DNA from: Kaistella treverensis
GTDB lineage: Bacteria > Bacteroidota > Bacteroidia > Flavobacteriales > Weeksellaceae
DNA: 64,000 nt
Direction: 5' to 3'
Assembly (NCBI RefSeq): GCF_900114045.1
Contig: NZ_FORQ01000001.1
Coordinates: 248,001-312,000, forward strand
Each line of letters opens with the position of its first letter. Position 1 is the first letter of the stretch. The position numbers and the translations under genes were made by a program. The notes under the pieces were generated by a model. The model was not told the DNA's origin. It made no database searches and saw only the letters and a list, made by a program, of their open reading frames with translations. Below, piece after piece: positions 1 to 64,000 of the stretch.

Positions 1-13
1 AAAAAATAAAAAA

Positions 14-715
14 CTATTTCTCCTCAAACTTTTGCAAAACCTTCAGCAGATCAATTCCTTTTCCTAAAACGGGTTTAAAAATATCACCTACTTCTTCAAG
101 CCTTTTTAAAGCATTGAAAATGGTGAAATCGGTCATTTTCAGTCCTTTTTTTACTTCGTCCCAGTGAAGCGGCATTGAAACCGTAGCACCGGGTTTTGGC
201 CGGACTGAATATACGGATGCAATAGTCGCGTGCGGGCGGTTTTGCAGAAAATCCAGATACATCTTGCCTTCACGCTCCTTAATTATGCGTTCTATGCTCG
301 TAATTCTCGGCAGCTCACGGTGTACTAAAGTTACGATAGCACGCGCGAATTCTTTGCTTTGCTCATACGTATATTTGTTCCTTAGTGGAATATAAAGATG
401 CAGGCCTGTGGAACCGCTGGTTTTACAATAGCACTGCACGCCCATATCTGATAAGATGTCTCGTGTCACCAATGCCGTTTCAACCACCTGGTCGAAAGAA
501 TTTTGGTCCGGATCCAGATCGATGATGCAATAAGTGGGATGTTCGGGTTTCTCGATGGTGCTGTTCCACGGGTTCATCTCAATGCATCCGAGATTTGCCA
601 TATACAACAGCGTTGCCTCGTCTTTCCCCACCAGATAATGTCGGTCCCGATTATCTTTTTCGCTGTGGTAAAGGTAAGTTTCCACCCAGCTTGGCGCGCG
701 ACCGGTGACATCTTT
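14..715 (-). pseudogene. ligD: LigD primase-polymerase domain, separated from the ligase by an in-frame stop
   Basis: This is the rest of the LigD polymerase (archaeo-eukaryotic primase-like) domain, in the same frame as the upstream ligD part and ending at TAG (14-16). It carries the metal-binding IIDLDPD motif and the later SGSTGLHLYIPL and DFLQNRPHATIASVYSVRP segments typical of LigD polymerases. The first roughly 60 residues of the domain lie before the stop at 716-718. If translated on its own, the first usable start is GTG at 683-685, giving 223 residues without the N-terminal part of the fold; no convincing ribosome site is visible. It may be a decaying remnant, a readthrough product or the result of a base error. 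The motifs are intact, which suggests a recent lesion. Confidence 0.8.
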
Positions 716-2668
716 TTAATAAAACTGCTCACCTTCAATGCCATCGGGGAAACGGTTCATGCTTTGGGGACGTTTTTTTAAATAAGGGAGAATATAGGGC
801 GCGACCTGATAATAATAATTGATGAGGTCACGCTTGGTAATCTTTTCTTTTGGCCAGAATGTTTTGTCGAGATTACTGAATTTCAGTTCATTGCCGTTTA
901 TTTTCCGAACCTGGCTTTTGTCCTTCGGATTCAGTAAAGTTTTTCTTGCGGCTTTTCCGCGCTTTTTTATGGGTGATGTTTCTTCAATTACAATTTCTTC
1001 CGTTGGTTTTTCGGTTTCTAAAACCACTTTTTTAGCGTCTTTATCCGTGCGCATTCCCTGGAAAGAAGGATGCCGCATAATGCCGCCACTCGTGATTTCC
1101 GTATAGTTCACCTCGCATAAAAGTTCGGGTTTTAGCCAGGTGACTGTGGCATGGGGCGGATTTGGACGGAAGCGCGAAGGTTTGTTGACGTCCGGTTCTT
1201 CACTGAACGGGACTTTATCGGTGATTAAGGGTTGGAAAAGTTCCATCATTTCAGTCTGCATTTTCGCATTGAAACCGGTGCCGACTTTTCCGGTGTAGAC
1301 GAGTTTTTTCCCTACATAAACGCCCAGCAACAAACTGCTGAATTTTTTGTTGGAATCTTCATTTAGTGTAAAACCACCAATAGCCACTTCCTGTCTTTTA
1401 TTGGCTTTGATTTTCAGCCAGTCTTTTGTACGGTTTTTCGTCTGGTAGCGGCTGTCTTTCCGCTTTGCCATAATTCCTTCCACACCCATTTTCCTGGCAG
1501 TTTCCAGAAATTCAATACCCGAAGTATCGAAGGCTTCACTCAACATGATGGTTTTATTTTCTTTTAAAATTTCCGATAAAATAGCACGTCTGTCCGTGAA
1601 AACCAAATCTTTCAAATCTTTACCATCAAGCCACAAAATGTCGAACACATAATACACCAAGTCGCCGTCTGCCTCGCTTCGCCAGTTTTGCAGCGCACCG
1701 AAATCTGCTTTTCCTTCGGAATTCAGCACCACAATTTCTCCATCCAGAACGGCATTGATTTTTAATTTTTTAAGTTCTTCAAAAATTGGATAAAATTTTT
1801 CATTGAAACTTTTATCATTGCGCGATTTCATCTCTACACTTCCTTCATTTAGAAAAGCCACTGCGCGGTAACCGTCCCTCTTTACTTCGTACAACCAGTT
1901 TTCACTGTCGAAAGGCTCATCAACCAATGTGGCAAGCATGGGTTCGACTTCCTGATAAAATTTTTCGTCCGGTGCCGATTCCAAAAGCGCCGCAATCTCA
2001 GCCGGTTTTTTTCGGCTCTTTTTCGGCATTTTTTTGTCTTTTGCCTCGTCTTCTGCTTTTGCTGCTTTTTCTTCACCGTAAATGCGGTCCGGGGATTTTT
2101 CCATTTCGGCAATGCTTTTTTTAGAAATCACCGATTTATCTTTTTTGGTGATGTCGTCCGTAGAAGCAAATTCATCCTCGAGCTTCATCAGCAACCAACC
2201 GTTTTCACCACGGCCGTAGGCTTTTATTAAAGCAAAATCGCCTTTCAGTTTTTCGCCGTGCATGCGGAATTTAATCTTGCCGGATTTTAGCTGCTCCAGC
2301 AGCCTTTTTTCCTGTTTCTTCTTATCGCCCTTAACTTCATCAATGGGTTCATATGTGCCTTCGTCCCACACGATCACCGTGCCGCCGCCGTATTGCCCTT
2401 TTGGGATGAGGCCTTCAAATTTCCGATAATCGTAAGGGTGATCTTCCACCATCATGGCAAGCCGTTTTACGTCGGGATCCAGCGATGGACCTTTGGGTAC
2501 GGCCCAGCTTTTTAGCACGCCATCCATTTCCAGACGGAAATCGTAGTGCAGGTGCGAAGCATCATGCTTTTGAATGACAAAAACCAGTTCTTTCCCTGAA
2601 GTTTTTCCGCCAAAAGGCTCCGGTGTTTTACTTTGGTCGCGTTTTTCACGGTATTTTTCTAAAGCCAT
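716..2668 (-). CDS. ligD: DNA ligase D, phosphoesterase and ligase part (reading frame stopped early)
   Basis: ATP-dependent DNA ligase of bacterial non-homologous end joining, which processes and seals double-strand breaks with Ku. Residues about 25-150 are the 3'-phosphoesterase domain (HDASHLHYDFRLEMDG motif), followed by a lysine/glutamate-rich linker to about 230. The ligase core starts near 240 with the nucleotidyl-lysine motif EVKRDGYRA, followed by the OB fold. From about 585 the start of the primase-polymerase domain is visible (KINGNELKFSNLDKTFWPKE). The frame then ends at TAA (716-718) after GEQFY, and the same frame continues directly as KDVTGRAPSW into the polymerase part. Family members read FYQK here, so one CAA-to-TAA change explains the stop. 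Phosphoesterase and ligase should still be made. No Ku gene lies in the window. Domain identity is certain; whether the stop is real is not. Confidence 0.93.
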   Translation of the reverse strand: MALEKYREKRDQSKTPEPFGGKTSGKELVFVIQKHDASHLHYDFRLEMDGVLKSWAVPKGPSLDPDVKRLAMMVEDHPYDYRKFEGLIPKGQYGGGTVIVWDEGTYEPIDEVKGDKKKQEKRLLEQLKSGKIKFRMHGEKLKGDFALIKAYGRGENGWLLMKLEDEFASTDDITKKDKSVISKKSIAEMEKSPDRIYGEEKAAKAEDEAKDKKMPKKSRKKPAEIAALLESAPDEKFYQEVEPMLATLVDEPFDSENWLYEVKRDGYRAVAFLNEGSVEMKSRNDKSFNEKFYPIFEELKKLKINAVLDGEIVVLNSEGKADFGALQNWRSEADGDLVYYVFDILWLDGKDLKDLVFTDRRAILSEILKENKTIMLSEAFDTSGIEFLETARKMGVEGIMAKRKDSRYQTKNRTKDWLKIKANKRQEVAIGGFTLNEDSNKKFSSLLLGVYVGKKLVYTGKVGTGFNAKMQTEMMELFQPLITDKVPFSEEPDVNKPSRFRPNPPHATVTWLKPELLCEVNYTEITSGGIMRHPSFQGMRTDKDAKKVVLETEKPTEEIVIEETSPIKKRGKAARKTLLNPKDKSQVRKINGNELKFSNLDKTFWPKEKITKRDLINYYYQVAPYILPYLKKRPQSMNRFPDGIEGEQFY

Positions 2669-3066
2669 CGTTGTGTTTTTTTTGGTTTGAAGAAGTTGAT
2701 ATCAGCGGTAAATTTATTTGCCGTTAAACGGGCAAATTTTTCGTTTTTTTCTTTTTGAATAAAGCAGCATTAATGCAATCGTTTAGATGGAGCATTTTGG
2801 ATTTTCAAAACAATCAGCGCGGATGAGAAAGTGCCGAAACAAAAACTAAGCCGTTCATTTTCAAAAAAGCAATATCGAGAACGGGTGAACTGTTCTCCTT
2901 CTTATCTGACTATAAGTGGATTAGCATGGCATTTTCTTTGATTCGAAAAAAAACCATGGCAATTCCTGTGGGTGAAGGAAATCTCTTCTAAAACTTTTTT
3001 AATCGCGCTAAGAGAATTGAATTTCACCATTTTCCGGAAGCAACAGCCAAAAAAACGAATAATTTC
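2669..3066. other. 398-base divergent gap between ligD and cphA
   Basis: No gene is supported here. Near the ligD side lies one member of the short hairpin family (2716-2741). The frame of cphA is open only back to a TAA near 2989, and the residues it would add do not resemble the missing CphA N domain. No clear TAnnTTTG box was found for either gene; TTTCTTTG near 2933 is one mismatch away. Confidence 0.6.
2716..2741. repeat. Short intergenic hairpin, TTAAA-loop family
   Basis: The arms ATTTGCC and GGGCAAAT enclose a GTTAAAC loop, followed by a T run on the plus strand. It lies between two divergent genes (ligD leftward, cphA rightward), so it does not terminate either of them. It matches in form the other hairpins of this family in the window. 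Confidence 0.55.
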
Positions 3067-5343
3067 ATGAATTCCACCAATCTAAATTCGCGTCACGGAA
3101 GCAGTGCTGAAGGCAGCGAAAACTCAAAAATTTATTCTTCGAACGCCGAAAATCAAAACTCAATTCCTTATGCGGTTGGTACCATGCAACAAAAGCTTCG
3201 CAACACCGAAAATCTCGGGCCCAGCACGCTAAGTATTATTGCTGAAGCCGAAAAACGTGGCATTCCGTGGCGACGCTTAAACGATTCTTGCAAAATTCTG
3301 CTTGGACATGGCAAAAATCAGCAGATCATCCGCGCCACCATGACCGGAAAATCATCCTGTATCGCGGTGGAAACGGTAGACAATAAATATCAAACCAAAA
3401 ATATTTTAGATGACGCAGGTATTCCGGTGCCGCACGGTTCAATTTGCACTTCTATAGAAGATTTAGAGGTGATTTGTGAAGAACTGGGCTTTCCGCTAGT
3501 CATTAAACCTGCCGGTGCAAACCACGGTCGCGGTGTCTCCATCAATATCCAGGATTTGTTTTCAGCCAGACAGGCTTTTGATGAAGCAAAAGATTTCCGC
3601 TCTTCGGTGATGGTTGAAAAGTATGTTGAAGGTAAAGATTTCCGCCTTTTGGTCATCAATGGAAAATTGGTGGCAGCAGCGCAACGCCAGCCCGCTCAGG
3701 TCAAAGGCGATGGAAAATCCACTATAAGGGAATTAATTGACAAAGTAAACGCCGACCCAAACCGTGGTGAAGGCCATCTCAAAGTTCTAACCAAAATCTC
3801 CGTGGATGCAGATACCGAGAAATTACTCAACCAAAAAAACTATACTCTTGAAAACGTTCCTGCTGAAAATGAAACGGTTGTTTTGAAATCAACAGCCAAT
3901 CTCAGTACCGGCGGAACAGCGATTGACGTCACTGATAGAGTGCACCTGGAAAACCGGTTTTTGGCCGAAAGAACTGCCGCATTTCTGGGCTTGGATATTT
4001 GTGGGATTGATATCATCACTCCCGACATTGCAGTTCCACTTGCGGAAAATAACGGTGCCGTCATCGAAGTGAATGCCGCGCCGGGCTTCAGAATGCATCT
4101 TGCTCCTTCGGAAGGTCAGCGACGAAATGTTGCCGCTGCTGTCATCGATATGCTTTTTCCGGCTGAAAAACCCAGCACCATTCCCATTTTTGCCATCACA
4201 GGAACGAATGGCAAAACCACTGTCACCCGGCTTCTGGCACATTTAGCCCAAACTTGCGGTTATTCTCCGGGTTTTACCACCACCGACGGGATCTCTGTCG
4301 CTGGGCACGAAATCGTTAAGGGCGACTGCTCCGGTTCTTCCAGTGCTGCGCTGGTTTTAGCCGATCCTCTAGTAGATTTTGCGGTATTGGAAACGGCACG
4401 CGGCGGACTGCTGCGCGCAGGACTAGCCTTTGATGAATGCGACGTAGGAATCCTGACCAATATTGCGGCTGATCATTTAGGTCTCAAGAACATCAATACA
4501 TTGGAGGAATTGGCCGAGGTAAAAGCAGCTGTGCTACGAAGCGTAAAAAAGGATGGTTGGGCGGTGCTGAATGCTCAGGACCACCGTTGCGTTCAAATCG
4601 CAAATACTTTGAACTGTAATATAGCCTATTTTTCACTGGAAACCAACCCAACGGTTGAAGAACATCTCTGGAAGGGAGGCTTAGTGGTGACGGTTGAGGA
4701 CGGAAATGTCGTTGTAATAAAAAGGAATGAAAAAGCCATAATTTCAAGCATTCAGGATATTCCGCTCACATTGAACGGTACTTCCCGATGTATGACGGCG
4801 AATATTCTGGCCGCCACTGCCGCCGCCTTTGCGTATGGTTTTTCTGCAACGCAGATCAAAGAGGCGTGGCAGACTTTTTTACCTGGTCCGGAACAGACAC
4901 CAGGGCGGATGAACCATTTTACAATCCGCGATTTTTCGGTATTGGTCGATTACGCGCATAATCCGCACGGTGTCCGTGAAATGCAGGACTATCTGAGCCA
5001 TGTGCAGGCATCACGTAAGGTCGGAATTATTGCCGCAGTGGGCGACCGGCGTGATGAAGATATTATAGAACTTGCTGAACTTGCCGGCCAGATGTTTGAC
5101 CAAATCATCATCCGTCAGGATAGCAGCTTACGGGGCCGAGAACTGGACGAAATGAACACTCTAATGATCCGCGGCCTGGAAAGAAGCTGTCGGAAAGTAC
5201 CGTACAAGATAATTCCCGACGAAAAAGAAGCCATCCGCTTTGCCCTTAAAGCTGCCATTCCAGGCGATTTTATCGTCGCGCTGAGCGATAATTATCAGGA
5301 GGTTATTAAGATTATTAAAGAATTTGCGCCTGAACTTGCTTAA
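3067..5343 (+). CDS. cphA: Cyanophycin synthetase lacking the usual N domain
   Basis: Builds cyanophycin, a storage polymer of aspartate and arginine, using ATP; acts in the cytoplasm. After about 38 low-complexity Ser/Asn-rich residues the protein joins the family at GTMQQKL and LGPSTLSII. The ATP-grasp (G) domain follows at about 85-335 (LVIKPAGANHGRGVS, IEVNAAPGFRMH). The Mur-ligase-like (M) domain spans about 373-750, with the P-loop GTNGKTT at about 379-385 and a C-terminal part with VDYAHNPHG. Known CphA proteins run about 870-900 residues and begin with a domain of about 160 residues that starts like MKIL and holds the growing polymer; this one has 758 and no such domain. The ATG at 3067 is the first in this frame after a stop near 2989. 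cphB follows after 26 bases, which supports the substrate. Confidence 0.9.
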   Translation: MNSTNLNSRHGSSAEGSENSKIYSSNAENQNSIPYAVGTMQQKLRNTENLGPSTLSIIAEAEKRGIPWRRLNDSCKILLGHGKNQQIIRATMTGKSSCIAVETVDNKYQTKNILDDAGIPVPHGSICTSIEDLEVICEELGFPLVIKPAGANHGRGVSINIQDLFSARQAFDEAKDFRSSVMVEKYVEGKDFRLLVINGKLVAAAQRQPAQVKGDGKSTIRELIDKVNADPNRGEGHLKVLTKISVDADTEKLLNQKNYTLENVPAENETVVLKSTANLSTGGTAIDVTDRVHLENRFLAERTAAFLGLDICGIDIITPDIAVPLAENNGAVIEVNAAPGFRMHLAPSEGQRRNVAAAVIDMLFPAEKPSTIPIFAITGTNGKTTVTRLLAHLAQTCGYSPGFTTTDGISVAGHEIVKGDCSGSSSAALVLADPLVDFAVLETARGGLLRAGLAFDECDVGILTNIAADHLGLKNINTLEELAEVKAAVLRSVKKDGWAVLNAQDHRCVQIANTLNCNIAYFSLETNPTVEEHLWKGGLVVTVEDGNVVVIKRNEKAIISSIQDIPLTLNGTSRCMTANILAATAAAFAYGFSATQIKEAWQTFLPGPEQTPGRMNHFTIRDFSVLVDYAHNPHGVREMQDYLSHVQASRKVGIIAAVGDRRDEDIIELAELAGQMFDQIIIRQDSSLRGRELDEMNTLMIRGLERSCRKVPYKIIPDEKEAIRFALKAAIPGDFIVALSDNYQEVIKIIKEFAPELA

Positions 5344-5369
5344 AAATTTAGTTTTAAAATTTTACATCT

Positions 5370-5984
5370 ATGACGAAAGGAAAAATTTTAATTGTAGGTG
5401 GTGCGGAAGATAAGGAAGGCAACCGCGACGCCTATAACGACGAAACCATTTTGCAGCGCTTTATTGAAGAAACCCGGCATAAAAAGTGCTCGCGCATTGA
5501 GATTATCACCTCCGCTTCATCGATTCCCGAAGAAATGGGGAAGCAGTACGTAAAAACTTTCAAAAGACTGGGCGCCGAAAATTGCGGTTTTCTTTTGATG
5601 AAGACGAGACACGAAGCAGATCAACCTGAAAATCTGGAACGGTTAAAAAAAGCCGATGCGGTTTTTACCACGGGCGGCTCGCAACTTGCGCTCACTACTA
5701 CGCTCGGCGGTACCGAATTTTACCGAATTTTACTTGAAAAGCTCGAAAAAACTGATTTCGTTTATGCGGGCACTTCGGCTGGAGCCGCTGCCGCTTCGGA
5801 GAGCATGATTATTGAAGGGGCCAGTTCGGAGGCAGAATTTAAAGGTGGCGTAACCAGTGCCACAGGTTTTGGCTTCATCAAGCATATCGTTTTTGACACC
5901 CATTTTATTGAGCGCGGACGTATTGCGCGGCTTTTTCAGGTCGTGGTAAGTAATCCCACGGTTTTAGGCGTTGGTTTGGAGTAA
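5370..5984 (+). CDS. cphB: Cyanophycinase, stopped by in-frame TAA at the catalytic glutamate codon
   Basis: Serine exopeptidase of the S51 type that cuts cyanophycin into beta-Asp-Arg dipeptides. The start LIVGGAEDKEG and the nucleophile elbow GTSAGAA (Ser136) are clear, as is DTHFIERGRIARL with His178 and the arginines of the substrate pocket. Translation ends at TAA (5982-5984, codon 205) after GVGLE, and the same frame continues NTALLFHRNKMEAIG, which is normal family sequence. Relative to the Synechocystis enzyme (Ser132, His174, Glu201, from memory), Ser and His are each shifted by four, and position 205 is exactly where the triad glutamate should be. The stopped product lacks this residue and the last about 75 residues, so it should be inactive unless the stop is read through. 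Confidence 0.9.
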   Translation: MTKGKILIVGGAEDKEGNRDAYNDETILQRFIEETRHKKCSRIEIITSASSIPEEMGKQYVKTFKRLGAENCGFLLMKTRHEADQPENLERLKKADAVFTTGGSQLALTTTLGGTEFYRILLEKLEKTDFVYAGTSAGAAAASESMIIEGASSEAEFKGGVTSATGFGFIKHIVFDTHFIERGRIARLFQVVVSNPTVLGVGLE

Positions 5985-6209
5985 AATACCGCCTTGCTCT
6001 TCCATCGGAATAAAATGGAAGCCATCGGCTCGGGGGCTGCCATTCTGCTTGACGGCAGGGATGTCAGCAAAAGCAATCTGATGGAAGTGGTGAATGGCGC
6101 GCCCCTTTCCATTGAAAATATGACTTTACACCTGATGAGCAAACACGATATTTTCGATTTGGAGAAACGCACTTTAGAAATTAAAAATCCACCCGAGGCT
6201 AAAAAATAA
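5985..6209 (+). pseudogene. cphB: Cyanophycinase C-terminal part after the in-frame stop
   Basis: This continues the cphB frame without any shift and ends at TAA (6207-6209). It holds FHRNKMEAIGSGAAILLDGRD and LMEVVNGAPLSIENMTLH, both ordinary cyanophycinase C-terminal sequence. The whole 5370-6209 span would encode about 279 residues, the normal length for the family. There is no good independent start; TTG at 5994 and ATG at 6015 are the only early candidates. Confidence 0.78.
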
Positions 6210-6268
6210 TTAACCTTAAATCAAAAACGGCTTAACTTGGAGCGGCTTTTTACATAAACCGATCTATT

Positions 6269-6306
6269 CAAAAAAATCTGCCGCTAAAAGTGCAGATTTT
6301 TCTATT
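6269..6306. terminator. Hairpin terminator after cphB
   Basis: ATCTGC and GCAGAT pair around CGCTAAAAGT. The stem has A run on the left and TTTTTC on the right, followed by the flank TATTTTACC that recurs at other hairpins of this family (for example at 35328-35360). Confidence 0.6.
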
Positions 6307-6463
6307 TTACCATAAAACAAAAATTGCCTCGATGAGCAACGAAAATTTTGCTGTTTAAACTACTTTTTAGTGTCGGCACCAGCAATTTTGTGTTTATGCC
6401 TGAAGCTCATGAAGACATTTGGAGAAATAAACAATTGCTAACTTTACACATTAAATAAGTTTC

Positions 6464-6910
6464 ATGCCTCACCGTTTCCAGGACCAAAACCACCGCCTCA
6501 GCCATTTCCAGGATCACGTAGATGTTGTCTGTCGGGGCTGTGGCAAAAATGCAACAGCCACTGCAGATCATGATAAAAAAGAAGCCCGCATGTACTGTCT
6601 GCAATGCGGTTATTCAAAAACGGTAAGCACAAGCGTTGAGGTAGCGGGAATCCGCGGCGACTTACAAATCGCTGCACACGAATATTTCGGCGCTAAGTTG
6701 TGGTTCGCGGCGCCTTTTAAAAGCGAAGAATTTTTCGCTTTTAACCGCGAACACCTCGATTATCTGGAAGCCTATATTTCCGCCACATTGCGCGAACATA
6801 CAGAACGCAGCCATTTTACCCTGCTGGAAAAGCTGCCGCGCTTTTATCACGAAGCCAAAAACCGCGAGGCGTTGCTGAAACTTATCGCAAAACTTAAAAC
6901 AAAAAAATAA
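6464..6910 (+). CDS. Zinc-ribbon protein of unknown function
   Basis: 148-residue soluble protein. Cys23, Cys26, Cys45 and Cys48 form a CxxC-x18-CxxC zinc ribbon (VCRGCGK, YCLQCGY) near the start. This is followed by a region that does not match a family I recognise but is rich in aromatic and charged residues (FGAKLWFAAPFKSEEFFAF, then two helical stretches). The His/Gln-rich first 18 residues (MPHRFQDQNHRLSHFQDH) are unusual. The ribbon could bind nucleic acid or a partner protein. The gene stands alone: cphB ends about 250 bases upstream, and a strong hairpin begins right at its stop codon. A TAACTTTA box near 6437 is one mismatch from the promoter consensus. Confidence 0.7.
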   Translation: MPHRFQDQNHRLSHFQDHVDVVCRGCGKNATATADHDKKEARMYCLQCGYSKTVSTSVEVAGIRGDLQIAAHEYFGAKLWFAAPFKSEEFFAFNREHLDYLEAYISATLREHTERSHFTLLEKLPRFYHEAKNREALLKLIAKLKTKK

Positions 6911-6932
6911 GCCGGTAAAACCGGCTATTTTT
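6899..6932. terminator. Bidirectional terminator between convergent genes
   Basis: AGCCGG and CCGGCT pair around TAAAA, with an A run on the left and a T run on the right, so it can serve both the zinc-ribbon gene and the cytochrome gene. The plus-strand stop codon TAA lies at its left edge. Confidence 0.75.
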
Positions 6933-7422
6933 CATTTTTCTCTTTGGTCGGCATCAGTCTCGGAATCATTTTGCTTACATCCTGCAGATATTCTTCGGGG
7001 TTCGGATTTCCGCGGTGACAGGTAACGCAGTACACGGCAACCAGATTTTTAGGTTTCGGGTCCGGGCGGTGCGGCAGAAAATATTTGGAGTTTATGTCGT
7101 TCGTCATCGCTAGCATACCGCGCGCAATTTCTTTCGTCATTTTCGCGTCCGACGGAAAATCCAGCTTTTGCTGATTGTCTTTTTGTGACGCGTGGCAGTG
7201 CGCACAGTCTACGCCCAGAGACGCATTGAAGGTTTTCATCACAAACATCAGGCTGTCTTTGGTAATGTTTTTCGGCAGAATTTTCAGGTTTTTCCACTCG
7301 GTTTGCGATTCACTGATCGGTTTGTAGGTTCTGGTAGAATTGGTGGTTAAGAAAATAAGGGCACCAATCATTCCCAGGAAGCCCGCAAACGATAACACGT
7401 CTTTTAATTTGTTGGTTTTCAT
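6925..7422 (-). CDS. Two-heme c-type cytochrome, reaction-centre-cytochrome-like
   Basis: 165-residue exported electron carrier. Residues 8-27 form one hydrophobic segment (FAGFLGMIGALIFL), a signal anchor or uncleaved signal peptide. Two covalent heme motifs are visible: CAHCH (73-77) and CVTCH (132-136). The spacing and the FNASLGVDCAHCH context match the family related to the cytochrome subunit of photosynthetic reaction centres, which is common in non-phototrophic Bacteroidota. The donor and acceptor cannot be read from the sequence. It is a single gene with its terminator shared with the convergent neighbour. Confidence 0.85.
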   Translation of the reverse strand: MKTNKLKDVLSFAGFLGMIGALIFLTTNSTRTYKPISESQTEWKNLKILPKNITKDSLMFVMKTFNASLGVDCAHCHASQKDNQQKLDFPSDAKMTKEIARGMLAMTNDINSKYFLPHRPDPKPKNLVAVYCVTCHRGNPNPEEYLQDVSKMIPRLMPTKEKNEK

Positions 7423-7547
7423 AGCATTAGTGTTTAGGAAAAACTAAGTTATCAAAAAATCCGCAAAAAATAAGCCTTTTAGCTCGAAATTTTTTTTGGC
7501 ACCACCCTTGAAGGTGAGCGACTTATGAGCCTGAAGTTACAGCGCCG

Positions 7548-7740
7548 CATTTATTTGCCGCATTTTAACCGTTTTTTTTCATTTTGTCCCACCGACAAGT
7601 GATTACTGACCACTAATCTTTCGTAGCCGGGAACCTGCTTTCCGCTATTACTCCTCACGCCTGCGCTTTTCCCCACGCGTGTTGCGGGGTAGCCGCTGCA
7701 ATCAGGGCTAGGGTGGCGCGTTTCAAATAGCTTTCCCGTT
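7548..7740. repeat. GC-rich dispersed intergenic repeat with hairpin core
   Basis: Within the 390-base gap between the cytochrome and SDR genes lie a hairpin-family relic at 7548-7585, the words TGATTACTGACCACTAATC (7600-7618), and then a GC-rich block at about 7622-7722. The block starts GCCGGGAACCTGCTTTCCGC, has a small stem CCCCAC...GCGGGG in the middle and ends CCGCTGCAATCAGGGCTAGG. From memory, this block with variable middle recurs in intergenic gaps of Chryseobacterium and Flavobacterium genomes. Its base composition differs strongly from the AT-rich flanks and no convincing gene lies on either strand. The remaining gap holds nothing I can identify. Confidence 0.55.
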
Positions 7741-7812
7741 TTCCGAAGCTTCATTTGCACAATCTTTGCTCCTTCCTTGGCTTAAAATTCACCAACACAA
7801 AAAAATACGACG

Positions 7813-8820
7813 ATGGAAAACAATCTGGAAAAATTTGCAAAAAATGCCGAAATAACCGCCAAAAAACACCGTGAAATTCAGGATTATATCGATGAACTCG
7901 ATAAAAAATCAAAATCAAAAAAGAAAGAAGAAGAATCCGGCGGAAAATCTGCACAAGCCAACGAGCGCGACGAGCCCATGCCGCCTTTTCCCGACCAGAA
8001 ACTGGAAAAACCCGGCCTGGAAGCCGACATGCAGCTCCAGCCGCGCTATGAAGCTGCCGATTACAAAGGTTCCGGGAAATTAAAAGGTAAAGTCGCGCTC
8101 ATCACGGGTGGAGATTCCGGCATCGGACGCGCTGTCGCCGTCCTCTTCGCGCGCGAAGGTGCCGACGTCGCCATCGTTTACCTCACCGAACACGAAGACG
8201 CCGAAGTCACTAAAAAAGCCGTGGAAGCGGAAGGTCACCGCGCCTTAATCCTTTCCGGTGACGTCACCGATGCTGAATTTTGCCGCGCCGCCGTGGCAGA
8301 AACTGTAAACCAACTCGGCGGTCTCAATATTCTCGTTAACAATGCCGCTTTTCAGGCGCACGCCGAGGAGTTGGACTGGATTTCCGATGAACATTTTGAT
8401 TTAACCCTGAAAACCAATCTCTACGGCTATTTCTACATGACCAAGGCCGCGCTGCCACACCTGAAAGAAGGAGATTCCATCATCAACACCAGTTCTGTAA
8501 ACGGGCTTTTCGGCAATGAGAAGATGATCGATTATTCCCTCACCAAAGGTGGCATCAATGCTTTCACGCAGTCGCTCGCCAAAAACCTGGTAGAAAAAGG
8601 CATCCGCGTCAATGCCGTCGCGCCCGGCCCGGTGTGGACACCTTTAAATCCCGCCGATCAGAAAAAAGATGATGTCAAGCAATTTGGAGCTAAAAATCCC
8701 ATGAAACGTGCCGCACAACCGGAAGAACTTTCACCAACCTACGTATTCCTCGCTGCGCCTGTTTGTTCCTCTTACATCACCGGCCAGATTATCGGGGTTT
8801 TAGGTGGTGTCTCTAACTAA
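7813..8820 (+). CDS. Short-chain dehydrogenase/reductase, stress-type with charged N-terminal extension
   Basis: 335-residue NAD(P)-dependent oxidoreductase of the SDR superfamily. The first about 90 residues are a Lys/Glu-rich, probably helical extension followed by the PFPDQKLEKPGLE segment found in the general-stress SDR group (YdaD/YhdF-like). The Rossmann motif TGGDSGIGR is at about 97-106, NNAA at about 177, the catalytic Ser near 227-228 and YSLTK with Tyr241 and Lys245. PGPVWTPLNP follows the active site as is usual. The substrate is not predictable; relatives are annotated as glucose or alcohol dehydrogenases. It is a single gene. The GC-rich codon use of this gene stands out mildly from its neighbours. 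Confidence 0.88.
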   Translation: MENNLEKFAKNAEITAKKHREIQDYIDELDKKSKSKKKEEESGGKSAQANERDEPMPPFPDQKLEKPGLEADMQLQPRYEAADYKGSGKLKGKVALITGGDSGIGRAVAVLFAREGADVAIVYLTEHEDAEVTKKAVEAEGHRALILSGDVTDAEFCRAAVAETVNQLGGLNILVNNAAFQAHAEELDWISDEHFDLTLKTNLYGYFYMTKAALPHLKEGDSIINTSSVNGLFGNEKMIDYSLTKGGINAFTQSLAKNLVEKGIRVNAVAPGPVWTPLNPADQKKDDVKQFGAKNPMKRAAQPEELSPTYVFLAAPVCSSYITGQIIGVLGGVSN

Positions 8821-8840
8821 AGTCTGCAACGTTTACTCAG

Positions 8841-8880
8841 AAAAATATCGCCTTACAACGCGGTATTTTTTCATTTTGTC
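8841..8880 (+). terminator. Terminator hairpin, first copy of a 40-base duplicate
   Basis: ATATCGC and GCGGTAT pair around CTTACAAC, followed by TTTTTTCATTTTGTC. It lies just after the SDR stop codon. Confidence 0.65.
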
Positions 8881-8950
8881 TATCAAAGTAAAAAGCGGCG
8901 GTACTGGGCGCTGCAGCTTAAGTTTAATTAAAAATTTAAATCTAACAATT

Positions 8951-8993
8951 ACAAAAAATATCGCCTTAAAACGCGGTATTTTTTCATTTTGTC
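8951..8993 (+). repeat. Second, nearly identical copy of the terminator hairpin
   Basis: Same 40 bases as 8841-8880 except for one C-to-A in the loop, including the right flank TTTTTTCATTTTGTC. There is no gene between the two copies. The rest of the 325-base gap up to 9145 holds only the promoter box at 9110. Confidence 0.7.
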
Positions 8994-9109
8994 ACTTTTG
9001 AGCGATTTGCGGGATCAGACTTTTTAGAGAATTTAGTATGATAAACTTAGAAATGTTATATTTCATCGGTCTTATCCGCCTGTTTTAAGCTTCTAACGTT
9101 CAAAAACAT

Positions 9110-9117
9110 TATATTTG
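9110..9117 (+). promoter_or_regulatory. -7 promoter box (TATATTTG)
   Basis: Perfect match to TAnnTTTG, 28 bases before the start of the REC-histidine kinase gene that opens the signalling operon. No clear TTG element is seen 17-23 bases upstream. Confidence 0.45.
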
Positions 9118-9145
9118 TCCACTTCTGTAAAAAATTTACTATAAA

Positions 9146-10267
9146 ATGATTCTTATTGTTGATGACGCTCCTGAAAACATAATTTCGCTAAAGATCGTTC
9201 TTGAAAAAAACGGTTTTGAGGTGGATACCGCCTCCTCAGGTGACGAAGCGCTGAAAAAAATCCTCAAAAAATCCTACGTATTAATCATACTTGATGTACA
9301 GATGCCTGGAATGGATGGATTTGAAGTTGCAGAAGCGATATCCGGCTATAGCAAAGCCAAAGAAACCGCCATCATTTTTCTCTCCGCCGCCAGCGCCAAT
9401 GTAAATTTGATTACAAGAGGTTATATTTCAGGTGGTTTGGATTATATCAGCAAGCCCGTGGATATGAATATTCTTTTGCTCAAGGTGAAAACATTTTACC
9501 GTATTTATGAGCAAAGCCGCGCGCTGAATGAAATGCAGAAAAAACTTCTGGAAGAAATAGAATTCCGAAAAGAAGCTGAACGTAAAAAAGACGAGTTCAT
9601 CAGCATTGCCAGTCACGAACTGAAAACGCCCATGACAAGTATTAAAGGTTATATTCAGTTACTTGAAAGGAGCGTGGACAAAAACGACACCGCAACTGTG
9701 AAAACCCGGCTGCAAAAGGTACAGAACCAGGTTGAAAAGCTGAATTTGTTGGTAGCAGACCTGCTCGATATCTCCAAGATTGAAAGCGGCAAACTGAAAT
9801 TCAATAAAAAATATTTCAATTTCAATGAAATTCTTGATCATATTATTGAAATCATGCAGCAGGCCAATCCCAATGTGAATTTCATTAGAAAAGGTGAAAT
9901 CAATACCGAAATTTTTGGTGACGAAATGCGCGTGGAACAGGTCATAATTAATTTCATTACTAACGCGATTAAATATGCTCCCGACAGCAACGAAGTTCTC
10001 ATCACTTCCGAACAGCGTGGCGACGAAATTTATTTTTCGGTTAGAGATTTTGGCATCGGAATAGCAAAAGATCATCAGCTTCGGATTTTCGATAAATTTT
10101 ACCGGGTTGAGGAAACTTCAGAGCGTTTTCAGGGATTGGGAATCGGTCTCTATATTTGTCAGGAAATCATCGAAAGACATCAGGGCAGCATTGGCGTAAA
10201 CAGCGAGCCAGGCGAAGGTTCCGAATTTTATTTTAACATCCCCTTACATCCCGAAAAGGATGCGTAA
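9146..10267 (+). CDS. Response regulator-histidine kinase fusion
   Basis: 373-residue cytoplasmic protein with an N-terminal receiver domain (residues 1-120; phosphoacceptor Asp50 in LDVQMPGMDGF; Lys in SKPVD) joined by a short coiled coil to a HisKA domain with His157 (ASHELKTPMTSIKGY) and a HATPase domain (INFITNAIKYAP, DFGIGI, GLGIGLYI). It has no membrane segment or input domain of its own, so it probably receives phosphate from another kinase and passes the signal on. It is the first gene of the operon, 15 bases before the hybrid kinase. The likely partner is that kinase or the single-domain regulators further down; this is inference from position. Confidence 0.9.
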   Translation: MILIVDDAPENIISLKIVLEKNGFEVDTASSGDEALKKILKKSYVLIILDVQMPGMDGFEVAEAISGYSKAKETAIIFLSAASANVNLITRGYISGGLDYISKPVDMNILLLKVKTFYRIYEQSRALNEMQKKLLEEIEFRKEAERKKDEFISIASHELKTPMTSIKGYIQLLERSVDKNDTATVKTRLQKVQNQVEKLNLLVADLLDISKIESGKLKFNKKYFNFNEILDHIIEIMQQANPNVNFIRKGEINTEIFGDEMRVEQVIINFITNAIKYAPDSNEVLITSEQRGDEIYFSVRDFGIGIAKDHQLRIFDKFYRVEETSERFQGLGIGLYICQEIIERHQGSIGVNSEPGEGSEFYFNIPLHPEKDA

Positions 10268-10282
10268 TCATAATTAAAATGT

Positions 10283-13200
10283 ATGAATTTTAAAAACAAT
10301 CTTCTTTACGGACTTGGCATATCAATGCTGCTCTTGCTGGTAAGCTCCGCGGCATCATTTATCAGTATTAAAAACCTCATCGACAGTTCGAAAATGGTCC
10401 GCGAAAGCAACGATACAATAAAAAATATGGACAGGGTTTTTTCGCTCGTTAAAGATGCGGAGACCGGCCAGCGGGGGTATCTGCTTTCGGGCGACGAAGC
10501 ATTCCTGACTCCTTATGATAACGCCAAAGCTAAAATTGCGCAGGCTATAACCGAACTCAACAGCGAAATTACGCCCTCTCCGGTACAGGCCCAAAATCTG
10601 GAACAGTTAAAAGTAAATATCGAAACCAGGATTATGATCCTGGATAAAAACTTAAACTATAAAAGGTTAAAAAATCAGGATGTGACGGCCGAACAGCTGC
10701 TGTCAGGTAAAAAATACATGGATGCAATTCGCGCTACGATTGATACAATGCAGACCGAGGAAGAAAGAATTCTGCAGGAACGTACCGATACCATGAACAC
10801 CTTTGCTTCGTACACGCCGTTCCTGATTATTATTTCGGCACTGCTTGCCATAACGATAACCCTGGTATTCTTCCGAAAGGTCATGCTGGATTTCAATGAG
10901 AAAACCAAACTTGCCACCGAACTCGAAGAAAAAAATAAAGAAACCGTGAACCGCCTTATCGCCATTGAGAAAGTAACCGCACGGATTTCTGATGGTGATT
11001 ACAATATTCTTTCTGATGACAACGCGCAGCAAAGCCTGGGGAATGTAGCCGAGCCACTGAACCGTATGGCTCAATCGCTTCAGACTTCATTCAACTCACT
11101 AGAGGAAAAAGAATGGCTGAGCACTTCGATTGCCCAACTGAATGACCGTATGATGGGCGAGAAAAATACCAACGTTCTGGCCGCAGATATTTTAGACCAA
11201 ATCACCGTCAAGACCAACAGTCATGTGGCAGCGCTCTATGTGCAGCAGGAAGATAATCGGCTTCATCTGGAAGGCAGCTATGCCCTCGCTGGGAGCGACA
11301 CCCAAAGAGTCCTGCAGATTGGTGAAGGTATTGTGGGGCAGGCGTTCCAGTCCAGACAGCAAATTGTTTTGGAACACATTCCCAATGATGAAACCACAAT
11401 CAGTTTTGCTACCGGAAACACAAAACCACGCAATGTCGTGGCCGTCCCAATTACCAGATACAATATTCCTTTGGGCGTACTGGAACTTGCGAGTACGCAT
11501 GAATATACACCGCTTCAACTCGAATTCCTTTCCTCGGTTGCGGGAAATATAGGTCTTGCCTTCCACAGCTCGCAGAGCCGAGTGAGACTTCAGGAACTTT
11601 TAGAGGAAACCCAGGCACAATCCGAGGAACTTCAGTCTCAGCATGCTGAACTGGAAAATATCAATACCGAACTTGAGGCTCAGTCTCAAAAGCTTTTAGC
11701 TTCCGAAGAGGAACTCCGCGTGCAGCAGGAAGAACTTCTGCAAAGCAACCAGGAATTAGAAGAACGCACGAGCCTTCTTGAAGAGAAAAATGCTCTTATT
11801 GAGGAAAGAAACATTGATATTCAGCAGAAATCGCGTGAGCTCGAGCAAAGCACCAAATACAAGTCGGAATTCCTTGCCAACATGTCTCATGAACTGCGCA
11901 CTCCGCTGAACTCCATTTTACTGCTTTCGAAACTTATGTCTGAAAGCGACGATCTTGATGAGCAGTATGTTGAATATGCAGAAGTAATGCAGAGTTCCGG
12001 TCAGGGTTTACTGACGCTGATTGATGAAATTTTGGACCTTTCGAAAATTGAATCGGGTAAAATGACGCTCGAGTTCAATGATGTTCCTCTAAATGAAGTT
12101 ACGGCCGATATGCGAATGCTTTTCAGCCCGCTTGCGAAAGATAAAAATCTGGAACTTAGGATTGAGACCGATCCCGAAGCAGTACAAATGCTGCGTACCG
12201 ATAAACTTCGTCTGGAACAGATTCTTAAAAATCTGCTTTCAAACGCAATTAAATTCACTTCCGAAGGCAGCATTACGCTGAAAGTTTCACAAGACGAATC
12301 GAAAGAAAAAATCATCTTTAAAGTCATTGATACCGGAATTGGTATTGCTAAAGACAAGGTGCGGCTGGTATTTGAAGCCTTCCAGCAGGCAGACGGCTCA
12401 ACCCAACGGAAATATGGAGGAACAGGGCTTGGACTTTCGATCAGCCGTGAACTTGCAAGACTGTTGGGTGGCCAAATTACTTTGCAAAGTACCGAAGGAA
12501 AGGGAAGCGAGTTCGCCCTCATTGTTCCTGTAGATTCGGAAAAAATTCAGGATGCCCAGGAGGAAGTTCAGCCGGAAGCGCCAGTTTATATTCCAGAAAC
12601 CCAACCACAGCCTGAACGTTATATCTCTGACCGAATTCCTGAATCCATCGGTGACGACCGCGATAATATCCAGGCCGGCGACAAAGTGATATTGATTATT
12701 GAAGATGATACGGCCTTCGCCAAGATTCTCGTAGATTTTTCCCGCACGAAAAACTATAAAGTGCTTGTTGCCGTACGTGGCGATGAAGGGATTGAAATGG
12801 CACAGCATTTTAAACCGCTGGCAATTCTGCTCGATATTCAGCTGCCGGTGATGGACGGCTGGCAAGTGATGGAAGCTCTGAAATCCAACGCTGAAACCAA
12901 ACCGATTCCGGTGCATATTATGTCTTCAATGAAGTTCAAACAGGAGAGTTTGCTGCGCGGCGCTGTTGATTTCATCAATAAACCATTTGCGCTGGAGCAA
13001 ATGCAGGAAATCTTTAAAAAACTTGAAAATGTACTAACGAAAGGCCCAAAAAAAGTGCTGATTGTAGAGGAAAACGAGCAGCATGCAAAAGCACTGAGCT
13101 ATTTCCTAAGTGCGAACAACATCAATACCGACATCGCCAATAATGTTTCAGACAGTATCGACGCGCTGCAAAAACGTGAGATCGACTGTGTGATTCTCGA

Positions 13201-13864
13201 TATGGGAGTTCCCGACAGGACCGCCTATGAAACGTTGGAGACCATCAAACAGAACAAAGGTCTGGAGCAGCTTCCCATCATCGTATTCACCGGAAAAAAC
13301 CTTTCTCAGGGAGAAGAAAACCGAATCAAGAAATATGCAGATTCTATTGTAGTGAAAACTGCGTACTCTTACCAGCGAATCCTGGATGAAGCCGGTTTGT
13401 TTCTGCACTTGGTAGAAGAAAAAACCAAAAAGAACAAGCAAATTAACGGAGGCTTCGAAAATTTGGGCGAACTTCGCAATATATTGAAGGACAAAACCGT
13501 ACTCATTGCGGATGATGATGTGCGGAATATTTTTTCGCTCACCAAAGCCCTGGAACTTCACGGTATGAAAGTAATTCCTGCAATGGATGGAAAAGAAGCA
13601 CTCAACACCCTGAAAAATGATCCTGCCATTGATGTGGTGTTGATGGACATGATGATGCCGGAAATGGATGGCTACGAAAGCATCCGCGAAATCCGTAGCA
13701 TGACTCAATTTAAAAACCTGCCGGTGCTCGCCGTAACCTCAAAAGCCATGATGGGCGACCGTGAGAAATGCATAGCCGTAGGCGCGTCAGATTATATTTC
13801 GAAACCTGTGGACATCGACCAGCTGATCTCATTACTTAGAGTATGGCTGTACGATAAAATTTAA
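10283..13864 (+). CDS. Hybrid sensor histidine kinase with CHASE3, GAF and three receiver domains
   Basis: 1193-residue membrane sensor kinase. One membrane helix (about 7-27) precedes a CHASE3-type helical sensor (about 30-170; AETGQRGYLLSGDEAFL), and a second helix (about 172-195) is followed by a HAMP-like linker. A GAF domain spans about 290-430. A long Glu/Gln-rich coiled coil (about 430-525) leads into HisKA with His536 (NMSHELRTPLNS) and a HATPase domain. Three receivers follow with Asp851, Asp973 and Asp1122. The middle receiver is irregular: it has EE instead of the usual acidic pair and KT instead of KP after the switch lysine. The architecture resembles kinases encoded beside CheB/CheR in many Bacteroidota. 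See the finding about its possible methylation. Confidence 0.92.
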   Translation: MNFKNNLLYGLGISMLLLLVSSAASFISIKNLIDSSKMVRESNDTIKNMDRVFSLVKDAETGQRGYLLSGDEAFLTPYDNAKAKIAQAITELNSEITPSPVQAQNLEQLKVNIETRIMILDKNLNYKRLKNQDVTAEQLLSGKKYMDAIRATIDTMQTEEERILQERTDTMNTFASYTPFLIIISALLAITITLVFFRKVMLDFNEKTKLATELEEKNKETVNRLIAIEKVTARISDGDYNILSDDNAQQSLGNVAEPLNRMAQSLQTSFNSLEEKEWLSTSIAQLNDRMMGEKNTNVLAADILDQITVKTNSHVAALYVQQEDNRLHLEGSYALAGSDTQRVLQIGEGIVGQAFQSRQQIVLEHIPNDETTISFATGNTKPRNVVAVPITRYNIPLGVLELASTHEYTPLQLEFLSSVAGNIGLAFHSSQSRVRLQELLEETQAQSEELQSQHAELENINTELEAQSQKLLASEEELRVQQEELLQSNQELEERTSLLEEKNALIEERNIDIQQKSRELEQSTKYKSEFLANMSHELRTPLNSILLLSKLMSESDDLDEQYVEYAEVMQSSGQGLLTLIDEILDLSKIESGKMTLEFNDVPLNEVTADMRMLFSPLAKDKNLELRIETDPEAVQMLRTDKLRLEQILKNLLSNAIKFTSEGSITLKVSQDESKEKIIFKVIDTGIGIAKDKVRLVFEAFQQADGSTQRKYGGTGLGLSISRELARLLGGQITLQSTEGKGSEFALIVPVDSEKIQDAQEEVQPEAPVYIPETQPQPERYISDRIPESIGDDRDNIQAGDKVILIIEDDTAFAKILVDFSRTKNYKVLVAVRGDEGIEMAQHFKPLAILLDIQLPVMDGWQVMEALKSNAETKPIPVHIMSSMKFKQESLLRGAVDFINKPFALEQMQEIFKKLENVLTKGPKKVLIVEENEQHAKALSYFLSANNINTDIANNVSDSIDALQKREIDCVILDMGVPDRTAYETLETIKQNKGLEQLPIIVFTGKNLSQGEENRIKKYADSIVVKTAYSYQRILDEAGLFLHLVEEKTKKNKQINGGFENLGELRNILKDKTVLIADDDVRNIFSLTKALELHGMKVIPAMDGKEALNTLKNDPAIDVVLMDMMMPEMDGYESIREIRSMTQFKNLPVLAVTSKAMMGDREKCIAVGASDYISKPVDIDQLISLLRVWLYDKI

Positions 13865-13873
13865 AAATTCATA

Positions 13874-14251
13874 ATGATGAATACCGAAAAGGAAATCCTG
13901 ATCATCGACGACGACAGCCGGAATATTTTCGCGCTCACGGCAGTACTGAAAGCTAAAAAATACCCATGTCTTTCCGCATCGAGTGCTGTGAAAGGCCTGA
14001 AACTGTTGGCAGAAAACAAAAATATCGGTGCAGTACTCATGGACATGATGATGCCGGAAATGGACGGCTATGAAGCCATAGGAAAAATAAAAAGTGACAC
14101 CGCGCTGCAGCATATTCCGGTTATTGCCATTACCGCGCAGGCCATGACAGGGGATAGGGAAAAATGTCTTGAAGCAGGTGCAGACGGATATATCAGCAAA
14201 CCGGTGAACGTGGATGAATTGCTTGTTTTACTTAATAAATTACTCGGTTAG
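13874..14251 (+). CDS. Single-domain response regulator
   Basis: 125-residue receiver domain without an output domain. Asp57 is the phosphoacceptor (MDMMMPEMDGY), with an Asp cluster near the start (IIDDDSRN) and Lys in SKPVN. It is close in sequence to the third receiver of the preceding hybrid kinase (both MDMMMPEMDGYE and MTGDREKC/MMGDREKC), which suggests that one arose by duplication of the other. It begins 9 bases after the kinase and ends two bases before cheR. A role as a phosphate shuttle within the operon is likely. Confidence 0.9.
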   Translation: MMNTEKEILIIDDDSRNIFALTAVLKAKKYPCLSASSAVKGLKLLAENKNIGAVLMDMMMPEMDGYEAIGKIKSDTALQHIPVIAITAQAMTGDREKCLEAGADGYISKPVNVDELLVLLNKLLG

Positions 14252-14253
14252 TT

Positions 14254-15078
14254 TTGAAATCCTCTGAACATAACGACGAACTGATAGAAATTTTGCTTTC
14301 GGATGTGCTGGAAGTCTATGGCTACGATTTTACCGGCTATTCCCGCGCATCGCTGAAACGCAGGATACTGCGGCTTTATGAAATGGATAAATTCGTGAGT
14401 TTCGCCGAATACCGGTACAAAATTAGAAGCGAACCTGGTTATTTCAAACGTTTTCTTGAGGAAATCACGATCAATGTCACCGAAATGTTTCGCGATCCGG
14501 CATTCTATAAAACCTTAAGAGACGAAATCCTGCCACGACTCGGCACCTATCCGTTTATCCGCATATGGGTCGCTGGCTGCAGCACGGGTGAAGAAGCGTA
14601 TTCCGTTGCTATTTTTTTAAAGGAACTTAATCTCCTGCAAAAATCCCTGATTTATGCAACAGACATCAACAGCGAAGTAGTGGCCAATGCAACACAGGCG
14701 ATGATACCGCTCAACAAAATAAAATTGTATACCGAAAATTATATCGCCGCCGGCGGAAGCGAACATTTTATTGACTATTACACAGCCAATTACTCTTTGG
14801 GTAAACTGAAAGAAGAATTGAAATCGAAAATTATTTTTTCAACCCATAACCTCGTGACCGACAATTCCTTTAATGAATTCCAGCTCATCCTTTGCCGCAA
14901 TGTGCTTATTTATTTCGACCGGCCGCTGCAGAACAAAGTTTTCGAACTCTTTAACAACAGTCTGGAAAAATTTGGTTACCTGGCTCTTGGAACTAAGGAA
15001 ACACTTGATTTCTCCAGCGTGGCAAAGAACTTTGAACGGTTGAAAGGGGAAAAAATTTGGCGCAAAATCCATGAATGA
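14254..15078 (+). CDS. cheR: CheR-type protein-glutamate methyltransferase
   Basis: 274 residues. Transfers methyl groups from S-adenosylmethionine to glutamate side chains. The N-terminal helical domain (YGYDFTGYSRASLKRRI) and the SAM-binding domain with WVAGCSTGEEAYS, TDIN and LILCRNVLIYFD are all present. The start is TTG at 14254, two bases after the preceding stop; the next ATG would delete conserved N-terminal sequence. It overlaps cheB by four bases (ATGA-type). There is no chemoreceptor in the window, so the substrate is open; the neighbouring hybrid kinase is the best candidate. Confidence 0.93.
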   Translation: MKSSEHNDELIEILLSDVLEVYGYDFTGYSRASLKRRILRLYEMDKFVSFAEYRYKIRSEPGYFKRFLEEITINVTEMFRDPAFYKTLRDEILPRLGTYPFIRIWVAGCSTGEEAYSVAIFLKELNLLQKSLIYATDINSEVVANATQAMIPLNKIKLYTENYIAAGGSEHFIDYYTANYSLGKLKEELKSKIIFSTHNLVTDNSFNEFQLILCRNVLIYFDRPLQNKVFELFNNSLEKFGYLALGTKETLDFSSVAKNFERLKGEKIWRKIHE

Positions 15079-15641
15079 TGAAACACTGTAAAGCATTGCT
15101 TATTGGCGGATCGGCCGGCAGCCTGGAAGTATTGTTGAAATTAATCCCGGGACTTAAGCCTACATTGCCTTTTCCCATTATTCTGGTGCTCCACCGAAAA
15201 TCCGGAAAAGACGACATTTTAACCAATCTGCTGGCCGCAAGAACCGAAATGATGGTAAAAGAAGTAGAAGAAAAAGAAGAAATGTTGCCTGCAATCCTTT
15301 ATATTGCTCCACCCAATTACCATTTACTCATCGAAAACGATCACACTTTTTCGCTGGACGCCTCAGAGAAAGTCAATTTTTCCCGTCCGTCTATTGATGT
15401 AACATTTGAAAGTGCTGCCGAAGTTTTTGGTGAAAACCTTGCCTGTCTGCTGCTTTCGGGAGCCAACAGCGACGGAACCGCAGGGTTACAGGCGATTAAA
15501 AAATATGGGGGAACCGCCCTTGTTCAGAAGCCAGCTTCCGCGGTGGTAACTTATATGCCACAATCTGCGCTCGATCACGTAAATGTTGATGCAGTGCTGG
15601 ACCCAACCGAAATGGCCGAGTATATAAATAAAATGGCGTAA
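15075..15641 (+). CDS. cheB: CheB-type methylesterase domain without receiver
   Basis: 188 residues: only the methylesterase/amidase domain, without the receiver that regulates classical CheB. The catalytic Ser lies in IGGSAGSLE (Ser13), the His in LHRKSGKDD, and the Asp in SGANSDGTAG. It removes methyl groups added by CheR. Because the receiver is missing, control by phosphorylation would need a separate protein; the single-domain regulator 12 bases downstream could do this, but that is inference. Translation is probably coupled to cheR through the overlapping start and stop. Confidence 0.93.
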   Translation: MMKHCKALLIGGSAGSLEVLLKLIPGLKPTLPFPIILVLHRKSGKDDILTNLLAARTEMMVKEVEEKEEMLPAILYIAPPNYHLLIENDHTFSLDASEKVNFSRPSIDVTFESAAEVFGENLACLLLSGANSDGTAGLQAIKKYGGTALVQKPASAVVTYMPQSALDHVNVDAVLDPTEMAEYINKMA

Positions 15642-15653
15642 TGCCAAAATGAT

Positions 15654-16019
15654 ATGAAAAAGAAAGTGTTTATTTTTGATGATAATGTCGAAATTTTGGA
15701 ACTTTGTACCGAAATTCTTCAGGACATAGGCTGCGAAGTAAGAACGTCGCCAACTACCAACAGCGTGGTGCAGCAGGTTACTGATTTCATGCCCGACCTG
15801 ATTTTTATGGATAACTGGTTGCCTGATATCAGCGGAATTGAAGCGACTAAACTGATTAAAACAGATCCCAAACTGCAAAACATTCCGGTAATCTATTTTT
15901 CTGCAAACAGCAATATTAGCAAACTTGCAAGCGAGGCCGGGGCAGATGATTTCCTTGCAAAACCTTTTGATGTTTATCTTTTTGAAAAAACAGTAATCAA
16001 ATACACCGAAGATATTTGA
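15654..16019 (+). CDS. Single-domain response regulator
   Basis: 121-residue receiver. FDDN near the start gives the acidic pair, Asp53 is the phosphoacceptor (FMDNWLPDISG), and Lys lies in AKPFD. It is the last gene of the signalling operon, followed by a terminator. It is less similar to the receivers of the hybrid kinase than the regulator at 13874 is, and it resembles the regulator at 32042. Confidence 0.9.
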   Translation: MKKKVFIFDDNVEILELCTEILQDIGCEVRTSPTTNSVVQQVTDFMPDLIFMDNWLPDISGIEATKLIKTDPKLQNIPVIYFSANSNISKLASEAGADDFLAKPFDVYLFEKTVIKYTEDI

Positions 16020-16059
16020 AAGTGCTATTGTATAGATCAAGTTTGATGTTTTCCGATTA

Positions 16060-16098
16060 AAAAAAAATCGTCTTTAAAAGCGATATTTTTTTATTTTG
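16060..16098. terminator. Terminator between convergent genes
   Basis: ATCG and CGAT pair around TCTTTAAAAG, flanked by an A run on the left and TTTTTTTATTTTGTT on the right. It ends the signalling operon and, on the other strand, the 3-methyladenine glycosylase gene. Confidence 0.65.
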
Positions 16099-16612
16099 TT
16101 ATCAGCGTAAAGCGCCAGGGCTTTAGGCGCCATTCTTCGCCGGCATAATCCACACCTACCCGCGGACCACTGATAATTTCGCCCTCCAACGCAGAATCTT
16201 CAAGCCATATCCTTTCGGATGTTTCCAAATCTTCTCCGTAGAAACTTTTGTCGAGCTCCAGAAGGTTTCCCAGCCGTCCCGGTCCGCTTACGGTCTCCAG
16301 TCCTCGGATAAGCACGGCTTCCGGCGTATGCGCTCTTCCGGTGACAATATTCAGCAGCCAGTATTTTCCGTAAATCAGATAAACATAAACGCGACCGCCG
16401 TCGCCGAACATCAGATCAGTCCGTGCCGTGCGGCCTTTGCTGGCGTGACTTGCTTCATCATCGGTTCCGAAATAGGCTTCTGTTTCCGTAATTTTACTGC
16501 GGATTTCCCGCCCATCCGGAAATCTACGAACCAGAGTTTTCCCCAAAAGTTTACGCGCAAGTTCCGGAGCATTTTTCTCCTGAAAATAAGATTTGCAAAG
16601 TCGTGCTGGCAT
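16091..16612 (-). CDS. mpg: DNA-3-methyladenine glycosylase (AAG/MPG family)
   Basis: 173 residues. Removes alkylated purines such as 3-methyladenine from DNA in base excision repair. The family core is clear: ELARKLLGKTLVR, the catalytic region ITETEAYFGTDDEASHA with the active glutamate, GRVYVYLIYG and the C-terminal SGPRVGVDYAGEEWRLKPWRF. The length is close to that of other bacterial members (about 180-200). It is a single gene with its own terminator; the upstream gene encodes a cold-shock-domain protein. Confidence 0.93.
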   Translation of the reverse strand: MPARLCKSYFQEKNAPELARKLLGKTLVRRFPDGREIRSKITETEAYFGTDDEASHASKGRTARTDLMFGDGGRVYVYLIYGKYWLLNIVTGRAHTPEAVLIRGLETVSGPGRLGNLLELDKSFYGEDLETSERIWLEDSALEGEIISGPRVGVDYAGEEWRLKPWRFTLITK

Positions 16613-16644
16613 TTTAAGAATTTTTACCGGCTGAAATTAAGATA

Positions 16645-16680
16645 AAAAAAAAGCTCCTGAAAGAAGCTTTTTTTATTTTT
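16645..16680. terminator. Terminator after the cold-shock-domain gene
   Basis: A stem of AAAAAAGCT and AAGCTTTTTT around CCTGAAAG on the minus strand, immediately after the stop codon. Confidence 0.65.
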
Positions 16681-17113
16681 ATCGTATGAGTTTAATGTTC
16701 ATTGCCGACAGTCCTTTGGGCGATTTTTCAATCTCGAAAGACACTTTATTGCCTTTCTTAATCATTTCTTCGCAGTTATTGCTGTGAAAGAATATATTTT
16801 CCTTCGATTTATCTTCGGTGATGAAACCGTAACCCTTTTCGCTGAAAAAAGTAACGATACCTGATTTAATAGGATTTTCAGCTTCAATCGGCGCCGCGCC
16901 AAGCTGTATATTTCCTAAATCAAAATCTTCATCATTTCTTTTATCCGGAGGTGTGCTGGTGAACTGACCGTTGGCATCCACGTACATAATCATGTCGTCC
17001 AGGCTTTTCCCTTTGTCGTTGCTGTCCTTGCGCTCCTCACGGCGAGCAGCTTTTTCCTTTTGTTTCTGAAGTTTTTTCTTAAAGTTTTCTTTTTTGGAGA
17101 AAGAATCCGCCAT
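16679..17113 (-). CDS. Cold-shock-domain protein with charged N-terminal extension
   Basis: 144 residues. The C-terminal about 65 residues are a cold shock domain with both RNA-binding motifs, KGYGFI (RNP1) and NIFFHSN (RNP2), so it binds single-stranded RNA or DNA. The N-terminal about 45 residues are rich in Lys, Arg and Glu (KKENFKKKLQKQKEKAARREE) and probably form a helix that adds nucleic acid affinity. This two-part form is common in Bacteroidota. The 5' untranslated region from the box at 17150 would be about 30 bases. Confidence 0.88.
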   Translation of the reverse strand: MADSFSKKENFKKKLQKQKEKAARREERKDSNDKGKSLDDMIMYVDANGQFTSTPPDKRNDEDFDLGNIQLGAAPIEAENPIKSGIVTFFSEKGYGFITEDKSKENIFFHSNNCEEMIKKGNKVSFEIEKSPKGLSAMNIKLIR

Positions 17114-17149
17114 ATAATTTTTGTTGTTTTTAGATTAAGTGATAAGGTA

Positions 17150-17157
17150 CAAAATTA
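17150..17157 (-). promoter_or_regulatory. -7 promoter box (TAATTTTG) for the cold-shock-domain gene
   Basis: The minus-strand sequence matches TAnnTTTG 36 bases before the start codon. Confidence 0.4.
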
Positions 17158-17218
17158 CTTAATACAAAACAATTAAACCGCTAAAATTTCAATTTTAACT
17201 AAAGAATATTTTACTGTC

Positions 17219-17318
17219 TTAAAAAAAATCCCGCACAAAACATCATTTTTTTTTATTTTAAATTCTTATTGTTCTAAAAAATTCCGCGCTAAAACCGCAT
17301 TTTTTTCCATTTTAAACT
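17219..17318. repeat. Two hairpin-family relics in a divergent gap
   Basis: Within the 339-base gap between the divergent cold-shock and AI-2E genes, two blocks (about 17219-17260 and 17276-17318) each show an A run, a C/G-rich core (CCGCACAAAACATC; CCGCGCTAAAACCGC) and a T run ending in CATTTTAAAC or TATTTTAAAT. The first has lost most of its pairing. The rest of the gap is AT-rich and holds nothing else I can identify, apart from TACCTTTA near 17407, one mismatch from a promoter box. Confidence 0.5.
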
Positions 17319-17452
17319 ACTAAACTTCTAAAAAATTTGCTACAACAAAGGCCAAAATTTTCGATTTAGCTTTTGATATTTAAAAAGTTTTTATTTCAAA
17401 ATTTCTACCTTTACAATAGCACTTTCCATTTTACCATAAAAATTCCTGCCTT

Positions 17453-18502
17453 ATGGATCAAAATTCTCCTGCTTCGAAAAACCTCAATTTCAAAAACAAA
17501 GTCTGGATCGCCGCCGGAATTCTTTTGCTTTTTGTGGTGGTCGCGTATCTTTTCAGCACGCTTTTAAATCTGCTTTTACTGGTGCTTGCCGGCGCTTTAA
17601 TCAGTATTTATTTTCACGCCTTCGCAGGTTTAGTTACCGAAAAATTGAAAATCGGTTCACCTTACGCGCTTATCGTTTCAATTGTGCTGAATCTCATTAT
17701 TATCGGCGCGTTTTTTTGGTTCGTCGGTGCACGCTTAAATTCTCAGATTGATGAACTTTCACAAAAACTGCCGCAAACGATCAACAATGCCAAAACCTGG
17801 CTTTCCGAAAGACCTTTGGGCGAAAAAATTCTTAATTATTCTACCAAGTCTCTGAATTCCGGCAAAGCAACTTCCGCTTTGAAATCCTTTTTCTCTTCAA
17901 CTTTCGGAATTTTAAGTGATATTTATATCGTGCTTTTGCTTGCCATATTTTTCACCGCAGGTCCCAGTGTTTACCGTCGCGGCATCATTCACCTCGTACC
18001 GTCGAAAGGAAAAAAAACCGCCGAAAATCTTTATGACGAAATTCACCGCGTGCTGAAAAACTGGATTAAAGGTGAAATCTTCGGCTTTTTTTTCATCGCC
18101 GTTCTCTCCGGTTTGGGACTTTGGATTCTCGGCATGCCGCTGATTCTTACCTTAGCTTTAATCGCCGGTTTGCTCAATTTCATCCCGAATTTCGGGCCGC
18201 TCATTGCGCTGGTTCCAGCAGTTTTACTCGGTTTGATGCAAGGTCCAAACACTGCGCTGCTTGTACTCGGTCTGTACACTTTTATCCAAATTGTTCAAAG
18301 CACCGTCACGCAACCTTTAATTCAGAAAAAAATGGTGAGCGTGCCACCGGCTTTGCTCATATTCGGTCAGGTCGCGATGGGTTTGATCGCCGGATTTTGG
18401 GGCGTTTTGCTTGCCACGCCGGTTGTTGCCATCATTATGACACTCGTCAACAAATTATACGTGGAAAAACAGGAAGATGAAAACGAAAAAAATGCCGCTT
18501 AA
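17453..18502 (+). CDS. AI-2E family transporter (PerM-like membrane protein)
   Basis: 349-residue inner-membrane protein with about seven to eight hydrophobic segments: two near the start (about 20-65), one near 75-95, one after the soluble loop (about 155-180) and a cluster from 205 to 340. The conserved family part is visible in FIPNFGPLIALVPAV and PLIQKKMVSVPPALLI. Members have been linked to export of autoinducer-2, ions or other small solutes, and the substrate here cannot be read. The end of the coding region lies inside a terminator hairpin. Confidence 0.88.
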   Translation: MDQNSPASKNLNFKNKVWIAAGILLLFVVVAYLFSTLLNLLLLVLAGALISIYFHAFAGLVTEKLKIGSPYALIVSIVLNLIIIGAFFWFVGARLNSQIDELSQKLPQTINNAKTWLSERPLGEKILNYSTKSLNSGKATSALKSFFSSTFGILSDIYIVLLLAIFFTAGPSVYRRGIIHLVPSKGKKTAENLYDEIHRVLKNWIKGEIFGFFFIAVLSGLGLWILGMPLILTLALIAGLLNFIPNFGPLIALVPAVLLGLMQGPNTALLVLGLYTFIQIVQSTVTQPLIQKKMVSVPPALLIFGQVAMGLIAGFWGVLLATPVVAIIMTLVNKLYVEKQEDENEKNAA

Positions 18503-18517
18503 ACGGCAAATTTTTTT
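18485..18517. terminator. Terminator that contains the stop codon of the AI-2E gene
   Basis: TGCCG and CGGCA pair around CTTAAA, with A run and T run on either side. The TAA of the upstream gene (18500-18502) is in the loop. It also faces the convergent gene on the minus strand. Confidence 0.7.
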
Positions 18518-19499
18518 AAAATGGTAAATCGATATTTTCGGGAACAATGAAATCTTTGGTGTACGGATTTTCCAAAAAGCTCAGCGGCGGTTTCTGGAAT
18601 TTTAAAATATCTTCACGCTGAATGCCGTACACCGACCAATAATTTGCCAGTAATTGCGCGAAAATATCTTCATCCCAAAATCCGAAAACCGGACGGTTCG
18701 CGTTAGCTTCAATTGGAAGTGCTTCAATCGTAGTACCGTTTTCCGTTTGCTGAATGTCATATTCCGCTTTATACTGCAAAATATAATCGGAGTAGTGGAA
18801 GCGCGCGAAAAGTTCCTCAAATTGAACCGGATGCAACGCGTGGCCCGCCATTTTTTCCAGAATATCCTGCTGTTTTTCGCCAATCACGCCGTTGTCCTGC
18901 AGGCAAGCGATAAATCCAAAGCCGTTGACGCCAAACTGGAACAATAAATTAATGGTATCGTCGCGGTAACTGATGATGTCCGCGGAATATTTCAGCGGAA
19001 AAACCGCAATCGTCCAGGGTTTTTTGCCCACGAAAGTTATAGGTTCGACGATGGACTGCATCATCAAATGGAAGTTCCCAAACCTTTCGCGCAGCGACGC
19101 GGAAAGGTCAAAATTTTCGCCTTTTTTCAGCAATCGGTTGGTTTCGTAGCGCATTTCATAGTATAGCATTCCGTACACCATGCGTCCTGCCCAAAAAAAA
19201 ATCAGCTGCTCGTCCAGCGCCGCCATTCCTTCATATCCCAGTTTGTAAGCTGCTTGTATTTTTTCTTCAAGCTCTCCGAAAGCTTTTTTCACGCGCGTTG
19301 AACACGGCAGCTGCAAATCTTTGTACTGATACGATTTCGATTTGTCCATCATTTCAATCCGGTCACTGGCAAAATCAAAATGATTCAGCAGCCACTCCGG
19401 ATAAACCGACATTTTTTCGGTCGTCAAATCGCCTGTAAGAAAACAGAACTGGTCATCGAAAATCATTTCCAGAAACGGATTGAAAAGTGCTTCACGCAT
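18516..19499 (-). CDS. Conserved hypothetical protein
   Basis: 327 residues from the ATG at 19497-19499 (MREALFNPFLEM); a longer reading from 19568 is open but would run across the promoter box at 19516-19523. The protein has no signal peptide, membrane segment or motif that I recognise. It is rich in aromatic residues and looks like a soluble globular protein (FFWAGRMVYGMLYYEMRYETN, PWTIAVFPLKYSADIISYRDD). It has no operon partner. I cannot assign a function. Confidence 0.75.
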   Translation of the reverse strand: MREALFNPFLEMIFDDQFCFLTGDLTTEKMSVYPEWLLNHFDFASDRIEMMDKSKSYQYKDLQLPCSTRVKKAFGELEEKIQAAYKLGYEGMAALDEQLIFFWAGRMVYGMLYYEMRYETNRLLKKGENFDLSASLRERFGNFHLMMQSIVEPITFVGKKPWTIAVFPLKYSADIISYRDDTINLLFQFGVNGFGFIACLQDNGVIGEKQQDILEKMAGHALHPVQFEELFARFHYSDYILQYKAEYDIQQTENGTTIEALPIEANANRPVFGFWDEDIFAQLLANYWSVYGIQREDILKFQKPPLSFLENPYTKDFIVPENIDLPF

Positions 19500-19515
19500 G
19501 GATAAAAAATTTTGA

Positions 19516-19523
19516 CAAATATA
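19516..19523 (-). promoter_or_regulatory. -7 promoter box (TATATTTG)
   Basis: A perfect TAnnTTTG match 16 bases before the ATG at 19499, which supports that start over an upstream one at 19568. Confidence 0.45.
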
Positions 19524-19682
19524 ACCATTAAAGCGCGGTTTTTTGCCGAAACAGCACGGTGAAGTCAATGAGAAATGTTAGGTTTTGAGAAAAGCAGCTT
19601 TAGAGATTTTCGAAAATCTGCCCTTAAAGCAGCTAAAAAATTTGAATTAAATCCGGTAACTTTAAGCTTTAAAACACAAAAA

Positions 19683-20129
19683 ATGGAAAATCATTTAAAC
19701 CGTTTCGTGGAGGCGCAGAAAAATTCATTTGAAGATGCTTTGCAGGAGCTAAAAAATGGCAAAAAAACCACGCACTGGATGTGGTATATTTTTCCACAGA
19801 TTAAAGGTTTGGGGAAATCTGCCATCGCGCGCGAATTTGAAATTCAGGATTTAGCGGAAGCTGAAGAATATTTGGAACATGATGTTTTAGGCAAAAGACT
19901 GTTACGGTTAACAAAAATTTTGGTTGATGATGTGCACGGAAAATCGGCGGAGCAGATTTTTGGCTATCCGGATTTTCTGAAATTTAAATCATGTCTCACC
20001 TTGTTTAATTTCATGGTCGAAGAAAATCCAAAAAAGTTTTCCGAGGGAAAATACCGCATTTTCAGCAAAGCGCTCGGGAAATATTACGATGGTAAAAAAG
20101 ACGAAAATACACTGAATATTTTGGCTTAA
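19683..20129 (+). CDS. DUF1810 family protein
   Basis: 148 residues, starting at MENHLNRFVEAQ. The family pattern is easy to see: F-x-EAQ, THWMWYIFPQ, GLGKSAIAREFEI, LGKRLLRL and KFKSCLTLF. The start at 19683 is chosen because the family begins here; a longer open frame from 19575 adds unrelated residues. The family is small, soluble and of unknown function. Single gene. Confidence 0.88.
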   Translation: MENHLNRFVEAQKNSFEDALQELKNGKKTTHWMWYIFPQIKGLGKSAIAREFEIQDLAEAEEYLEHDVLGKRLLRLTKILVDDVHGKSAEQIFGYPDFLKFKSCLTLFNFMVEENPKKFSEGKYRIFSKALGKYYDGKKDENTLNILA

Positions 20130-20186
20130 CGCTTTCGGAAAAAACTGAAAAATTTGCCCTTTTTAACGGCTATTTTTTCTGAAGTT

Positions 20187-20735
20187 CTAAACGCGTAAAA
20201 CACCGCGAAAGCCGCGAGAAGCGTAATAAGATTCTGCGCCGTTGTGGTAAATAAAAACCGTGTCGTACCGGAAATCACCAAAAATGGCGCCGCCTAACTT
20301 TCGGATATTCTCCGGCGTTTTCAACCAGCTGGAAGTTTTGGTGTCGAACTTTCCGAGAGTTTGTAGAAAACGGTATTGTTCTTCGGTAAGGAGTTCAATG
20401 CCCATAAAATTTGCCGCTTCTTCGGTATTATTTTTTGGTTTGTTTTCTTTGCGTTTTTCCAGCGCGGCTTTGTCGTAGCAAAAACTTCTTCTGCCTTTCG
20501 GACTTTCAGCAGCGCAGTCGTAAAAAAGAAATTCTCCAGTTTTTTCGTCGACACCCACGACATCCGGTTCGCCGCCGCTTTCTTCCATAAGCTGTAAAGA
20601 GTTAAGTTTTTCGGCGTTATTTTGTAGCTTTTTTTCGATTTCGTTCCAGCTTAAATTTTCGTGCCGCTGCATATTTTGGTCGAAACGTTCTTTTAAAATC
20701 TTTAGCAAAGCGTCATTAATCTCGCTATTTTTCAT
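20187..20735 (-). CDS. DUF4256 family protein
   Basis: 182 residues from the ATG at 20733-20735 (MKNSEIND). Conserved family features are MEESGGEPDVVGVD, FYDCAAESPKGRRSFCYD, ALEKRKENKP and the C-terminal FRYDTVFIYHNGAESYYASRGFRG pattern. Function unknown. It converges with the DUF1810 gene; a hairpin-family element lies between them at about 20145-20180. Confidence 0.88.
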   Translation of the reverse strand: MKNSEINDALLKILKERFDQNMQRHENLSWNEIEKKLQNNAEKLNSLQLMEESGGEPDVVGVDEKTGEFLFYDCAAESPKGRRSFCYDKAALEKRKENKPKNNTEEAANFMGIELLTEEQYRFLQTLGKFDTKTSSWLKTPENIRKLGGAIFGDFRYDTVFIYHNGAESYYASRGFRGVLRV

Positions 20736-20953
20736 GGCAATGAATTGGAAGTTAAAGATAATATTTTTTGAAATTGAAGAAAATATGATCATAAAGCAGG
20801 TAATTTTTCAATTTAAATTTTCCGATATTTAATGAACGAAAAATCATTTAGCAGATTTTCTTATTTAATTTGTGTGTCAAAATACATTCTTAAAGAAGAT
20901 AATTGATACCACAAACCGGCTTTTTTTAGCCACGCTTTTGAAATTCGAGCCCA

Positions 20954-20961
20954 TAAATTTG
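20954..20961 (+). promoter_or_regulatory. -7 promoter box (TAAATTTG)
   Basis: Matches TAnnTTTG 19 bases before the universal stress protein gene. A TTG at 20938-20940 is only 13 bases upstream, closer than usual. Confidence 0.4.
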
Positions 20962-20980
20962 CAAACCATAAAATACTCTG

Positions 20981-21883
20981 ATGATGAGCAGTCCATTGAA
21001 AACACTTTTGGTTCCCACGGATTTTTCCGCGAAAGCAGAAAACGCTTTGCGTTTGGCGACGGAAATGGCAATGCGCCATGGTTCAAAAATAATTATTCTG
21101 CATGTCGTACACACTTATTATTTAATGGATCGCGGCGGAAAGCAGGTAATAGGTTCCGAAATTGTGCAGCAATCGCTTGACGTGGCGCAGCTTAAACTTA
21201 ATGAGATCCGCGGAGCGCTTCAGCAGAATTTCAATATCGAAATCGAAATTAAGCTAAGCACGCAAGGCCTTACTGACAGCATTAATGAACTGATTCTGGA
21301 AGAAAATGTGGATTTGGTCGTTCTTGGAACTTCCGGTAAACAGGATGTGAAAAGCTTTATTTTAGGTTCCAATTCGTACAATATCCTGCAGTACGCGGCA
21401 ACTTCGGTGCTTTTGGTTCCGGAGACTTTTAGAAAAACGCATTTCAAGAAAATCCTTTTGCCGGTTCGTGTAGAAAATGATTTGGATGAAAAAGCAAAAA
21501 TTTCCCTTGTTTTGGCCGAAAAAAATGAAGGCGGAATTAACCTTTTGGGTGTTGCAGATGCGGAACGGCTTGCTATGATTAGAAAATCCTACGCTGAAAT
21601 GCGGAAGGTGATGCAGATGAAAGGGGCTGATTATGTTTCGGAGTTTAAACTGTGCGCGGATAACGCCGACGAAATTGTAGAAACTGCACAGCGCGAAGAA
21701 AGCGATATTATCGTATTGGCGGATCAGGACGAAAATTCCTGGAAATCTTTTATGGCTGAAAATTTCTTTAAAAAAATGATTAACGGCACCGATGTCCCGC
21801 TTTTTATTGTGAAGACAAGAGGTGAACGAATTAGCGAAGAGCCGCTTACAGGTTTCGACGTGACTTTGCCGTTTCCCGGATAA
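20981..21883 (+). CDS. Universal stress protein with tandem Usp domains
   Basis: 300 residues made of two Usp domains (about 5-150 and 155-285). The first has the start LLVPTDFSAKAENAL and the ATP-loop-like LVVLGTSGKQDVKSFILGSNSYNIL; the second is more divergent (ILLPVRVENDLDEKAK, IIVLADQDENSWKSFM). Such tandem proteins often bind ATP and act in stress adaptation. Two ATGs are adjacent in frame (20981 and 20984) and either could be used. The acetyltransferase gene starts 11 bases after it and the racemase follows, so the three probably form an operon. Confidence 0.9.
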   Translation: MMSSPLKTLLVPTDFSAKAENALRLATEMAMRHGSKIIILHVVHTYYLMDRGGKQVIGSEIVQQSLDVAQLKLNEIRGALQQNFNIEIEIKLSTQGLTDSINELILEENVDLVVLGTSGKQDVKSFILGSNSYNILQYAATSVLLVPETFRKTHFKKILLPVRVENDLDEKAKISLVLAEKNEGGINLLGVADAERLAMIRKSYAEMRKVMQMKGADYVSEFKLCADNADEIVETAQREESDIIVLADQDENSWKSFMAENFFKKMINGTDVPLFIVKTRGERISEEPLTGFDVTLPFPG

Positions 21884-21894
21884 AAATTAAAATA

Positions 21895-22341
21895 ATGATT
21901 AAAATAAACATTTATACCCACGAAAATAAAGCAGATGAACACACGAAAGAAGATATTATCGATTTTCTGGTGGAAAGTCTGGAGCAATACGGCGACCCGA
22001 AAGCCGAAATAGAAAAAGCGATGAATTACGCTTTTGGAATTGATAATAAACCTGGCGGTGTGGTCCTGAGCGCTTTTAATACCGTGACACAGCGCATTGC
22101 AGGCGCCGTGGTGGTGAACAAAACAGGCATGGAAGGTTATATCCCGGAAAATATTCTGGTATATATCGCTACCGACAAATCAATGCGTGGTCAGGGGCTT
22201 GGCAAAAGACTGATGCAGACCGCAATAGAAGTTTCCGAAGGCGATATGGCGCTTCACTGCGAACCGGATAATCCCGCAAGATTCCTTTACCAAAACCTTG
22301 GTTTTACAAGCAAATATCTCGAAATGAGATTAAAAAAATAA
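21895..22341 (+). CDS. GNAT family N-acetyltransferase
   Basis: 148 residues. The acetyl-CoA-binding motif A is RGQGLGKRLM, preceded by the beta-strand NILVYIATD, and motif B-like FLYQNLGF follows near the end. The N-terminal half (about 1-60) is acidic and helical. The substrate is unknown. It sits between a stress protein and an amino acid racemase, only two bases before the racemase start, so an amino acid or amine substrate is plausible but not shown. Confidence 0.88.
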   Translation: MIKINIYTHENKADEHTKEDIIDFLVESLEQYGDPKAEIEKAMNYAFGIDNKPGGVVLSAFNTVTQRIAGAVVVNKTGMEGYIPENILVYIATDKSMRGQGLGKRLMQTAIEVSEGDMALHCEPDNPARFLYQNLGFTSKYLEMRLKK

Positions 22342-22342
22342 G

Positions 22343-23464
22343 ATGTCATACATTACTTTACATGCTACAAAATTGCGTCATAATTTCAAAGTTCTGGATC
22401 AACTTTTCCGCGAACATGAAATCGAGTGGGCGATTGTAGCAAAACTGCTGTGTGGCAACGAAAAATTCCTCGATGTTTTACTGAATATCAGCAATACCGA
22501 GATTTGCGATTCGCGACTGAGCAATCTGAAAACCATCAAAAAACTTTCGCCGGAAACGCAGACGATTTACATTAAACCGCCTGCAAAACGTTTGGCAAAA
22601 AGCATTGTGCAGTTTGCTGATGTAAGTTTCAATACCGAGCTTGCGACGCTGGAACTGCTTGCCGCGGAAGCCGTAAAACAGGAGAAAATCCACAAAGTGG
22701 TACTCATGGTGGAAATGGGCGAGCTGCGTGAGGGAATTATGGCGCGCAACCTGATGTCTTTCTACGACGACGTTCTGGCGCTGCCGAATATTGAAGTCGT
22801 TGGTCTGGGGACAAATCTGAATTGCCTGAACGGAATTTTGCCAGACGAGAAAAAATTGTCCAAGCTCAACCGTTTCAAAGAAATTGTGGAAGAACATTCC
22901 GGCGAGAAAATTCCTTACATTTCCGGTGGTTCTTCGGTGACGATTCCGCTTATTTTTACCAATGAAGTTCCGTTTGGAATCAACCATTTCCGGGTTGGTG
23001 AAACTTTGTTTTTTGGGACGAATGTCTATCAGGATTCCCTGCTCAGCGGAATGTACCACGATGTTTTCACGCTTACCGCTGAAATTATCGAAATGCAGCA
23101 AAAACCAACGATTCCGTCCGGAACCGCCGGGACAAATTTAACAGGTGAAACACCTGTTTTTTCCGAAAATGAAAAAGGAAAACTTTCGCTGCGCGCCATT
23201 GTTGATGTCGGTTTGCTGGATATTGATCATAAAGATATTCAGGCTTTAAATTCGGATATCGAAATTATTGGCGCGAGTTCGGATATGCTGATTTTAGATT
23301 TAGGTGAAAATTCTGAAAATCTGGAGGTTGGCGACACCATCGATTTCAGCATGAATTATATGGCGGTTTTGCGCGCCATGAATTCCGATTACGTAGACAA
23401 AAAGGTGAAAACTGAAGTTGTTCACCTTGGCGGTAGTTCACATCATTATTTATGTTTGAACTAA
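22343..23464 (+). CDS. PLP-dependent amino acid racemase, alanine/ornithine racemase family
   Basis: 373 residues. It has the type III PLP fold: an N-terminal barrel with the cofactor lysine in VAKLLCG (about residue 34), the later GLGTNLNCL, YISGGSSVTIP and FRVGETLFFG, then a C-terminal beta domain. This resembles ornithine racemase and YhfX-like proteins more than classical alanine racemase, so ornithine, lysine or alanine could be the substrate. A Thr/Gly/Pro-rich insert (about 252-275) lies before the C-terminal domain. The gene starts two bases after the acetyltransferase. Confidence 0.82.
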   Translation: MSYITLHATKLRHNFKVLDQLFREHEIEWAIVAKLLCGNEKFLDVLLNISNTEICDSRLSNLKTIKKLSPETQTIYIKPPAKRLAKSIVQFADVSFNTELATLELLAAEAVKQEKIHKVVLMVEMGELREGIMARNLMSFYDDVLALPNIEVVGLGTNLNCLNGILPDEKKLSKLNRFKEIVEEHSGEKIPYISGGSSVTIPLIFTNEVPFGINHFRVGETLFFGTNVYQDSLLSGMYHDVFTLTAEIIEMQQKPTIPSGTAGTNLTGETPVFSENEKGKLSLRAIVDVGLLDIDHKDIQALNSDIEIIGASSDMLILDLGENSENLEVGDTIDFSMNYMAVLRAMNSDYVDKKVKTEVVHLGGSSHHYLCLN

Positions 23465-23518
23465 ATCATAGAATTTAGGTGTTTTAAGGCCGAATTTTTT
23501 CATTAAAATGGTTTGTTT

Positions 23519-23526
23519 TACCTTTG
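23519..23526 (+). promoter_or_regulatory. -7 promoter box (TACCTTTG)
   Basis: Matches TAnnTTTG 24 bases before the AraC-family regulator. Confidence 0.4.
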
Positions 23527-23550
23527 TTTGGTTAGTAATATGTTCTACCA

Positions 23551-24447
23551 ATGGCGAAAACAAAAATCAATTCTGTTACCATCAATTCATTAAAGAAAAC
23601 AAGTTCGCTGGAAGGTGAATTCATATTTCTAAACGGAAAAGAACTGGCTGAAATATTTTCCCGCAGTGATGCCTTCAAGAGTAAATTTTACACATTGATG
23701 ACGGTGGAAAGTGGAGCAGGACAGCTTCAGATTGATACTGAAATATTCGACCTCCAAAAAAACCGCGTTTTTTTCGTGAATTATAACCAGGTTTTCCGTT
23801 TTGCGGAAGCTGAAAATTTTGCCGGCGAAGCTGTGCTTTTTACGCGTAGTTTCTACAATTTGATTTACACCGGCAACCGCAAAATTAAAAATGACACCGC
23901 TTTTTCGGATTTACCGCCGATGCTGGATTTTTCTAAAACCGAATTCACCAATTTCCGAAACGGAATTGCAGATATTAAACGAGAATTTGAAACTCACGCG
24001 CTTTTAAACAAAGAAATCATTTGCCTGATGCTGAAAGTTTCGATGTTAAAATTCATCCGGAAAACCAATAATGCCGATTATATTAAATTTAAGACAAACC
24101 GGAAAAATTCGCATATAGAGCAGTTTAAAAATCTTATTGAACTTCATTTTAAAGATTTAAAAAGAACTTCGGATTACGCAAAATTTCTGGCGATTTCTGC
24201 AAATTATCTCAATGCTTTGGTGAAAGAAAAACTCGATGTTTCAGCGGAGAATTTAATCCAAAACCGCGTGATTCTAGAGGCGGAACGATTGTTGTTAAAC
24301 ACCGATCTTTCAGTAACTGAAATTTCTTTTGAGCTGGGCTTCTCGGACAAATCGCATTTCGGAAAATATTTCAAGAAAATTGCCGGTGAAAGCCCTAATA
24401 TTTTCCGGAAAAAATTTCAGAACCAACATATAATTTCAGAAAGGTAG
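23551..24447 (+). CDS. AraC family transcriptional regulator
   Basis: 298 residues. The N-terminal about 150 residues form a cupin-like sensing domain (SGAGQLQIDTEIFDLQKNRVFFVNYNQVF), and the C-terminal about 100 residues are the two helix-turn-helix modules (SVTEISFELGFSDKSHFGKYFKKIAGESP). It binds DNA near its targets and responds to a small ligand that cannot be told from the sequence. It stands between the racemase gene (same strand) and the dipeptidase gene (convergent); the target is unknown. Confidence 0.92.
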   Translation: MAKTKINSVTINSLKKTSSLEGEFIFLNGKELAEIFSRSDAFKSKFYTLMTVESGAGQLQIDTEIFDLQKNRVFFVNYNQVFRFAEAENFAGEAVLFTRSFYNLIYTGNRKIKNDTAFSDLPPMLDFSKTEFTNFRNGIADIKREFETHALLNKEIICLMLKVSMLKFIRKTNNADYIKFKTNRKNSHIEQFKNLIELHFKDLKRTSDYAKFLAISANYLNALVKEKLDVSAENLIQNRVILEAERLLLNTDLSVTEISFELGFSDKSHFGKYFKKIAGESPNIFRKKFQNQHIISER

Positions 24448-24497
24448 AAAGCTATTTTGACAAAATCAGCCCGAATAGCGGCAAATTTTTAAATTAT

Positions 24498-24530
24498 AAA
24501 AGCGAAACACAAATATTGTATTTCGCTTTT
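24498..24530. terminator. Bidirectional terminator between araC-like gene and pepD
   Basis: AAAAGCGAAA and TTTCGCTTTT pair perfectly around CACAAATATTGTA. Confidence 0.85.
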
Positions 24531-24551
24531 AATTATTGAAAAGGTGGTAAT

Positions 24552-25994
24552 TTATTTCTTCGGAATATTTGCTAAAATTTCCTGCAAAAAGCCCCAGAAT
24601 TTCTGTAAGGACGGGATGTTCGCTTTTTCATCCGGCGAGTGTGCTCCGCGGATGGTTGGGCCGAAACTTACCATTTCCATTTCGGGATAATTGGCGCCGA
24701 TAATGCCGCATTCCAAACCGGCGTGACAGGCGACGACAGCTGGTTTTGCACCGAAATCTTTTTCGTATATTTTTTCCATAATCTGCACGATTTCAGAACC
24801 CGGTTTTGGTTTCCAGCCTGGATAAGAGCCGCTGAATTCCACATCCATTCCCGCAAGTTCGTAAACAGATTTTAGCTGCTCTGCGACCGAATTTTTCGAA
24901 GATTCTACAGATGAGCGGGAAAGATTTAAAATTTTCAAAGCACCGTTCTGCAGTTCCACTCGCGCAATATTGTTTGAAGATTCCACCAAATCTTTCACAT
25001 CCGGCGACATTCTGTAAACGCCGTTGTGTGCTGATTTTAAAGCTAGAATAATGTTTTTTGAATCTTTTTCGGAAATCCCTTTTTCCTCGCTGGTGAAATT
25101 TTCGATGTTAATTTGAAGATCTTTTTCGATTTCAGCAAATTCTTCAAGAATTTCCTGCTTTAAAACTTCTGCGTTTTCAATGAACTCAACAGAATTTCTC
25201 ACCGACAAAACCGCGTTTCCTTCGCGGGGAATTGCATTGCGTAAACCGCCGCTATCAATGGAAATCAGTTGGATATTTTGGTTGTAAATTCCGGTGTATA
25301 AAAGTCGGCCCAAAATCACGTTGGAATTTCCAAAACCTTTGTGAATATCCATCCCGGAATGTCCGCCCTGCAAGCCGTGTACGCTGATTTTTACAATCTG
25401 GCCTTTCGCATCTTCGAGAGTGTAATTTTGTGAAGCTGTAACATCAATTCCGCCCGCGCAACCGATGTCGATTTCATCATCTTCTTCGGTATCCAAATTC
25501 AACAAAATTTCGCCGTTCAGCTGACCTGGTTTCAAACCTTTCGCGCCGGTCATTCCGGTTTCTTCATCGATGGTGAAAAGCGCTTCAAGCGCCGGATGCG
25601 GAACATCATTACTTTCCAGAATACTCATGATGGAAGCCACGCCCAAACCATTGTCAGCGCCTAAAGTAGTACCTTTTGCTTTTACCCAATCCCCCGCAAC
25701 TTCCATTTGAATTCCTTCGGTTTCGAAATCGAAATTCACATCGTTGTTTTTCTGGCAAACCATATCGAGGTGCGATTGCAGCACAATTGGCTTACGGTCT
25801 TCCATACCTGCCGTCGCCGGTTTTTTAATGATTACATTTCCAACTTCATCAACAGTGGTTTCGAGGTTGAGTTTTTCGCCGAAGTTCTTTATAAATTCAA
25901 TAACTTTTTCTTCTTTTTTCGAAGGACGCGGCACCGAATTTAAAGCTGCGAAATTTTTCCAGACAATCTGCGGTTCGAGTTGTGATAATTCCAT
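24552..25994 (-). CDS. pepD: Aminoacyl-histidine dipeptidase (PepD, M20 family)
   Basis: 480-residue cytosolic zinc dipeptidase that hydrolyses Xaa-His and other dipeptides. The metal ligands are in LQSHLDMVCQ, TLGADNGLG, EETGMTGA (glutamate general base) and the C-terminal GAHSPDE. The dimerisation domain (about 185-375) contains HGLQGGHSGMDIHKG. The length matches other PepD proteins (about 480-490). The start at 25994 follows a promoter box after 19 bases. Confidence 0.94.
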   Translation of the reverse strand: MELSQLEPQIVWKNFAALNSVPRPSKKEEKVIEFIKNFGEKLNLETTVDEVGNVIIKKPATAGMEDRKPIVLQSHLDMVCQKNNDVNFDFETEGIQMEVAGDWVKAKGTTLGADNGLGVASIMSILESNDVPHPALEALFTIDEETGMTGAKGLKPGQLNGEILLNLDTEEDDEIDIGCAGGIDVTASQNYTLEDAKGQIVKISVHGLQGGHSGMDIHKGFGNSNVILGRLLYTGIYNQNIQLISIDSGGLRNAIPREGNAVLSVRNSVEFIENAEVLKQEILEEFAEIEKDLQINIENFTSEEKGISEKDSKNIILALKSAHNGVYRMSPDVKDLVESSNNIARVELQNGALKILNLSRSSVESSKNSVAEQLKSVYELAGMDVEFSGSYPGWKPKPGSEIVQIMEKIYEKDFGAKPAVVACHAGLECGIIGANYPEMEMVSFGPTIRGAHSPDEKANIPSLQKFWGFLQEILANIPKK

Positions 25995-26013
25995 TTTTAA
26001 AATTTATTTAGCT

Positions 26014-26021
26014 CAAAATTA
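26014..26021 (-). promoter_or_regulatory. -7 promoter box (TAATTTTG) for pepD
   Basis: Matches TAnnTTTG on the minus strand, 19 bases before the start codon. Confidence 0.45.
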
Positions 26022-26028
26022 CGAATAA

Positions 26029-26060
26029 AAAAGCGCTTCCGGAATAGCTGAAAGCGCTTC
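26029..26060 (-). terminator. Terminator after the lipoprotein gene
   Basis: On the minus strand GAAGCGCTTT and AAGCGCTTTTTT pair around CAGCTATTCCGG. It ends the lipoprotein/LURP-like pair just before the pepD promoter. Confidence 0.75.
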
Positions 26061-26081
26061 AATGCAGATTTTGTGAGCAAT

Positions 26082-26579
26082 TTAACAGCCGCATTCACCG
26101 TAAATTGGTGTCACGGTTTTTTCACCGTTTTTATTCTCAACCGTCATCGTGCCTTCGAACATCATGACTTCATAGAATTCCTTGATTTTTTTACCATTAA
26201 TGGTAATCGTATATTCTTCGTTTTTAAGGGTTTTATTAAAATTTTCCGGATCGAAATCACCTTCTTTCATGGGAATTTTTATGGTTTTTCCATCGAGTTT
26301 TAAATAAGCATTATTACCGTAATCATCGATGTAGACAAATTTTTCATCCTGAAAATCTTCTTTATTGGTGCTGAAATAGCAGGAACAACCCGAAACTTCG
26401 GCCGGAAAACCGAAGGTTTCTACTTTAATTTGCGCGGGAATATCAGTTTGATTTGAATTTACAGAATCCTGGATTACAACCGTGGAATCTGAAATTTTAC
26501 CGGTATTTTCGGCAATTTTTTCGTCTTTGGAACAGGAAAATAAAAATGCAAAAGCTGCGAGAAACAATAATTTTTTCAT
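26082..26579 (-). CDS. Small lipoprotein of unknown function
   Basis: 165 residues. A typical lipoprotein signal peptide with lipobox LFSC (Cys16) is followed by a Ser/Thr/Asp-rich linker. The globular part holds three or four cysteines (SGCSCYFS and the final GECGC), so disulfides or metal binding are possible. I do not recognise the family. The gene is 22 bases after the LURP-like gene on the same strand and shares its terminator. Confidence 0.75.
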   Translation of the reverse strand: MKKLLFLAAFAFLFSCSKDEKIAENTGKISDSTVVIQDSVNSNQTDIPAQIKVETFGFPAEVSGCSCYFSTNKEDFQDEKFVYIDDYGNNAYLKLDGKTIKIPMKEGDFDPENFNKTLKNEEYTITINGKKIKEFYEVMMFEGTMTVENKNGEKTVTPIYGECGC

Positions 26580-26601
26580 TAAATATATTTTTTATTAAAA
26601 T

Positions 26602-27207
26602 TTATCCGCGGTCGCGTTCCAGCAAAACCATCATTAATAGTGATAAAACCACCAATGATTCTTCGGAATCCGCAATGTCATTCAAACGGTCGAGCTGAAA
26701 TCGTCTGCCTACAAGCGACGGCATTTTTTTCAGCTTAAAAACATCATTATTTTCCACATCTTTCACGGTATAAGCCGGATTTAAAAAATAACCCGAAAAC
26801 ATTCCCACAATCGGAATTTCGCTTACCAGTCCGTCCAGGATTTTTACCCACGCATAGTCTTCACTGACGGTAAATCTCATATTGTCATTTTCATCTAGAA
26901 TTTCATAATGCGATTTCCAGAGCGAGCGCATTCCTTTTCGTGCAAGCCGCCCGAAATATTGCTGTGACGCGGCATCTTTGATGGAATAGCTTGCGTTAAA
27001 ATCCAGCCAGCGATCGGCTTTTATCCGGAAAAGTTCGCGCGTTTTTGTTTCATCATTAAAAACCAGCACATCTTCTTTTAATTTAAACATTTTCTGCCGC
27101 ACGTATGCCACATAATTTCCGTTTTTGTCGGTGATGTTGAAGTCGCTGGAAAGCGTGGTAATTTTAAATTTAAAATCGAGTGGATAGTTCAGGTTATTAA
27201 GCGTCAT
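26602..27207 (-). CDS. LURP-one/Tubby-like protein
   Basis: 201 residues with the repeated strand pattern of the LURP-one-related/scramblase-like fold (FNITDKNGNYVAYVRQK, ELFRIKADRW, YEILDENDNMRFTV, YTVKDVENNDVFKLKK). No signal peptide and no enzymatic motif. Members are thought to bind membranes or lipids, but a role in bacteria is not established. The start is separated by about 70 bases from recR on the other strand, with TATCTTTA near 27228, one mismatch from a promoter box. Confidence 0.7.
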   Translation of the reverse strand: MTLNNLNYPLDFKFKITTLSSDFNITDKNGNYVAYVRQKMFKLKEDVLVFNDETKTRELFRIKADRWLDFNASYSIKDAASQQYFGRLARKGMRSLWKSHYEILDENDNMRFTVSEDYAWVKILDGLVSEIPIVGMFSGYFLNPAYTVKDVENNDVFKLKKMPSLVGRRFQLDRLNDIADSEESLVVLSLLMMVLLERDRG

Positions 27208-27245
27208 CAGGAATTTTTTTTTAAAGATAATAAAATAGGAGGGAC

Positions 27246-27276
27246 TTGGTAATTGCGGGATTTAATTTTATTTTTG
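27246..27276 (+). promoter_or_regulatory. Complete promoter (TTG, 20 bases, TATTTTTG) for recR
   Basis: TTG at 27246-27248 and TATTTTTG at 27269-27276 have the Bacteroidota spacing of 20 bases. The recR ATG is at 27281, only five bases after the -7 box, so the transcript would be leaderless or nearly so. Confidence 0.55.
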
Positions 27277-27280
27277 TGCA

Positions 27281-27892
27281 ATGGATTATCCGAGTAAAGT
27301 TTTAGCCAAAGCCGTAGAAGAAATTTCAGGTTTGCCGGGCATTGGTAAAAAATCTGCTTTGCGGTTGGCGCTTCATCTTTTAAAGCAGCCCGCGAGCCAA
27401 GCGGTAACTTTGGGTGATTCACTAAAAAAACTTGTTACCGAAATCCAGTATTGTAGCCAATGTCATAATTTTTCGGATTCTGAAGTTTGTGAAATCTGCG
27501 CCGATCCGAAACGTGCAGAAGAAGTAATCTGCGTAGTAGAAGACGTTCGCGACGTGATGGCTATTGAAAACACCGGGAAATTTCGCGGAAAATACCTCGT
27601 TTTAGGCGGTAAAATTTCACCCATGGAAGGCATTGGACCGGGCAAACTCAATATTTCTTCGATTGAAAAAAGACTTGAAGAAGGAATTGTTCAAGAACTT
27701 ATTTTTGCGCTGAGCGCCACGATGGAAGGCGATACGACCGCGTATTTTATCTACAAAAAGTTTAAAAACAGCAACGTAAAATTTTCCACAATTGCGCGCG
27801 GAATTTCCGTTGGCGATGAACTGGAATACGCTGATGAAATTTCGCTGGGCCGTTCGATCCAAAACCGTTTGCCTTACAATGAGAAGGATTAA
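27281..27892 (+). CDS. recR: Recombination mediator RecR
   Basis: 203 residues, the standard RecR length. Loads RecA onto single-stranded DNA at gaps together with RecF and RecO. The helix-hairpin-helix region ([17 protein letters not shown]), the four-cysteine zinc finger ([17 protein letters not shown]) and the Toprim domain ([27 protein letters not shown]) are all present. It is followed 32 bases later by two glycosyltransferase genes on the same strand. Confidence 0.97.
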
Positions 27893-27924
27893 CGGCGCGG
27901 ATTTCAGATTTTTTACTATCTTCA

Positions 27925-28749
27925 TTGCTGTTTAATTTTTTACCCTTGATTTCAGTCATCATTCCGCTTTACAATGCTGAAAAAAGTATTGAAAAAACTT
28001 TAGATTCCATCAGAAATCAAACATGGAAAGGTGAGTTTGAAATATTTGTGGTGAATGACGGTTCTACGGACGGAAGTGCCGCGGTGGTGGAAAGTTATAT
28101 GAAGCAACGTCCGCTGAAAATCACTTTACTCAATCAGGAAAATTTGGGCGTTTCGGTAGCCAGAAATGCTGCGATGCGCTTAACGACAGCAGAATATATC
28201 GCGCTTTTAGATGCTGATGACGAATGGCTTCCGGACAAAACGGAGCGGCAGATGGACGTTTTCGAAGACAGAAATCTGGATGTGGACTTTCTGGGTTGTT
28301 TGAGAAAAAATCAAAAAATTTTATGGCCGTTTCGGGTGCAAAAAAATAATCTGGCAAAAGTTACTTTTAGAAAATTGTTGCTTCGCAATGAAGTTCAACC
28401 TTCGACAGTGATTTTTAAAACTGAAATCTTAAAAAAAACCAGCTTTTTTGGCGAAAATTTCCGGTTTGCTGAAGACCTGAATTTTTGGTTAAAAATTTCT
28501 GAGCATTGCAAAATGTATATTTTAAATGAAGAATTGATTTTGGCTGGCGCTGGAAAACGCAGTTTCGGTGTTTCCGGTTTATCGGCTAATTTGCTTGAAA
28601 TGGAAAAAGGTTTTCAGAGAAATTTAAAGGAACTTTTGGCATTAAAAAAGATTGGTTTTGCAGAATATGGAGCTTATTTCGCTTTTTATAAAATGAAATT
28701 TTTAGTACGAATAGCCCGGAATTTTTATTTTAAAAAGCAAGGCCGATGA
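27925..28749 (+). CDS. Family 2 glycosyltransferase
   Basis: 274 residues. Typical GT-A fold: ISVIIPLYNAEKSIEKTLDSI, VNDGSTDGS and the metal-binding DAD in LLDADDEWLPDK. Transfers a sugar from a nucleotide donor, probably to a glycan or lipid carrier. No ATG fits: the frame offers TTG at 27925 or at 27946 (directly before ISVIIP), and the second gives the more family-like start. It overlaps the next glycosyltransferase by four bases, so both are probably translated together in surface glycan synthesis. Confidence 0.9.
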   Translation: MLFNFLPLISVIIPLYNAEKSIEKTLDSIRNQTWKGEFEIFVVNDGSTDGSAAVVESYMKQRPLKITLLNQENLGVSVARNAAMRLTTAEYIALLDADDEWLPDKTERQMDVFEDRNLDVDFLGCLRKNQKILWPFRVQKNNLAKVTFRKLLLRNEVQPSTVIFKTEILKKTSFFGENFRFAEDLNFWLKISEHCKMYILNEELILAGAGKRSFGVSGLSANLLEMEKGFQRNLKELLALKKIGFAEYGAYFAFYKMKFLVRIARNFYFKKQGR

Positions 28750-29579
28750 AATTATCAATACTAATTGTAAACTATAACGTAACCGATTTGCTGCGAAACT
28801 GCCTTCTTTCGCTGCAAAAGTATATTAAAGATGTTGATTATGAAGTAATTGTGATCGATAACTGTTCTATGGATTCGTCGTGGAAAAATTTAATTTATGA
28901 ATTTCCCGATTTTCATTTTCTGACTTCCGACGAAAATTGCGGTTTTGCAAAAGCAAATAACCAAGTAGCAAAAATCGCGCGTGGAGAATATATTTTGCTT
29001 TTAAATCCGGACACGGAACTGGAGGATTTTTCGATGAAAAACTTGCTGGATTTCGCAGATTCAAAACAGAATTTTGGCTGTCTCGGCGTTCGTATGCATG
29101 ATGCAGCCGGAAATTTTTTACCTGAAAGCAAACGTTCGGTTCCGGATTTGTTCAGCTCTTTTCGCAAGCTTTATCTGAATTTTAGAAACGAAAAAACCAA
29201 GTCATATTACCGGAATGATATCGGTGAATTTGAAATTGCGGAAGTAGAAGTACTTACCGGCGCTTTTTTACTTGCTGAACGGGCAGTTTTTTTGGAAATT
29301 GGGGGTCTGGATGAAAAATACTTCATGTACGGTGAAGACATCGATTTCTGTTTTACGCTGTTACGCGCAGGTTACAGCAATTGGTATTACGGAAAAACTT
29401 CCATTTTACATCACAAAGGTCAAAGCACTACCAAAGATTTAGAATATTTAAAACGCTTTTACGGTGCGATGCAGATTTTTATTGATAAATATTATAAAGA
29501 CCACAAACCGCTACAGCACTGCATTCTTTCCGCCGGTTTGCAGGTTCGGCATTCCCTGGAAAAGCAGCGGATAAAATAA
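28746..29579 (+). CDS. Family 2 glycosyltransferase, rhamnosyltransferase-like
   Basis: 277 residues. LSILIVNYNVTDLLRNCLLSL at the start, then IDNCSMDSS, the DTE variant of the DxD motif (LLNPDTELEDF) and the family ending GAFLLAERAVFLEIGGLDE followed by YGEDIDFCFTLLRAGY. This pattern is typical of WbbL-like transferases that add rhamnose or a similar sugar. Coupled to the preceding glycosyltransferase by an ATGA overlap. The acceptor is not known. Confidence 0.92.
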   Translation: MKLSILIVNYNVTDLLRNCLLSLQKYIKDVDYEVIVIDNCSMDSSWKNLIYEFPDFHFLTSDENCGFAKANNQVAKIARGEYILLLNPDTELEDFSMKNLLDFADSKQNFGCLGVRMHDAAGNFLPESKRSVPDLFSSFRKLYLNFRNEKTKSYYRNDIGEFEIAEVEVLTGAFLLAERAVFLEIGGLDEKYFMYGEDIDFCFTLLRAGYSNWYYGKTSILHHKGQSTTKDLEYLKRFYGAMQIFIDKYYKDHKPLQHCILSAGLQVRHSLEKQRIK

Positions 29580-29608
29580 AAGAGATGCAAAATATTTGCA
29601 TCTCTTTC
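29578..29608. terminator. Bidirectional terminator between glycosyltransferase and secG
   Basis: AGAGATGCAAA and TTTGCATCTCT pair perfectly around ATA, with A run and T run flanks. Confidence 0.88.
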
Positions 29609-29630
29609 GGTATTAAATAAATAATTTTTT

Positions 29631-29975
29631 CTAGTTGGATGGTGCCGGTGTAGTTGGCAACGTCGCTGGGTTGTTGGTGCCCGGTGCAGTTTGTGGTGCC
29701 GGAGTTTCAGTACGAGCCGGAGCAGTTTGTACAGTTGTTGGGTTTGCGGTAAGAATTACGCTTAACAGAATTAAAAATACAATACCGCCGCCTAACCACC
29801 ATGTTGCTTTTTCCATGAAATCATTGGTGCGCTGAACGCCGAACTGCGCCGCAGACGTTCCGCCGAAGGTTCCGGAAAGGCCTCCACCTTTCGGGTTTTG
29901 TGCCATAACAATAATGATTAGTAAGATACTTAAAATCATGATCAGGATCATGAATAAGGTAAATATTGTGTTCAT
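29631..29975 (-). CDS. secG: Preprotein translocase subunit SecG
   Basis: 114 residues from MNTIFTLF at 29973-29975. Two membrane helices (about 2-22 and 53-72) with the conserved loop VMAQNPKGGGLSGTFGG between them show SecG, the accessory subunit of the SecYEG channel. The C-terminal about 40 residues are Pro/Thr/Ala-rich and probably disordered, as is common in Bacteroidota. An earlier in-frame start at 30002 would cover the promoter box. Confidence 0.93.
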   Translation of the reverse strand: MNTIFTLFMILIMILSILLIIIVMAQNPKGGGLSGTFGGTSAAQFGVQRTNDFMEKATWWLGGGIVFLILLSVILTANPTTVQTAPARTETPAPQTAPGTNNPATLPTTPAPSN

Positions 29976-29999
29976 CTTTAATTCAAAGTTTTCGAAGGG

Positions 30000-30007
30000 C
30001 AAATATA
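30000..30007 (-). promoter_or_regulatory. -7 promoter box (TATATTTG) for secG
   Basis: Matches TAnnTTTG on the minus strand, 24 bases before the secG start. Confidence 0.45.
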
Positions 30008-30104
30008 ATCATATTTTTTAATTATTTAATGAAAAGATTTGTGCTAAATCAGAAATATATCTAAGCAGTTGTTCAGCTTTAAATATTGAAAAAGTTCGGC
30101 TATA

Positions 30105-30150
30105 AAAACGGCAATTTTTTGCCGTTTTAAGGCGGAAAATTTTTTCTTTA
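30105..30150. repeat. Strong hairpin between divergent secG and kinase genes
   Basis: AAAACGGC and GCCGTTTT pair around AATTTTTT (30105-30128), followed by AAGGCGGAAAATTTTTTC, a second half-copy of the hairpin family. It stands between divergent genes, so it is not a terminator for either. Confidence 0.6.
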
Positions 30151-30169
30151 TAATGTAACAATAATTTTT

Positions 30170-30177
30170 TATGTTTG
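30170..30177 (+). promoter_or_regulatory. -7 promoter box (TATGTTTG)
   Basis: Matches TAnnTTTG five bases before the ATG at 30183, so the kinase transcript would be nearly leaderless. An earlier in-frame ATG (30171) lies inside the box and is therefore unlikely to be the start. Confidence 0.42.
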
Positions 30178-30182
30178 TATTA

Positions 30183-32030
30183 ATGAAAAATTTCCTGAAC
30201 AGTACGATCAGTCCAGAATCCATCATTTCTCTTTTCAGTCAGGCACCTGTAGGACTTGCCCTGTTAATGGGCAAAGACTTCGTAATAGAGAATGCCAACA
30301 CTCAGATTTTGCAATTCTGGCAGAAAGATTCCACTGTGATCGGATTGCCGATTTTGGAAGCACTGCCGGAAATTACAAACCAGGAATTCCCGAAAATTCT
30401 TAAAAAAGTTTATAAAACGGGCGTTACTTATAATGGTTCCAAAACCAAAGCGTACCTGGAGCGGGACGGCATTTTGCAGCCATTTTATTTTGATTTCATC
30501 TACGCACCAATTTTTTCCGGTGATGAAATTTCGGGAATTTCCGTTGTCGCAATTGATGTGACGGATAAGGTTTTGAGCGAAAAGAAATTACAGGAAAATG
30601 AAATGCTTTTCAAAGAACTCATGGAAATTTCCGAATATTCCAACGCTTTATATAAAGGAGAAGATTTGGTAATTGAGTTCGCTAACGATCAGATGATTAA
30701 AACCTGGGGCAAAACAAGAGCTGTAATTGGTAAAAAATTAGAAGAAGCTGTGCCGGAACTGGAAGGGCAGCCTTTTATCGATATTCTGCGCAATATTTTC
30801 CGTACAGGTGAACCGTACATGGCGACAGAAGATGCTGTAGATTTGGAGGTTGATGGAAAGCTTCAGCGTTTTTACTATAGTTTTTCCTATCGGCCGCTTC
30901 GTGATTCCAGCGGAAAAATTTACGCCATCTGGAACAGTGCTATGGATGTTACAGAATTGGTGCAATCCCGCATTAAAGCTCAGAACACAGAACAGGAATA
31001 CAGAGATTTGGCCGAAGCAATGCCACATGTCGTATGGACCACCGACCTGGAGAATAAACTGGTTTACTACAATAAAAATTTAATCAACTTTTTAAATTTA
31101 AAGGAAGACGAGATCGATTCGTTTGATTTTTCTGCGGTTATTCACCCCGAAGATTTAATTAAATTTAAAGATGTTTGGGAAAAATCCACCATGGAGCATA
31201 AATTCTTCGAAATGGAATTTCGCCTTTACAGCCCGGAAAAAAATGATTTTGTGTGGTTTTTAAACCGCGCTACGCCTGTATTGGATGAGAACGGAAATCT
31301 GCGACAGTGGATTGGCACAAGTACGAATATCGATGAGTTTAAAACGCTTTCAGCACAAAAAGATACATTTCTCGGGATTGCAAGCCACGAGCTGAAAACA
31401 CCATTGACCTCGCTGAAATTATATGCGCAGGTTTTGGAAAGAATGTTGCGAAAAACCGGCGACGAAAAGAACGCGGAATTTGCAAAAAAAATGGACGTTC
31501 AGATCGTAAAATTAACTTCCCTGATCGGTGATTTATTAGACGTAACCAAAATAAATTCAGGAAAAATTTATTTGAATGAAGATGTTTTCGACTTTGAAAA
31601 GCTCGTCATAGAAGTGATTGAGGAGCAACAAATGTCCACAGCATATAAAATTGATCTGCATACCAAACCAGTAGGTATGGTTTTTGCAGACAGGGATCGA
31701 ATAGGTCAGGTCATTTCCAATCTCATCTCCAATGCCATAAAATATTCGCCTAAAGCGGATACCATTATGGTCACTGTTACAGACACCGACAATTATGTGG
31801 AATTGTCTGTACAGGATTTCGGGATCGGGATGGCTGAAGATAAAAAAAACAGGGTTTTCGAACAGTATTATCGCGTAAGCGGCGACGAACAAAGTACATT
31901 TCCGGGTTTAGGTCTCGGTTTGTACATTTCTTCGCAGATTGTTGAAAGATCACACGGTAATATTTCTGTTAAAAGTGTTTTAAACCACGGATCAACTTTC
32001 TGTTTTTCTCTACCTAAAGTTAATAGTTAA
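30183..32030 (+). CDS. PAS-domain sensor histidine kinase
   Basis: 615 residues from ATG 30183, soluble. Three PAS domains in a row (about 10-125, 135-255, 265-385; the last with YSPEKNDFVWFLNRATPV) lead to a HisKA domain with the phosphorylated His402 (ASHELKTPLTSLKLY) and a HATPase domain (NLISNAIKYSP, DFGIGM, GLGLGLYI). The first two PAS domains resemble each other (FIENANTQILQFWQ and IEFANDQMIKTWG), which suggests duplication. The response regulator gene follows after 11 bases and is the obvious partner. Confidence 0.93.
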   Translation: MKNFLNSTISPESIISLFSQAPVGLALLMGKDFVIENANTQILQFWQKDSTVIGLPILEALPEITNQEFPKILKKVYKTGVTYNGSKTKAYLERDGILQPFYFDFIYAPIFSGDEISGISVVAIDVTDKVLSEKKLQENEMLFKELMEISEYSNALYKGEDLVIEFANDQMIKTWGKTRAVIGKKLEEAVPELEGQPFIDILRNIFRTGEPYMATEDAVDLEVDGKLQRFYYSFSYRPLRDSSGKIYAIWNSAMDVTELVQSRIKAQNTEQEYRDLAEAMPHVVWTTDLENKLVYYNKNLINFLNLKEDEIDSFDFSAVIHPEDLIKFKDVWEKSTMEHKFFEMEFRLYSPEKNDFVWFLNRATPVLDENGNLRQWIGTSTNIDEFKTLSAQKDTFLGIASHELKTPLTSLKLYAQVLERMLRKTGDEKNAEFAKKMDVQIVKLTSLIGDLLDVTKINSGKIYLNEDVFDFEKLVIEVIEEQQMSTAYKIDLHTKPVGMVFADRDRIGQVISNLISNAIKYSPKADTIMVTVTDTDNYVELSVQDFGIGMAEDKKNRVFEQYYRVSGDEQSTFPGLGLGLYISSQIVERSHGNISVKSVLNHGSTFCFSLPKVNS

Positions 32031-32041
32031 GCGTAAAAAAA

Positions 32042-32407
32042 ATGATTTCTAAAAAAATAGTAATTATCGACGATGATGTTGCCATTCTGGATTCTTTAGG
32101 AACAATGTTGGATTTTGAAGGTTTTGAAGTAAACACCTTCGAAAGAGGTTCCGAAATTTTCGGATTAGTAGAACAATCGTACGAACCAAATATCATTCTG
32201 TTAGATATGTGGCTTTCCGGCGAAGATGGCCGGGATATCTGTAAAAAATTAAAGGAAAACGAACGAACTAAAAATATTCCTGTGGTAATAATGTCCGCAA
32301 GCCGCGGTCTGGAACATACTGCTCTTGAATCTGGCGCCAACGCATTCATTGCGAAGCCATTCGAGATTGATGATATTATTAATGCGGTGCAGCAACTGGC
32401 ATCATAA
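32042..32407 (+). CDS. Single-domain response regulator
   Basis: 121-residue receiver domain (IIDDDVAILDSL; phosphoacceptor Asp55 in LLDMWLSGEDGRD; MSASRG; Lys in AKPFE). No output domain. It is cotranscribed with the PAS kinase immediately upstream and probably receives its phosphate. Confidence 0.92.
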   Translation: MISKKIVIIDDDVAILDSLGTMLDFEGFEVNTFERGSEIFGLVEQSYEPNIILLDMWLSGEDGRDICKKLKENERTKNIPVVIMSASRGLEHTALESGANAFIAKPFEIDDIINAVQQLAS

Positions 32408-32461
32408 GACAAAAAAAGACAACCTGTAAAGATTGCCTTATTTTATGTTCTGTGCTAATTC

Positions 32462-32722
32462 TTAAATTCTCTGTAAATCGAAATTAAATCCACGCGAAAA
32501 ATTCAGCTGAAAGTTAGAATCCAAACGGTATTTTAATTTATTAGAAATTTGTGCGATGTAACTCATATTATCGTAGGAATCAATAGATTTCGCCTGCGAG
32601 ATTTGCTCCTGGTTGTTAATTTTAATTCCCGCTTCGTCACATTTTATAAATTCCAGACCGTATTTATGATACAGGACTTCCAGAAATTTAAGGTCTTCAA
32701 GAGATAATATATTTTCTGACAT
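32462..32722 (-). CDS. Small hypothetical protein
   Basis: 86 residues from ATG 32720-32722 (MSENILSLEDLKFLEVLYHK). No signal peptide, no membrane segment and no motif I can name; an Asn/Gln/Lys-rich centre is followed by a conserved-looking end NFSRGFNFDLQRI. The frame is long for chance at this composition and has a start close after a gap, so I think it is a real gene. It converges with the response regulator gene. Confidence 0.6.
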   Translation of the reverse strand: MSENILSLEDLKFLEVLYHKYGLEFIKCDEAGIKINNQEQISQAKSIDSYDNMSYIAQISNKLKYRLDSNFQLNFSRGFNFDLQRI

Positions 32723-32852
32723 AGTGGTAAATTTTTGTGTTTTGTACTGACAATTACTCAAGAATTATGCCCTTTTATTCGATTGGCGAAAAATACCCGA
32801 ATTTTAACTTTTGCACTACTGTTACAACTACAACTAATTTCTAAATAATCCC

Positions 32853-32860
32853 TAAATTTG
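32853..32860 (+). promoter_or_regulatory. -7 promoter box (TAAATTTG) for the helicase gene
   Basis: Matches TAnnTTTG 13 bases before ATG 32874. Confidence 0.42.
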
Positions 32861-32873
32861 AAGATTATAAAAA

Positions 32874-35207
32874 ATGCAGATGGATTACCTAGAAGGACTG
32901 AATGAACCTCAATATGAAGCCGTGACCACGCTCGAAGGACCGCTGATGGTGCTTGCCGGCGCCGGGTCTGGTAAAACGCGCGTGCTCACCATGAGAATTG
33001 CGCACCTCATTACCAATCTGGTTGATCCTTTTAATATTCTTGCGCTTACTTTTACCAATAAAGCGGCGAAAGAAATGAAAGAACGTATCGCGAAAGTCGT
33101 GGGACAAAGCGAAGCAAAATCTTTGTGGATGGGAACTTTTCACTCTGTTTTTGCCAGAATTTTACGCTCCGAAGCGCATTATTTAGGTTTCCCTTCAAAC
33201 TTTACCATTTACGATTCCCAGGACTCGCTGAATGTCATCAAAAAAGTTTTAAAGGAGCTGAATGTTGATTCCGATTTATATAAACCTAAAAAAGTTCAGG
33301 CGCGGATTTCGTCATACAAAAACAACCTGATTACGGTAAAGGCATATTACAATAATCCAGAGCTTATCGAAGCTGATGAACGCGCAAACATGAAATTAAT
33401 CGGCGCGATTTACCAGAAATATGTGGAAGTCTGTTTCCGCAACGGCGCAATGGATTTCGATGATTTGCTATTACGAACCAATGAATTACTAACTCGCTTT
33501 CCCGAAGTGCTCGCGAAATATCAGGACAGGTTCCGTTATATTTTGGTGGACGAGTACCAAGATACCAACCATTCGCAGTATTTGATTATCAAAGCTTTGG
33601 CTTCAAAGTTTGAAAATATCTGCGTGGTAGGGGACGATGCACAATCCATTTATTCCTTCCGTGGCGCGAATATTTACAATATTTTAAATTTCAAAAAAGA
33701 TTACCCGGACGCAATTACGGTTTCACTCGAACAGAATTACCGCTCCACGCAAAACATTGTGAATGCGTCAAATGTCGTCATTTCGAAAAACGTGCAGCAG
33801 TTTGCAAAAAACGTTTTCAGTGATAACGAAGAAGGCGATAAAATAAAAGTTTACCGCGCACTTTCCGATGCTGATGAAGCCAATTTTGTGGCCTCCAACA
33901 TCTGGGAACAGCACAATTCTGCGCAGCGAAAATTCACCGATTTTTCAATACTTTACCGCACCAATTCGCAGACGCGCGCTTTCGAAGATGCATTGCGCCG
34001 TAAAAATATACCGTACCGCGTTTACGGCGGACTGTCTTTTTACCAAAGAAAAGAAGTTAAAGATTTAGTCGCGTATTTGCGGTTATTAATCAACGAAAAC
34101 GATTCCGAAGCCTTAACACGAATTATCAATTATCCCGCACGTGGCATTGGCGAAACAACGCAAAATAAACTGATTGTCTTTGCCGACAGCAAGAATGTTT
34201 CGGTCTCGCAGGTTTTGGATAACCTCGGATTTTATGCGCCAAACATCGGTTTAAACAACGGAATTCTGACCAAACTATCAGATTTCTGGTCGATGATCAA
34301 AGCTTTTCAGGTCATGTTGAAAACCGAAAACGCCTACAACGTCGCAATGGAAGTCGCGAAAAGAACGGGAATGATTAAGTTTTTAAAAGACGATCAAACG
34401 CCCGAAGGTATTTCCCGCGTAGAAAACGTCCAGGAATTGATGAACTCCATGCAGGGTTTTATCGAAGAACAGCAGCAGTTGGATGATGGAGATCCGTCGT
34501 TGTCCAATTTCCTTGAAAATATCGCGCTTTCCGCGGACACGCAAACCGACAAAAATGATGATGGCGACAAAGTTTCATTGATGACCATTCACCTTTCAAA
34601 AGGTTTGGAATTTCCCGTGGTACACTTGGTTGGTTTGGAAGAAAATTTATTCCCGAGCTTTATGAGTTCGTCCACGCGCGAGGAAATCGAAGAAGAGCGC
34701 CGTTTGTTCTATGTTGCACTTACGCGCGCAGAAAAGCAGGCGTTTTTCACGTATGCAATTTCGCGTTTTCAGTGGGGAAAAATTACCGACGCAGAACCGT
34801 CCAGATTTTTAAGTGAAGTTGATGAAAAATATCTGGAATATATAAATCCGGCGGTGGAAAGCCGATTTGTAAATCATTCCGGTTTGAAATCCAATATTTT
34901 TGATGATGATTTATCAGAACCGCGTTTTTTCAAAAAGAAAGAACCGAAAAAATCCATCGAAAGAAACGAACCGTTGTCCGTGCCGCAGAATTTAAAACCT
35001 GTCGCAACAGCGCGAATTATCAATCCCAGTGGCGCGTCGTCTCAGGATATTGAAGTGGGCGATCAGGTAAGACACGATCGTTTCGGTGTGGGCGAAGTTA
35101 TTTTCCTTGATGGAACCGATCCGCAGAATATTAAAGCAAAAGTGAAATTTCAGCACGAAGGCGAAAAGAATTTAATTTTAAAATTCGCGAAGCTGACAAA
35201 AATTTAG
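32874..35207 (+). CDS. uvrD: UvrD/PcrA-type DNA helicase
   Basis: 777 residues, superfamily 1A helicase that unwinds DNA 3' to 5' in repair and replication. All helicase motifs are visible: GLNEPQYEAV, Walker A GAGSGKTR (about 27-35), TFTNKAAKEM, the Walker B-like LVDEYQDTN, DDAQSIYSFRGA, QNYRST and MTIHLSKGLEF with VALTRAEK. The C-terminal about 70 residues (VGDQVRHDRFGVGEVI) form the Tudor-like domain that contacts RNA polymerase in PcrA. ATG 32880 is an equally possible start. It stands alone. Confidence 0.95.
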   Translation: MQMDYLEGLNEPQYEAVTTLEGPLMVLAGAGSGKTRVLTMRIAHLITNLVDPFNILALTFTNKAAKEMKERIAKVVGQSEAKSLWMGTFHSVFARILRSEAHYLGFPSNFTIYDSQDSLNVIKKVLKELNVDSDLYKPKKVQARISSYKNNLITVKAYYNNPELIEADERANMKLIGAIYQKYVEVCFRNGAMDFDDLLLRTNELLTRFPEVLAKYQDRFRYILVDEYQDTNHSQYLIIKALASKFENICVVGDDAQSIYSFRGANIYNILNFKKDYPDAITVSLEQNYRSTQNIVNASNVVISKNVQQFAKNVFSDNEEGDKIKVYRALSDADEANFVASNIWEQHNSAQRKFTDFSILYRTNSQTRAFEDALRRKNIPYRVYGGLSFYQRKEVKDLVAYLRLLINENDSEALTRIINYPARGIGETTQNKLIVFADSKNVSVSQVLDNLGFYAPNIGLNNGILTKLSDFWSMIKAFQVMLKTENAYNVAMEVAKRTGMIKFLKDDQTPEGISRVENVQELMNSMQGFIEEQQQLDDGDPSLSNFLENIALSADTQTDKNDDGDKVSLMTIHLSKGLEFPVVHLVGLEENLFPSFMSSSTREEIEEERRLFYVALTRAEKQAFFTYAISRFQWGKITDAEPSRFLSEVDEKYLEYINPAVESRFVNHSGLKSNIFDDDLSEPRFFKKKEPKKSIERNEPLSVPQNLKPVATARIINPSGASSQDIEVGDQVRHDRFGVGEVIFLDGTDPQNIKAKVKFQHEGEKNLILKFAKLTKI

Positions 35208-35212
35208 TGCTT

Positions 35213-35275
35213 TAAGGGCAAATTTTTTCGTTTTTAAATTTTTAAAAAATTCCGCTTTAGTTGGCAGTTTTTTTC
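35213..35275. repeat. Two more hairpin-family relics after the helicase gene
   Basis: GCTTTAAGGGCAAATTTTTT and TTCCGCTTTAGTTGGC, each followed by a T run, stand in the 144-base gap before DUF3037. Together with the better paired copy at 35328-35360 this gap holds three copies in a row. Confidence 0.45.
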
Positions 35276-35327
35276 TGAAATAGTTTTGGATTAAGTTTTA
35301 GCAAGAGCAAAATCAACAATAAAAAAT

Positions 35328-35360
35328 TCCGTGCTAAAAGACCGGATTTTTCTATTTTAC
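35328..35360. terminator. Terminator between convergent helicase and DUF3037 genes
   Basis: TCCG and CGGA pair around TGCTAAAAGAC, with AAAAA and TTTTTCTATTTTACC flanks as at 6269-6306. Confidence 0.6.
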
Positions 35361-35735
35361 CAATTCTTCGAACAACCTGTCGAAAGTTGCATTTAAATCA
35401 GAAGCTTTTCCCGGGTGCGGCCGCGAAGTCTGGATAACAGAACTGCGAACTGCCGTCAGCCAGCGAAATCTTTCCGGAATATCGAAAGTTGCAATTTCGC
35501 CACCGGCTTTGTCACCGTTAGCAACATGCTGGAAATTTTCCAGGTTTTTCTGCACATCGTCATAATCCAGTTTTGAATGCATCAACCGGAATTTATCGGG
35601 ACATAAATGAAATTCAAAACGGATATATTTTTCTTTTTTCGAAAACATAATCAGCCCGATGTTGAAAAATTCTTCCCTTTCAACCTTCGGTACAAGCCGT
35701 ATTACCGCGTATTCGTAAATTTTAACCTCTTGCAT
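35352..35735 (-). CDS. DUF3037 family protein, partner of the HipA-like kinase
   Basis: 127 residues. Family pattern: YEYAVIRLVPKVEREEFFNIGLIMFSK, then LCPDKFRLM and the end with FRWLTAVRSSVIQTSRPHPG. No catalytic motif is known for the family. It overlaps the end of the HipA-like kinase gene by 14 bases, so translation is coupled; the same pair is found together in many bacteria, which suggests joint function. What this is remains unknown. Confidence 0.9.
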   Translation of the reverse strand: MQEVKIYEYAVIRLVPKVEREEFFNIGLIMFSKKEKYIRFEFHLCPDKFRLMHSKLDYDDVQKNLENFQHVANGDKAGGEIATFDIPERFRWLTAVRSSVIQTSRPHPGKASDLNATFDRLFEELVK

Positions 35736-36501
35736 TTTTGGCTTCGTTTAGAAAGTTTACCGAGTGGTCACGGCGCGTTTTCAGAAAATTGTAATACACT
35801 TCTTTAATCTGTTCCGGCGAATCGTCTGTATCAGCCCAATCCAGCCATTCCAACGGAATGAGCTCTACGATTTCCTTTAATATTTCGTCGCTTAAAACCG
35901 ATTTTGCAAATGCATCCGCTTCATGGAGTTTCGTGGCTTGCGACAGCAAAACGTGATCTTTAATATACGGAAAAGGACTCAGCGCATGCTTTTCAAAATT
36001 CATCCAGGAATGGTGAAAATATAGCGACGCGCCATTGTCGATAACCCAAAGCTCTTTATGCCACATCAGCAGATTCGTATTCTTAAAAGTGCGGTCAATA
36101 TTGGTAATATACGCATCCAGCCACACGATTTTTGAGGCCAAAAGCGAATCAATTTTCACCGAAGGATCGTAGGCGATAGCGCCGGAAAGAAAATGAAGTC
36201 CCAAATTCAGACCTTCGGAAAACTTCAGCAGATCCTGAATCTCTTCATCAGCTTCGGTTCGGCCAAAATCTACATCCAAATTCGCGAAAACTAGTTCCGG
36301 TAAAGGCAAACCTAAAACCTGCGCAATTTTTCCGCCCAAAAGTTCAGAAATAAGCATTTTCACGCCATGGCCCGCGCCGCGAAACTTTAAAACATATTTA
36401 AAATCGTCGTCCGCTTCCGCCAAAGCCGGCAAAGAGCCGCCCTCGCGCAAAGGCAAAATATACCGCATCACCGTAACTGTCCGAAGGCTTAAATCTCGCA
36501 T
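35722..36501 (-). CDS. HipA-like protein kinase without antitoxin partner
   Basis: 259 residues. HipA-type fold: the lysine in YVLKFRGAG, the catalytic loop DAYITNIDRTFKNTNLL and the metal-binding DNG in WVIDNGASLYF. It is much shorter than classical HipA (about 440 residues) and lacks the Ser-containing activation loop (SVQGVQPK-type), and no helix-turn-helix HipB gene is beside it. It forms a two-gene unit with DUF3037. The start at 36501 is favoured because LRTVTVMRYILPLREGGSLPAL is the usual family start; the next ATG is at 36468. Its target, protein or small molecule, is unknown. Confidence 0.82.
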   Translation of the reverse strand: MRDLSLRTVTVMRYILPLREGGSLPALAEADDDFKYVLKFRGAGHGVKMLISELLGGKIAQVLGLPLPELVFANLDVDFGRTEADEEIQDLLKFSEGLNLGLHFLSGAIAYDPSVKIDSLLASKIVWLDAYITNIDRTFKNTNLLMWHKELWVIDNGASLYFHHSWMNFEKHALSPFPYIKDHVLLSQATKLHEADAFAKSVLSDEILKEIVELIPLEWLDWADTDDSPEQIKEVYYNFLKTRRDHSVNFLNEAKNARG

Positions 36502-36506
36502 CGCAG

Positions 36507-36514
36507 CAAAAATA
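36507..36514 (-). promoter_or_regulatory. -7 promoter box (TATTTTTG) for the HipA-like/DUF3037 pair
   Basis: Matches TAnnTTTG on the minus strand with only five bases to the start codon at 36501, so the transcript would be leaderless or start at the internal ATG 36468. Confidence 0.4.
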
Positions 36515-36529
36515 AGGATTTAAATAAAG

Positions 36530-36559
36530 AAAAAAGTTATCCGAAAGAATAACTTTTTT
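36530..36559 (-). terminator. Terminator downstream of the UbiB-like kinase gene
   Basis: AAAAAAGTTAT and AATAACTTTTTT pair around CCGAAAG. A hairpin-family relic (about 36563-36598) stands between it and the gene end. Confidence 0.75.
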
Positions 36560-36588
36560 AAAAGGAAAAAATTTGCCGTTAAAGCAGC

Positions 36589-38256
36589 TTATTTTTTCTG
36601 TTCTTTAAAACTTTCGTCCTTGAACATAATATTGTACACCAAAAAAAGTCCAAGGCTAATCGCAATTAAAAAGAAAATAAACGGCAAAACGCCGTACCCC
36701 AAAATGGTGAAAGCAGATGGAATCCGCATCAGAAGTGCAGCTCCGATAATCATGGCGGCGATAATTAAGCCGACCGTAATTCGGTTCGCGATTTTCTGAA
36801 AACCGTCGGTGAGGCGTTTTTCATCCAGCGCCTGGATTTTAATTTCAAACTGATTATTGGCGAGATTTTCGGTAATTTTATTTAAACGGCTCGGCAAATT
36901 TTCCACCAGTTTTTTGTTGTCGAGCAGAAAACCATAGAGGTTTTCGGGTTTCAGCTCGCTTTTCATCCGCTTATTCACCATTTTTTCCATAAAGCGGCGA
37001 ATTGCTTGTTGAAGATCGTATTTTGGTGTAAGTACGGCAATAATTTGGTCCAGATTCAGCAAAATTTTACCTAAAATATTTAGCTCCACCGCTATTTTAA
37101 TTTCGTCATTTGCAGCAATTCGGTTCATTTGCAGGACAATGCGGCCGGTTTCCATGTCTTCCGCAGCGGTACTTGTACTTTCTAAAACCAGTCGGTTGAT
37201 GTTTTTACGGAAACTTGCGATTTTGGTTTTGTCGTAATCGAAGTCGCTCATTTCCAGCAGCGCATCAGCCATGGCATCGCCATCTTTTTTGCTGATGCTC
37301 ACCATCAACATCATAATTTTTTCCATCATTTGCGGGCTGAATTTCGCCACCATGCCCAAATCCATCAAAATTACTTTATTGTCTGGCGTGAGGTGAATAT
37401 TTCCCGGATGCGGATCCGCATGTGCAAAACCATCAACCACAATTTGCTGTAAATACGCTTCCACCAAATCATCTATGATCGGCGTAAAATCGGTTTCAAC
37501 TTTTTTTAGATTACCAAGTGAGGTGATTTTTTTACCTTCGATGTAATCCATCGTCAGTACTTTTGACGAGGAATATTCTTTCACTGGCGCGGGAATCAGC
37601 AGGTTTTTGAATTTCTTCAGATTTTCTCTTAAGGTTAAAAGATTTTGTGCTTCTTTATTATAATCAAGTTCATTCAACAATATAAAGCGCAACTCTTCTA
37701 CTACATTATCCAGCGCATATTTCCGGGCACCTTTAGAATAATTAACGGCTAAATCGGCCATTTTTTGCAAAGTTTCAAGATCTGAAATAAAGTTCTTCCG
37801 AACGCCTGGCCGCTGAATTTTCACTGCAACTTCGCGTCCGGAATGCAGCGTCGCGCGATGAACCTGGCCAATGGAAGCGCTTGCAAGCGGCTCCTGATTG
37901 AAATCCACAAAAGCTTTGCTGATGCTTACACCAATTTCTTCCTCGAAAATCTTTTCAACTTCTTGATACGAAATGGTTTCCACGTCGTCCTGCAAATCAG
38001 CGAGTGCTTCGAGATAATTGTCGGGCAGTAAATCGGGTCTTGTGGAAAGGAGCTGGCCCAGTTTTACGAAAGTTGGACCCATTTTTTTTAAATCTTCCAC
38101 CAATTCTTCCGGTTTTTGGGAGAAATCCTGCGATTTTTCAGTCGGATCAGTTTCGCCTAAAGCAGTTTCTGTGGTGGATTTTACAACATCACTGTTATAA
38201 TATTTTAGAATAAATGCAAAAAATTTAGCGTAATTATCGAGATTTTCCAGAGCCAT
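36589..38256 (-). CDS. ABC1/UbiB family atypical kinase
   Basis: 555-residue membrane-associated protein of the AarF/UbiB/COQ8 family. The family motif KLGQLLSTRPDLLP (KxGQ) is near residue 62, the nucleotide lysine in EVAVKIQRPGV, the catalytic loop in HADPHPGNIHL and the metal-binding DLGM. Two membrane helices lie at the C-terminus (about 492-545). Members have ATPase activity and support synthesis or distribution of quinones; this is the likely role (menaquinone in flavobacteria), not shown here. It is a single gene. Confidence 0.9.
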   Translation of the reverse strand: MALENLDNYAKFFAFILKYYNSDVVKSTTETALGETDPTEKSQDFSQKPEELVEDLKKMGPTFVKLGQLLSTRPDLLPDNYLEALADLQDDVETISYQEVEKIFEEEIGVSISKAFVDFNQEPLASASIGQVHRATLHSGREVAVKIQRPGVRKNFISDLETLQKMADLAVNYSKGARKYALDNVVEELRFILLNELDYNKEAQNLLTLRENLKKFKNLLIPAPVKEYSSSKVLTMDYIEGKKITSLGNLKKVETDFTPIIDDLVEAYLQQIVVDGFAHADPHPGNIHLTPDNKVILMDLGMVAKFSPQMMEKIMMLMVSISKKDGDAMADALLEMSDFDYDKTKIASFRKNINRLVLESTSTAAEDMETGRIVLQMNRIAANDEIKIAVELNILGKILLNLDQIIAVLTPKYDLQQAIRRFMEKMVNKRMKSELKPENLYGFLLDNKKLVENLPSRLNKITENLANNQFEIKIQALDEKRLTDGFQKIANRITVGLIIAAMIIGAALLMRIPSAFTILGYGVLPFIFFLIAISLGLFLVYNIMFKDESFKEQKK

Positions 38257-38400
38257 AATTTATTTTTTTCGCTATACAGAAAAAAATGTACCACAAACCA
38301 TTATTAAATAAGGATTTAGGTGGAAGTTGGTAATTTGGAAAAATTGGTGCTTTTAGCGGGAAATTTTTTTGAAAGAGAAATTTGAATTGAAAATTTTGCG

Positions 38401-38874
38401 CTAATCGTTATGATACGGTTTTCCCTGAAGAATCTGGTCGGCGCGGTAAATTTGTTCGAGGAAAAAAAGCCGGATCATTTGGTGGGTAAAAGTCATTTTC
38501 GAAAGTGAAATTTTTTCGTTCGCGCGGGAATAAATTTCATCGGAAAAGCCATAAGCGCCGCCAACAATGAAAACGACTTTCTTAATGCTGGCAGACATCC
38601 ACTGGTCTATTTTTCCGGCGAACTGGCGGCTGGTCCATTGCGAACCTTTTTCGTCCAGAATTACAACATAGTCGGAGTTTTCAATGAAATTCAGAAATAA
38701 TTTTGCTTCTTCTTTTTTCAGAAGTTCGGGTGTGAGGTTTTTGGCATTTTTAACATCGCTGATTTCCACCAATTCGAAGTTCCAGTATTTGGGCAGCCGG
38801 TTTTCGTAATATTTCAGAAGCGAGGCGATTTCCTTATCAGCCGTTTTGCCCATGCACACTAAATTAATTCGCAT
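38401..38874 (-). CDS. rlmH: 23S rRNA (pseudouridine-1915-N3)-methyltransferase
   Basis: 157 residues, the normal length. A SPOUT-fold enzyme that methylates pseudouridine 1915 in helix 69 of 23S rRNA. Visible: start INLVCMGKTADKEI, knot residues VVILDEKGSQWTSRQFA, FIVGGAYGF and the end with LSKMTFTHQMIRLFFLEQIYRA. The gene is divergent from the YihY gene with 30 bases between the start codons. Confidence 0.96.
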   Translation of the reverse strand: MRINLVCMGKTADKEIASLLKYYENRLPKYWNFELVEISDVKNAKNLTPELLKKEEAKLFLNFIENSDYVVILDEKGSQWTSRQFAGKIDQWMSASIKKVVFIVGGAYGFSDEIYSRANEKISLSKMTFTHQMIRLFFLEQIYRADQILQGKPYHND

Positions 38875-38878
38875 TTCA

Positions 38879-38886
38879 TATCTTTG
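38879..38886 (+). promoter_or_regulatory. -7 promoter box (TATCTTTG) for the YihY gene
   Basis: Matches TAnnTTTG 18 bases before ATG 38905. It lies 5 bases from the opposing rlmH box. Confidence 0.45.
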
Positions 38887-38891
38887 TTTTG

Positions 38892-38899
38892 CAAATATA
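38892..38899 (-). promoter_or_regulatory. -7 promoter box (TATATTTG) for rlmH
   Basis: Matches TAnnTTTG on the minus strand, 17 bases before the rlmH start. The two boxes face each other and each lies in the transcribed part of the other. Confidence 0.45.
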
Positions 38900-38904
38900 A
38901 ATTA

Positions 38905-39903
38905 ATGGGTATTAAAACTCCTAGATTCATCATTAAAATACGGGACTTTCTGGATGAAATTCATATTCCATTTTTAGGGATTTCTCTGCTGAAAATGTTC
39001 GAAATATATGGTGAGGGCGTTTTTAAAATGCAGATTGGCCGCAGCGCCGCAAGCATTTCCTGGAGTTTTTTCCTGAGTCTTTTTCCTTTCATACTTTTTT
39101 TATTGTCGATGCTGCCTTATTTGCCGCATTACGATAAACTTCAGTTTTACATTTTCGAGGTTCTGATGAACAATATTTTACCGGCGCACATCCAGAAAGA
39201 TGTAACGGGTTATATCCAGAATTTTATCCTTCCAAATATTAAAAACATCAGCAATCTAACCATTATTTTCGCGATGGTTTTCGCGGTAAATGGCACGCAC
39301 TCGTTAATTAATGGTTTTAATATTCACACCAATCTGCAACGCGGCGTGGTGAAAGAATATTTGGTCGCGTTTGGGATAACCATTGCGTTTATTTTGCTGA
39401 TTGTGGTTTCGCTTTTGGGCGTGTACTACAGCGAGGTGGTGCTGAAACTTTTTACGCCAGAAATCAATATTTCGTGGTTCGTAAATAATATGTCGAAAAT
39501 TATCGGATTTATTTCTTTCCCGGTATTTTATTTTATTTTACTCGGCTTGTTTTACTGGGTTGGCTGTCTGAAAATTACTTCATTTAAGCAGGCAATTCCC
39601 GGCGCTATTTTAACCACGATTTTATTTGTAGTTGTAACCTACTTTTTTGCCATTTATGTGCGGAACTTTGCGCGGTACAACGTGCTTTACGGTTCGATCG
39701 GGACCATTATTCTGGTGATGATCTGGGTGAATATCAACATTGTTTTAATTCTGCTCGGTAATGAGCTGAACATTGCTATTAAAAAAGTTCGGGTTGAAAA
39801 AATGATCGCCGATGAAATCTACACCAATAGTCTGCAGATCACCAAAGAACAAATGGCAATCAACGACGATCTTGAAGATCATCACCACATTACGGTTCAG
39901 TAA
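38905..39903 (+). CDS. YihY/virulence factor BrkB family membrane protein
   Basis: 332 residues from ATG 38905; an earlier TTG-started reading from 38884 is part of the promoter box. About six membrane helices (around 50-75, 110-140, 155-180, 200-220, 230-255 and 262-290) contain the family sites ISWSFFLSLFPFILFL and LYGSIGTIILVMIWVNINI. Once named ribonuclease BN, but this activity is now assigned elsewhere; the real function is unknown. Its stop codon directly meets that of nhaA on the other strand. Confidence 0.9.
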   Translation: MGIKTPRFIIKIRDFLDEIHIPFLGISLLKMFEIYGEGVFKMQIGRSAASISWSFFLSLFPFILFLLSMLPYLPHYDKLQFYIFEVLMNNILPAHIQKDVTGYIQNFILPNIKNISNLTIIFAMVFAVNGTHSLINGFNIHTNLQRGVVKEYLVAFGITIAFILLIVVSLLGVYYSEVVLKLFTPEINISWFVNNMSKIIGFISFPVFYFILLGLFYWVGCLKITSFKQAIPGAILTTILFVVVTYFFAIYVRNFARYNVLYGSIGTIILVMIWVNINIVLILLGNELNIAIKKVRVEKMIADEIYTNSLQITKEQMAINDDLEDHHHITVQ

Positions 39904-41082
39904 TTATTCCTCTTCAAGCGCTTCCTTCTTTTTGCCGATATATTTCAAAAGCGAAAAACCAGCAAATCCGGATAAAACGGAGGCGACCAAAATGGCAAAT
40001 TTCGCTTCATCCTGAATTTCCGGATTTCCTTTAAAGGATAACAGCGAAATAAAAATCGACATTGTAAAACCGATTCCGGCTAAAAGTCCGGCGCCCAGCA
40101 TTTGCGACCACGAACTTTTGTCTGGTAAAGAGCTGATTTTTAGTCTAATGAAAATCCACGAGAACAGGTTAATTCCTAAAATTTTGCCAAAAAAGAGCCC
40201 AAAAATTATCCCATAACCGAAATTCGAAAATAAACCGTCAACCATGCCTTCTTTAAACATAATGTTGGTGTTTGCAAGCGCAAAAATCGGCATGATGAGG
40301 AAGTTTACCGGCAGATGCAGTTTATGCTCCATTTCTTCGAGAGGTGAACTCACCGTCGCGGAGGTATTTGTGGGAATGGTGAATGCCAGAACGACGCCGG
40401 CAATTGTAGCGTGGATCCCGGAATTATGCATGAAATACCACAGAAAAATTCCTGGTATTACGTACCAAAAATGTCTGACTTTATTCAGTAAGTTAAAAGT
40501 CACCAGAATTGCTACCATCAGCGCGCTGAGACCTAAATACATCCAGTTAATCTGGTCAGTGTAGAAAATCGCAATCACTAAAATAGCGCCCAAATCATCT
40601 ACAATCGCCAGTGCTGCAAGAAATATTTTTAAAGAAAGCGGCACGCGTTTTCCTAACATCGAAATAATTGCAAGAGAAAAAGCAATGTCTGTTGCCATCG
40701 GAATTGCCCAACCGTTTGCATAATCTGTTCCTTGGTTAAAAAGTACGTAAATCAGTGCCGGAACTACCATTCCGCCCAACGCCGCAACAATTGGTAATGA
40801 TGCAGATTTGAAACTTGAAAGCTCGCCTTCAACTATTTCACGCTTAATTTCCAAACCGACCAAAAGGAAAAAAACAGCCATTAAACCGTCATTAATCCAG
40901 ATACTGACTGGGTAATTCAGATGAAAAAGTTCAGTGCCAATTTTGGTATCTAAAAGGTTTTGAAAAGCTTCGCCCATCGAAGAGTTTGCGATGAAAAGCG
41001 AGATCAAAACGCATAAAATCAGCAAAATGCCGGAAGATTGTGAACTGTGGAGGAATTTTTTAAAATAATCGGTGATGAGCAT
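39904..41082 (-). CDS. nhaA: Na+/H+ antiporter NhaA
   Basis: 392 residues, standard length. Exchanges sodium for protons across the inner membrane for pH and sodium control. Eleven to twelve helices; the two adjacent ion-binding aspartates are in AIVDDLGAIL, with MATDIAFSLAI before and GIGFTMSIFI near the end. It begins 15 bases after the ppGpp enzyme gene on the same strand, so it is probably cotranscribed with it. Confidence 0.96.
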   Translation of the reverse strand: MLITDYFKKFLHSSQSSGILLILCVLISLFIANSSMGEAFQNLLDTKIGTELFHLNYPVSIWINDGLMAVFFLLVGLEIKREIVEGELSSFKSASLPIVAALGGMVVPALIYVLFNQGTDYANGWAIPMATDIAFSLAIISMLGKRVPLSLKIFLAALAIVDDLGAILVIAIFYTDQINWMYLGLSALMVAILVTFNLLNKVRHFWYVIPGIFLWYFMHNSGIHATIAGVVLAFTIPTNTSATVSSPLEEMEHKLHLPVNFLIMPIFALANTNIMFKEGMVDGLFSNFGYGIIFGLFFGKILGINLFSWIFIRLKISSLPDKSSWSQMLGAGLLAGIGFTMSIFISLLSFKGNPEIQDEAKFAILVASVLSGFAGFSLLKYIGKKKEALEEE

Positions 41083-41097
41083 GGAAAAATTTAAATA

Positions 41098-43302
41098 TTA
41101 AAGTCGTTTGATGCGTGAAACGCCGTTGATGTTTTTTAGCTGCTTGAAGGTTTCGTCAAGCTGACTGCGGTTTTTCACTTCAAGGTTGATATTCCCGAGG
41201 AAAATTCCGTTATTGGATTCGATAGACATACTTTTCATGTCCATGTTCATGTTGTTGCTGATGACGGCAGTAATGTCGTTAATCATTCCCATTCTGTCAA
41301 GACCTTCAATCTCGATTTTAATTCGGTTTCGGAAGCTTTCCTCATTTACCCATTTCGCCGGTAAAACGCGGTAATCGTACTGGGCACGAAGGTTTACAGC
41401 GTTGGGGCAATTGTCGTTGTGGACTTTAATTCCTTCCGAAATCGTGATGAACCCGAAAATTTTATCTCCTGGAATAACTGTACAACATTTAGCGAAAGAG
41501 TAGTTCATTTTTTCCTCATCTTTCCCGAAAACAATCATATCTAAATTGGTGGCGGGTGTCTCTTCGTAAATGGTATTTTTTTCCGGCGACTTGCGGAAAC
41601 GCTGCAAAATATTGCTGAAAATTCCTTTTCCTTCAGTATATTTTTTAATATCGCTAATGTCGAGTTGACCGTTTTGAAATTTCAGGAAGAGTTCCTGCGA
41701 AGATTTTAAGCCGAAAAACTTCTGCATTTTATTGATCTCCTCATCATTGAAATTGATTTTCGCGTGACGCATTTTGCGCTGCAGAATTTCTTTTCCTTCT
41801 TCGGAAAGCTGGTTTTTTTCCGAGTTTAAAATGGCTTTTATTTTGGATTTTGCTTTCGACGTCACCACAAATTCCAACCAGTCGGCTTTCGGCTTTTGGT
41901 TTTGTGAGGACAAAATATCCACCTGATCGCCGTTTTTCAAAACATAAGAAATCGGCACCAATTTTCCATTGACTTTCGCGCCGAGACATTTGGTTCCTAG
42001 ATCGGAGTGTACCGAAAAAGCAAAGTCTAAAGCGGTAGAGTTTATCGGTAAAATCTTGATTTCACCTTTCGGCGTGAAGACGAAAACTTCTTTGGAATAA
42101 AGGTTTAATTTAATATCATCAAGCAATTCGGTTGTTGAAAGCGATTGCTGATTTTCCAGCACTTCACGGATTTCTGCGACCCAGGTTTCGAAATTTTTCT
42201 CATCCTGATTCTGGTTAAAACCTTCTTTATATTTATAATGTGCTGCAACGCCTTTTTCCGCAATATCATCCATTCTTTCGGAACGGATCTGCACTTCAAT
42301 CCATCTTTTATCCGGGCCCAAAATTGTTAAATGCAAACTTTCATAGCCTGTTGAACGCGGCCGTGAAATCCAGTCTCGCATACGGTGCGGATTGCTGTGG
42401 TATAAATCTGTTACGATGGAATAAATTTTCCAGGCGAGAAATTTCTCGTTTTTAGCATCAGATCTATAAATAATCCGAATCGCATAATTATCGAAAACCT
42501 CATCGAAAGTTACCCCCTGTTTCAGCATTTTCCGGTAAATCGATGAAATTGCTTTTGCGCGGCCTTTGATGGAAACATTTAAACCTTCGGCTTCCAGCTG
42601 AACGGAAACTTCTTTCCGGAATTCTTCAATATATTTTTCGCGGTTTTCTTTTGCAGATTTTAACTGCTCCGAAATCTCATTGTAAACTTCTGGATTATTG
42701 AACTTTAGCGATAAATCTTCAAGCTCCGATTTAATATTATAAAGTCCCAAACGGTGTGCGAGTGGTGCATAAATATAAACGGTTTCCGAGGCAATTTTTT
42801 TCTGTTTTTCGGGCGTCATGCTGTCCAGCGTACGCATGTTGTGCAGCCGGTCAGCGATTTTAATTAAAATAACGCGGAAATCTTCAGATAAAGTCAGCAA
42901 TAACTTTCGGTAATTTTCGGATTGGATGGAAATATTCTGGTGGTTCATGACCGAAATTTTGGTCAGACCATTTACGATATCCGCAATTTTTTTTCCGAAG
43001 ATCTTTTGTAAATCTTCGTAAGTGTAATCGGAATCTTCTATGACGTCGTGCAAAAGCGCGCAAGCGATTGAAGTTGCTCCCAAACCAATTTCGTTGGCTA
43101 CGATTTTAGCAACTTCAATCGGGTGATAAATATACGGTTCACCGGTTTTGCGGCGCTGATCTTTGTGAGCATCCAACGCAATATCAAAGGCTTTCCGGAT
43201 GAGTTTATTTTGCTCCTCATCTAAGTTTCGGTACGTATTGGTAATCAAATCCCTGTACCTTGCCAGAATTTCTTTGTTTTCCTGTTCTAAATCGTAAACC
43301 AT
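41098..43302 (-). CDS. rel: Bifunctional (p)ppGpp synthetase/hydrolase (Rel/SpoT)
   Basis: 734 residues, full-length. The HD hydrolase domain (about 20-180; HPIEVAKIVA, LLHDVIEDSDYT) and the synthetase domain (about 230-350; RPRSTGYESLH, IEVQIRSERMDDIAEKGVAAHYKYKE) are both intact, followed by TGS (about 395-455), helical/zinc and ACT domains. It makes and breaks the alarmone ppGpp in the stringent response; its intact HD motif means it can also degrade it. It precedes nhaA in a likely two-gene operon. Confidence 0.95.
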   Translation of the reverse strand: MVYDLEQENKEILARYRDLITNTYRNLDEEQNKLIRKAFDIALDAHKDQRRKTGEPYIYHPIEVAKIVANEIGLGATSIACALLHDVIEDSDYTYEDLQKIFGKKIADIVNGLTKISVMNHQNISIQSENYRKLLLTLSEDFRVILIKIADRLHNMRTLDSMTPEKQKKIASETVYIYAPLAHRLGLYNIKSELEDLSLKFNNPEVYNEISEQLKSAKENREKYIEEFRKEVSVQLEAEGLNVSIKGRAKAISSIYRKMLKQGVTFDEVFDNYAIRIIYRSDAKNEKFLAWKIYSIVTDLYHSNPHRMRDWISRPRSTGYESLHLTILGPDKRWIEVQIRSERMDDIAEKGVAAHYKYKEGFNQNQDEKNFETWVAEIREVLENQQSLSTTELLDDIKLNLYSKEVFVFTPKGEIKILPINSTALDFAFSVHSDLGTKCLGAKVNGKLVPISYVLKNGDQVDILSSQNQKPKADWLEFVVTSKAKSKIKAILNSEKNQLSEEGKEILQRKMRHAKINFNDEEINKMQKFFGLKSSQELFLKFQNGQLDISDIKKYTEGKGIFSNILQRFRKSPEKNTIYEETPATNLDMIVFGKDEEKMNYSFAKCCTVIPGDKIFGFITISEGIKVHNDNCPNAVNLRAQYDYRVLPAKWVNEESFRNRIKIEIEGLDRMGMINDITAVISNNMNMDMKSMSIESNNGIFLGNINLEVKNRSQLDETFKQLKNINGVSRIKRL

Positions 43303-43407
43303 TTATCCACTGCAATTAAGTTACGAAAATAAGAAAAAAAACATGAACTGTTCGTAACCGTTTTTAAATGGAAAATGGCCTACGGCGTAGTTTTCATACT
43401 GAAAAAA

Positions 43408-43839
43408 TCAGGCTCTGCCAAAGTTAATTTCGGAGCTCATTCCTTCGTGCGAAATGTGATGGTGTGTTGGCGGCACAGAATAAATTTGAGCTTTTGCGCG
43501 GATGGCAGCAAGTCTGTGTAAATATTCTAGCGAACGCGCATCTTTAAATTTAATATTTTCAAAATAGTTTTGAACCAAACATTCATGTCCGCAGAAAATG
43601 CACTGTACACTTTCTTTACGTTCTGGTGTTTTCGCTTTTACACTTACGACCAAACTGTCGTCCTGCAAAATTAGGTTGTCTTTGAAAAAATAATTCCAGA
43701 GCGAGGTTTTAATTTCTTTAGCGATGGGGTGTAAGTACAAAATGTAAGATGATTTTTTAACACCAGCGGTCTCTAAATCTAAGGCAATAATGGGTGCCAG
43801 GCTTTGGCTTCTGAATAAGCCGGTAATAATTGATGTCAT
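43408..43839 (-). CDS. Hypothetical protein with possible metal site
   Basis: 143 residues, no signal peptide, family not recognised. The centre contains a CxxCxxxC cluster (CIFCGHEC, about 89-96), and the end has a His-rich stretch (PTHHHISHEG), so metal binding is possible. The Lys/Ser-rich middle is hydrophilic. It stands between the rel gene (same strand, upstream of it being empty) and dacB (divergent). The frame is well filled for its length, but nothing else supports a function. Confidence 0.6.
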   Translation of the reverse strand: MTSIITGLFRSQSLAPIIALDLETAGVKKSSYILYLHPIAKEIKTSLWNYFFKDNLILQDDSLVVSVKAKTPERKESVQCIFCGHECLVQNYFENIKFKDARSLEYLHRLAAIRAKAQIYSVPPTHHHISHEGMSSEINFGRA

Positions 43840-43980
43840 TGTGTGATTAATTAGATTTTATGTACAAAGTTTACGTTTTAATTATTAAAAATGCAATAAA
43901 AACGTCAAATATTTTTATTTTTAACAGTGCCTTTGGAGTGGAATAACCGTATTTTAATTATACCGAATTTTTAATTTCTT

Positions 43981-43988
43981 TATATTTG
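43981..43988 (+). promoter_or_regulatory. -7 promoter box (TATATTTG) for dacB
   Basis: Matches TAnnTTTG 13 bases before ATG 44002. Confidence 0.45.
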
Positions 43989-44001
43989 AAATAAAATTTT
44001 T

Positions 44002-45375
44002 ATGAAGAGACTGATTCCCGCTTTGCTTTTGATTTCGCAAATTTGTTTTTCGCAGACTATTTCGCAAAAATTAGACGATACAACCCGGAAATTATTAAGC
44101 TCAGATGCAGCCTATTCAGCGAATCTTTCTTTCTATGTGGCCGATGAAGACGGAAATTTTGTTTACGAATACAACGGAAATAAAGGACTTTCCACCGCAT
44201 CGACGCAGAAAATTTTCACAGCCGCGGCCGCGCTGGAAACTTTAGGTAAAGATTTTCAGTATACCACCACACTGCAGTATAACGGAACGGTGTCCGGCAG
44301 CACTATAAACGGTGACTTATATTTAACTTCAAACGGCGATCCTACTTTGGGAAGCTGGCGTTACGACGGTTACAAACCCGAAAATTTCAAGCAAAAACTG
44401 TTGCAGGCGCTGAGAGACAAAGGAATTTCGCGAGTAACCGGAAACCTCATTATCGATGATTCTTATTTTGATTTTCAAACCGTGCCGGGCGGCTGGCCGT
44501 GGAATGATCTCGGAAATTACTACGGTGCCGGCGTTTGGGGCGTAAACTGGCGCGAAAACCAGTTCGACATGGAAATGGTGAACGGGAAACTGAAAAACAC
44601 CAATGTAGAATTGCCGAATGTTCAATGGGTAAACGAAGTTAGCGTTTCAGGAAGTTCAGATCAAAGTTTGATTTTTACAGCACCACATTCTGATGTGGCT
44701 TATATAAATGGGAAATTGCCTGCAAAATCCATTACCGTTTCCGGTGCGATGCCCAATCCGCCTTTGACTTTTGGAAATGAAATTGGTGATTGGCTGAAAA
44801 CTTCAAAAATTGATTTAAAAGGAAAAATAATAACGGTTTCCGAACAAAAAATTTTAGGGGAGAAAACGGCAAATTTTTCTAAAACTCATATTTTGCTTGA
44901 ATATAAATCGCCAACGTTAGACAAAATAATTTTCTGGTTTATGCGAAAAAGCGTGAATTTGTACGGCGAAACTTTAATTAAAACTTTAGCAAAAGAAAAA
45001 AAGCGCGACGGCAGTTTCGATTCGGGAATTTCATATCTCAAAGACTTCTGGAAAGGAAAAGGAATCCAGGCATCGATGATTAATTTCGCGGACGGCAGCG
45101 GACTTTCACCACAAAATTACGTCTCAGCGCGCGCCGAAGTTCAGGCTTTAATTTACAGCAAAAAACAGCCGTGGTTCCCCGAATTTTTTGAAGGATTCCC
45201 AACGCAGGGAAACGGCATGAAAATGAAAAGCGGCACTATGAAAGACACCAAGTCATTCGCGGGTTACCAGACTTCGCGCGACGGTAAAAAGTATGTTTTT
45301 GCAATCATCATCAATAATTATCAGGGAAGCAACATCAGCGACGCGCTGTACCAGGTTTTAAGTCCATTGAAATAG
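44002..45375 (+). CDS. dacB: D-alanyl-D-alanine carboxypeptidase/endopeptidase (PBP4 type)
   Basis: 457 residues, exported: signal peptide about 1-17 ending in CFSQT. Cleaves the terminal D-Ala or cross-links in peptidoglycan. The active site serine is in STASTQKIF (SxxK), the SxN-like motif in RKSVNLYGE, and KSGT completes the penicillin-binding set. A large insert between SxxK and SxN (about 110-300) is typical of PBP4. It is followed after 10 bases by a histidine kinase gene, which suggests joint expression. Confidence 0.93.
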   Translation: MKRLIPALLLISQICFSQTISQKLDDTTRKLLSSDAAYSANLSFYVADEDGNFVYEYNGNKGLSTASTQKIFTAAAALETLGKDFQYTTTLQYNGTVSGSTINGDLYLTSNGDPTLGSWRYDGYKPENFKQKLLQALRDKGISRVTGNLIIDDSYFDFQTVPGGWPWNDLGNYYGAGVWGVNWRENQFDMEMVNGKLKNTNVELPNVQWVNEVSVSGSSDQSLIFTAPHSDVAYINGKLPAKSITVSGAMPNPPLTFGNEIGDWLKTSKIDLKGKIITVSEQKILGEKTANFSKTHILLEYKSPTLDKIIFWFMRKSVNLYGETLIKTLAKEKKRDGSFDSGISYLKDFWKGKGIQASMINFADGSGLSPQNYVSARAEVQALIYSKKQPWFPEFFEGFPTQGNGMKMKSGTMKDTKSFAGYQTSRDGKKYVFAIIINNYQGSNISDALYQVLSPLK

Positions 45376-45385
45376 CAAAAAAACC

Positions 45386-46555
45386 ATGAAACAGCGGAAT
45401 ATTTTATCGAAATTCAACAACTGGATCATTTATCTTCTGCTGACTTCGGCGGTGGCTGCGGTCGTTGTGGCATCGATTGTTCTTATTGATTATTTACGGA
45501 AAGAGGAAATCAAACGTATTGAACTTTTCGCGACAGCTATAAAATATCAGCAGGAAGAAATCATCGAAGATCCGATGACTTTAGATCTAATTCTGCAGAT
45601 CACCAAAACCAACAATACCATTCCTGTTATTGTTACCGATAAAAATAAAGTACCAATTGATGGTGAAGGTTTTCAGATAAATATTCCGGAAAACATACGG
45701 AAAGACCCGGAAAAAATGCTGGCGCTGCTGCGGCAGATGGAAAGTTCCTACAAACCAATTGAACTGCAAATGCCCGACGGAAATAACCAATATGTATTTT
45801 ATACCAACTCCAACTTGCTGAATAATCTGCGGTATACGCCGTATATTTTGGGACTTTTGATCTTGTCGTACATCTTTTTTTCTTTCTGGTTTTTACGAAC
45901 GATCAAAAAAACCGATGAAGGTTATGTTTGGGCCGGTTTAGCGAAAGAAACTGCGCATCAAATTGGAACACCATTATCATCAATGATTGGCTGGATTGAA
46001 ATTCTTCGTATGGAAAACGAACACAGCGTTGGTGTAAAAGAAATTGAAAATGATATTAACCGCCTGAAAACAATTTCGGAAAGATTTTCAAAAATCGGGT
46101 CTGTGCCGGAGCTGAACGATTTGAATATCAATGAAACCGTGCAGCAGAATTACGATTATTTAAAGTCCAGAATTTCCAGAAAAGTAAAATTCATGCTCGT
46201 CTTGCCGAAACAACAGCTGCTGATTCCGCACAATCGGATTTTGATGAGCTGGGTGATAGAAAATATGGTGAAAAACGCCGTAGATGCAATGAAAGGGGAA
46301 GGCCGCCTAGAAATTGAGCTGTACGAAAAAAATAATACGACGATAATAGATGTAAAAGATTCCGGTTCGGGAATGACGAGTTCACAGGCGCGAAACGCCT
46401 TTAAAGCAGGTTATTCCACGAAAAAAAGAGGTTGGGGTCTCGGACTTTCGTTGGCGCGCCGTGTGGTGAAGGAATATCACCGCGGCGATATTAAAATTGC
46501 AGCGACCGCGCCCGGCGCAGGAACCACTTTCCGGATTATGATACGGAATTCCTAA
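45386..46555 (+). CDS. Membrane sensor histidine kinase
   Basis: 389 residues. Two membrane helices (about 13-34 and 153-172) enclose a periplasmic sensor of about 120 residues. The dimerisation domain has the phosphoacceptor variant AHQIGTPLSSMIGW near residue 193, followed by the HATPase domain (NMVKNAVDAMKGEG, DSGSGM, GWGLGLSLARRVV). No response regulator is adjacent. The closeness to dacB hints at a link with the cell envelope, but this is only position. Confidence 0.9.
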   Translation: MKQRNILSKFNNWIIYLLLTSAVAAVVVASIVLIDYLRKEEIKRIELFATAIKYQQEEIIEDPMTLDLILQITKTNNTIPVIVTDKNKVPIDGEGFQINIPENIRKDPEKMLALLRQMESSYKPIELQMPDGNNQYVFYTNSNLLNNLRYTPYILGLLILSYIFFSFWFLRTIKKTDEGYVWAGLAKETAHQIGTPLSSMIGWIEILRMENEHSVGVKEIENDINRLKTISERFSKIGSVPELNDLNINETVQQNYDYLKSRISRKVKFMLVLPKQQLLIPHNRILMSWVIENMVKNAVDAMKGEGRLEIELYEKNNTTIIDVKDSGSGMTSSQARNAFKAGYSTKKRGWGLGLSLARRVVKEYHRGDIKIAATAPGAGTTFRIMIRNS

Positions 46556-46568
46556 TTCAGCTAAAACC

Positions 46569-46605
46569 AAAAAAATACCGCTTAAAAGGCGGTATTTTTC
46601 TATTT
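46569..46605. terminator. Terminator between kinase and M1 peptidase genes
   Basis: TACCGC and GCGGTA pair around TTAAAAG, with AAAAAAA and TTTTTCTATTTTA on the two sides. One of the best paired copies of the hairpin family. Confidence 0.75.
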
Positions 46606-46634
46606 TAAAAAATCGGGCAAAATGCCGGTAAAAT

Positions 46635-48248
46635 TTATTTTTCTGCAGAATAATAAATGTAATAATTTTCATCAAATTTTACTGGTTCAGCGGAAGCCAA
46701 CTTTACAGTCTGCCATTTGTCTGTCGGTTTGATTTCCTGATTTTCATTAATTCTAATTGGCAGTGTTAAATTCTTCACCGCGGCATCATACCGGAATTTC
46801 ATAGTATTTCCCTTCTGTGAATATTGCAAAGTCGGGATTTGAGTGGTGCGCAAATATTGGTCGAAAACAGTAGAAAAATCGATGCCGGATTTTTCGGAAA
46901 TATAATTTTCAACCTGTTTTGATGTTACGGTTTGATGATAAAAATCCCGGTTCAAGCCACGTAAAATTTCCCGGAACTTCACATCATCATTGATAATTTG
47001 GCGAATCGTGTGAAGCATATTCGCACCCTTATAATACATGTCGCCGCTTCCGGATTTTGCAATTCCATATTTCCCGATAATCGGTTCATCATTTCTGATG
47101 TTTCTCCGGATTCCCACCACATATTTTTCCGCCGAACCTTTATCGATGAAATTTTCCACAAATAATGTTTCAGAATAGTTCGTGAAACCTTCATGAACCC
47201 ACATATCCGCTTTTTCTTTCGCCGTAATATTGTTCGCAAACCATTCGTGGCCGCTTTCATGAATGATGATGAAATCCCAACTTAAACCAACGCCAGTTCC
47301 CGATAAATCGCGCCCTAAATAACCATTTTCATAATGATTTCCGTAGCCGACACCACTTTGATGTTCCATCCCCAAATACGGTGTTTCAATTAATTTATAA
47401 GAATCTTCATAAAATGGATACGGCCCGAACCAATATTCAAAGGCTTTCATCATCGGTTTTACTTGGGTGAACTGCTTTTTAGCCTTGTCAAGATTATAGT
47501 CCAAAACCCAATAATCCAAATCCAGCGCGCCTTTTTCGCCGGCGTAAGAATCTTTGAAATTTACATATTTCCCAACATTCGGCACAATGGAGTAGAGGTT
47601 AATGGGATTTTTTACTTCCCAGGTGAAGACATTTTTGTCTTTTTCTGTTTTTTGAGAAATCAAGCGGCCGTTACCAACGCCGATCAAATCTTTTGGCGTG
47701 ATGATGTTCATCACCATTCCATTGTCCGGCTCATCGCTCCAAAGATCTTTTGAGGGCAACCAAACCGAAGCGCCAATTCCTTCCTGCGCGACAGACATCC
47801 ACGGGTTGCCGTTTTCGTCTTTTTTGAAAACCCAGCCACCGTCCCAGGGCGCATTTTTCGCCACGGTTGGTTTTCCAAAAAATTGCAGGGTAAAAGAGTG
47901 TTTTTCTCCTTTTTTATAGGTGCGTTTGGTTTCGATGAAAATAAAATTTCCGTCGCGTTTTGAGGAACATAACTTTTCATCAGAATCGATGATTTTATAA
48001 TCCATCGGTTGCTGTAAATCAATCTGGAAAACCGGATTGGTAACATCGCGTAGGATTTCAAAAGTAATTTTATTCGTGCCGGAAACCGACTGGTCAGCAA
48101 ACTTCGGCTCTACAGAAATCTCGTACTTTTTAACGTCCCAAAAATTACGGAACTCGGTGTTGGAACCTTTTAAAGTGTCTTGTTTTGTAGCTTGCTGCGC
48201 GGAAAAAAATCCCGAGGAAATTAGCAGGAAAATGACTGTTTTTTTCAT
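46635..48248 (-). CDS. M1 family metallopeptidase, exported
   Basis: 537 residues from ATG 48246-48248, with a signal peptide (MKKTVIFLLISSGFFSAQQ). The zinc site HESGHEWFAN and the glutamate of WVHEGFTNY follow the M1 rule HExxH-x18-E. The N-terminal beta domain and the GMEHQSGVGYGN segment (GxMEN-like exopeptidase motif with an E) are present. It probably removes N-terminal residues from peptides in the periplasm or outside the cell. The size is that of a shortened bacterial M1 protein without the C-terminal helical domain. Confidence 0.93.
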   Translation of the reverse strand: MKKTVIFLLISSGFFSAQQATKQDTLKGSNTEFRNFWDVKKYEISVEPKFADQSVSGTNKITFEILRDVTNPVFQIDLQQPMDYKIIDSDEKLCSSKRDGNFIFIETKRTYKKGEKHSFTLQFFGKPTVAKNAPWDGGWVFKKDENGNPWMSVAQEGIGASVWLPSKDLWSDEPDNGMVMNIITPKDLIGVGNGRLISQKTEKDKNVFTWEVKNPINLYSIVPNVGKYVNFKDSYAGEKGALDLDYWVLDYNLDKAKKQFTQVKPMMKAFEYWFGPYPFYEDSYKLIETPYLGMEHQSGVGYGNHYENGYLGRDLSGTGVGLSWDFIIIHESGHEWFANNITAKEKADMWVHEGFTNYSETLFVENFIDKGSAEKYVVGIRRNIRNDEPIIGKYGIAKSGSGDMYYKGANMLHTIRQIINDDVKFREILRGLNRDFYHQTVTSKQVENYISEKSGIDFSTVFDQYLRTTQIPTLQYSQKGNTMKFRYDAAVKNLTLPIRINENQEIKPTDKWQTVKLASAEPVKFDENYYIYYSAEK

Positions 48249-48268
48249 GTTTAGTTTGATAAGCAAGG

Positions 48269-48276
48269 CAAAGATA
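48269..48276 (-). promoter_or_regulatory. -7 promoter box (TATCTTTG) for the M1 peptidase gene
   Basis: Matches TAnnTTTG on the minus strand 20 bases before the start, supporting the start at 48248 instead of 48266. Confidence 0.45.
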
Positions 48277-48340
48277 AATATTATTTCCGCAGAAGTCGGT
48301 GTGGAAAAATGTTGCGCAAATTATTCTTGATTAAATTCAG

Positions 48341-48348
48341 TATTTTTG
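48341..48348 (+). promoter_or_regulatory. -7 promoter box (TATTTTTG)
   Basis: Matches TAnnTTTG 16 bases before ATG 48365. Confidence 0.42.
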
Positions 48349-48364
48349 AAAAAAATTTTATTCA

Positions 48365-49387
48365 ATGAAACTTCGAATTTTTTCCGCCCTTTTTGCCCTT
48401 ATTTTTCTGTTTTCCTGTAACAACGACAAGGAAGTTCTAAACACTTTGAACGATTACAACCTGTCGATGGAAAGCAAAGGTTATCATTTCGGTGACAAGC
48501 TGGATTTGCCGGCAAAAGTGCTTGAAAACGCGGAAAGCATTACCATTAGCTTTGGCGATAAAGAAACCGATAAACTCGTTGTAGAACCCGAATTTTTTAC
48601 ACTTGGAGATAATGCGGTGACTTTTAATATTAAAAAGAAAGGCGGCGAAATTTTAACGCAGGATGCCACCATCAATGTTTTTGCGAAAAATCCGGAAGCT
48701 ATTTTGACTTACGAAATTGTAAAAGAATATCCACACGACCCGAATAATTTCGTGCAGGGATTTGAGTTGGAAGGAAATACGATTTACGAATCTGAAGGAC
48801 AGTTTGGGGAATCCCGAATTTTAAAATATACGCTTGGAACGACAAATGCTTTGAACGAGGCGCCGCAGGCTTCAGACGTTTTTTCTGAAGGTTGTACCAT
48901 CGTCGGTGATAAAATTTATCAGCTGACCTGGAGAAATAAAAAAGGCTTTATCTACGATAAAAATTCGTTCAAATTTTTGAGCGAATTCGACTATCCGAAC
49001 GTGATGGGCGAAGGTTGGGGATTGACTTACGACGGTAAAAATCTCATCGCGTCTGACGGTACGAAAAATATTTATTTTCTGGATGTGAATGATCCGTCAA
49101 AAATGGTGCGCTATATTTCGGTTGCCGGCAACACCGAAGCTTACGACCAACTGAACGAGCTGGAATTTCACGACGGATTTATCTATTCTAATGTTTGGCA
49201 GAAACCGATTATTTTGAAGATTAACCCGAAAAATGGCGAAGTTGTCGGGAAATTTGATTTCTCGGAAATCGCGAAAAAACACGAAACGGACACCGATTCT
49301 GTTTTAAACGGAATTACTTTTAAAGGTGAAAACATGCTCGTGACCGGAAAAAACTGGCCGACGATTTACGAAGTTAAAATCAAATAA
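48365..49387 (+). CDS. Glutaminyl-peptide cyclotransferase-like lipoprotein
   Basis: 340 residues. Lipoprotein signal with LFSC (Cys18), a short N-terminal beta-sandwich-like part (to about 110), then a five-bladed propeller of the plant-type glutamine cyclotransferase family (NNFVQGFELEGNTIYESEGQFGESR, EGWGLTYDGKNLIASDGT, LNGITF). Members convert N-terminal glutamine to pyroglutamate. The protein sits in the outer or inner membrane by its lipid. It is divergent from the M1 peptidase gene and both may serve peptide processing. Confidence 0.9.
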   Translation: MKLRIFSALFALIFLFSCNNDKEVLNTLNDYNLSMESKGYHFGDKLDLPAKVLENAESITISFGDKETDKLVVEPEFFTLGDNAVTFNIKKKGGEILTQDATINVFAKNPEAILTYEIVKEYPHDPNNFVQGFELEGNTIYESEGQFGESRILKYTLGTTNALNEAPQASDVFSEGCTIVGDKIYQLTWRNKKGFIYDKNSFKFLSEFDYPNVMGEGWGLTYDGKNLIASDGTKNIYFLDVNDPSKMVRYISVAGNTEAYDQLNELEFHDGFIYSNVWQKPIILKINPKNGEVVGKFDFSEIAKKHETDTDSVLNGITFKGENMLVTGKNWPTIYEVKIK

Positions 49388-49389
49388 TT

Positions 49390-49415
49390 CCCCGTTAAAA
49401 GGGCAAATTTTTTAG
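49390..49415 (+). repeat. Hairpin-family copy after the cyclotransferase gene
   Basis: CCCC and GGG(C) pair around GTTAAAAG, followed by AAATTTTTT. It may end the upstream gene, although the next gene follows after only 32 bases. Confidence 0.45.
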
Positions 49416-49419
49416 TTTA

Positions 49420-50184
49420 ATGAAAATCATATTTTTTGCTCTTTTGCTTTTCTTCACTTCGGTTTCGGCGCAGAAAAAAGCGGTTTTAATCGCTGAAAAT
49501 TTACCGGAAACGAAAGATTTTTTCGCAGATGATTACGGTAATTTTTATTTCTACCGAAGTGCTGATTTCAGTTTGATGAAATACGATTCAATCGGAAAAT
49601 TAAGCGCGCAGTTGCGGCTGACTTTTCCGTTCAAAATTCAGTCGGTGCAAAATCCGCTGAATATTCCGTCTTTTTCCGAAAATGCACAGGAAATGAAATT
49701 TTTCGATAAAAACCTGGCAGAAATTCAGACCGTAAAGTTTCAGCAAAAATTTGGTTTCATTAAAGCTGCTTACGCCGAAGATTTACAGCAAATCTGGCTT
49801 CTGGACGCAAGTTCCCGAAATTTAATTCAATACCATTTCCGCGACGATAAAGTTTTAAATAAATTTCCTTTAAACTTCGATTTCGATGAGATTTTGGACA
49901 TGATCGTGTACGATAAAAAGCTTTATTTGCTCTTTAAAAATAAACTTGAAATCTATAATTTCAAATCGGAAAAATTAGCCGAAATAACGGCTAAAAATTC
50001 AAGAAAACTTCGGCGTGAAAATGACCAAATTTTAGTGATCGGTCAAAATGCTGTTTCACAAATTTCTGGTAATCAGCAGGATATTTTATTTCAGTGTGAT
50101 GATTGCGAAATTGTGGATAAAAACACTTCGTCTTATTTTGCAATCAGCAACAACAAACTTTATCTTTACCCGCTTGAAAAATAG
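49420..50184 (+). CDS. Exported protein of unknown function
   Basis: 254 residues with a clear signal peptide (MKIIFFALLLFFTSVSAQ). The remainder shows repeated beta-strand stretches (FFADDYGNFYFYRSADFSLMKYDS, IKAAYAEDLQQIWLLDASS, ILDMIVYDKKLYLLFKN), which is typical of a propeller-like fold; there is no catalytic motif. It follows the cyclotransferase gene on the same strand and precedes a nucleoside kinase gene. Function unknown. Confidence 0.78.
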   Translation: MKIIFFALLLFFTSVSAQKKAVLIAENLPETKDFFADDYGNFYFYRSADFSLMKYDSIGKLSAQLRLTFPFKIQSVQNPLNIPSFSENAQEMKFFDKNLAEIQTVKFQQKFGFIKAAYAEDLQQIWLLDASSRNLIQYHFRDDKVLNKFPLNFDFDEILDMIVYDKKLYLLFKNKLEIYNFKSEKLAEITAKNSRKLRRENDQILVIGQNAVSQISGNQQDILFQCDDCEIVDKNTSSYFAISNNKLYLYPLEK

Positions 50185-50260
50185 CTGTCCGCGATTTGCA
50201 GAAATAAAAAATTTGCCGTTAAAGCAGCCAAAATTTAATTAAAAAAATACACTTTTAAGA

Positions 50261-50875
50261 ATGCATATTGCTGTTACAGGAAACATCGGCGCGGGAAAAA
50301 CTACTTTAACCAAAATGTTGGCGAAACATTATAATTGGGAAGCTCAGTTTGAAGATGTAGACCACAATCCTTATCTGGAGGACTTTTACGCGGATATGAG
50401 CAAATGGAGTTTTGCTTTGCAGATTTATTTCTTGGGCAGCAGATTTCGTCAGGTGAAAGAAATTCGCGAAAGCGGAAAAGATATTGTGCAGGATCGCACG
50501 ATTTATGAAGATGCACATATTTTCGCGGAAAACCTAAACGATATGAACCTTTTAACCGACCGCGATTTCCAGAATTATTCGTCGGTTTTTAACCTCATGA
50601 AAAGCTTTGTTTCGGCACCGGATTTGCTGATCTACCTGAAGTCTGACGTACCGAATCTGGTTAAGAAAATCTACAAAAGAGGCCGCGATTATGAATCCTC
50701 AATTTCCATTGATTACCTCTCCAAACTTAACCTAAAATACGAACGCTGGATTTCTGAATACAATGAAGGAAAACTCCTGATCATCGAAGTTGATGACCTG
50801 GATTTTGTAGAAAGACCCGAAGATTTTGGTTATATCCTGGAAAGAATAGAGACAGAATTGCACGGTTTATTCTAA
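50261..50875 (+). CDS. Deoxynucleoside kinase
   Basis: 204 residues, dGK/dAK type. The P-loop GNIGAGKTT is at about 7-15, the base-binding region with DRTIYEDAHIF, and the lid KRGRDYESSI. It phosphorylates deoxyadenosine, deoxyguanosine or deoxycytidine for salvage; the exact preference cannot be read. A hairpin-family copy (about 50205-50235) lies in front of the gene. Confidence 0.93.
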   Translation: MHIAVTGNIGAGKTTLTKMLAKHYNWEAQFEDVDHNPYLEDFYADMSKWSFALQIYFLGSRFRQVKEIRESGKDIVQDRTIYEDAHIFAENLNDMNLLTDRDFQNYSSVFNLMKSFVSAPDLLIYLKSDVPNLVKKIYKRGRDYESSISIDYLSKLNLKYERWISEYNEGKLLIIEVDDLDFVERPEDFGYILERIETELHGLF

Positions 50876-50935
50876 GTGAATTGAGCTTAAAAACTCAGTT
50901 TTTTACCACTGTAATTTTAAAAAAAACTATTCATC

Positions 50936-51283
50936 ATGGTAAAAGTTCTGTACAATCATACCTGCTCCAAAAGCCGCGGAATTTTGGAATATCTGGACGA
51001 AAACGGCGTACCGTTTGAAATAATCGATTTTATTACAAATCCTTTAAGCGAGCTGGAAATCCGCACGGTTTTGAAAAAGCTGCACATCGCAGCGAAAGAT
51101 TTAATCCGCAGAAACGAAAATCTTTTTAAAGAACAGTTCAGCGACAAAAATTTAAGCGAAGATGAATGGATTGATGTCATGGTAAAAAATCCGTCACTCA
51201 TTCAGCGGCCAATTATCATTAAAGATGCCGTGGCGATGATCGCAAGACCGGTAGAACTGGCAAAATTTTTTGTTGAACCTTAA
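50936..51283 (+). CDS. arsC: ArsC/Spx family protein (arsenate-reductase-like)
   Basis: 115 residues, thioredoxin-like fold. Cys10 in YNHTCSKSRG is the catalytic position of the glutaredoxin-dependent ArsC group, and the end SLIQRPIIIKDAVAMIARP matches the family with its arginines. No other arsenic resistance gene is nearby, so the true substrate may be different. Its stop codon overlaps that of the convergent epimerase gene. Confidence 0.9.
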   Translation: MVKVLYNHTCSKSRGILEYLDENGVPFEIIDFITNPLSELEIRTVLKKLHIAAKDLIRRNENLFKEQFSDKNLSEDEWIDVMVKNPSLIQRPIIIKDAVAMIARPVELAKFFVEP

Positions 51284-52170
51284 TAGACCAAGCTTTTAAA
51301 AGCTTCTTTTAAAGCAGAATATTTAAAATCAAATCCAAGCGATTTGATTTTTTTGTTGCTGGCGCGCGTTCCTTCGAGAATAATTGAACTCATATCGCCT
51401 AAAACCGTTTGAAGTACAAAAGCCGGAACATTTAGCGGCAGGAAAAATTTTACCTGCATTTTGGCCAGATTTTTCATAAATTCTTTATTGGTCGGGATGT
51501 CATCTGCAACCGCATTAAATTTTCCGTTTACTTCAGGATTTTCTACCGCAAAAACGTACATTTTTACCAAATCGTCGAGGTGAATCCAGTTCATCCACTG
51601 GTTTCCGGAACCAACCGCAGAACCGATATTTAAAGCAACGGTTTTTCCTAAAAGCGGAAAAGCGCCGCCGTGTTTCGCTAAAACCATTGCAGTTCGTAAA
51701 CAAACTACACGATCGGAAATATCAGAAAAATCATCAGCGGATTTTTCCCAGTCAACGCAAAGTTTTGCTAAAAAATCTGCCTTTATAACGCCGGATTTTT
51801 CATCTAAAATTTCATCCGAAGTAAGGGTGCCATAATAATTAATTCCGGAAGCCGAAATAAAAGAATCTAAATGGACATTATTTTTAAGACAATAATCTTT
51901 CAGAAGTTTCGCGGCATTTACACGGCTGGCAAACATTTCTTTTCTGTAATCGTCGGTCCAGCGCTGGCTGATAGTGGCACCGGCTAAATGAATAATGCAG
52001 TCTAAGTTTTCAAAAGCCGCGTCATCGATTTTTTTCTCTTTTAGATTCCAGTAAAATTCGTCACCCTCAGGTTTTCTGCTTAAAACCCGAACGGTATGTC
52101 CTTTTTGCTGAAGATTTTCGGTTAAAGCTTTACCGATTAAACCGGTGCCGCCCGTGATTAAAATGTTCAT
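51280..52170 (-). CDS. TIGR01777 family NAD(P)-dependent epimerase
   Basis: 296 residues. Rossmann motif GGTGLIGKAL at 6-15, then the family markers IIHLAGATIS, RWTDDYRKEMFASRV, SASGINYYG and NWIHLDDLV. The last part (LNVPAFVLQTVLGDMSSIILEGTRA) is diagnostic for this SDR39U1/YfcH family. The substrate is unknown. Two bases separate it from the DUF493 gene upstream on the same strand. Confidence 0.93.
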   Translation of the reverse strand: MNILITGGTGLIGKALTENLQQKGHTVRVLSRKPEGDEFYWNLKEKKIDDAAFENLDCIIHLAGATISQRWTDDYRKEMFASRVNAAKLLKDYCLKNNVHLDSFISASGINYYGTLTSDEILDEKSGVIKADFLAKLCVDWEKSADDFSDISDRVVCLRTAMVLAKHGGAFPLLGKTVALNIGSAVGSGNQWMNWIHLDDLVKMYVFAVENPEVNGKFNAVADDIPTNKEFMKNLAKMQVKFFLPLNVPAFVLQTVLGDMSSIILEGTRASNKKIKSLGFDFKYSALKEAFKSLVY

Positions 52171-52172
52171 AG

Positions 52173-52478
52173 TTAAAGCATCATCACGCCTTCAATTTTA
52201 CCAACTTCTTTGTAAAGCCTGATCACCTGATCGGAATCCATTACAAAAGCGTTGATGCTGATCGATGTGTATTTTCCGTTAGAGCTGTCGCGCGTGGATA
52301 AAGTGAATTTCACATCATCAAAAACGCGAAAAATTTCGGTGCTTTTGGCTTCGCTGCCTTCAATTATAAATTTAAAAAGGAAATCTTCGGGAAAATTATG
52401 CGTGTGATCCAGCTTTTCCTTCAGAGAAGTGTAAAATTCTTCCGGATTTTTGCTGCTTTCGTTATCTATAATATTCAT
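52173..52478 (-). CDS. DUF493 family protein (YbeD-like)
   Basis: 101 residues, a small ferredoxin-like fold (FKFIIEGSEAKSTEIFRVF, SSNGKYTSISINAFV). Members are thought to be regulatory or lipoate-linked domains, but no role is established here. It is cotranscribed with the epimerase gene. Confidence 0.85.
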   Translation of the reverse strand: MNIIDNESSKNPEEFYTSLKEKLDHTHNFPEDFLFKFIIEGSEAKSTEIFRVFDDVKFTLSTRDSSNGKYTSISINAFVMDSDQVIRLYKEVGKIEGVMML

Positions 52479-52503
52479 TTTGCAAGTTTTAATTAAAATA
52501 ATA

Positions 52504-52526
52504 AAAACCCGACCAAAGGCCGGATT
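52504..52526 (-). terminator. Terminator after the DUF4197 gene
   Basis: On the minus strand CCGGCC and GGTCGG pair around TTT, followed by GTTTTTATT. Confidence 0.7.
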
Positions 52527-52552
52527 TTCAAATTTACGTATTTAATAATATA

Positions 52553-53233
52553 TTATTTTGCGCCGCTCAGCGAGTTCATAATCGCTGCTGAGTTTTGCTG
52601 TTCGTGACTTTCAATAATGTTGAAAAGTCCGTTCACCATTTGCTGTGCTGCAAATTTGCTTATTCCGCTGGTGAGTCCGTTATTGGTTTGTCCACCGAAA
52701 ATTCCGCTCAAAAGATTGGTGCCGGTAAGCGCAGAATTCAGCGACTGTACCAAACCAAATTCATTCAGTTTTGCATCAACTTTCGGCGCTATTGCCAACA
52801 TCAGCTGTTCTGAAGTTTTTTCGCGCAAAATTTGTGTTGCGGCGCCGCTTCCGCCCTGTAAAATTCTGGCTGCATCATCTGCGGTTAAAGAATTTACAGC
52901 ATTTACCAAAATCGGTCGCGAAGTTTCTACGGTAAAAGCAGCAGCTTCAGCGATATATTCTTTTTCTTTCTGAACCAAACTGTTCAGACCAAGTTTCTGT
53001 AAAGTATTGTTGAGGTCGCGCAATTGCGACGGAAGCGCAGCATCGATGAGATTATTTGCAAGGAAGCTGTTTTTGTCGCCGAAAATATTAAGACCTTTGG
53101 TGATACCACCTAAAAGAATCTGTTTTAAAACCGCGATGCCCACTGCCGAAGTAGCTAAAGCAACGCAGGATTGCGCTGTGGTACCGATAGTTGCAACTGC
53201 CATGGTTGCCACTAATATTGTATTTCTATTCAT
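52553..53233 (-). CDS. DUF4197 family exported protein
   Basis: 226 residues. Signal sequence with a possible lipobox (TTAQSC, Cys23), then a helical protein with the family segments GLNIFGDKNSFLANNLI, ALPSQLRDLNNTLQKLG, and AAPKVDAKLNEFG-like sequence near the end. Common in Bacteroidota and Proteobacteria, function unknown. Single gene. Confidence 0.88.
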   Translation of the reverse strand: MNRNTILVATMAVATIGTTAQSCVALATSAVGIAVLKQILLGGITKGLNIFGDKNSFLANNLIDAALPSQLRDLNNTLQKLGLNSLVQKEKEYIAEAAAFTVETSRPILVNAVNSLTADDAARILQGGSGAATQILREKTSEQLMLAIAPKVDAKLNEFGLVQSLNSALTGTNLLSGIFGGQTNNGLTSGISKFAAQQMVNGLFNIIESHEQQNSAAIMNSLSGAK

Positions 53234-53277
53234 AATATTTGTATTTTGATTTATCGATGCATCACAAATAGCACGCC

Positions 53278-53315
53278 AAAAAATATGGTGCTAAAACGGC
53301 CTTTTTTTTCCAATT
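53278..53315. repeat. Hairpin-family copy between divergent genes
   Basis: AAAAATATGGTGCTAAAACG followed by GCC and a long T run, ending CCAATTT. It lies between the divergent DUF4197 and glutamate-synthase-like genes. Confidence 0.45.
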
Positions 53316-53380
53316 TCTAAATTCGCAATTTTTTATCCCTTTTTCGGCGCCGTGCGGTTTTTTTATCGGTTTATTATTGG

Positions 53381-53388
53381 TAATTTTG
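53381..53388 (+). promoter_or_regulatory. -7 promoter box (TAATTTTG)
   Basis: Matches TAnnTTTG 24 bases before ATG 53413. An earlier start at 53377 would overlap the box. Confidence 0.42.
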
Positions 53389-53412
53389 CAGAAAATACAA
53401 AATAAAATTATA

Positions 53413-54933
53413 ATGAGAGACAAGTTCATTAAGTGGGGAATTGTAATACTGGTGGTCACCTGGGCAATTGCTATTTTGATTAAAACCCACTATTGGATTC
53501 CCATCTTACTTACCGCCATTTACGCTTTGGGACTGTACAACAGCTTCCAGAAAAAACATGCAATCCTGCGAAATTTCCCCGTGATCGGTTATTTCCGATA
53601 TATTTTTGAAGGAATTTCACCCGAAATGCAGCAATATTTTATTGAAAGAGAAACCGACGGAAAACCATTTCCGCGAAACCAACGTTCAGCAGCGTACCGA
53701 CGCTCCAAAAACATCAGCGATACGGTACCTTTCGGAACTCAGCTGGAAATTAATAACAGACATTACGAAGGAATCAAACATTCCATTTACGCAAAATCAC
53801 CGGCGGAAGAATTACCTACGGTTTTGGTTGGTGGTGTAGACTGTAAACAAAAATACAAAGCATCTTTGTTCAATATTTCCGCGATGAGTTTCGGCTCGTT
53901 AAGTGACCGCGCTCAGATTTCCCTAAACAGAGGAGCCAAAAAAGGTGGATTTTTCCACAATACCGGCGAAGGTGGAATTTCACCTTACCATTTGCAAGGT
54001 GGTGATCTTTGCTGGCAAATCGGAACCGGATATTTCGGCTGCCGCGATGACCATGGAAATTTTTCACCGGAAATTTTTCAGAAAAATGTGTCTTTACCTA
54101 GTGTAAAATTGATCGAGATCAAGATTTCTCAAGGTGCAAAACCGGGACATGGTGGAGTTTTACCAGGTTCTAAAAATACACCGGAAATCGCCGCAATCCG
54201 TCACGTACAACCAGGAATGACCATTATTTCGCCGCCGTCGCATTCAGCCTTTTCAGATGCTGCAGGAATGTTGCGTTTTGTGAAACAGCTGCGCGATCTT
54301 TCAGAAGGGAAACCGGTAGGAATTAAATTATGTATTGGCGATACCAAAGAATTTGAAGACATCTGCGTTCAGATGAATGTCCTGAAAATTTATCCGGATT
54401 TCATCACCGTTGATGGTGCTGAAGGTGGAACAGGAGCCGCGCCGCCGGAATTTTCGGATGGAGTAGGAATGCCGCTGGAACCGGCTTTGATTTTCGTGAA
54501 TAAAACTTTAACCAACTTCAACGTTCGCGACAAATTGAAAGTAATCGCAAGCGGTAAAGTTTTAACCTCGCTTGACATTCTGCGCGCTATCGCAATGGGC
54601 GCTGATATGTGTAACAACGCGCGCGGATTTATGTTTGCGCTCGGCTGTATTCAGGCTTTGCGCTGTAATACGAACACTTGCCCGACCGGCGTTGCGACAC
54701 AGGACAAAATGCTCATTAAAGGTCTTGATGTAACCGATAAAAGCGAAAGAGTGTACCACTTCCACAAAAATACTTTAAGAACGTGTAACGAGCTGATTGC
54801 GGCTGCCGGAAGAACGTCGTACGAAGAAGTGGATGCGAGCATGTTTATGCGCGGCGACGAGTTTGAACACCTTGCCGATTATTATTTCCCAGATATTTTA
54901 GGAAACGTAAAAGCGCCTGTTCACCGTTATTAA
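53413..54933 (+). CDS. FMN-binding glutamate-synthase-like membrane protein
   Basis: 506 residues from ATG 53413. Two membrane helices at the start (about 7-48) precede a TIM barrel of the glutamate synthase family with FMN and iron-sulfur sites: MSFGSLSDRAQISLNRGA, GAKPGHGGVLPG, DGAEGGTGAAPPEF and the cysteines in CIQALRCNTNTCPTG. There is no amidotransferase domain, so it does not use glutamine directly; the electron donor and substrate are unknown. The gene stands alone. Confidence 0.9.
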   Translation: MRDKFIKWGIVILVVTWAIAILIKTHYWIPILLTAIYALGLYNSFQKKHAILRNFPVIGYFRYIFEGISPEMQQYFIERETDGKPFPRNQRSAAYRRSKNISDTVPFGTQLEINNRHYEGIKHSIYAKSPAEELPTVLVGGVDCKQKYKASLFNISAMSFGSLSDRAQISLNRGAKKGGFFHNTGEGGISPYHLQGGDLCWQIGTGYFGCRDDHGNFSPEIFQKNVSLPSVKLIEIKISQGAKPGHGGVLPGSKNTPEIAAIRHVQPGMTIISPPSHSAFSDAAGMLRFVKQLRDLSEGKPVGIKLCIGDTKEFEDICVQMNVLKIYPDFITVDGAEGGTGAAPPEFSDGVGMPLEPALIFVNKTLTNFNVRDKLKVIASGKVLTSLDILRAIAMGADMCNNARGFMFALGCIQALRCNTNTCPTGVATQDKMLIKGLDVTDKSERVYHFHKNTLRTCNELIAAAGRTSYEEVDASMFMRGDEFEHLADYYFPDILGNVKAPVHRY

Positions 54934-54944
54934 AATTTAAACAA

Positions 54945-54980
54945 AAATAAAAGCTCTGGAAATTGATCCGGAGCTTTTTT
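54945..54980. terminator. Terminator after the FMN protein gene
   Basis: AAAGCTCTGG and CCGGAGCTTT pair around AAATTGAT, followed by TTTTTT. Confidence 0.85.
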
Positions 54981-55009
54981 TTGGGCCTTATTTGAGCGGA
55001 TTTTCCAGA

Positions 55010-55165
55010 AATCTAATTCAGAAAAAAATGCCTGAAAAGCCGGTAATTTTTTAAAAGTAAACCACAAAAGCTTGCATCAAAAATTTATTTATTCGGCGTT
55101 ATTTACCCTTATTTTGCTGAAATTTAATTCAGAAAAAAATGCCCGAAAAGCCTGTAATTTCAGCT
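55010..55165. repeat. Direct repeat in the gap before rplI
   Basis: Two copies of about 40 bases (about 55013-55053 and 55122-55162), both starting with TAATTCAGAAAAAAATGCC and continuing GAAAAGCC(G/T)GTAATTT, 110 bases apart. Each contains a hairpin-family core. Between 55165 and 55222 follow short related words (CAATTGTCAACTTTCAACTC, CTGACTACTGCCCACTG). There is no gene in this 338-base gap. Confidence 0.6.
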
Positions 55166-55221
55166 ATCAATTGTCAACTTTCAACTCCAAAAACTGACTA
55201 CTGCCCACTGAAAACTAAAAC

Positions 55222-55260
55222 AAAAAAATCCGGCATCAATGATACCGGATTTTTTTATTT
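55222..55260 (-). terminator. Terminator of the rpsF-rpsR-rplI operon
   Basis: AATCCGG and CCGGATT pair around the ATCAATGAT loop region, with A run and T run flanks on either side; on the minus strand it follows rplI. Confidence 0.82.
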
Positions 55261-55271
55261 TAAAAGAGCGA

Positions 55272-55796
55272 TTAAGCTTCTTCAGTCGGAGTTTCCTCTT
55301 GCTGTGCTTTCGGTTTTGCCGGAGCTGCTTTTGGTTCTACAACCGGTGGTGCATCAGATACAACATCGAATTCATAGCTGTGCTCTACATTTCTGTGAAG
55401 TCTGATCAATGCTGTGAATTTACCAGTTCTCTTAATATTGTTCCCTGGAATTTTGATGTATTTTTTATCTACCTGTACACCTGCTTTAGATAATTCTTCA
55501 GAAAGGTTTGCGTTGTTGATAGAACCAAACAGTTTATCACCTGCACCAACTTTGGTAGCGATGGTAATGTTTGTTTTTTTCAACTGATCTACTGTTGCGT
55601 TAGCTGCAGCAACCAATTTCGCTTCCTCTTCTTTTCTTGCTTCTAAAGTGGCTTCTAAGTCTGCTTTATTTTTTGGAGTTGCCAATACTGCAACACCTTG
55701 AGGCAATAAGAAGTTTCTTGCGTAACCTGGCTTTACACTTACCGTGTCGAATTCAAGACCTAAGTTTTCTACGTCTTTTTTTAGGATAATGTCCAT
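55272..55796 (-). CDS. rplI: 50S ribosomal protein L9
   Basis: 174 residues. The N-terminal rRNA-binding domain is clear (MDIILKKDVENLG, VSVKPGYARNFLLPQGVAVLAT), joined by a long helix to the C-terminal domain (VGAGDKLFGSINNANLSEEL). The last about 25 residues are Pro/Ala/Glu-rich, an extension seen in Bacteroidota (bacterial L9 is usually about 150). Last gene of the operon. Confidence 0.97.
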   Translation of the reverse strand: MDIILKKDVENLGLEFDTVSVKPGYARNFLLPQGVAVLATPKNKADLEATLEARKEEEAKLVAAANATVDQLKKTNITIATKVGAGDKLFGSINNANLSEELSKAGVQVDKKYIKIPGNNIKRTGKFTALIRLHRNVEHSYEFDVVSDAPPVVEPKAAPAKPKAQQEETPTEEA

Positions 55797-55878
55797 TGTT
55801 GTTGTCCTTTTTTATTTAGAAGTTAGATTTTAGACGCTGGCGAACCAACAGCCAATAACCAACAACCAATGATTAATG
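55797..55878. repeat. Short-word repeat spacer within the ribosomal protein operon
   Basis: 82 bases between rpsR and rplI with degenerate words: AGAAGTTAGATTTTAGA, then CCAACAGCCAATAACC, AACAACCAATG and ATTAATG. Such spacers look like decayed tandem repeats; no hairpin or gene is seen. Confidence 0.4.
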
Positions 55879-56181
55879 TTATTTTAATAAATCTGCTACG
55901 TAAGGCATCATTGCCAAATGTCTTGCTCTTTTAATAGCTGCAGATACTTTTCTTTGGTATTTCAAAGAAGTTCCTGTATATCTTCTTGGTAAAATTTTAC
56001 CTTGCTCGTTAACGAACTGAAGTAAGAAGTTAGGATCTTTGTAATCTACGTGTTTGATACCGTATTTTTTAAATCTACAGTATTTTTTGTCAGATTTTGT
56101 GTTGATGTCTACCGGAGTTAAAAATCTTACTTCAGATTCACCACCTGCTGAGGCTTGTTTAGCCATATCATCTATTGCCAT
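55879..56181 (-). CDS. rpsR: 30S ribosomal protein S18
   Basis: 100 residues. Conserved end part: [49 protein letters not shown]. The N-terminal about 25 residues before VRFLTPV are longer than in E. coli S18 (75 residues), as is usual in this phylum. Middle gene of the operon. Confidence 0.96.
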
Positions 56182-56204
56182 TGTTCTTTTTTTTGAGGGT
56201 TAAA

Positions 56205-56546
56205 TTAAACTTTTGCAGTTTTTACTTTGGTTCTTCTTGTCACTGCATATTCGATCGCGTGCTTGTCAAGTTTTGTAGTAAGGTAACGGATTACTCTTTC
56301 GTCACGCTTAAACATCAACTCTAAATCTGCAACCACAGTTCCTTCACCTTTAAACTCGATCAAAGTGTAAAAACCATTCTTTTTTAATTGAATTGGATAA
56401 GCCAATTTTTTCAGTCCCCAGTTTTCTTTGGCAACGATTTCGCAATTGTTAGATTTTAAAAGATCTTCAACTTTTTTTACTGCTTCCTCCACCTGTGCGT
56501 CAGATAGAACGGGAGTTAAAATGAAAACAGTTTCGTAATTGTTCAT
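56205..56546 (-). CDS. rpsF: 30S ribosomal protein S6
   Basis: 113 residues. Ferredoxin-like fold with [36 protein letters not shown] and [14 protein letters not shown]. First gene of rpsF-rpsR-rplI; the single-strand-binding protein gene that often sits in this operon in other bacteria is absent. Confidence 0.96.
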
Positions 56547-56580
56547 AATGTTAATTAAAATTGTTAATTATTTCGAGGTG

Positions 56581-56611
56581 CAAAAATATAACTTCTTTTG
56601 CTAACATGCAA
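56581..56611 (-). promoter_or_regulatory. Complete promoter (TTG, 20 bases, TATTTTTG) for rpsF operon
   Basis: On the minus strand TTG (56609-56611) and TATTTTTG (56581-56588) stand 20 bases apart, the same arrangement as at recR. The leader would be about 30 bases long. Confidence 0.58.
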
Positions 56612-56717
56612 GATACTGAAGGAATTTAAAGCACTTTCGAAATTAAATTCGGTGCTGAATTTTCGTTATTGAGCAAAATCTCAAAAAAATGCCGTTTTAG
56701 CGGGTAATTTTTTTTGA

Positions 56718-57470
56718 TTAGCTGATAAAATCTTTTACGCGCGAAGTCGCCATTTGGTTTTCATTAATCCAATCCAGAAAACGCTCAAGTTTCAGCTGCA
56801 TCGCTTTTCCGCTTTTTAATTTTCTAAAAAATGGCAGCTGGAACGGCAGATTTTTCACATTTCCAAATTGCCAGGAATTTAAATTTACCAAAACAAAATC
56901 GTCTCTTTTTACCGTTTCTACCACCATATTCCGGTAATAAATAAACGGAACCAGCTGAAAAACCAAATCGTCGTACGGCATTTGCGAATACGGCGAAATG
57001 CTTTGGTAGAGTAGTGTCAATCCATTTTCTTCCTTCAAAGGCGCTTTTCGCGCAAGTTTTTTCAGCGGAAAAGAAAGTTTCTGATCATCGATGTATGAAA
57101 TATAATTAAACTGAAGTTTTTTCAGCGCGCTCACCTCAAAAGCATTTTCGTTTACGCGGATTCCGCGCACATTTTTTCCAATTAAATCTTCCGTCCATTT
57201 TTTCGCGGCTTCTATTTCTTCCAAACTTGAATTTTGGTGAAAAAAAGCAATTTCATGACCTTCATTTCGCATTTGTTTCAGCAGATTTTCCATTTTGGCC
57301 AAAAGTGAAATCTCCACAAAAAATGTCGCGGAAATTTCAGCTTGTTCCAAACTTTTTAAAATGGTTTTCGTCGTCACAATTGCAAATTCTACCGGCTCTA
57401 CAGCAGTTTTTTCCGTTTTTTGCTTGTAACTGAAATCGTTCGCTAGAATATTGAAAGTCAGTAAAATCAT
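56718..57470 (-). CDS. Polysaccharide-deacetylase-like protein, probably inactive
   Basis: 250 residues with the outline of a NodB-type deacetylase: ILLTFN (5-7), ISATFFVEISLL (47-57) and GHEIAFFHQN (71-80). In active enzymes the first motif is TFDDG or TFDVE with a catalytic Asp, and the third is a HSxxH-type zinc site. Here Asp is replaced by Asn7, and the histidine pair is not formed. The second half is degenerate too. The protein may be a pseudo-enzyme or have taken a new role; I cannot name a substrate. The gene stands alone. Confidence 0.7.
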   Translation of the reverse strand: MILLTFNILANDFSYKQKTEKTAVEPVEFAIVTTKTILKSLEQAEISATFFVEISLLAKMENLLKQMRNEGHEIAFFHQNSSLEEIEAAKKWTEDLIGKNVRGIRVNENAFEVSALKKLQFNYISYIDDQKLSFPLKKLARKAPLKEENGLTLLYQSISPYSQMPYDDLVFQLVPFIYYRNMVVETVKRDDFVLVNLNSWQFGNVKNLPFQLPFFRKLKSGKAMQLKLERFLDWINENQMATSRVKDFIS

Positions 57471-57484
57471 TTCAGAAAGATAAT

Positions 57485-57521
57485 AAAAAAAGTCTGCAAA
57501 TTTGAGTATTGCAGACTTTTT
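57485..57521 (-). terminator. Terminator after the threonine-dehydrogenase-like gene
   Basis: AAAAGTCTGCAA and TTGCAGACTTTTT pair around ATTTGAGTA. Confidence 0.85.
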
Positions 57522-57536
57522 GCGTTTTTGTAAAAT

Positions 57537-58502
57537 TTAATTTTTTTGCAGTTTTACCTTCAGATTTTTCAGCATGTCTTTCGTCATTTCGCTGATGTCA
57601 TAATCGTAAGTTAAGCTCCAATCTTTTTTCGCCACTGAATCGTCAATCGACGCCGGCCACGAATCTGCAATCTGCTGCCGGAAATCCGGCTGGTAATCAA
57701 TGCTGAAATCCGGCATTTCTTTCTGAATTTCTGCCGCCAATTCTTTCGGCGTAAAAGACAAGCCACCCAAATTGTACGAAGTGTGCACACTTAAATCTTC
57801 TTTCGGCGCTGCCATAAGTTTCAGCGTCGCGTTGATCGCATCTTCCATGTAAAGCATTGGCATTCCGGTATTTTCGGCGATAAAACTCGTGTATTTTCCC
57901 GATTCTACAGCTTCATAAAAAATTTCCACTGCATAATCAGTTGTGCCGCCACCTGCCGGAGTTTTCCAGGAAATTAAGCCCGGATAGCGAATACTGCGCA
58001 CGTCCACGCCATATTTATCAAAATAATATTCACACCATTTTTCGCCCGCCATTTTCGAGATTCCGTACACCGTTGTTGGGTTCAAAACTACTTCCTGACC
58101 CACATTTTCTTTTGGAATTCCTTTCCCAAAAACCGCGATGGAGCTCGGCCAGAAAATCTTCTGTATCAAACCTTCTTTTGCCATTTCACAAAACTGAATC
58201 AACGGTTCCAAATTCAGTTTCCAGGCGAAAAGCGGCTGTTTTTCCGACGTTCCGGACAGTAACGACGCAAGGTGGTAAACGGTTGTAATTTCGTAATCTT
58301 TAATCACCTGGCGCACCAGCTGCGTGTTGGTAACGTCCATTCTTTCATAAAATCCCGCGGAAGTCAGGCTTTTGTCCCAGCGGTCCAGTCCGGATGCAAC
58401 CACATTTTCCGCGCCGTGTATTTCCACCAGGCGGTTTGTAAGTTCAGTTCCGATTTGGCCCAGAGCGCCTGTAATAAGTGTTTTTTCCGTGTGAGATTCC
58501 AT
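57537..58502 (-). CDS. NAD-dependent epimerase, L-threonine 3-dehydrogenase type
   Basis: 321 residues, extended SDR. Rossmann motif GALGQIGTEL (about 12-21), TVYHLASLLSG, the active-site pair TVYGISKMAGE, and YPGLISWKTPAGGGTTDYAVEIF. The last two elements are typical of the short-chain L-threonine dehydrogenases of Bacteroidota and archaea (threonine to 2-amino-3-ketobutyrate). No 2-amino-3-ketobutyrate ligase gene is next to it in this window. Confidence 0.9.
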   Translation of the reverse strand: MESHTEKTLITGALGQIGTELTNRLVEIHGAENVVASGLDRWDKSLTSAGFYERMDVTNTQLVRQVIKDYEITTVYHLASLLSGTSEKQPLFAWKLNLEPLIQFCEMAKEGLIQKIFWPSSIAVFGKGIPKENVGQEVVLNPTTVYGISKMAGEKWCEYYFDKYGVDVRSIRYPGLISWKTPAGGGTTDYAVEIFYEAVESGKYTSFIAENTGMPMLYMEDAINATLKLMAAPKEDLSVHTSYNLGGLSFTPKELAAEIQKEMPDFSIDYQPDFRQQIADSWPASIDDSVAKKDWSLTYDYDISEMTKDMLKNLKVKLQKN

Positions 58503-58522
58503 GCGTTGATTTTAGATTTCCA

Positions 58523-58530
58523 CAAATTTA
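58523..58530 (-). promoter_or_regulatory. -7 promoter box (TAAATTTG)
   Basis: Matches TAnnTTTG on the minus strand 20 bases before the epimerase start. Confidence 0.42.
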
Positions 58531-58534
58531 GAAA

Positions 58535-58575
58535 AATCGCTTAAAATTACCCGTTTTTAGGCGGAATTTTTTGGG
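58535..58575. repeat. Hairpin-family copy between divergent genes
   Basis: CGCTTAAAATTACCCG is followed by TTTTTAGGCGGAATTTTTTGGG. The copy is poorly paired and stands between the divergent epimerase and ggt genes. Confidence 0.4.
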
Positions 58576-58617
58576 TGACATTTAACGGCTTCTAAAGATA
58601 ATTTTCTTATTTTTTTT

Positions 58618-58712
58618 GGGCGACAACTTCCGTCTTCCGTTCCCGCTTTTTTGCTCCGCTGCGCTCCGCAAAAAGAGCTCCACTCAAGCCGGGTCGCGGT
58701 AACCGCACCAAA
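58618..58712. repeat. GC-rich dispersed intergenic repeat
   Basis: A GC-rich block starting GGGCGACAACTTCCGTCTTC, with a stem TTTTTGC...GCAAAAA around CTCCGCTGCGCTCC in the middle, then GAGCTCCACTCAAGCCGGGT. From memory, related blocks recur in intergenic gaps of flavobacteria. It stands just upstream of the ggt promoter box and makes the ggt frame look longer than it is. Confidence 0.5.
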
Positions 58713-58744
58713 AAAAATTAGCGGCTATTTGGGCATTTTTTTCC

Positions 58745-58752
58745 TAATTTTG
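58745..58752 (+). promoter_or_regulatory. -7 promoter box (TAATTTTG) for ggt
   Basis: Matches TAnnTTTG 15 bases before ATG 58768; it excludes the longer start at 58651. Confidence 0.45.
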
Positions 58753-58767
58753 GTAAAATTCTTCAGC

Positions 58768-60453
58768 ATGAAAAAGTTCTTTCTTTCCTTTCTTCTTTTG
58801 TCCCAATTTGTTTTCGCACAATTTACCGATATTAATATCGTCAAGGAAATCCACACCAAAGACAAAGGTCTCGTGGTTTCTGCGCATCCTTTAGCCAGCG
58901 AAGCCGGCGCAAAAATACTGAAAGCCGGCGGCAACGCTTTCGATGCGGTCATCGCCACACAATACGCTTTGGCGGTCGTTTATCCACAGGCGGGAAACAT
59001 CGGCGGTGGCGGATTTCTAGTCGGCGTGAAAAAAAACGGTGAAAAATTCACCATAGATTTCCGCGAAACAGCACCCGCAAAAGCCTCGCGAGATATGTAT
59101 CTCGACAAAAAAGGAAACGCAAACACCGATCTTTCCCAAAACGGAAGATTAGCGGTCGGGATTCCCGGTTCTGTAGCGGGGTTTTATGCGACATTGAAAC
59201 ACGCCAACCTGCCGATGTCAACACTTATTCAGCCCGCAATCGATTTGGCGGAACAGGGTTTTGCAATCACCCAAAAAGAAGCAAATTTGCTTAATAATCA
59301 AATGGAATTTTTCCATCAGCACAATAAAAGCGCCACGGTATTTCAGAAAAAAATGCCCTGGAAGGCGGGAGAAATTTTAATTCAGAAAGAATTGGCAAAA
59401 ACCCTGAAACTCATTCAGAAAAACGGGGCAAAAGGTTTTTATGAAGGCGAAACCGCAGATTTAATTGTCAAAGAAATGCAGCGCGGAAACGGCATTATTT
59501 CTTTAGCCGATCTGAAAAACTACAAGGTGGTGGAAAGAAAACCGATCACTTTTAATTATAAAGAAAACGAAGTTGTTTCCATGCCGTTACCGTCCAGCGG
59601 CGGAATATTACTCGCACAGATGCTGAAAATGACGTCATTTGAGAATCTGGAAAAATATCAGCACAATTCCACGCCCGCCGTTCAAATTATGGTCGAAGCT
59701 GAAAGACGCGCTTTCGCCGACCGAGCGGAATTTATGGGTGATCCGGGTTTTATTAAAGACCAAACCGCAATGCTGATTTCCGAAAAATATTTAAAAAACC
59801 GATGGAAAACTTTTACTATGAACCGCGCTACGCCAACCGCTGAAGTTGGTAAAATTATTCCACAATCAAAAGAATCCACGGAAACTACGCATATATCCAT
59901 CATCGATAAAGACGGAAACGCGGTCGCGGTTACGACTACTTTAAATGGTTTGTACGGCAGCAAAGTCGTGGTTTCCGGTGCCGGATTTTTCCTGAATAAC
60001 GAGATGGATGATTTTTCTGTAAAACCCGGTGTTCCAAATATGTTTGGCGCGGTCGGCGGCGAAGCGAATTCCATTCAACCCGGAAAAAGAATGTTGAGTT
60101 CCATGACGCCAACCATTGTTCTGAAAAATTCAAAACCTTATATCATCGTGGGAACGCCGGGCGGAACAACCATTCCAACTTCCGTTTTTCAAACCATCGT
60201 GAATATTATCGATTTTAAATTAAGTCCAAACATGGCGATTAATTCACCGAAATTTCACCATCAGTGGCTGCCGGAATCAGTATTAATCGAAAGGAATTTC
60301 CCCGAAACAACGGTTGCCGATTTGGTAAAAAACAAATATACCATCGAAAAAACTGCGCAAATCGGTCGTACAGAAGTAATCGTAATCGATGAAAATGGAA
60401 ATGCGGTCGCTATTGCAGATGGTCGCGGCGATGATTCCGTAGCGGTGGAATAA
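58768..60453 (+). CDS. ggt: Gamma-glutamyltransferase
   Basis: 561 residues with a signal peptide (MKKFFLSFLLLSQFVFAQ). It hydrolyses or transfers the gamma-glutamyl group of glutathione and similar compounds in the periplasm. The proenzyme cuts itself before Thr373 of TTHISIIDKDGNAV; the glutamate-binding motifs NIGGGGFL, FRETAPAKA, and SSMTPTI are present. The ATG at 58768 is chosen because it begins the signal peptide after a promoter box. The gene ends one base before the convergent SDR gene. Confidence 0.95.
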   Translation: MKKFFLSFLLLSQFVFAQFTDINIVKEIHTKDKGLVVSAHPLASEAGAKILKAGGNAFDAVIATQYALAVVYPQAGNIGGGGFLVGVKKNGEKFTIDFRETAPAKASRDMYLDKKGNANTDLSQNGRLAVGIPGSVAGFYATLKHANLPMSTLIQPAIDLAEQGFAITQKEANLLNNQMEFFHQHNKSATVFQKKMPWKAGEILIQKELAKTLKLIQKNGAKGFYEGETADLIVKEMQRGNGIISLADLKNYKVVERKPITFNYKENEVVSMPLPSSGGILLAQMLKMTSFENLEKYQHNSTPAVQIMVEAERRAFADRAEFMGDPGFIKDQTAMLISEKYLKNRWKTFTMNRATPTAEVGKIIPQSKESTETTHISIIDKDGNAVAVTTTLNGLYGSKVVVSGAGFFLNNEMDDFSVKPGVPNMFGAVGGEANSIQPGKRMLSSMTPTIVLKNSKPYIIVGTPGGTTIPTSVFQTIVNIIDFKLSPNMAINSPKFHHQWLPESVLIERNFPETTVADLVKNKYTIEKTAQIGRTEVIVIDENGNAVAIADGRGDDSVAVE

Positions 60454-60454
60454 A

Positions 60455-61882
60455 TTATTTTCCAGCCAGTTTTTTCAGCATTCCGTTGAAAATTAAACCG
60501 TGAAACGGCAAAACGGAATACCAATAGAGTCTGCCCGATAAACCTAGCGGGCGAAAAGTGGCTTCCTGATGCAGGACGCCATTTTTTATTTTGAACTCCA
60601 ACCAGGCTTCACCGGGAAGTTTCATTTCAGCGAAAAGCAGAAGGCGTTTTTCTTCGCGATTGGCGTAAAGCACGCGCCAAAAATCCACGGAATCGCCGGC
60701 TTCCAACTCACTCATATTTCGGCGGCCACGGCGTAATCCTACACCACCAAAAAGTTTATCTAAAAGCCCGCGGATTTTCCAGAGAAAATCTGCGTAATAC
60801 CAGCCTGTTTTACCGCCGATGCTGAAGATTCGGTCTAGAGATTTTTCTACATCATCCACTTTTTCCTCTCGGATATCTTTAAAACAGCCTTCCGTCGGCA
60901 CTTCCAGATATTGCCAAACTTTCCTGTTGTGAAACTGGTTGGTAAAAGAATCAAACCAACTGGACAAAACATCGTTTTGCTTGATTTTATCAAAGGCTTG
61001 ACGGATGGCTTCTTCGTAAGAAAATAGATGAATACCGAGCTTTTCAGCCAGATTATTCGGTTTTGCCACCACATCGATTTTCATGCTGTCCACCAAATTT
61101 ACGGCAAGCGAGTAACTTGTTGATGTTACAAAATAGAGCCAGTAAGACGATAATTTCGGTGTCATCACAGGGACTATAAAAATTTGCCGCTTTAAGCCCC
61201 TAATTTTTGCATATTGCAAAAGCATTTCTTTGTACGTAACCACCGTGGTGCCGGCGATATCGTAATTTTGGTTGTAGGTAAATTCTTTTCCTAAAACTCC
61301 AACTAAAAACTGCATCACATTTCGGATGGCAATCGGTTGACATTTGGTGTTCAGCCATTTTGGAGTGATCATGATCGGAAGCTTTTCTACCAAATCACGG
61401 ATGATTTCGAAAGACGCACTGCCAGAACCCACGATAATTCCTGCGCGTAAACTCGTTAAATTGTAAACCGAACTTTGCAAAGCTTCTTCCACATTTTTCC
61501 GCGATTGTAAATGCTTCGAGAGTTTTTCTTCATTGATGATTCCAGTGAGAAAAATTACCTGCTTTACGGCTGTTTTTTCTAAAGCTTTTCGAAAGTTATC
61601 GGCAGAAATTTTTTCTTTTTGTTCAAAATCTCCGTCGCTGGACGACATGGAATGAATTAAATAATACGCAGCTTCAATATCTTTCGGAATATTTTCTAAG
61701 CTCGATTCATCTAAGAAATCGTTTTCAATAACCTCAATCTGGTCGATTTTATCTTTAAAAAGTTTTAAACCGAACCGGTTTTTATCACGCACAGAACACA
61801 CCACGTGGTGACCTTCTTCGAGCAACTGAATCAGAAGTCTTTTGCCTATGTAACCGGTGCCGCCAGTGAGTAAAATTTTCAT
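60455..61882 (-). CDS. NAD(P)-binding protein with DUF2867 domain
   Basis: 475 residues. The N-terminal about 290 residues are an atypical SDR (GGTGYIGKRLLIQLL, AYYLIHSMSSSDGDFE, SLRAGIIVGSGSASFE). The C-terminal about 150 residues are DUF2867 (GWYYADFLWKIRGLLDKLFGGVGLRRG, LLLFAEMKLPGEAWLEF). The combination is typical of proteins encoded with carotenoid genes in Bacteroidota. It overlaps the SRPBCC gene by four bases. The reaction is not known. Confidence 0.88.
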   Translation of the reverse strand: MKILLTGGTGYIGKRLLIQLLEEGHHVVCSVRDKNRFGLKLFKDKIDQIEVIENDFLDESSLENIPKDIEAAYYLIHSMSSSDGDFEQKEKISADNFRKALEKTAVKQVIFLTGIINEEKLSKHLQSRKNVEEALQSSVYNLTSLRAGIIVGSGSASFEIIRDLVEKLPIMITPKWLNTKCQPIAIRNVMQFLVGVLGKEFTYNQNYDIAGTTVVTYKEMLLQYAKIRGLKRQIFIVPVMTPKLSSYWLYFVTSTSYSLAVNLVDSMKIDVVAKPNNLAEKLGIHLFSYEEAIRQAFDKIKQNDVLSSWFDSFTNQFHNRKVWQYLEVPTEGCFKDIREEKVDDVEKSLDRIFSIGGKTGWYYADFLWKIRGLLDKLFGGVGLRRGRRNMSELEAGDSVDFWRVLYANREEKRLLLFAEMKLPGEAWLEFKIKNGVLHQEATFRPLGLSGRLYWYSVLPFHGLIFNGMLKKLAGK

Positions 61883-62364
61883 GATAATAATGTTTTTTCC
61901 AAGATTTCATAGCGGCTTTCGAAAATAAATTTCACCTTATTTTTTACATAATTTCCCGCCAATAAATCACCCAAAATTCCGAATGGCAGCTTGAAATTAA
62001 CGATGTCCGTCATTAAAACTTCGTTGTCCGAAACTGCTTTAAAATGATGTTCGTGATGCCACATCGCATAAGGTCCGAATCGCTGTTCATCGACGAAAAA
62101 TTTTTGCTCTTCCAGATGCGTGATTTCCGTAATCCAATTGGATTTAATGAAAGGTAAAGCGCCAATTTTGTAAGTGATAATCTGACCTTTGTAAGTTTTA
62201 TTTGGCGGATTATTTGTAATTCTGAATTCCATTTCCTTCGGTGTAATTCTGTCTAAATTCGTCGGCAATGTGAAAAATTCCCAGGCTTTTTCTAAAGATA
62301 ATGGCAAAACCTGCTCCGAGGTCAGCGTATAAATTCCTGATTGTTTGGTCAAATTAATTTTCAT
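61879..62364 (-). CDS. SRPBCC family protein
   Basis: 161 residues, START-like fold that binds hydrophobic ligands (LPLSLEKAWEFFTLPTNLDRITP; FGPYAMWHHEHHF). This group is often encoded beside carotenoid genes and may bind a pigment or its precursor; this is inference. It overlaps both neighbours (11 and 4 bases), so translation is coupled. Confidence 0.85.
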   Translation of the reverse strand: MKINLTKQSGIYTLTSEQVLPLSLEKAWEFFTLPTNLDRITPKEMEFRITNNPPNKTYKGQIITYKIGALPFIKSNWITEITHLEEQKFFVDEQRFGPYAMWHHEHHFKAVSDNEVLMTDIVNFKLPFGILGDLLAGNYVKNKVKFIFESRYEILEKTLLS

Positions 62365-63067
62365 GGCTGGAACGGAATAATTTTTTCGTTTTCAGATATT
62401 CGAAAACCAAAGTGATTGAATACAGAAGCGCGAAACAGTAAAAAGTATCTTCCACCGGAATGGTGCCGAGCCGAATGCCGAGATTTTCGGAATTGTCGTA
62501 AAAAACCACGGGATTTTCCGAATAACTTCCCGTCAGCGCAGAATTCACAAAAAAGAAAGGAATAAAAATAATCATAAAACTGAGATAAAATCTTCGGGCA
62601 TAACTCCATTCAAAAATAATTTGCAGCAACATCAAAACCGTGAAAAGTCCGATGCAGACGAAAGTGTACATTTTATCGTAATTGAAAACCGACAAAACCA
62701 AACCAACTGCAAATAAAATATAAGTAATAAAATGCGTAATTTTTTTAGAAAGAATAATTTGCGGAAAAAAATATTTCAGTGAATAATGGATAAAAACGCT
62801 GGCGTAAGGTATTAAAAGGAAAAAAAGCCATTCTTCAATCGGTAATTTTAAGATTCGCCAACCGACTAAATATTGGTCATTAAAACCCCAAACATCATTG
62901 TACGCAAAATAGCTGTCCCATAAAATAAAGAAAATCCCGACGGAGATTATCGCCGTAAAATAAGCCTTCCAGTGCTGAATAAAATGCATCCGCTTTTTTT
63001 CAAAACTGAACAGGAAGGGTATTATAAAGCTGAAAAAATCGAGGAGAAGATAATAGTAGGACTGCAA
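62354..63067 (-). CDS. Lycopene cyclase domain protein (CrtYc/CrtYd type)
   Basis: 237 residues, nearly all in about seven membrane helices, with two repeats as in heterodimeric-type lycopene cyclases (YYLLLDFFSFIIPFLFSFE; ILKLPIEEWLFFLLIPYASVF; the repeat VEDTFYCFALLYSI). The LPIEEWLFF and VEDTFY motifs, each with conserved acidic residues, are typical. It cyclises the ends of lycopene to make beta-carotene. Three bases separate it from crtZ. Confidence 0.87.
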   Translation of the reverse strand: MQSYYYLLLDFFSFIIPFLFSFEKKRMHFIQHWKAYFTAIISVGIFFILWDSYFAYNDVWGFNDQYLVGWRILKLPIEEWLFFLLIPYASVFIHYSLKYFFPQIILSKKITHFITYILFAVGLVLSVFNYDKMYTFVCIGLFTVLMLLQIIFEWSYARRFYLSFMIIFIPFFFVNSALTGSYSENPVVFYDNSENLGIRLGTIPVEDTFYCFALLYSITLVFEYLKTKKLFRSSHEN

Positions 63068-63070
63068 AAT

Positions 63071-63544
63071 TTATTTTTTTAAAGTGGATAAACGCGCTTC
63101 GCGAAAATATTTCATCGGAACATACAGCATTCCAAAACATTCGCCGTCTTCCTTGCCCAGATGTTTGTGGTGCATTTTATGCGCTTTTCTAAGTCCGCGG
63201 AAATACCAGTTATTGGTTTTGTCAAACCATTTAAAACGGCGGTGGATCAAAACATCGTGAACTAGAAAATAGCAGATTCCGTAAATTAAAATTCCGAGGC
63301 CGACAAAAAACATCCAGTTGATGCCGTCTACTGTTCCGAACCAAAAAAGCAACATGCTTGGAATGGCAAAAACTACGAAAAATGCATCGTTTTTTTCGAA
63401 AACATGCGGATAACCCGGCTGGTGGTGATCTTCGTGAAGATACCAGCCCAAACCGTGCATGATGAATTTATGCGTGAGCCACGTTACTCCCTCCATGGTA
63501 ATTACCACGGCTATCGTTAAAAATATATATCCAGTAAAGTCCAT
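63071..63544 (-). CDS. crtZ: Beta-carotene hydroxylase
   Basis: 157 residues, membrane-bound di-iron enzyme of the fatty acid hydroxylase family. Histidine clusters HKFIMH, HEDHH, HDVLIH and HKMHHKH bind the irons, and the helices between them span the membrane. It adds 3-hydroxyl groups to beta-carotene, giving zeaxanthin. With the cyclase next to it this is the terminal part of a zeaxanthin-type pathway. Confidence 0.94.
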   Translation of the reverse strand: MDFTGYIFLTIAVVITMEGVTWLTHKFIMHGLGWYLHEDHHQPGYPHVFEKNDAFFVVFAIPSMLLFWFGTVDGINWMFFVGLGILIYGICYFLVHDVLIHRRFKWFDKTNNWYFRGLRKAHKMHHKHLGKEDGECFGMLYVPMKYFREARLSTLKK

Positions 63545-63547
63545 TTT

Positions 63548-64000
63548 TTACAATTTTAAATACGCTTTGATGTAAGTTTTTAGGTCCTTATCAGCCGAAT
63601 TTTTATAATTTCTCGTAAGAAAAGTTCGGTCTTCTTCGATATTCTGATAATAACCCAAAAGTTTGGGTACACTTTCCTGGGTGATAAGCCGCATCAAACG
63701 GACTTCCAGGTTTTTCGGGTCAGATTTTACCGCCGCATCCATCGTTTTTTTACCTTCGTTGAAATAAGACATTTTTTTCAGCGGATTGAAAACGTGTTTC
63801 GCCATAAAAAACTTTCCGACCGCTAAAAATCCGGCGTAAATCGGTTCCTTCGTTTCGTTAAAAGCTGACGAAGATTTTTCAATCAGCATTTTTGCCGCAA
63901 CTTCAGAGTTTTCTCCTTTCTGAAGAAGGGTACGGTAATCTTTAAGGTTTTGAGCGTTGGTGACGTTCATAAAAAAAAGGAGTAATAAAAGGCTAATTTT
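63548..64000 (-). CDS. Exported protein of unknown function, partial at right edge
   Basis: The frame runs open to the window edge, so the true start lies beyond 64000. The last ten codons at the edge read KISLLLLLFF, and NVTNAQ follows, together the end of a signal peptide with cleavage near NAQ; the ATG at 63968-63970 is therefore internal. The mature part is helical with a TPR-like stretch (AVKSDPKNLEVRLMRLITQESV). It lies three bases before crtZ in the same direction and is part of the carotenoid operon or its start. Function unknown. Confidence 0.72.
   Translation of the reverse strand, partial: KISLLLLLFFMNVTNAQNLKDYRTLLQKGENSEVAAKMLIEKSSSAFNETKEPIYAGFLAVGKFFMAKHVFNPLKKMSYFNEGKKTMDAAVKSDPKNLEVRLMRLITQESVPKLLGYYQNIEEDRTFLTRNYKNSADKDLKTYIKAYLKL

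Follow-up and report, generated by a model that had tools for sequence, protein, structure and literature searches.

A gene of the cyanophycinase family in Kaistella treverensis (cphB2) carries an in-frame stop codon where the third residue of the catalytic triad is expected. A preliminary description of the locus left three readings side by side, namely a recent inactivation of polymer breakdown, a site of stop-codon readthrough, or a base error, and the question is which of them the gene, its relatives and the remainder of the genome favor. The DNA analysed is a stretch of 64,000 nucleotides, referred to here as the window, which belongs to a genome (G000) of 2.38 Mb in 10 contigs with an estimated completeness of 99.96%. 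The features concerned are the following:

3067..5343, + strand: cphA2, the partner cyanophycin synthetase, which has no N domain (TIGR02068 positions 149–861 only; PF18921 absent).
5370..5984, + strand: 5' part of cphB2, 204 codons followed by the premature stop (TIGR02069, Peptidase_S51).
5982..5984, + strand: premature TAA, codon 205, aligned with Glu201 of Synechocystis CphB.
5985..6209, + strand: remainder of cphB2 downstream of the premature stop, 74 codons plus the original stop (TIGR02069 positions 193–248, predicted secondary structure, purifying selection).

The frame from 5370 to 6209 reads as cyanophycinase throughout, with the TAA at 5982–5984 (codon 205) as its single interruption, no frameshift and an original end at the TAA at 6207–6209. 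The piece before the stop corresponds to positions 1–190 of the TIGR02069 profile and the piece after it to positions 193–248, in agreement with the earlier statement that the frame continues unshifted. The first 204 codons alone reach 172 bits, above the family cut-off of 126.6, and also match Peptidase_S51. Identity to the closest intact copies is 70–76%. Both the nucleophile Ser136 (in GTSAG) and the triad residue His178 (in DTHF) are present, while the third residue is missing, as TAA occupies the codon at which all aligned relatives have Glu. Judged from its sequence, cphB2 is a descendant of the cyanophycinase family and its product, as written, an incomplete member.

The offset from Synechocystis numbering is four at each of the three positions (Ser136/132, His178/174, codon 205/201), and Glu201 of the Synechocystis enzyme is what we take to be the third member of the triad. 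When an X was placed at the stop, phmmer aligned the protein without gaps around the site to the structures 3en0, 7uqw and 7uqv, all of which have Glu opposite the stop codon; together with the relatives, this bears out the proposal that the stop falls on the catalytic Glu. The title of PDB entry 7uqw furthermore supports Ser132 as the nucleophile. In the S51 peptidase MccG, the third triad residue is Asp (PMC9239234).

A predicted model of cphB2 read through the stop adopts the cyanophycinase fold (mean pLDDT 84) and superimposes on 7uqv, 7uqw and 3en0 with TM-scores of 0.81–0.85. The gene thus resembles known CphB (TIGR02069, MEROPS S51; PDB 3en0, 7uqw) in fold, with TM-scores of 0.83–0.85, in the triad Ser and His, in its motifs and in its read-through length, but differs in having a stop at Glu and a product of 204 instead of 279 residues. 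The best match in both sequence and structure is 7uqv, the “pseudo-CphB” of Pseudobacteroides cellulosolvens, which, in contrast to cphB2, is of full length with Glu present and owes that name to its depositors; a literature search found no paper on this entry. Six strands of the predicted structure come from residues 206–279. A product that ends before them would thus be missing a large share of the fold as well as the triad Glu, in line with the earlier expectation of a protein without this residue and about 75 residues shorter.

The genome contains a second cyanophycinase, the core copy, which is intact (G000:C10:434060-434902, L032) and shares 51% identity with cphB2 over the first 200 residues. 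Both belong to the same family, the triad residues are present in the core copy, and the two differ in their surroundings: the core gene is divergent from a full-length cyanophycin synthetase of 873 residues with the N domain PF18921, whereas cphB2 follows the synthetase that lacks this domain. A member of the Asparaginase_2 family, to which isoaspartyl peptidases belong, is encoded close to the core gene. Since an intact core cyanophycinase, a full synthetase and the Asparaginase_2 gene are found in the same genome, polymer breakdown overall is not lost. The proposed recent inactivation of polymer breakdown therefore probably applies to cphB2 itself and is too strong for the pathway. In the literature searched, no paper links cyanophycin with Kaistella.

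Relatives were located by a scan of genome contigs, which returned 80 loci with the alignment as query and nothing with the window protein alone. Each of the 36 searched genomes of the genus has the core copy, with no stop seen in it, and the spare copy occurs in eight (the window genome and seven others) as well as in two further genomes of the family outside the genus. At codon 205, each of the genus's seven other spare copies has either GAA or GAG, and the core copy has GAA, which fits the suggested one-base change from GAA to TAA. The residue Glu205 is invariant among 19 aligned relatives, and among the approximately 150 best family-wide matches listed, an internal stop is seen in the window gene only. 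None of the nine other genomes with a spare copy has an in-frame stop in it, and the copy in G016 is frameshifted near its start. A disrupted frame with intact orthologues elsewhere is what is expected of a pseudogene.

How old the stop may be was approached through the sequence that follows it. Identity to relatives is about equal before and after the stop, and among sites that do not vary across the four nearest copies, cphB2 has private changes at 11 of 124 before it and at 4 of 46 after it. A branch codon model gave an omega of 0.026 for the tail, with synonymous sites saturated on the cphB2 branch and the branch length at its bound; omega = 1 was worse by 16.6 log units, rejecting neutrality, and relaxed selection downstream of the stop was accordingly not seen in this model. 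Its use as a clock was rejected on these two grounds, no relaxation and saturated synonymous sites. The tail was thus under purifying selection over most of the branch, as expected of a very young lesion, though a base error or a tail that is still made would also fit. Due to the saturation, “young” is a coarse term, relative only to the divergence from those other species in which cphB2 is retained.

Comparison of the locus in near relatives, as proposed in the preliminary description, revealed intact copies with Glu and, in addition, several other breaks. The nearest relative, G020, is collinear with the window at approximately 94% DNA identity and has kept cphA2 with cphB2 deleted, so that the end of cphA2 runs directly into what lies downstream of cphB2 in the window. 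In two other species the cassette is broken: G024 has an in-frame TAG in an accessory full-length cphA (L037 4560-4562) followed by an intact cphB2, and in G016 cphB2 has lost its start codon and carries a one-base deletion in the first strand (L039 5940-6180). The cphA2-cphB2 pair is dispensable, and the cyanophycinase in particular has been lost in several species of the genus. Across Kaistella and its near relatives, the genes of this accessory cassette break and are lost one at a time. As a separate observation, G020 contains approximately 8.5 kb of extra DNA (L174-L175) after the cassette ends and before the gene at position 6464 of the window (window 6397-6463).

The position of the stop on a catalytic codon requires no special cause. 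In cphB2, 86 of the 279 codons are one substitution away from a stop, two of them triad codons (Ser136 and Glu205), which gives a random nonsense mutation a chance of about 2% of striking the triad. Given this chance, and since the pattern was noticed afterwards, it is regarded as a coincidence.

Taken as a whole, the evidence makes it very probable that cphB2 is a genuine cyanophycinase paralogue, the second gene of an accessory cphA2-cphB2 pair, which was recently inactivated by one nonsense substitution; the spare copy is probably dead and the main copy is intact. A single substitution at the catalytic Glu codon would have yielded a product of 204 residues which, lacking the triad Glu and the last six strands, would be inactive and probably unstable. 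The intact core cyanophycinase would still degrade cyanophycin from either synthetase, assuming that the two cyanophycinases are redundant in the cell, and the resulting dipeptides could be cut by the Asparaginase_2 family enzyme encoded near core cphB. As a nonsense pseudogene, cphB2 has little importance beyond annotation, where pipelines may list a short, non-working “cyanophycinase” or infer a loss of cyanophycin use despite an intact core pathway.

The alternative that survives best is an error of assembly or base calling, with a living strain that has GAA and a working second cyanophycinase. Constraint before and after the stop is indistinguishable, the rest of the gene appears fully maintained, for which a base error would account equally well, and Glu is found in all cphB2 orthologues. 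Moreover, another nonsense codon private to this genome is found 5 kb away, in a second copy of ligD (17-2668, − strand), which is otherwise also constrained: an in-frame TAA at 716-718 (codon 651, GEQFY*KDVTG), where orthologues have Tyr or Phe, between the ligase part and the rest of the protein, with a tail that is still constrained (dN 0.007, dS 0.21 against G020). On the other side, in comparison with the syntenic 80 kb of G020, 62 of the 63 ORFs in the window and 59 of the 63 in G020 are collinear and free of stops and frame changes, with ligD the only clear nonsense case in a gene shared by the two. Since this comparison is nearly clean, the assembly is not generally error-ridden. Both stop-bearing genes are furthermore second copies, another intact ligD being present at C10:466077, and cphB2 is deleted in G020 and two further species carry a broken cassette. 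Because the same gene or cassette has decayed elsewhere, a base error is the lesser possibility and an unlikely one, and real decay of cphB2 is the likelier account. The two private stops, 5 kb apart in dispensable genes, reflect a pair of young losses or, with lower probability, a pair of local errors. A mutator was also considered, as the changes in cphB2 and ligD both fit G:C to T:A, and was rejected because the genome has an open mutY and two events are no proof; for mutM, the TIGR00577 profile gave matches below the cut-off only, and control genomes including Bacteroides were likewise without a match.

It is considerably less probable that the tail is still used, by readthrough of the stop or by re-initiation, such that some full-length or two-piece enzyme is made and selection keeps the tail. 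Purifying selection on the tail would be explained in this way, in-frame TTG and ATG codons follow at 5994 and 6015, and RNA downstream of the stop has a slightly more stable predicted fold than shuffled sequences. Against this, none of the 37 tRNA matches in the genome has an anticodon for a stop codon, no Rfam match was obtained, and TAA ends 39 of the 50 long ORFs of the window, including cphA2. A stop at this position occurs in no other genome of those searched, and the nearest relative has no cphB2. Of the signs of recoding looked for (a suppressor tRNA, a recoding signal, a conserved stop) none was found, the fold reaching a z of only -1.8, and the suggested readthrough site is thereby not upheld. 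Two separate pieces would be unable to rebuild the triad, as the stop replaces Glu itself. A reassigned genetic code was rejected, given that TAA ends most window genes.

Hardly credible is a selected pseudoenzyme of 204 residues that binds cyanophycin without cutting it and serves the adjoining synthetase, which would suit a partner without a polymer-binding N domain and the constraint on codons 1–204. An enzyme that was active until recently would show this constraint anyway. An intact cphB2 is kept in four genomes that have this type of synthetase, G020 keeps the N-domain-less synthetase without any cphB2, and the product has lost six strands of the fold. Even the broader proposition, that the tail is still translated or the truncated protein acts as a polymer-binding stand-in for the missing N domain, is very improbable.

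The synthetase of this pair is itself the more unusual of the two genes, its missing N domain being less ordinary than the stop codon in cphB2. The gene cphA2, which ends 26 bases before the start of cphB2, encodes ATP-grasp and Mur-ligase domains, and approximately 48 residues precede its LGPST motif, whereas the other complete synthetases that were compared have 139 or more. The same architecture is common to five other genomes, namely G020, G021, G015 (K. pullorum), G081 and G086, bringing the loci to six genomes of Kaistella and near relatives (window, L033, L034/L050, L046/L049, L047 and L175, the last in G020). According to PMC9262961, every CphA1 enzyme contains the N domain, whose role is to bind the polymer and, in the majority of these enzymes, to cut it into primers; in this respect cphA2 differs from CphA1. 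The core synthetase of the window genome has the C-x19-HxxEH motif of the primer-cutting site of the N domain, and cphA2 may depend on primers made by this core enzyme. Set against the published universality of the CphA1 N domain, an N-domain-less CphA2 offers testable biochemistry.

Compared with its counterpart in G020, cphA2 (window 3148-5323) is 96–97% identical in codons 450–600 and 57–86% identical elsewhere, with flanking genes at approximately 94%. This mosaic pattern suggests recombination between divergent alleles, that is, allele replacement. A further type of cyanophycin synthetase, of 853 residues, was seen in two other genomes (L036 and L040, in G026 and G028), where it lies beside two unidentified genes, and in G028 it adjoins a third cyanophycinase that is 37% identical to the window copy.
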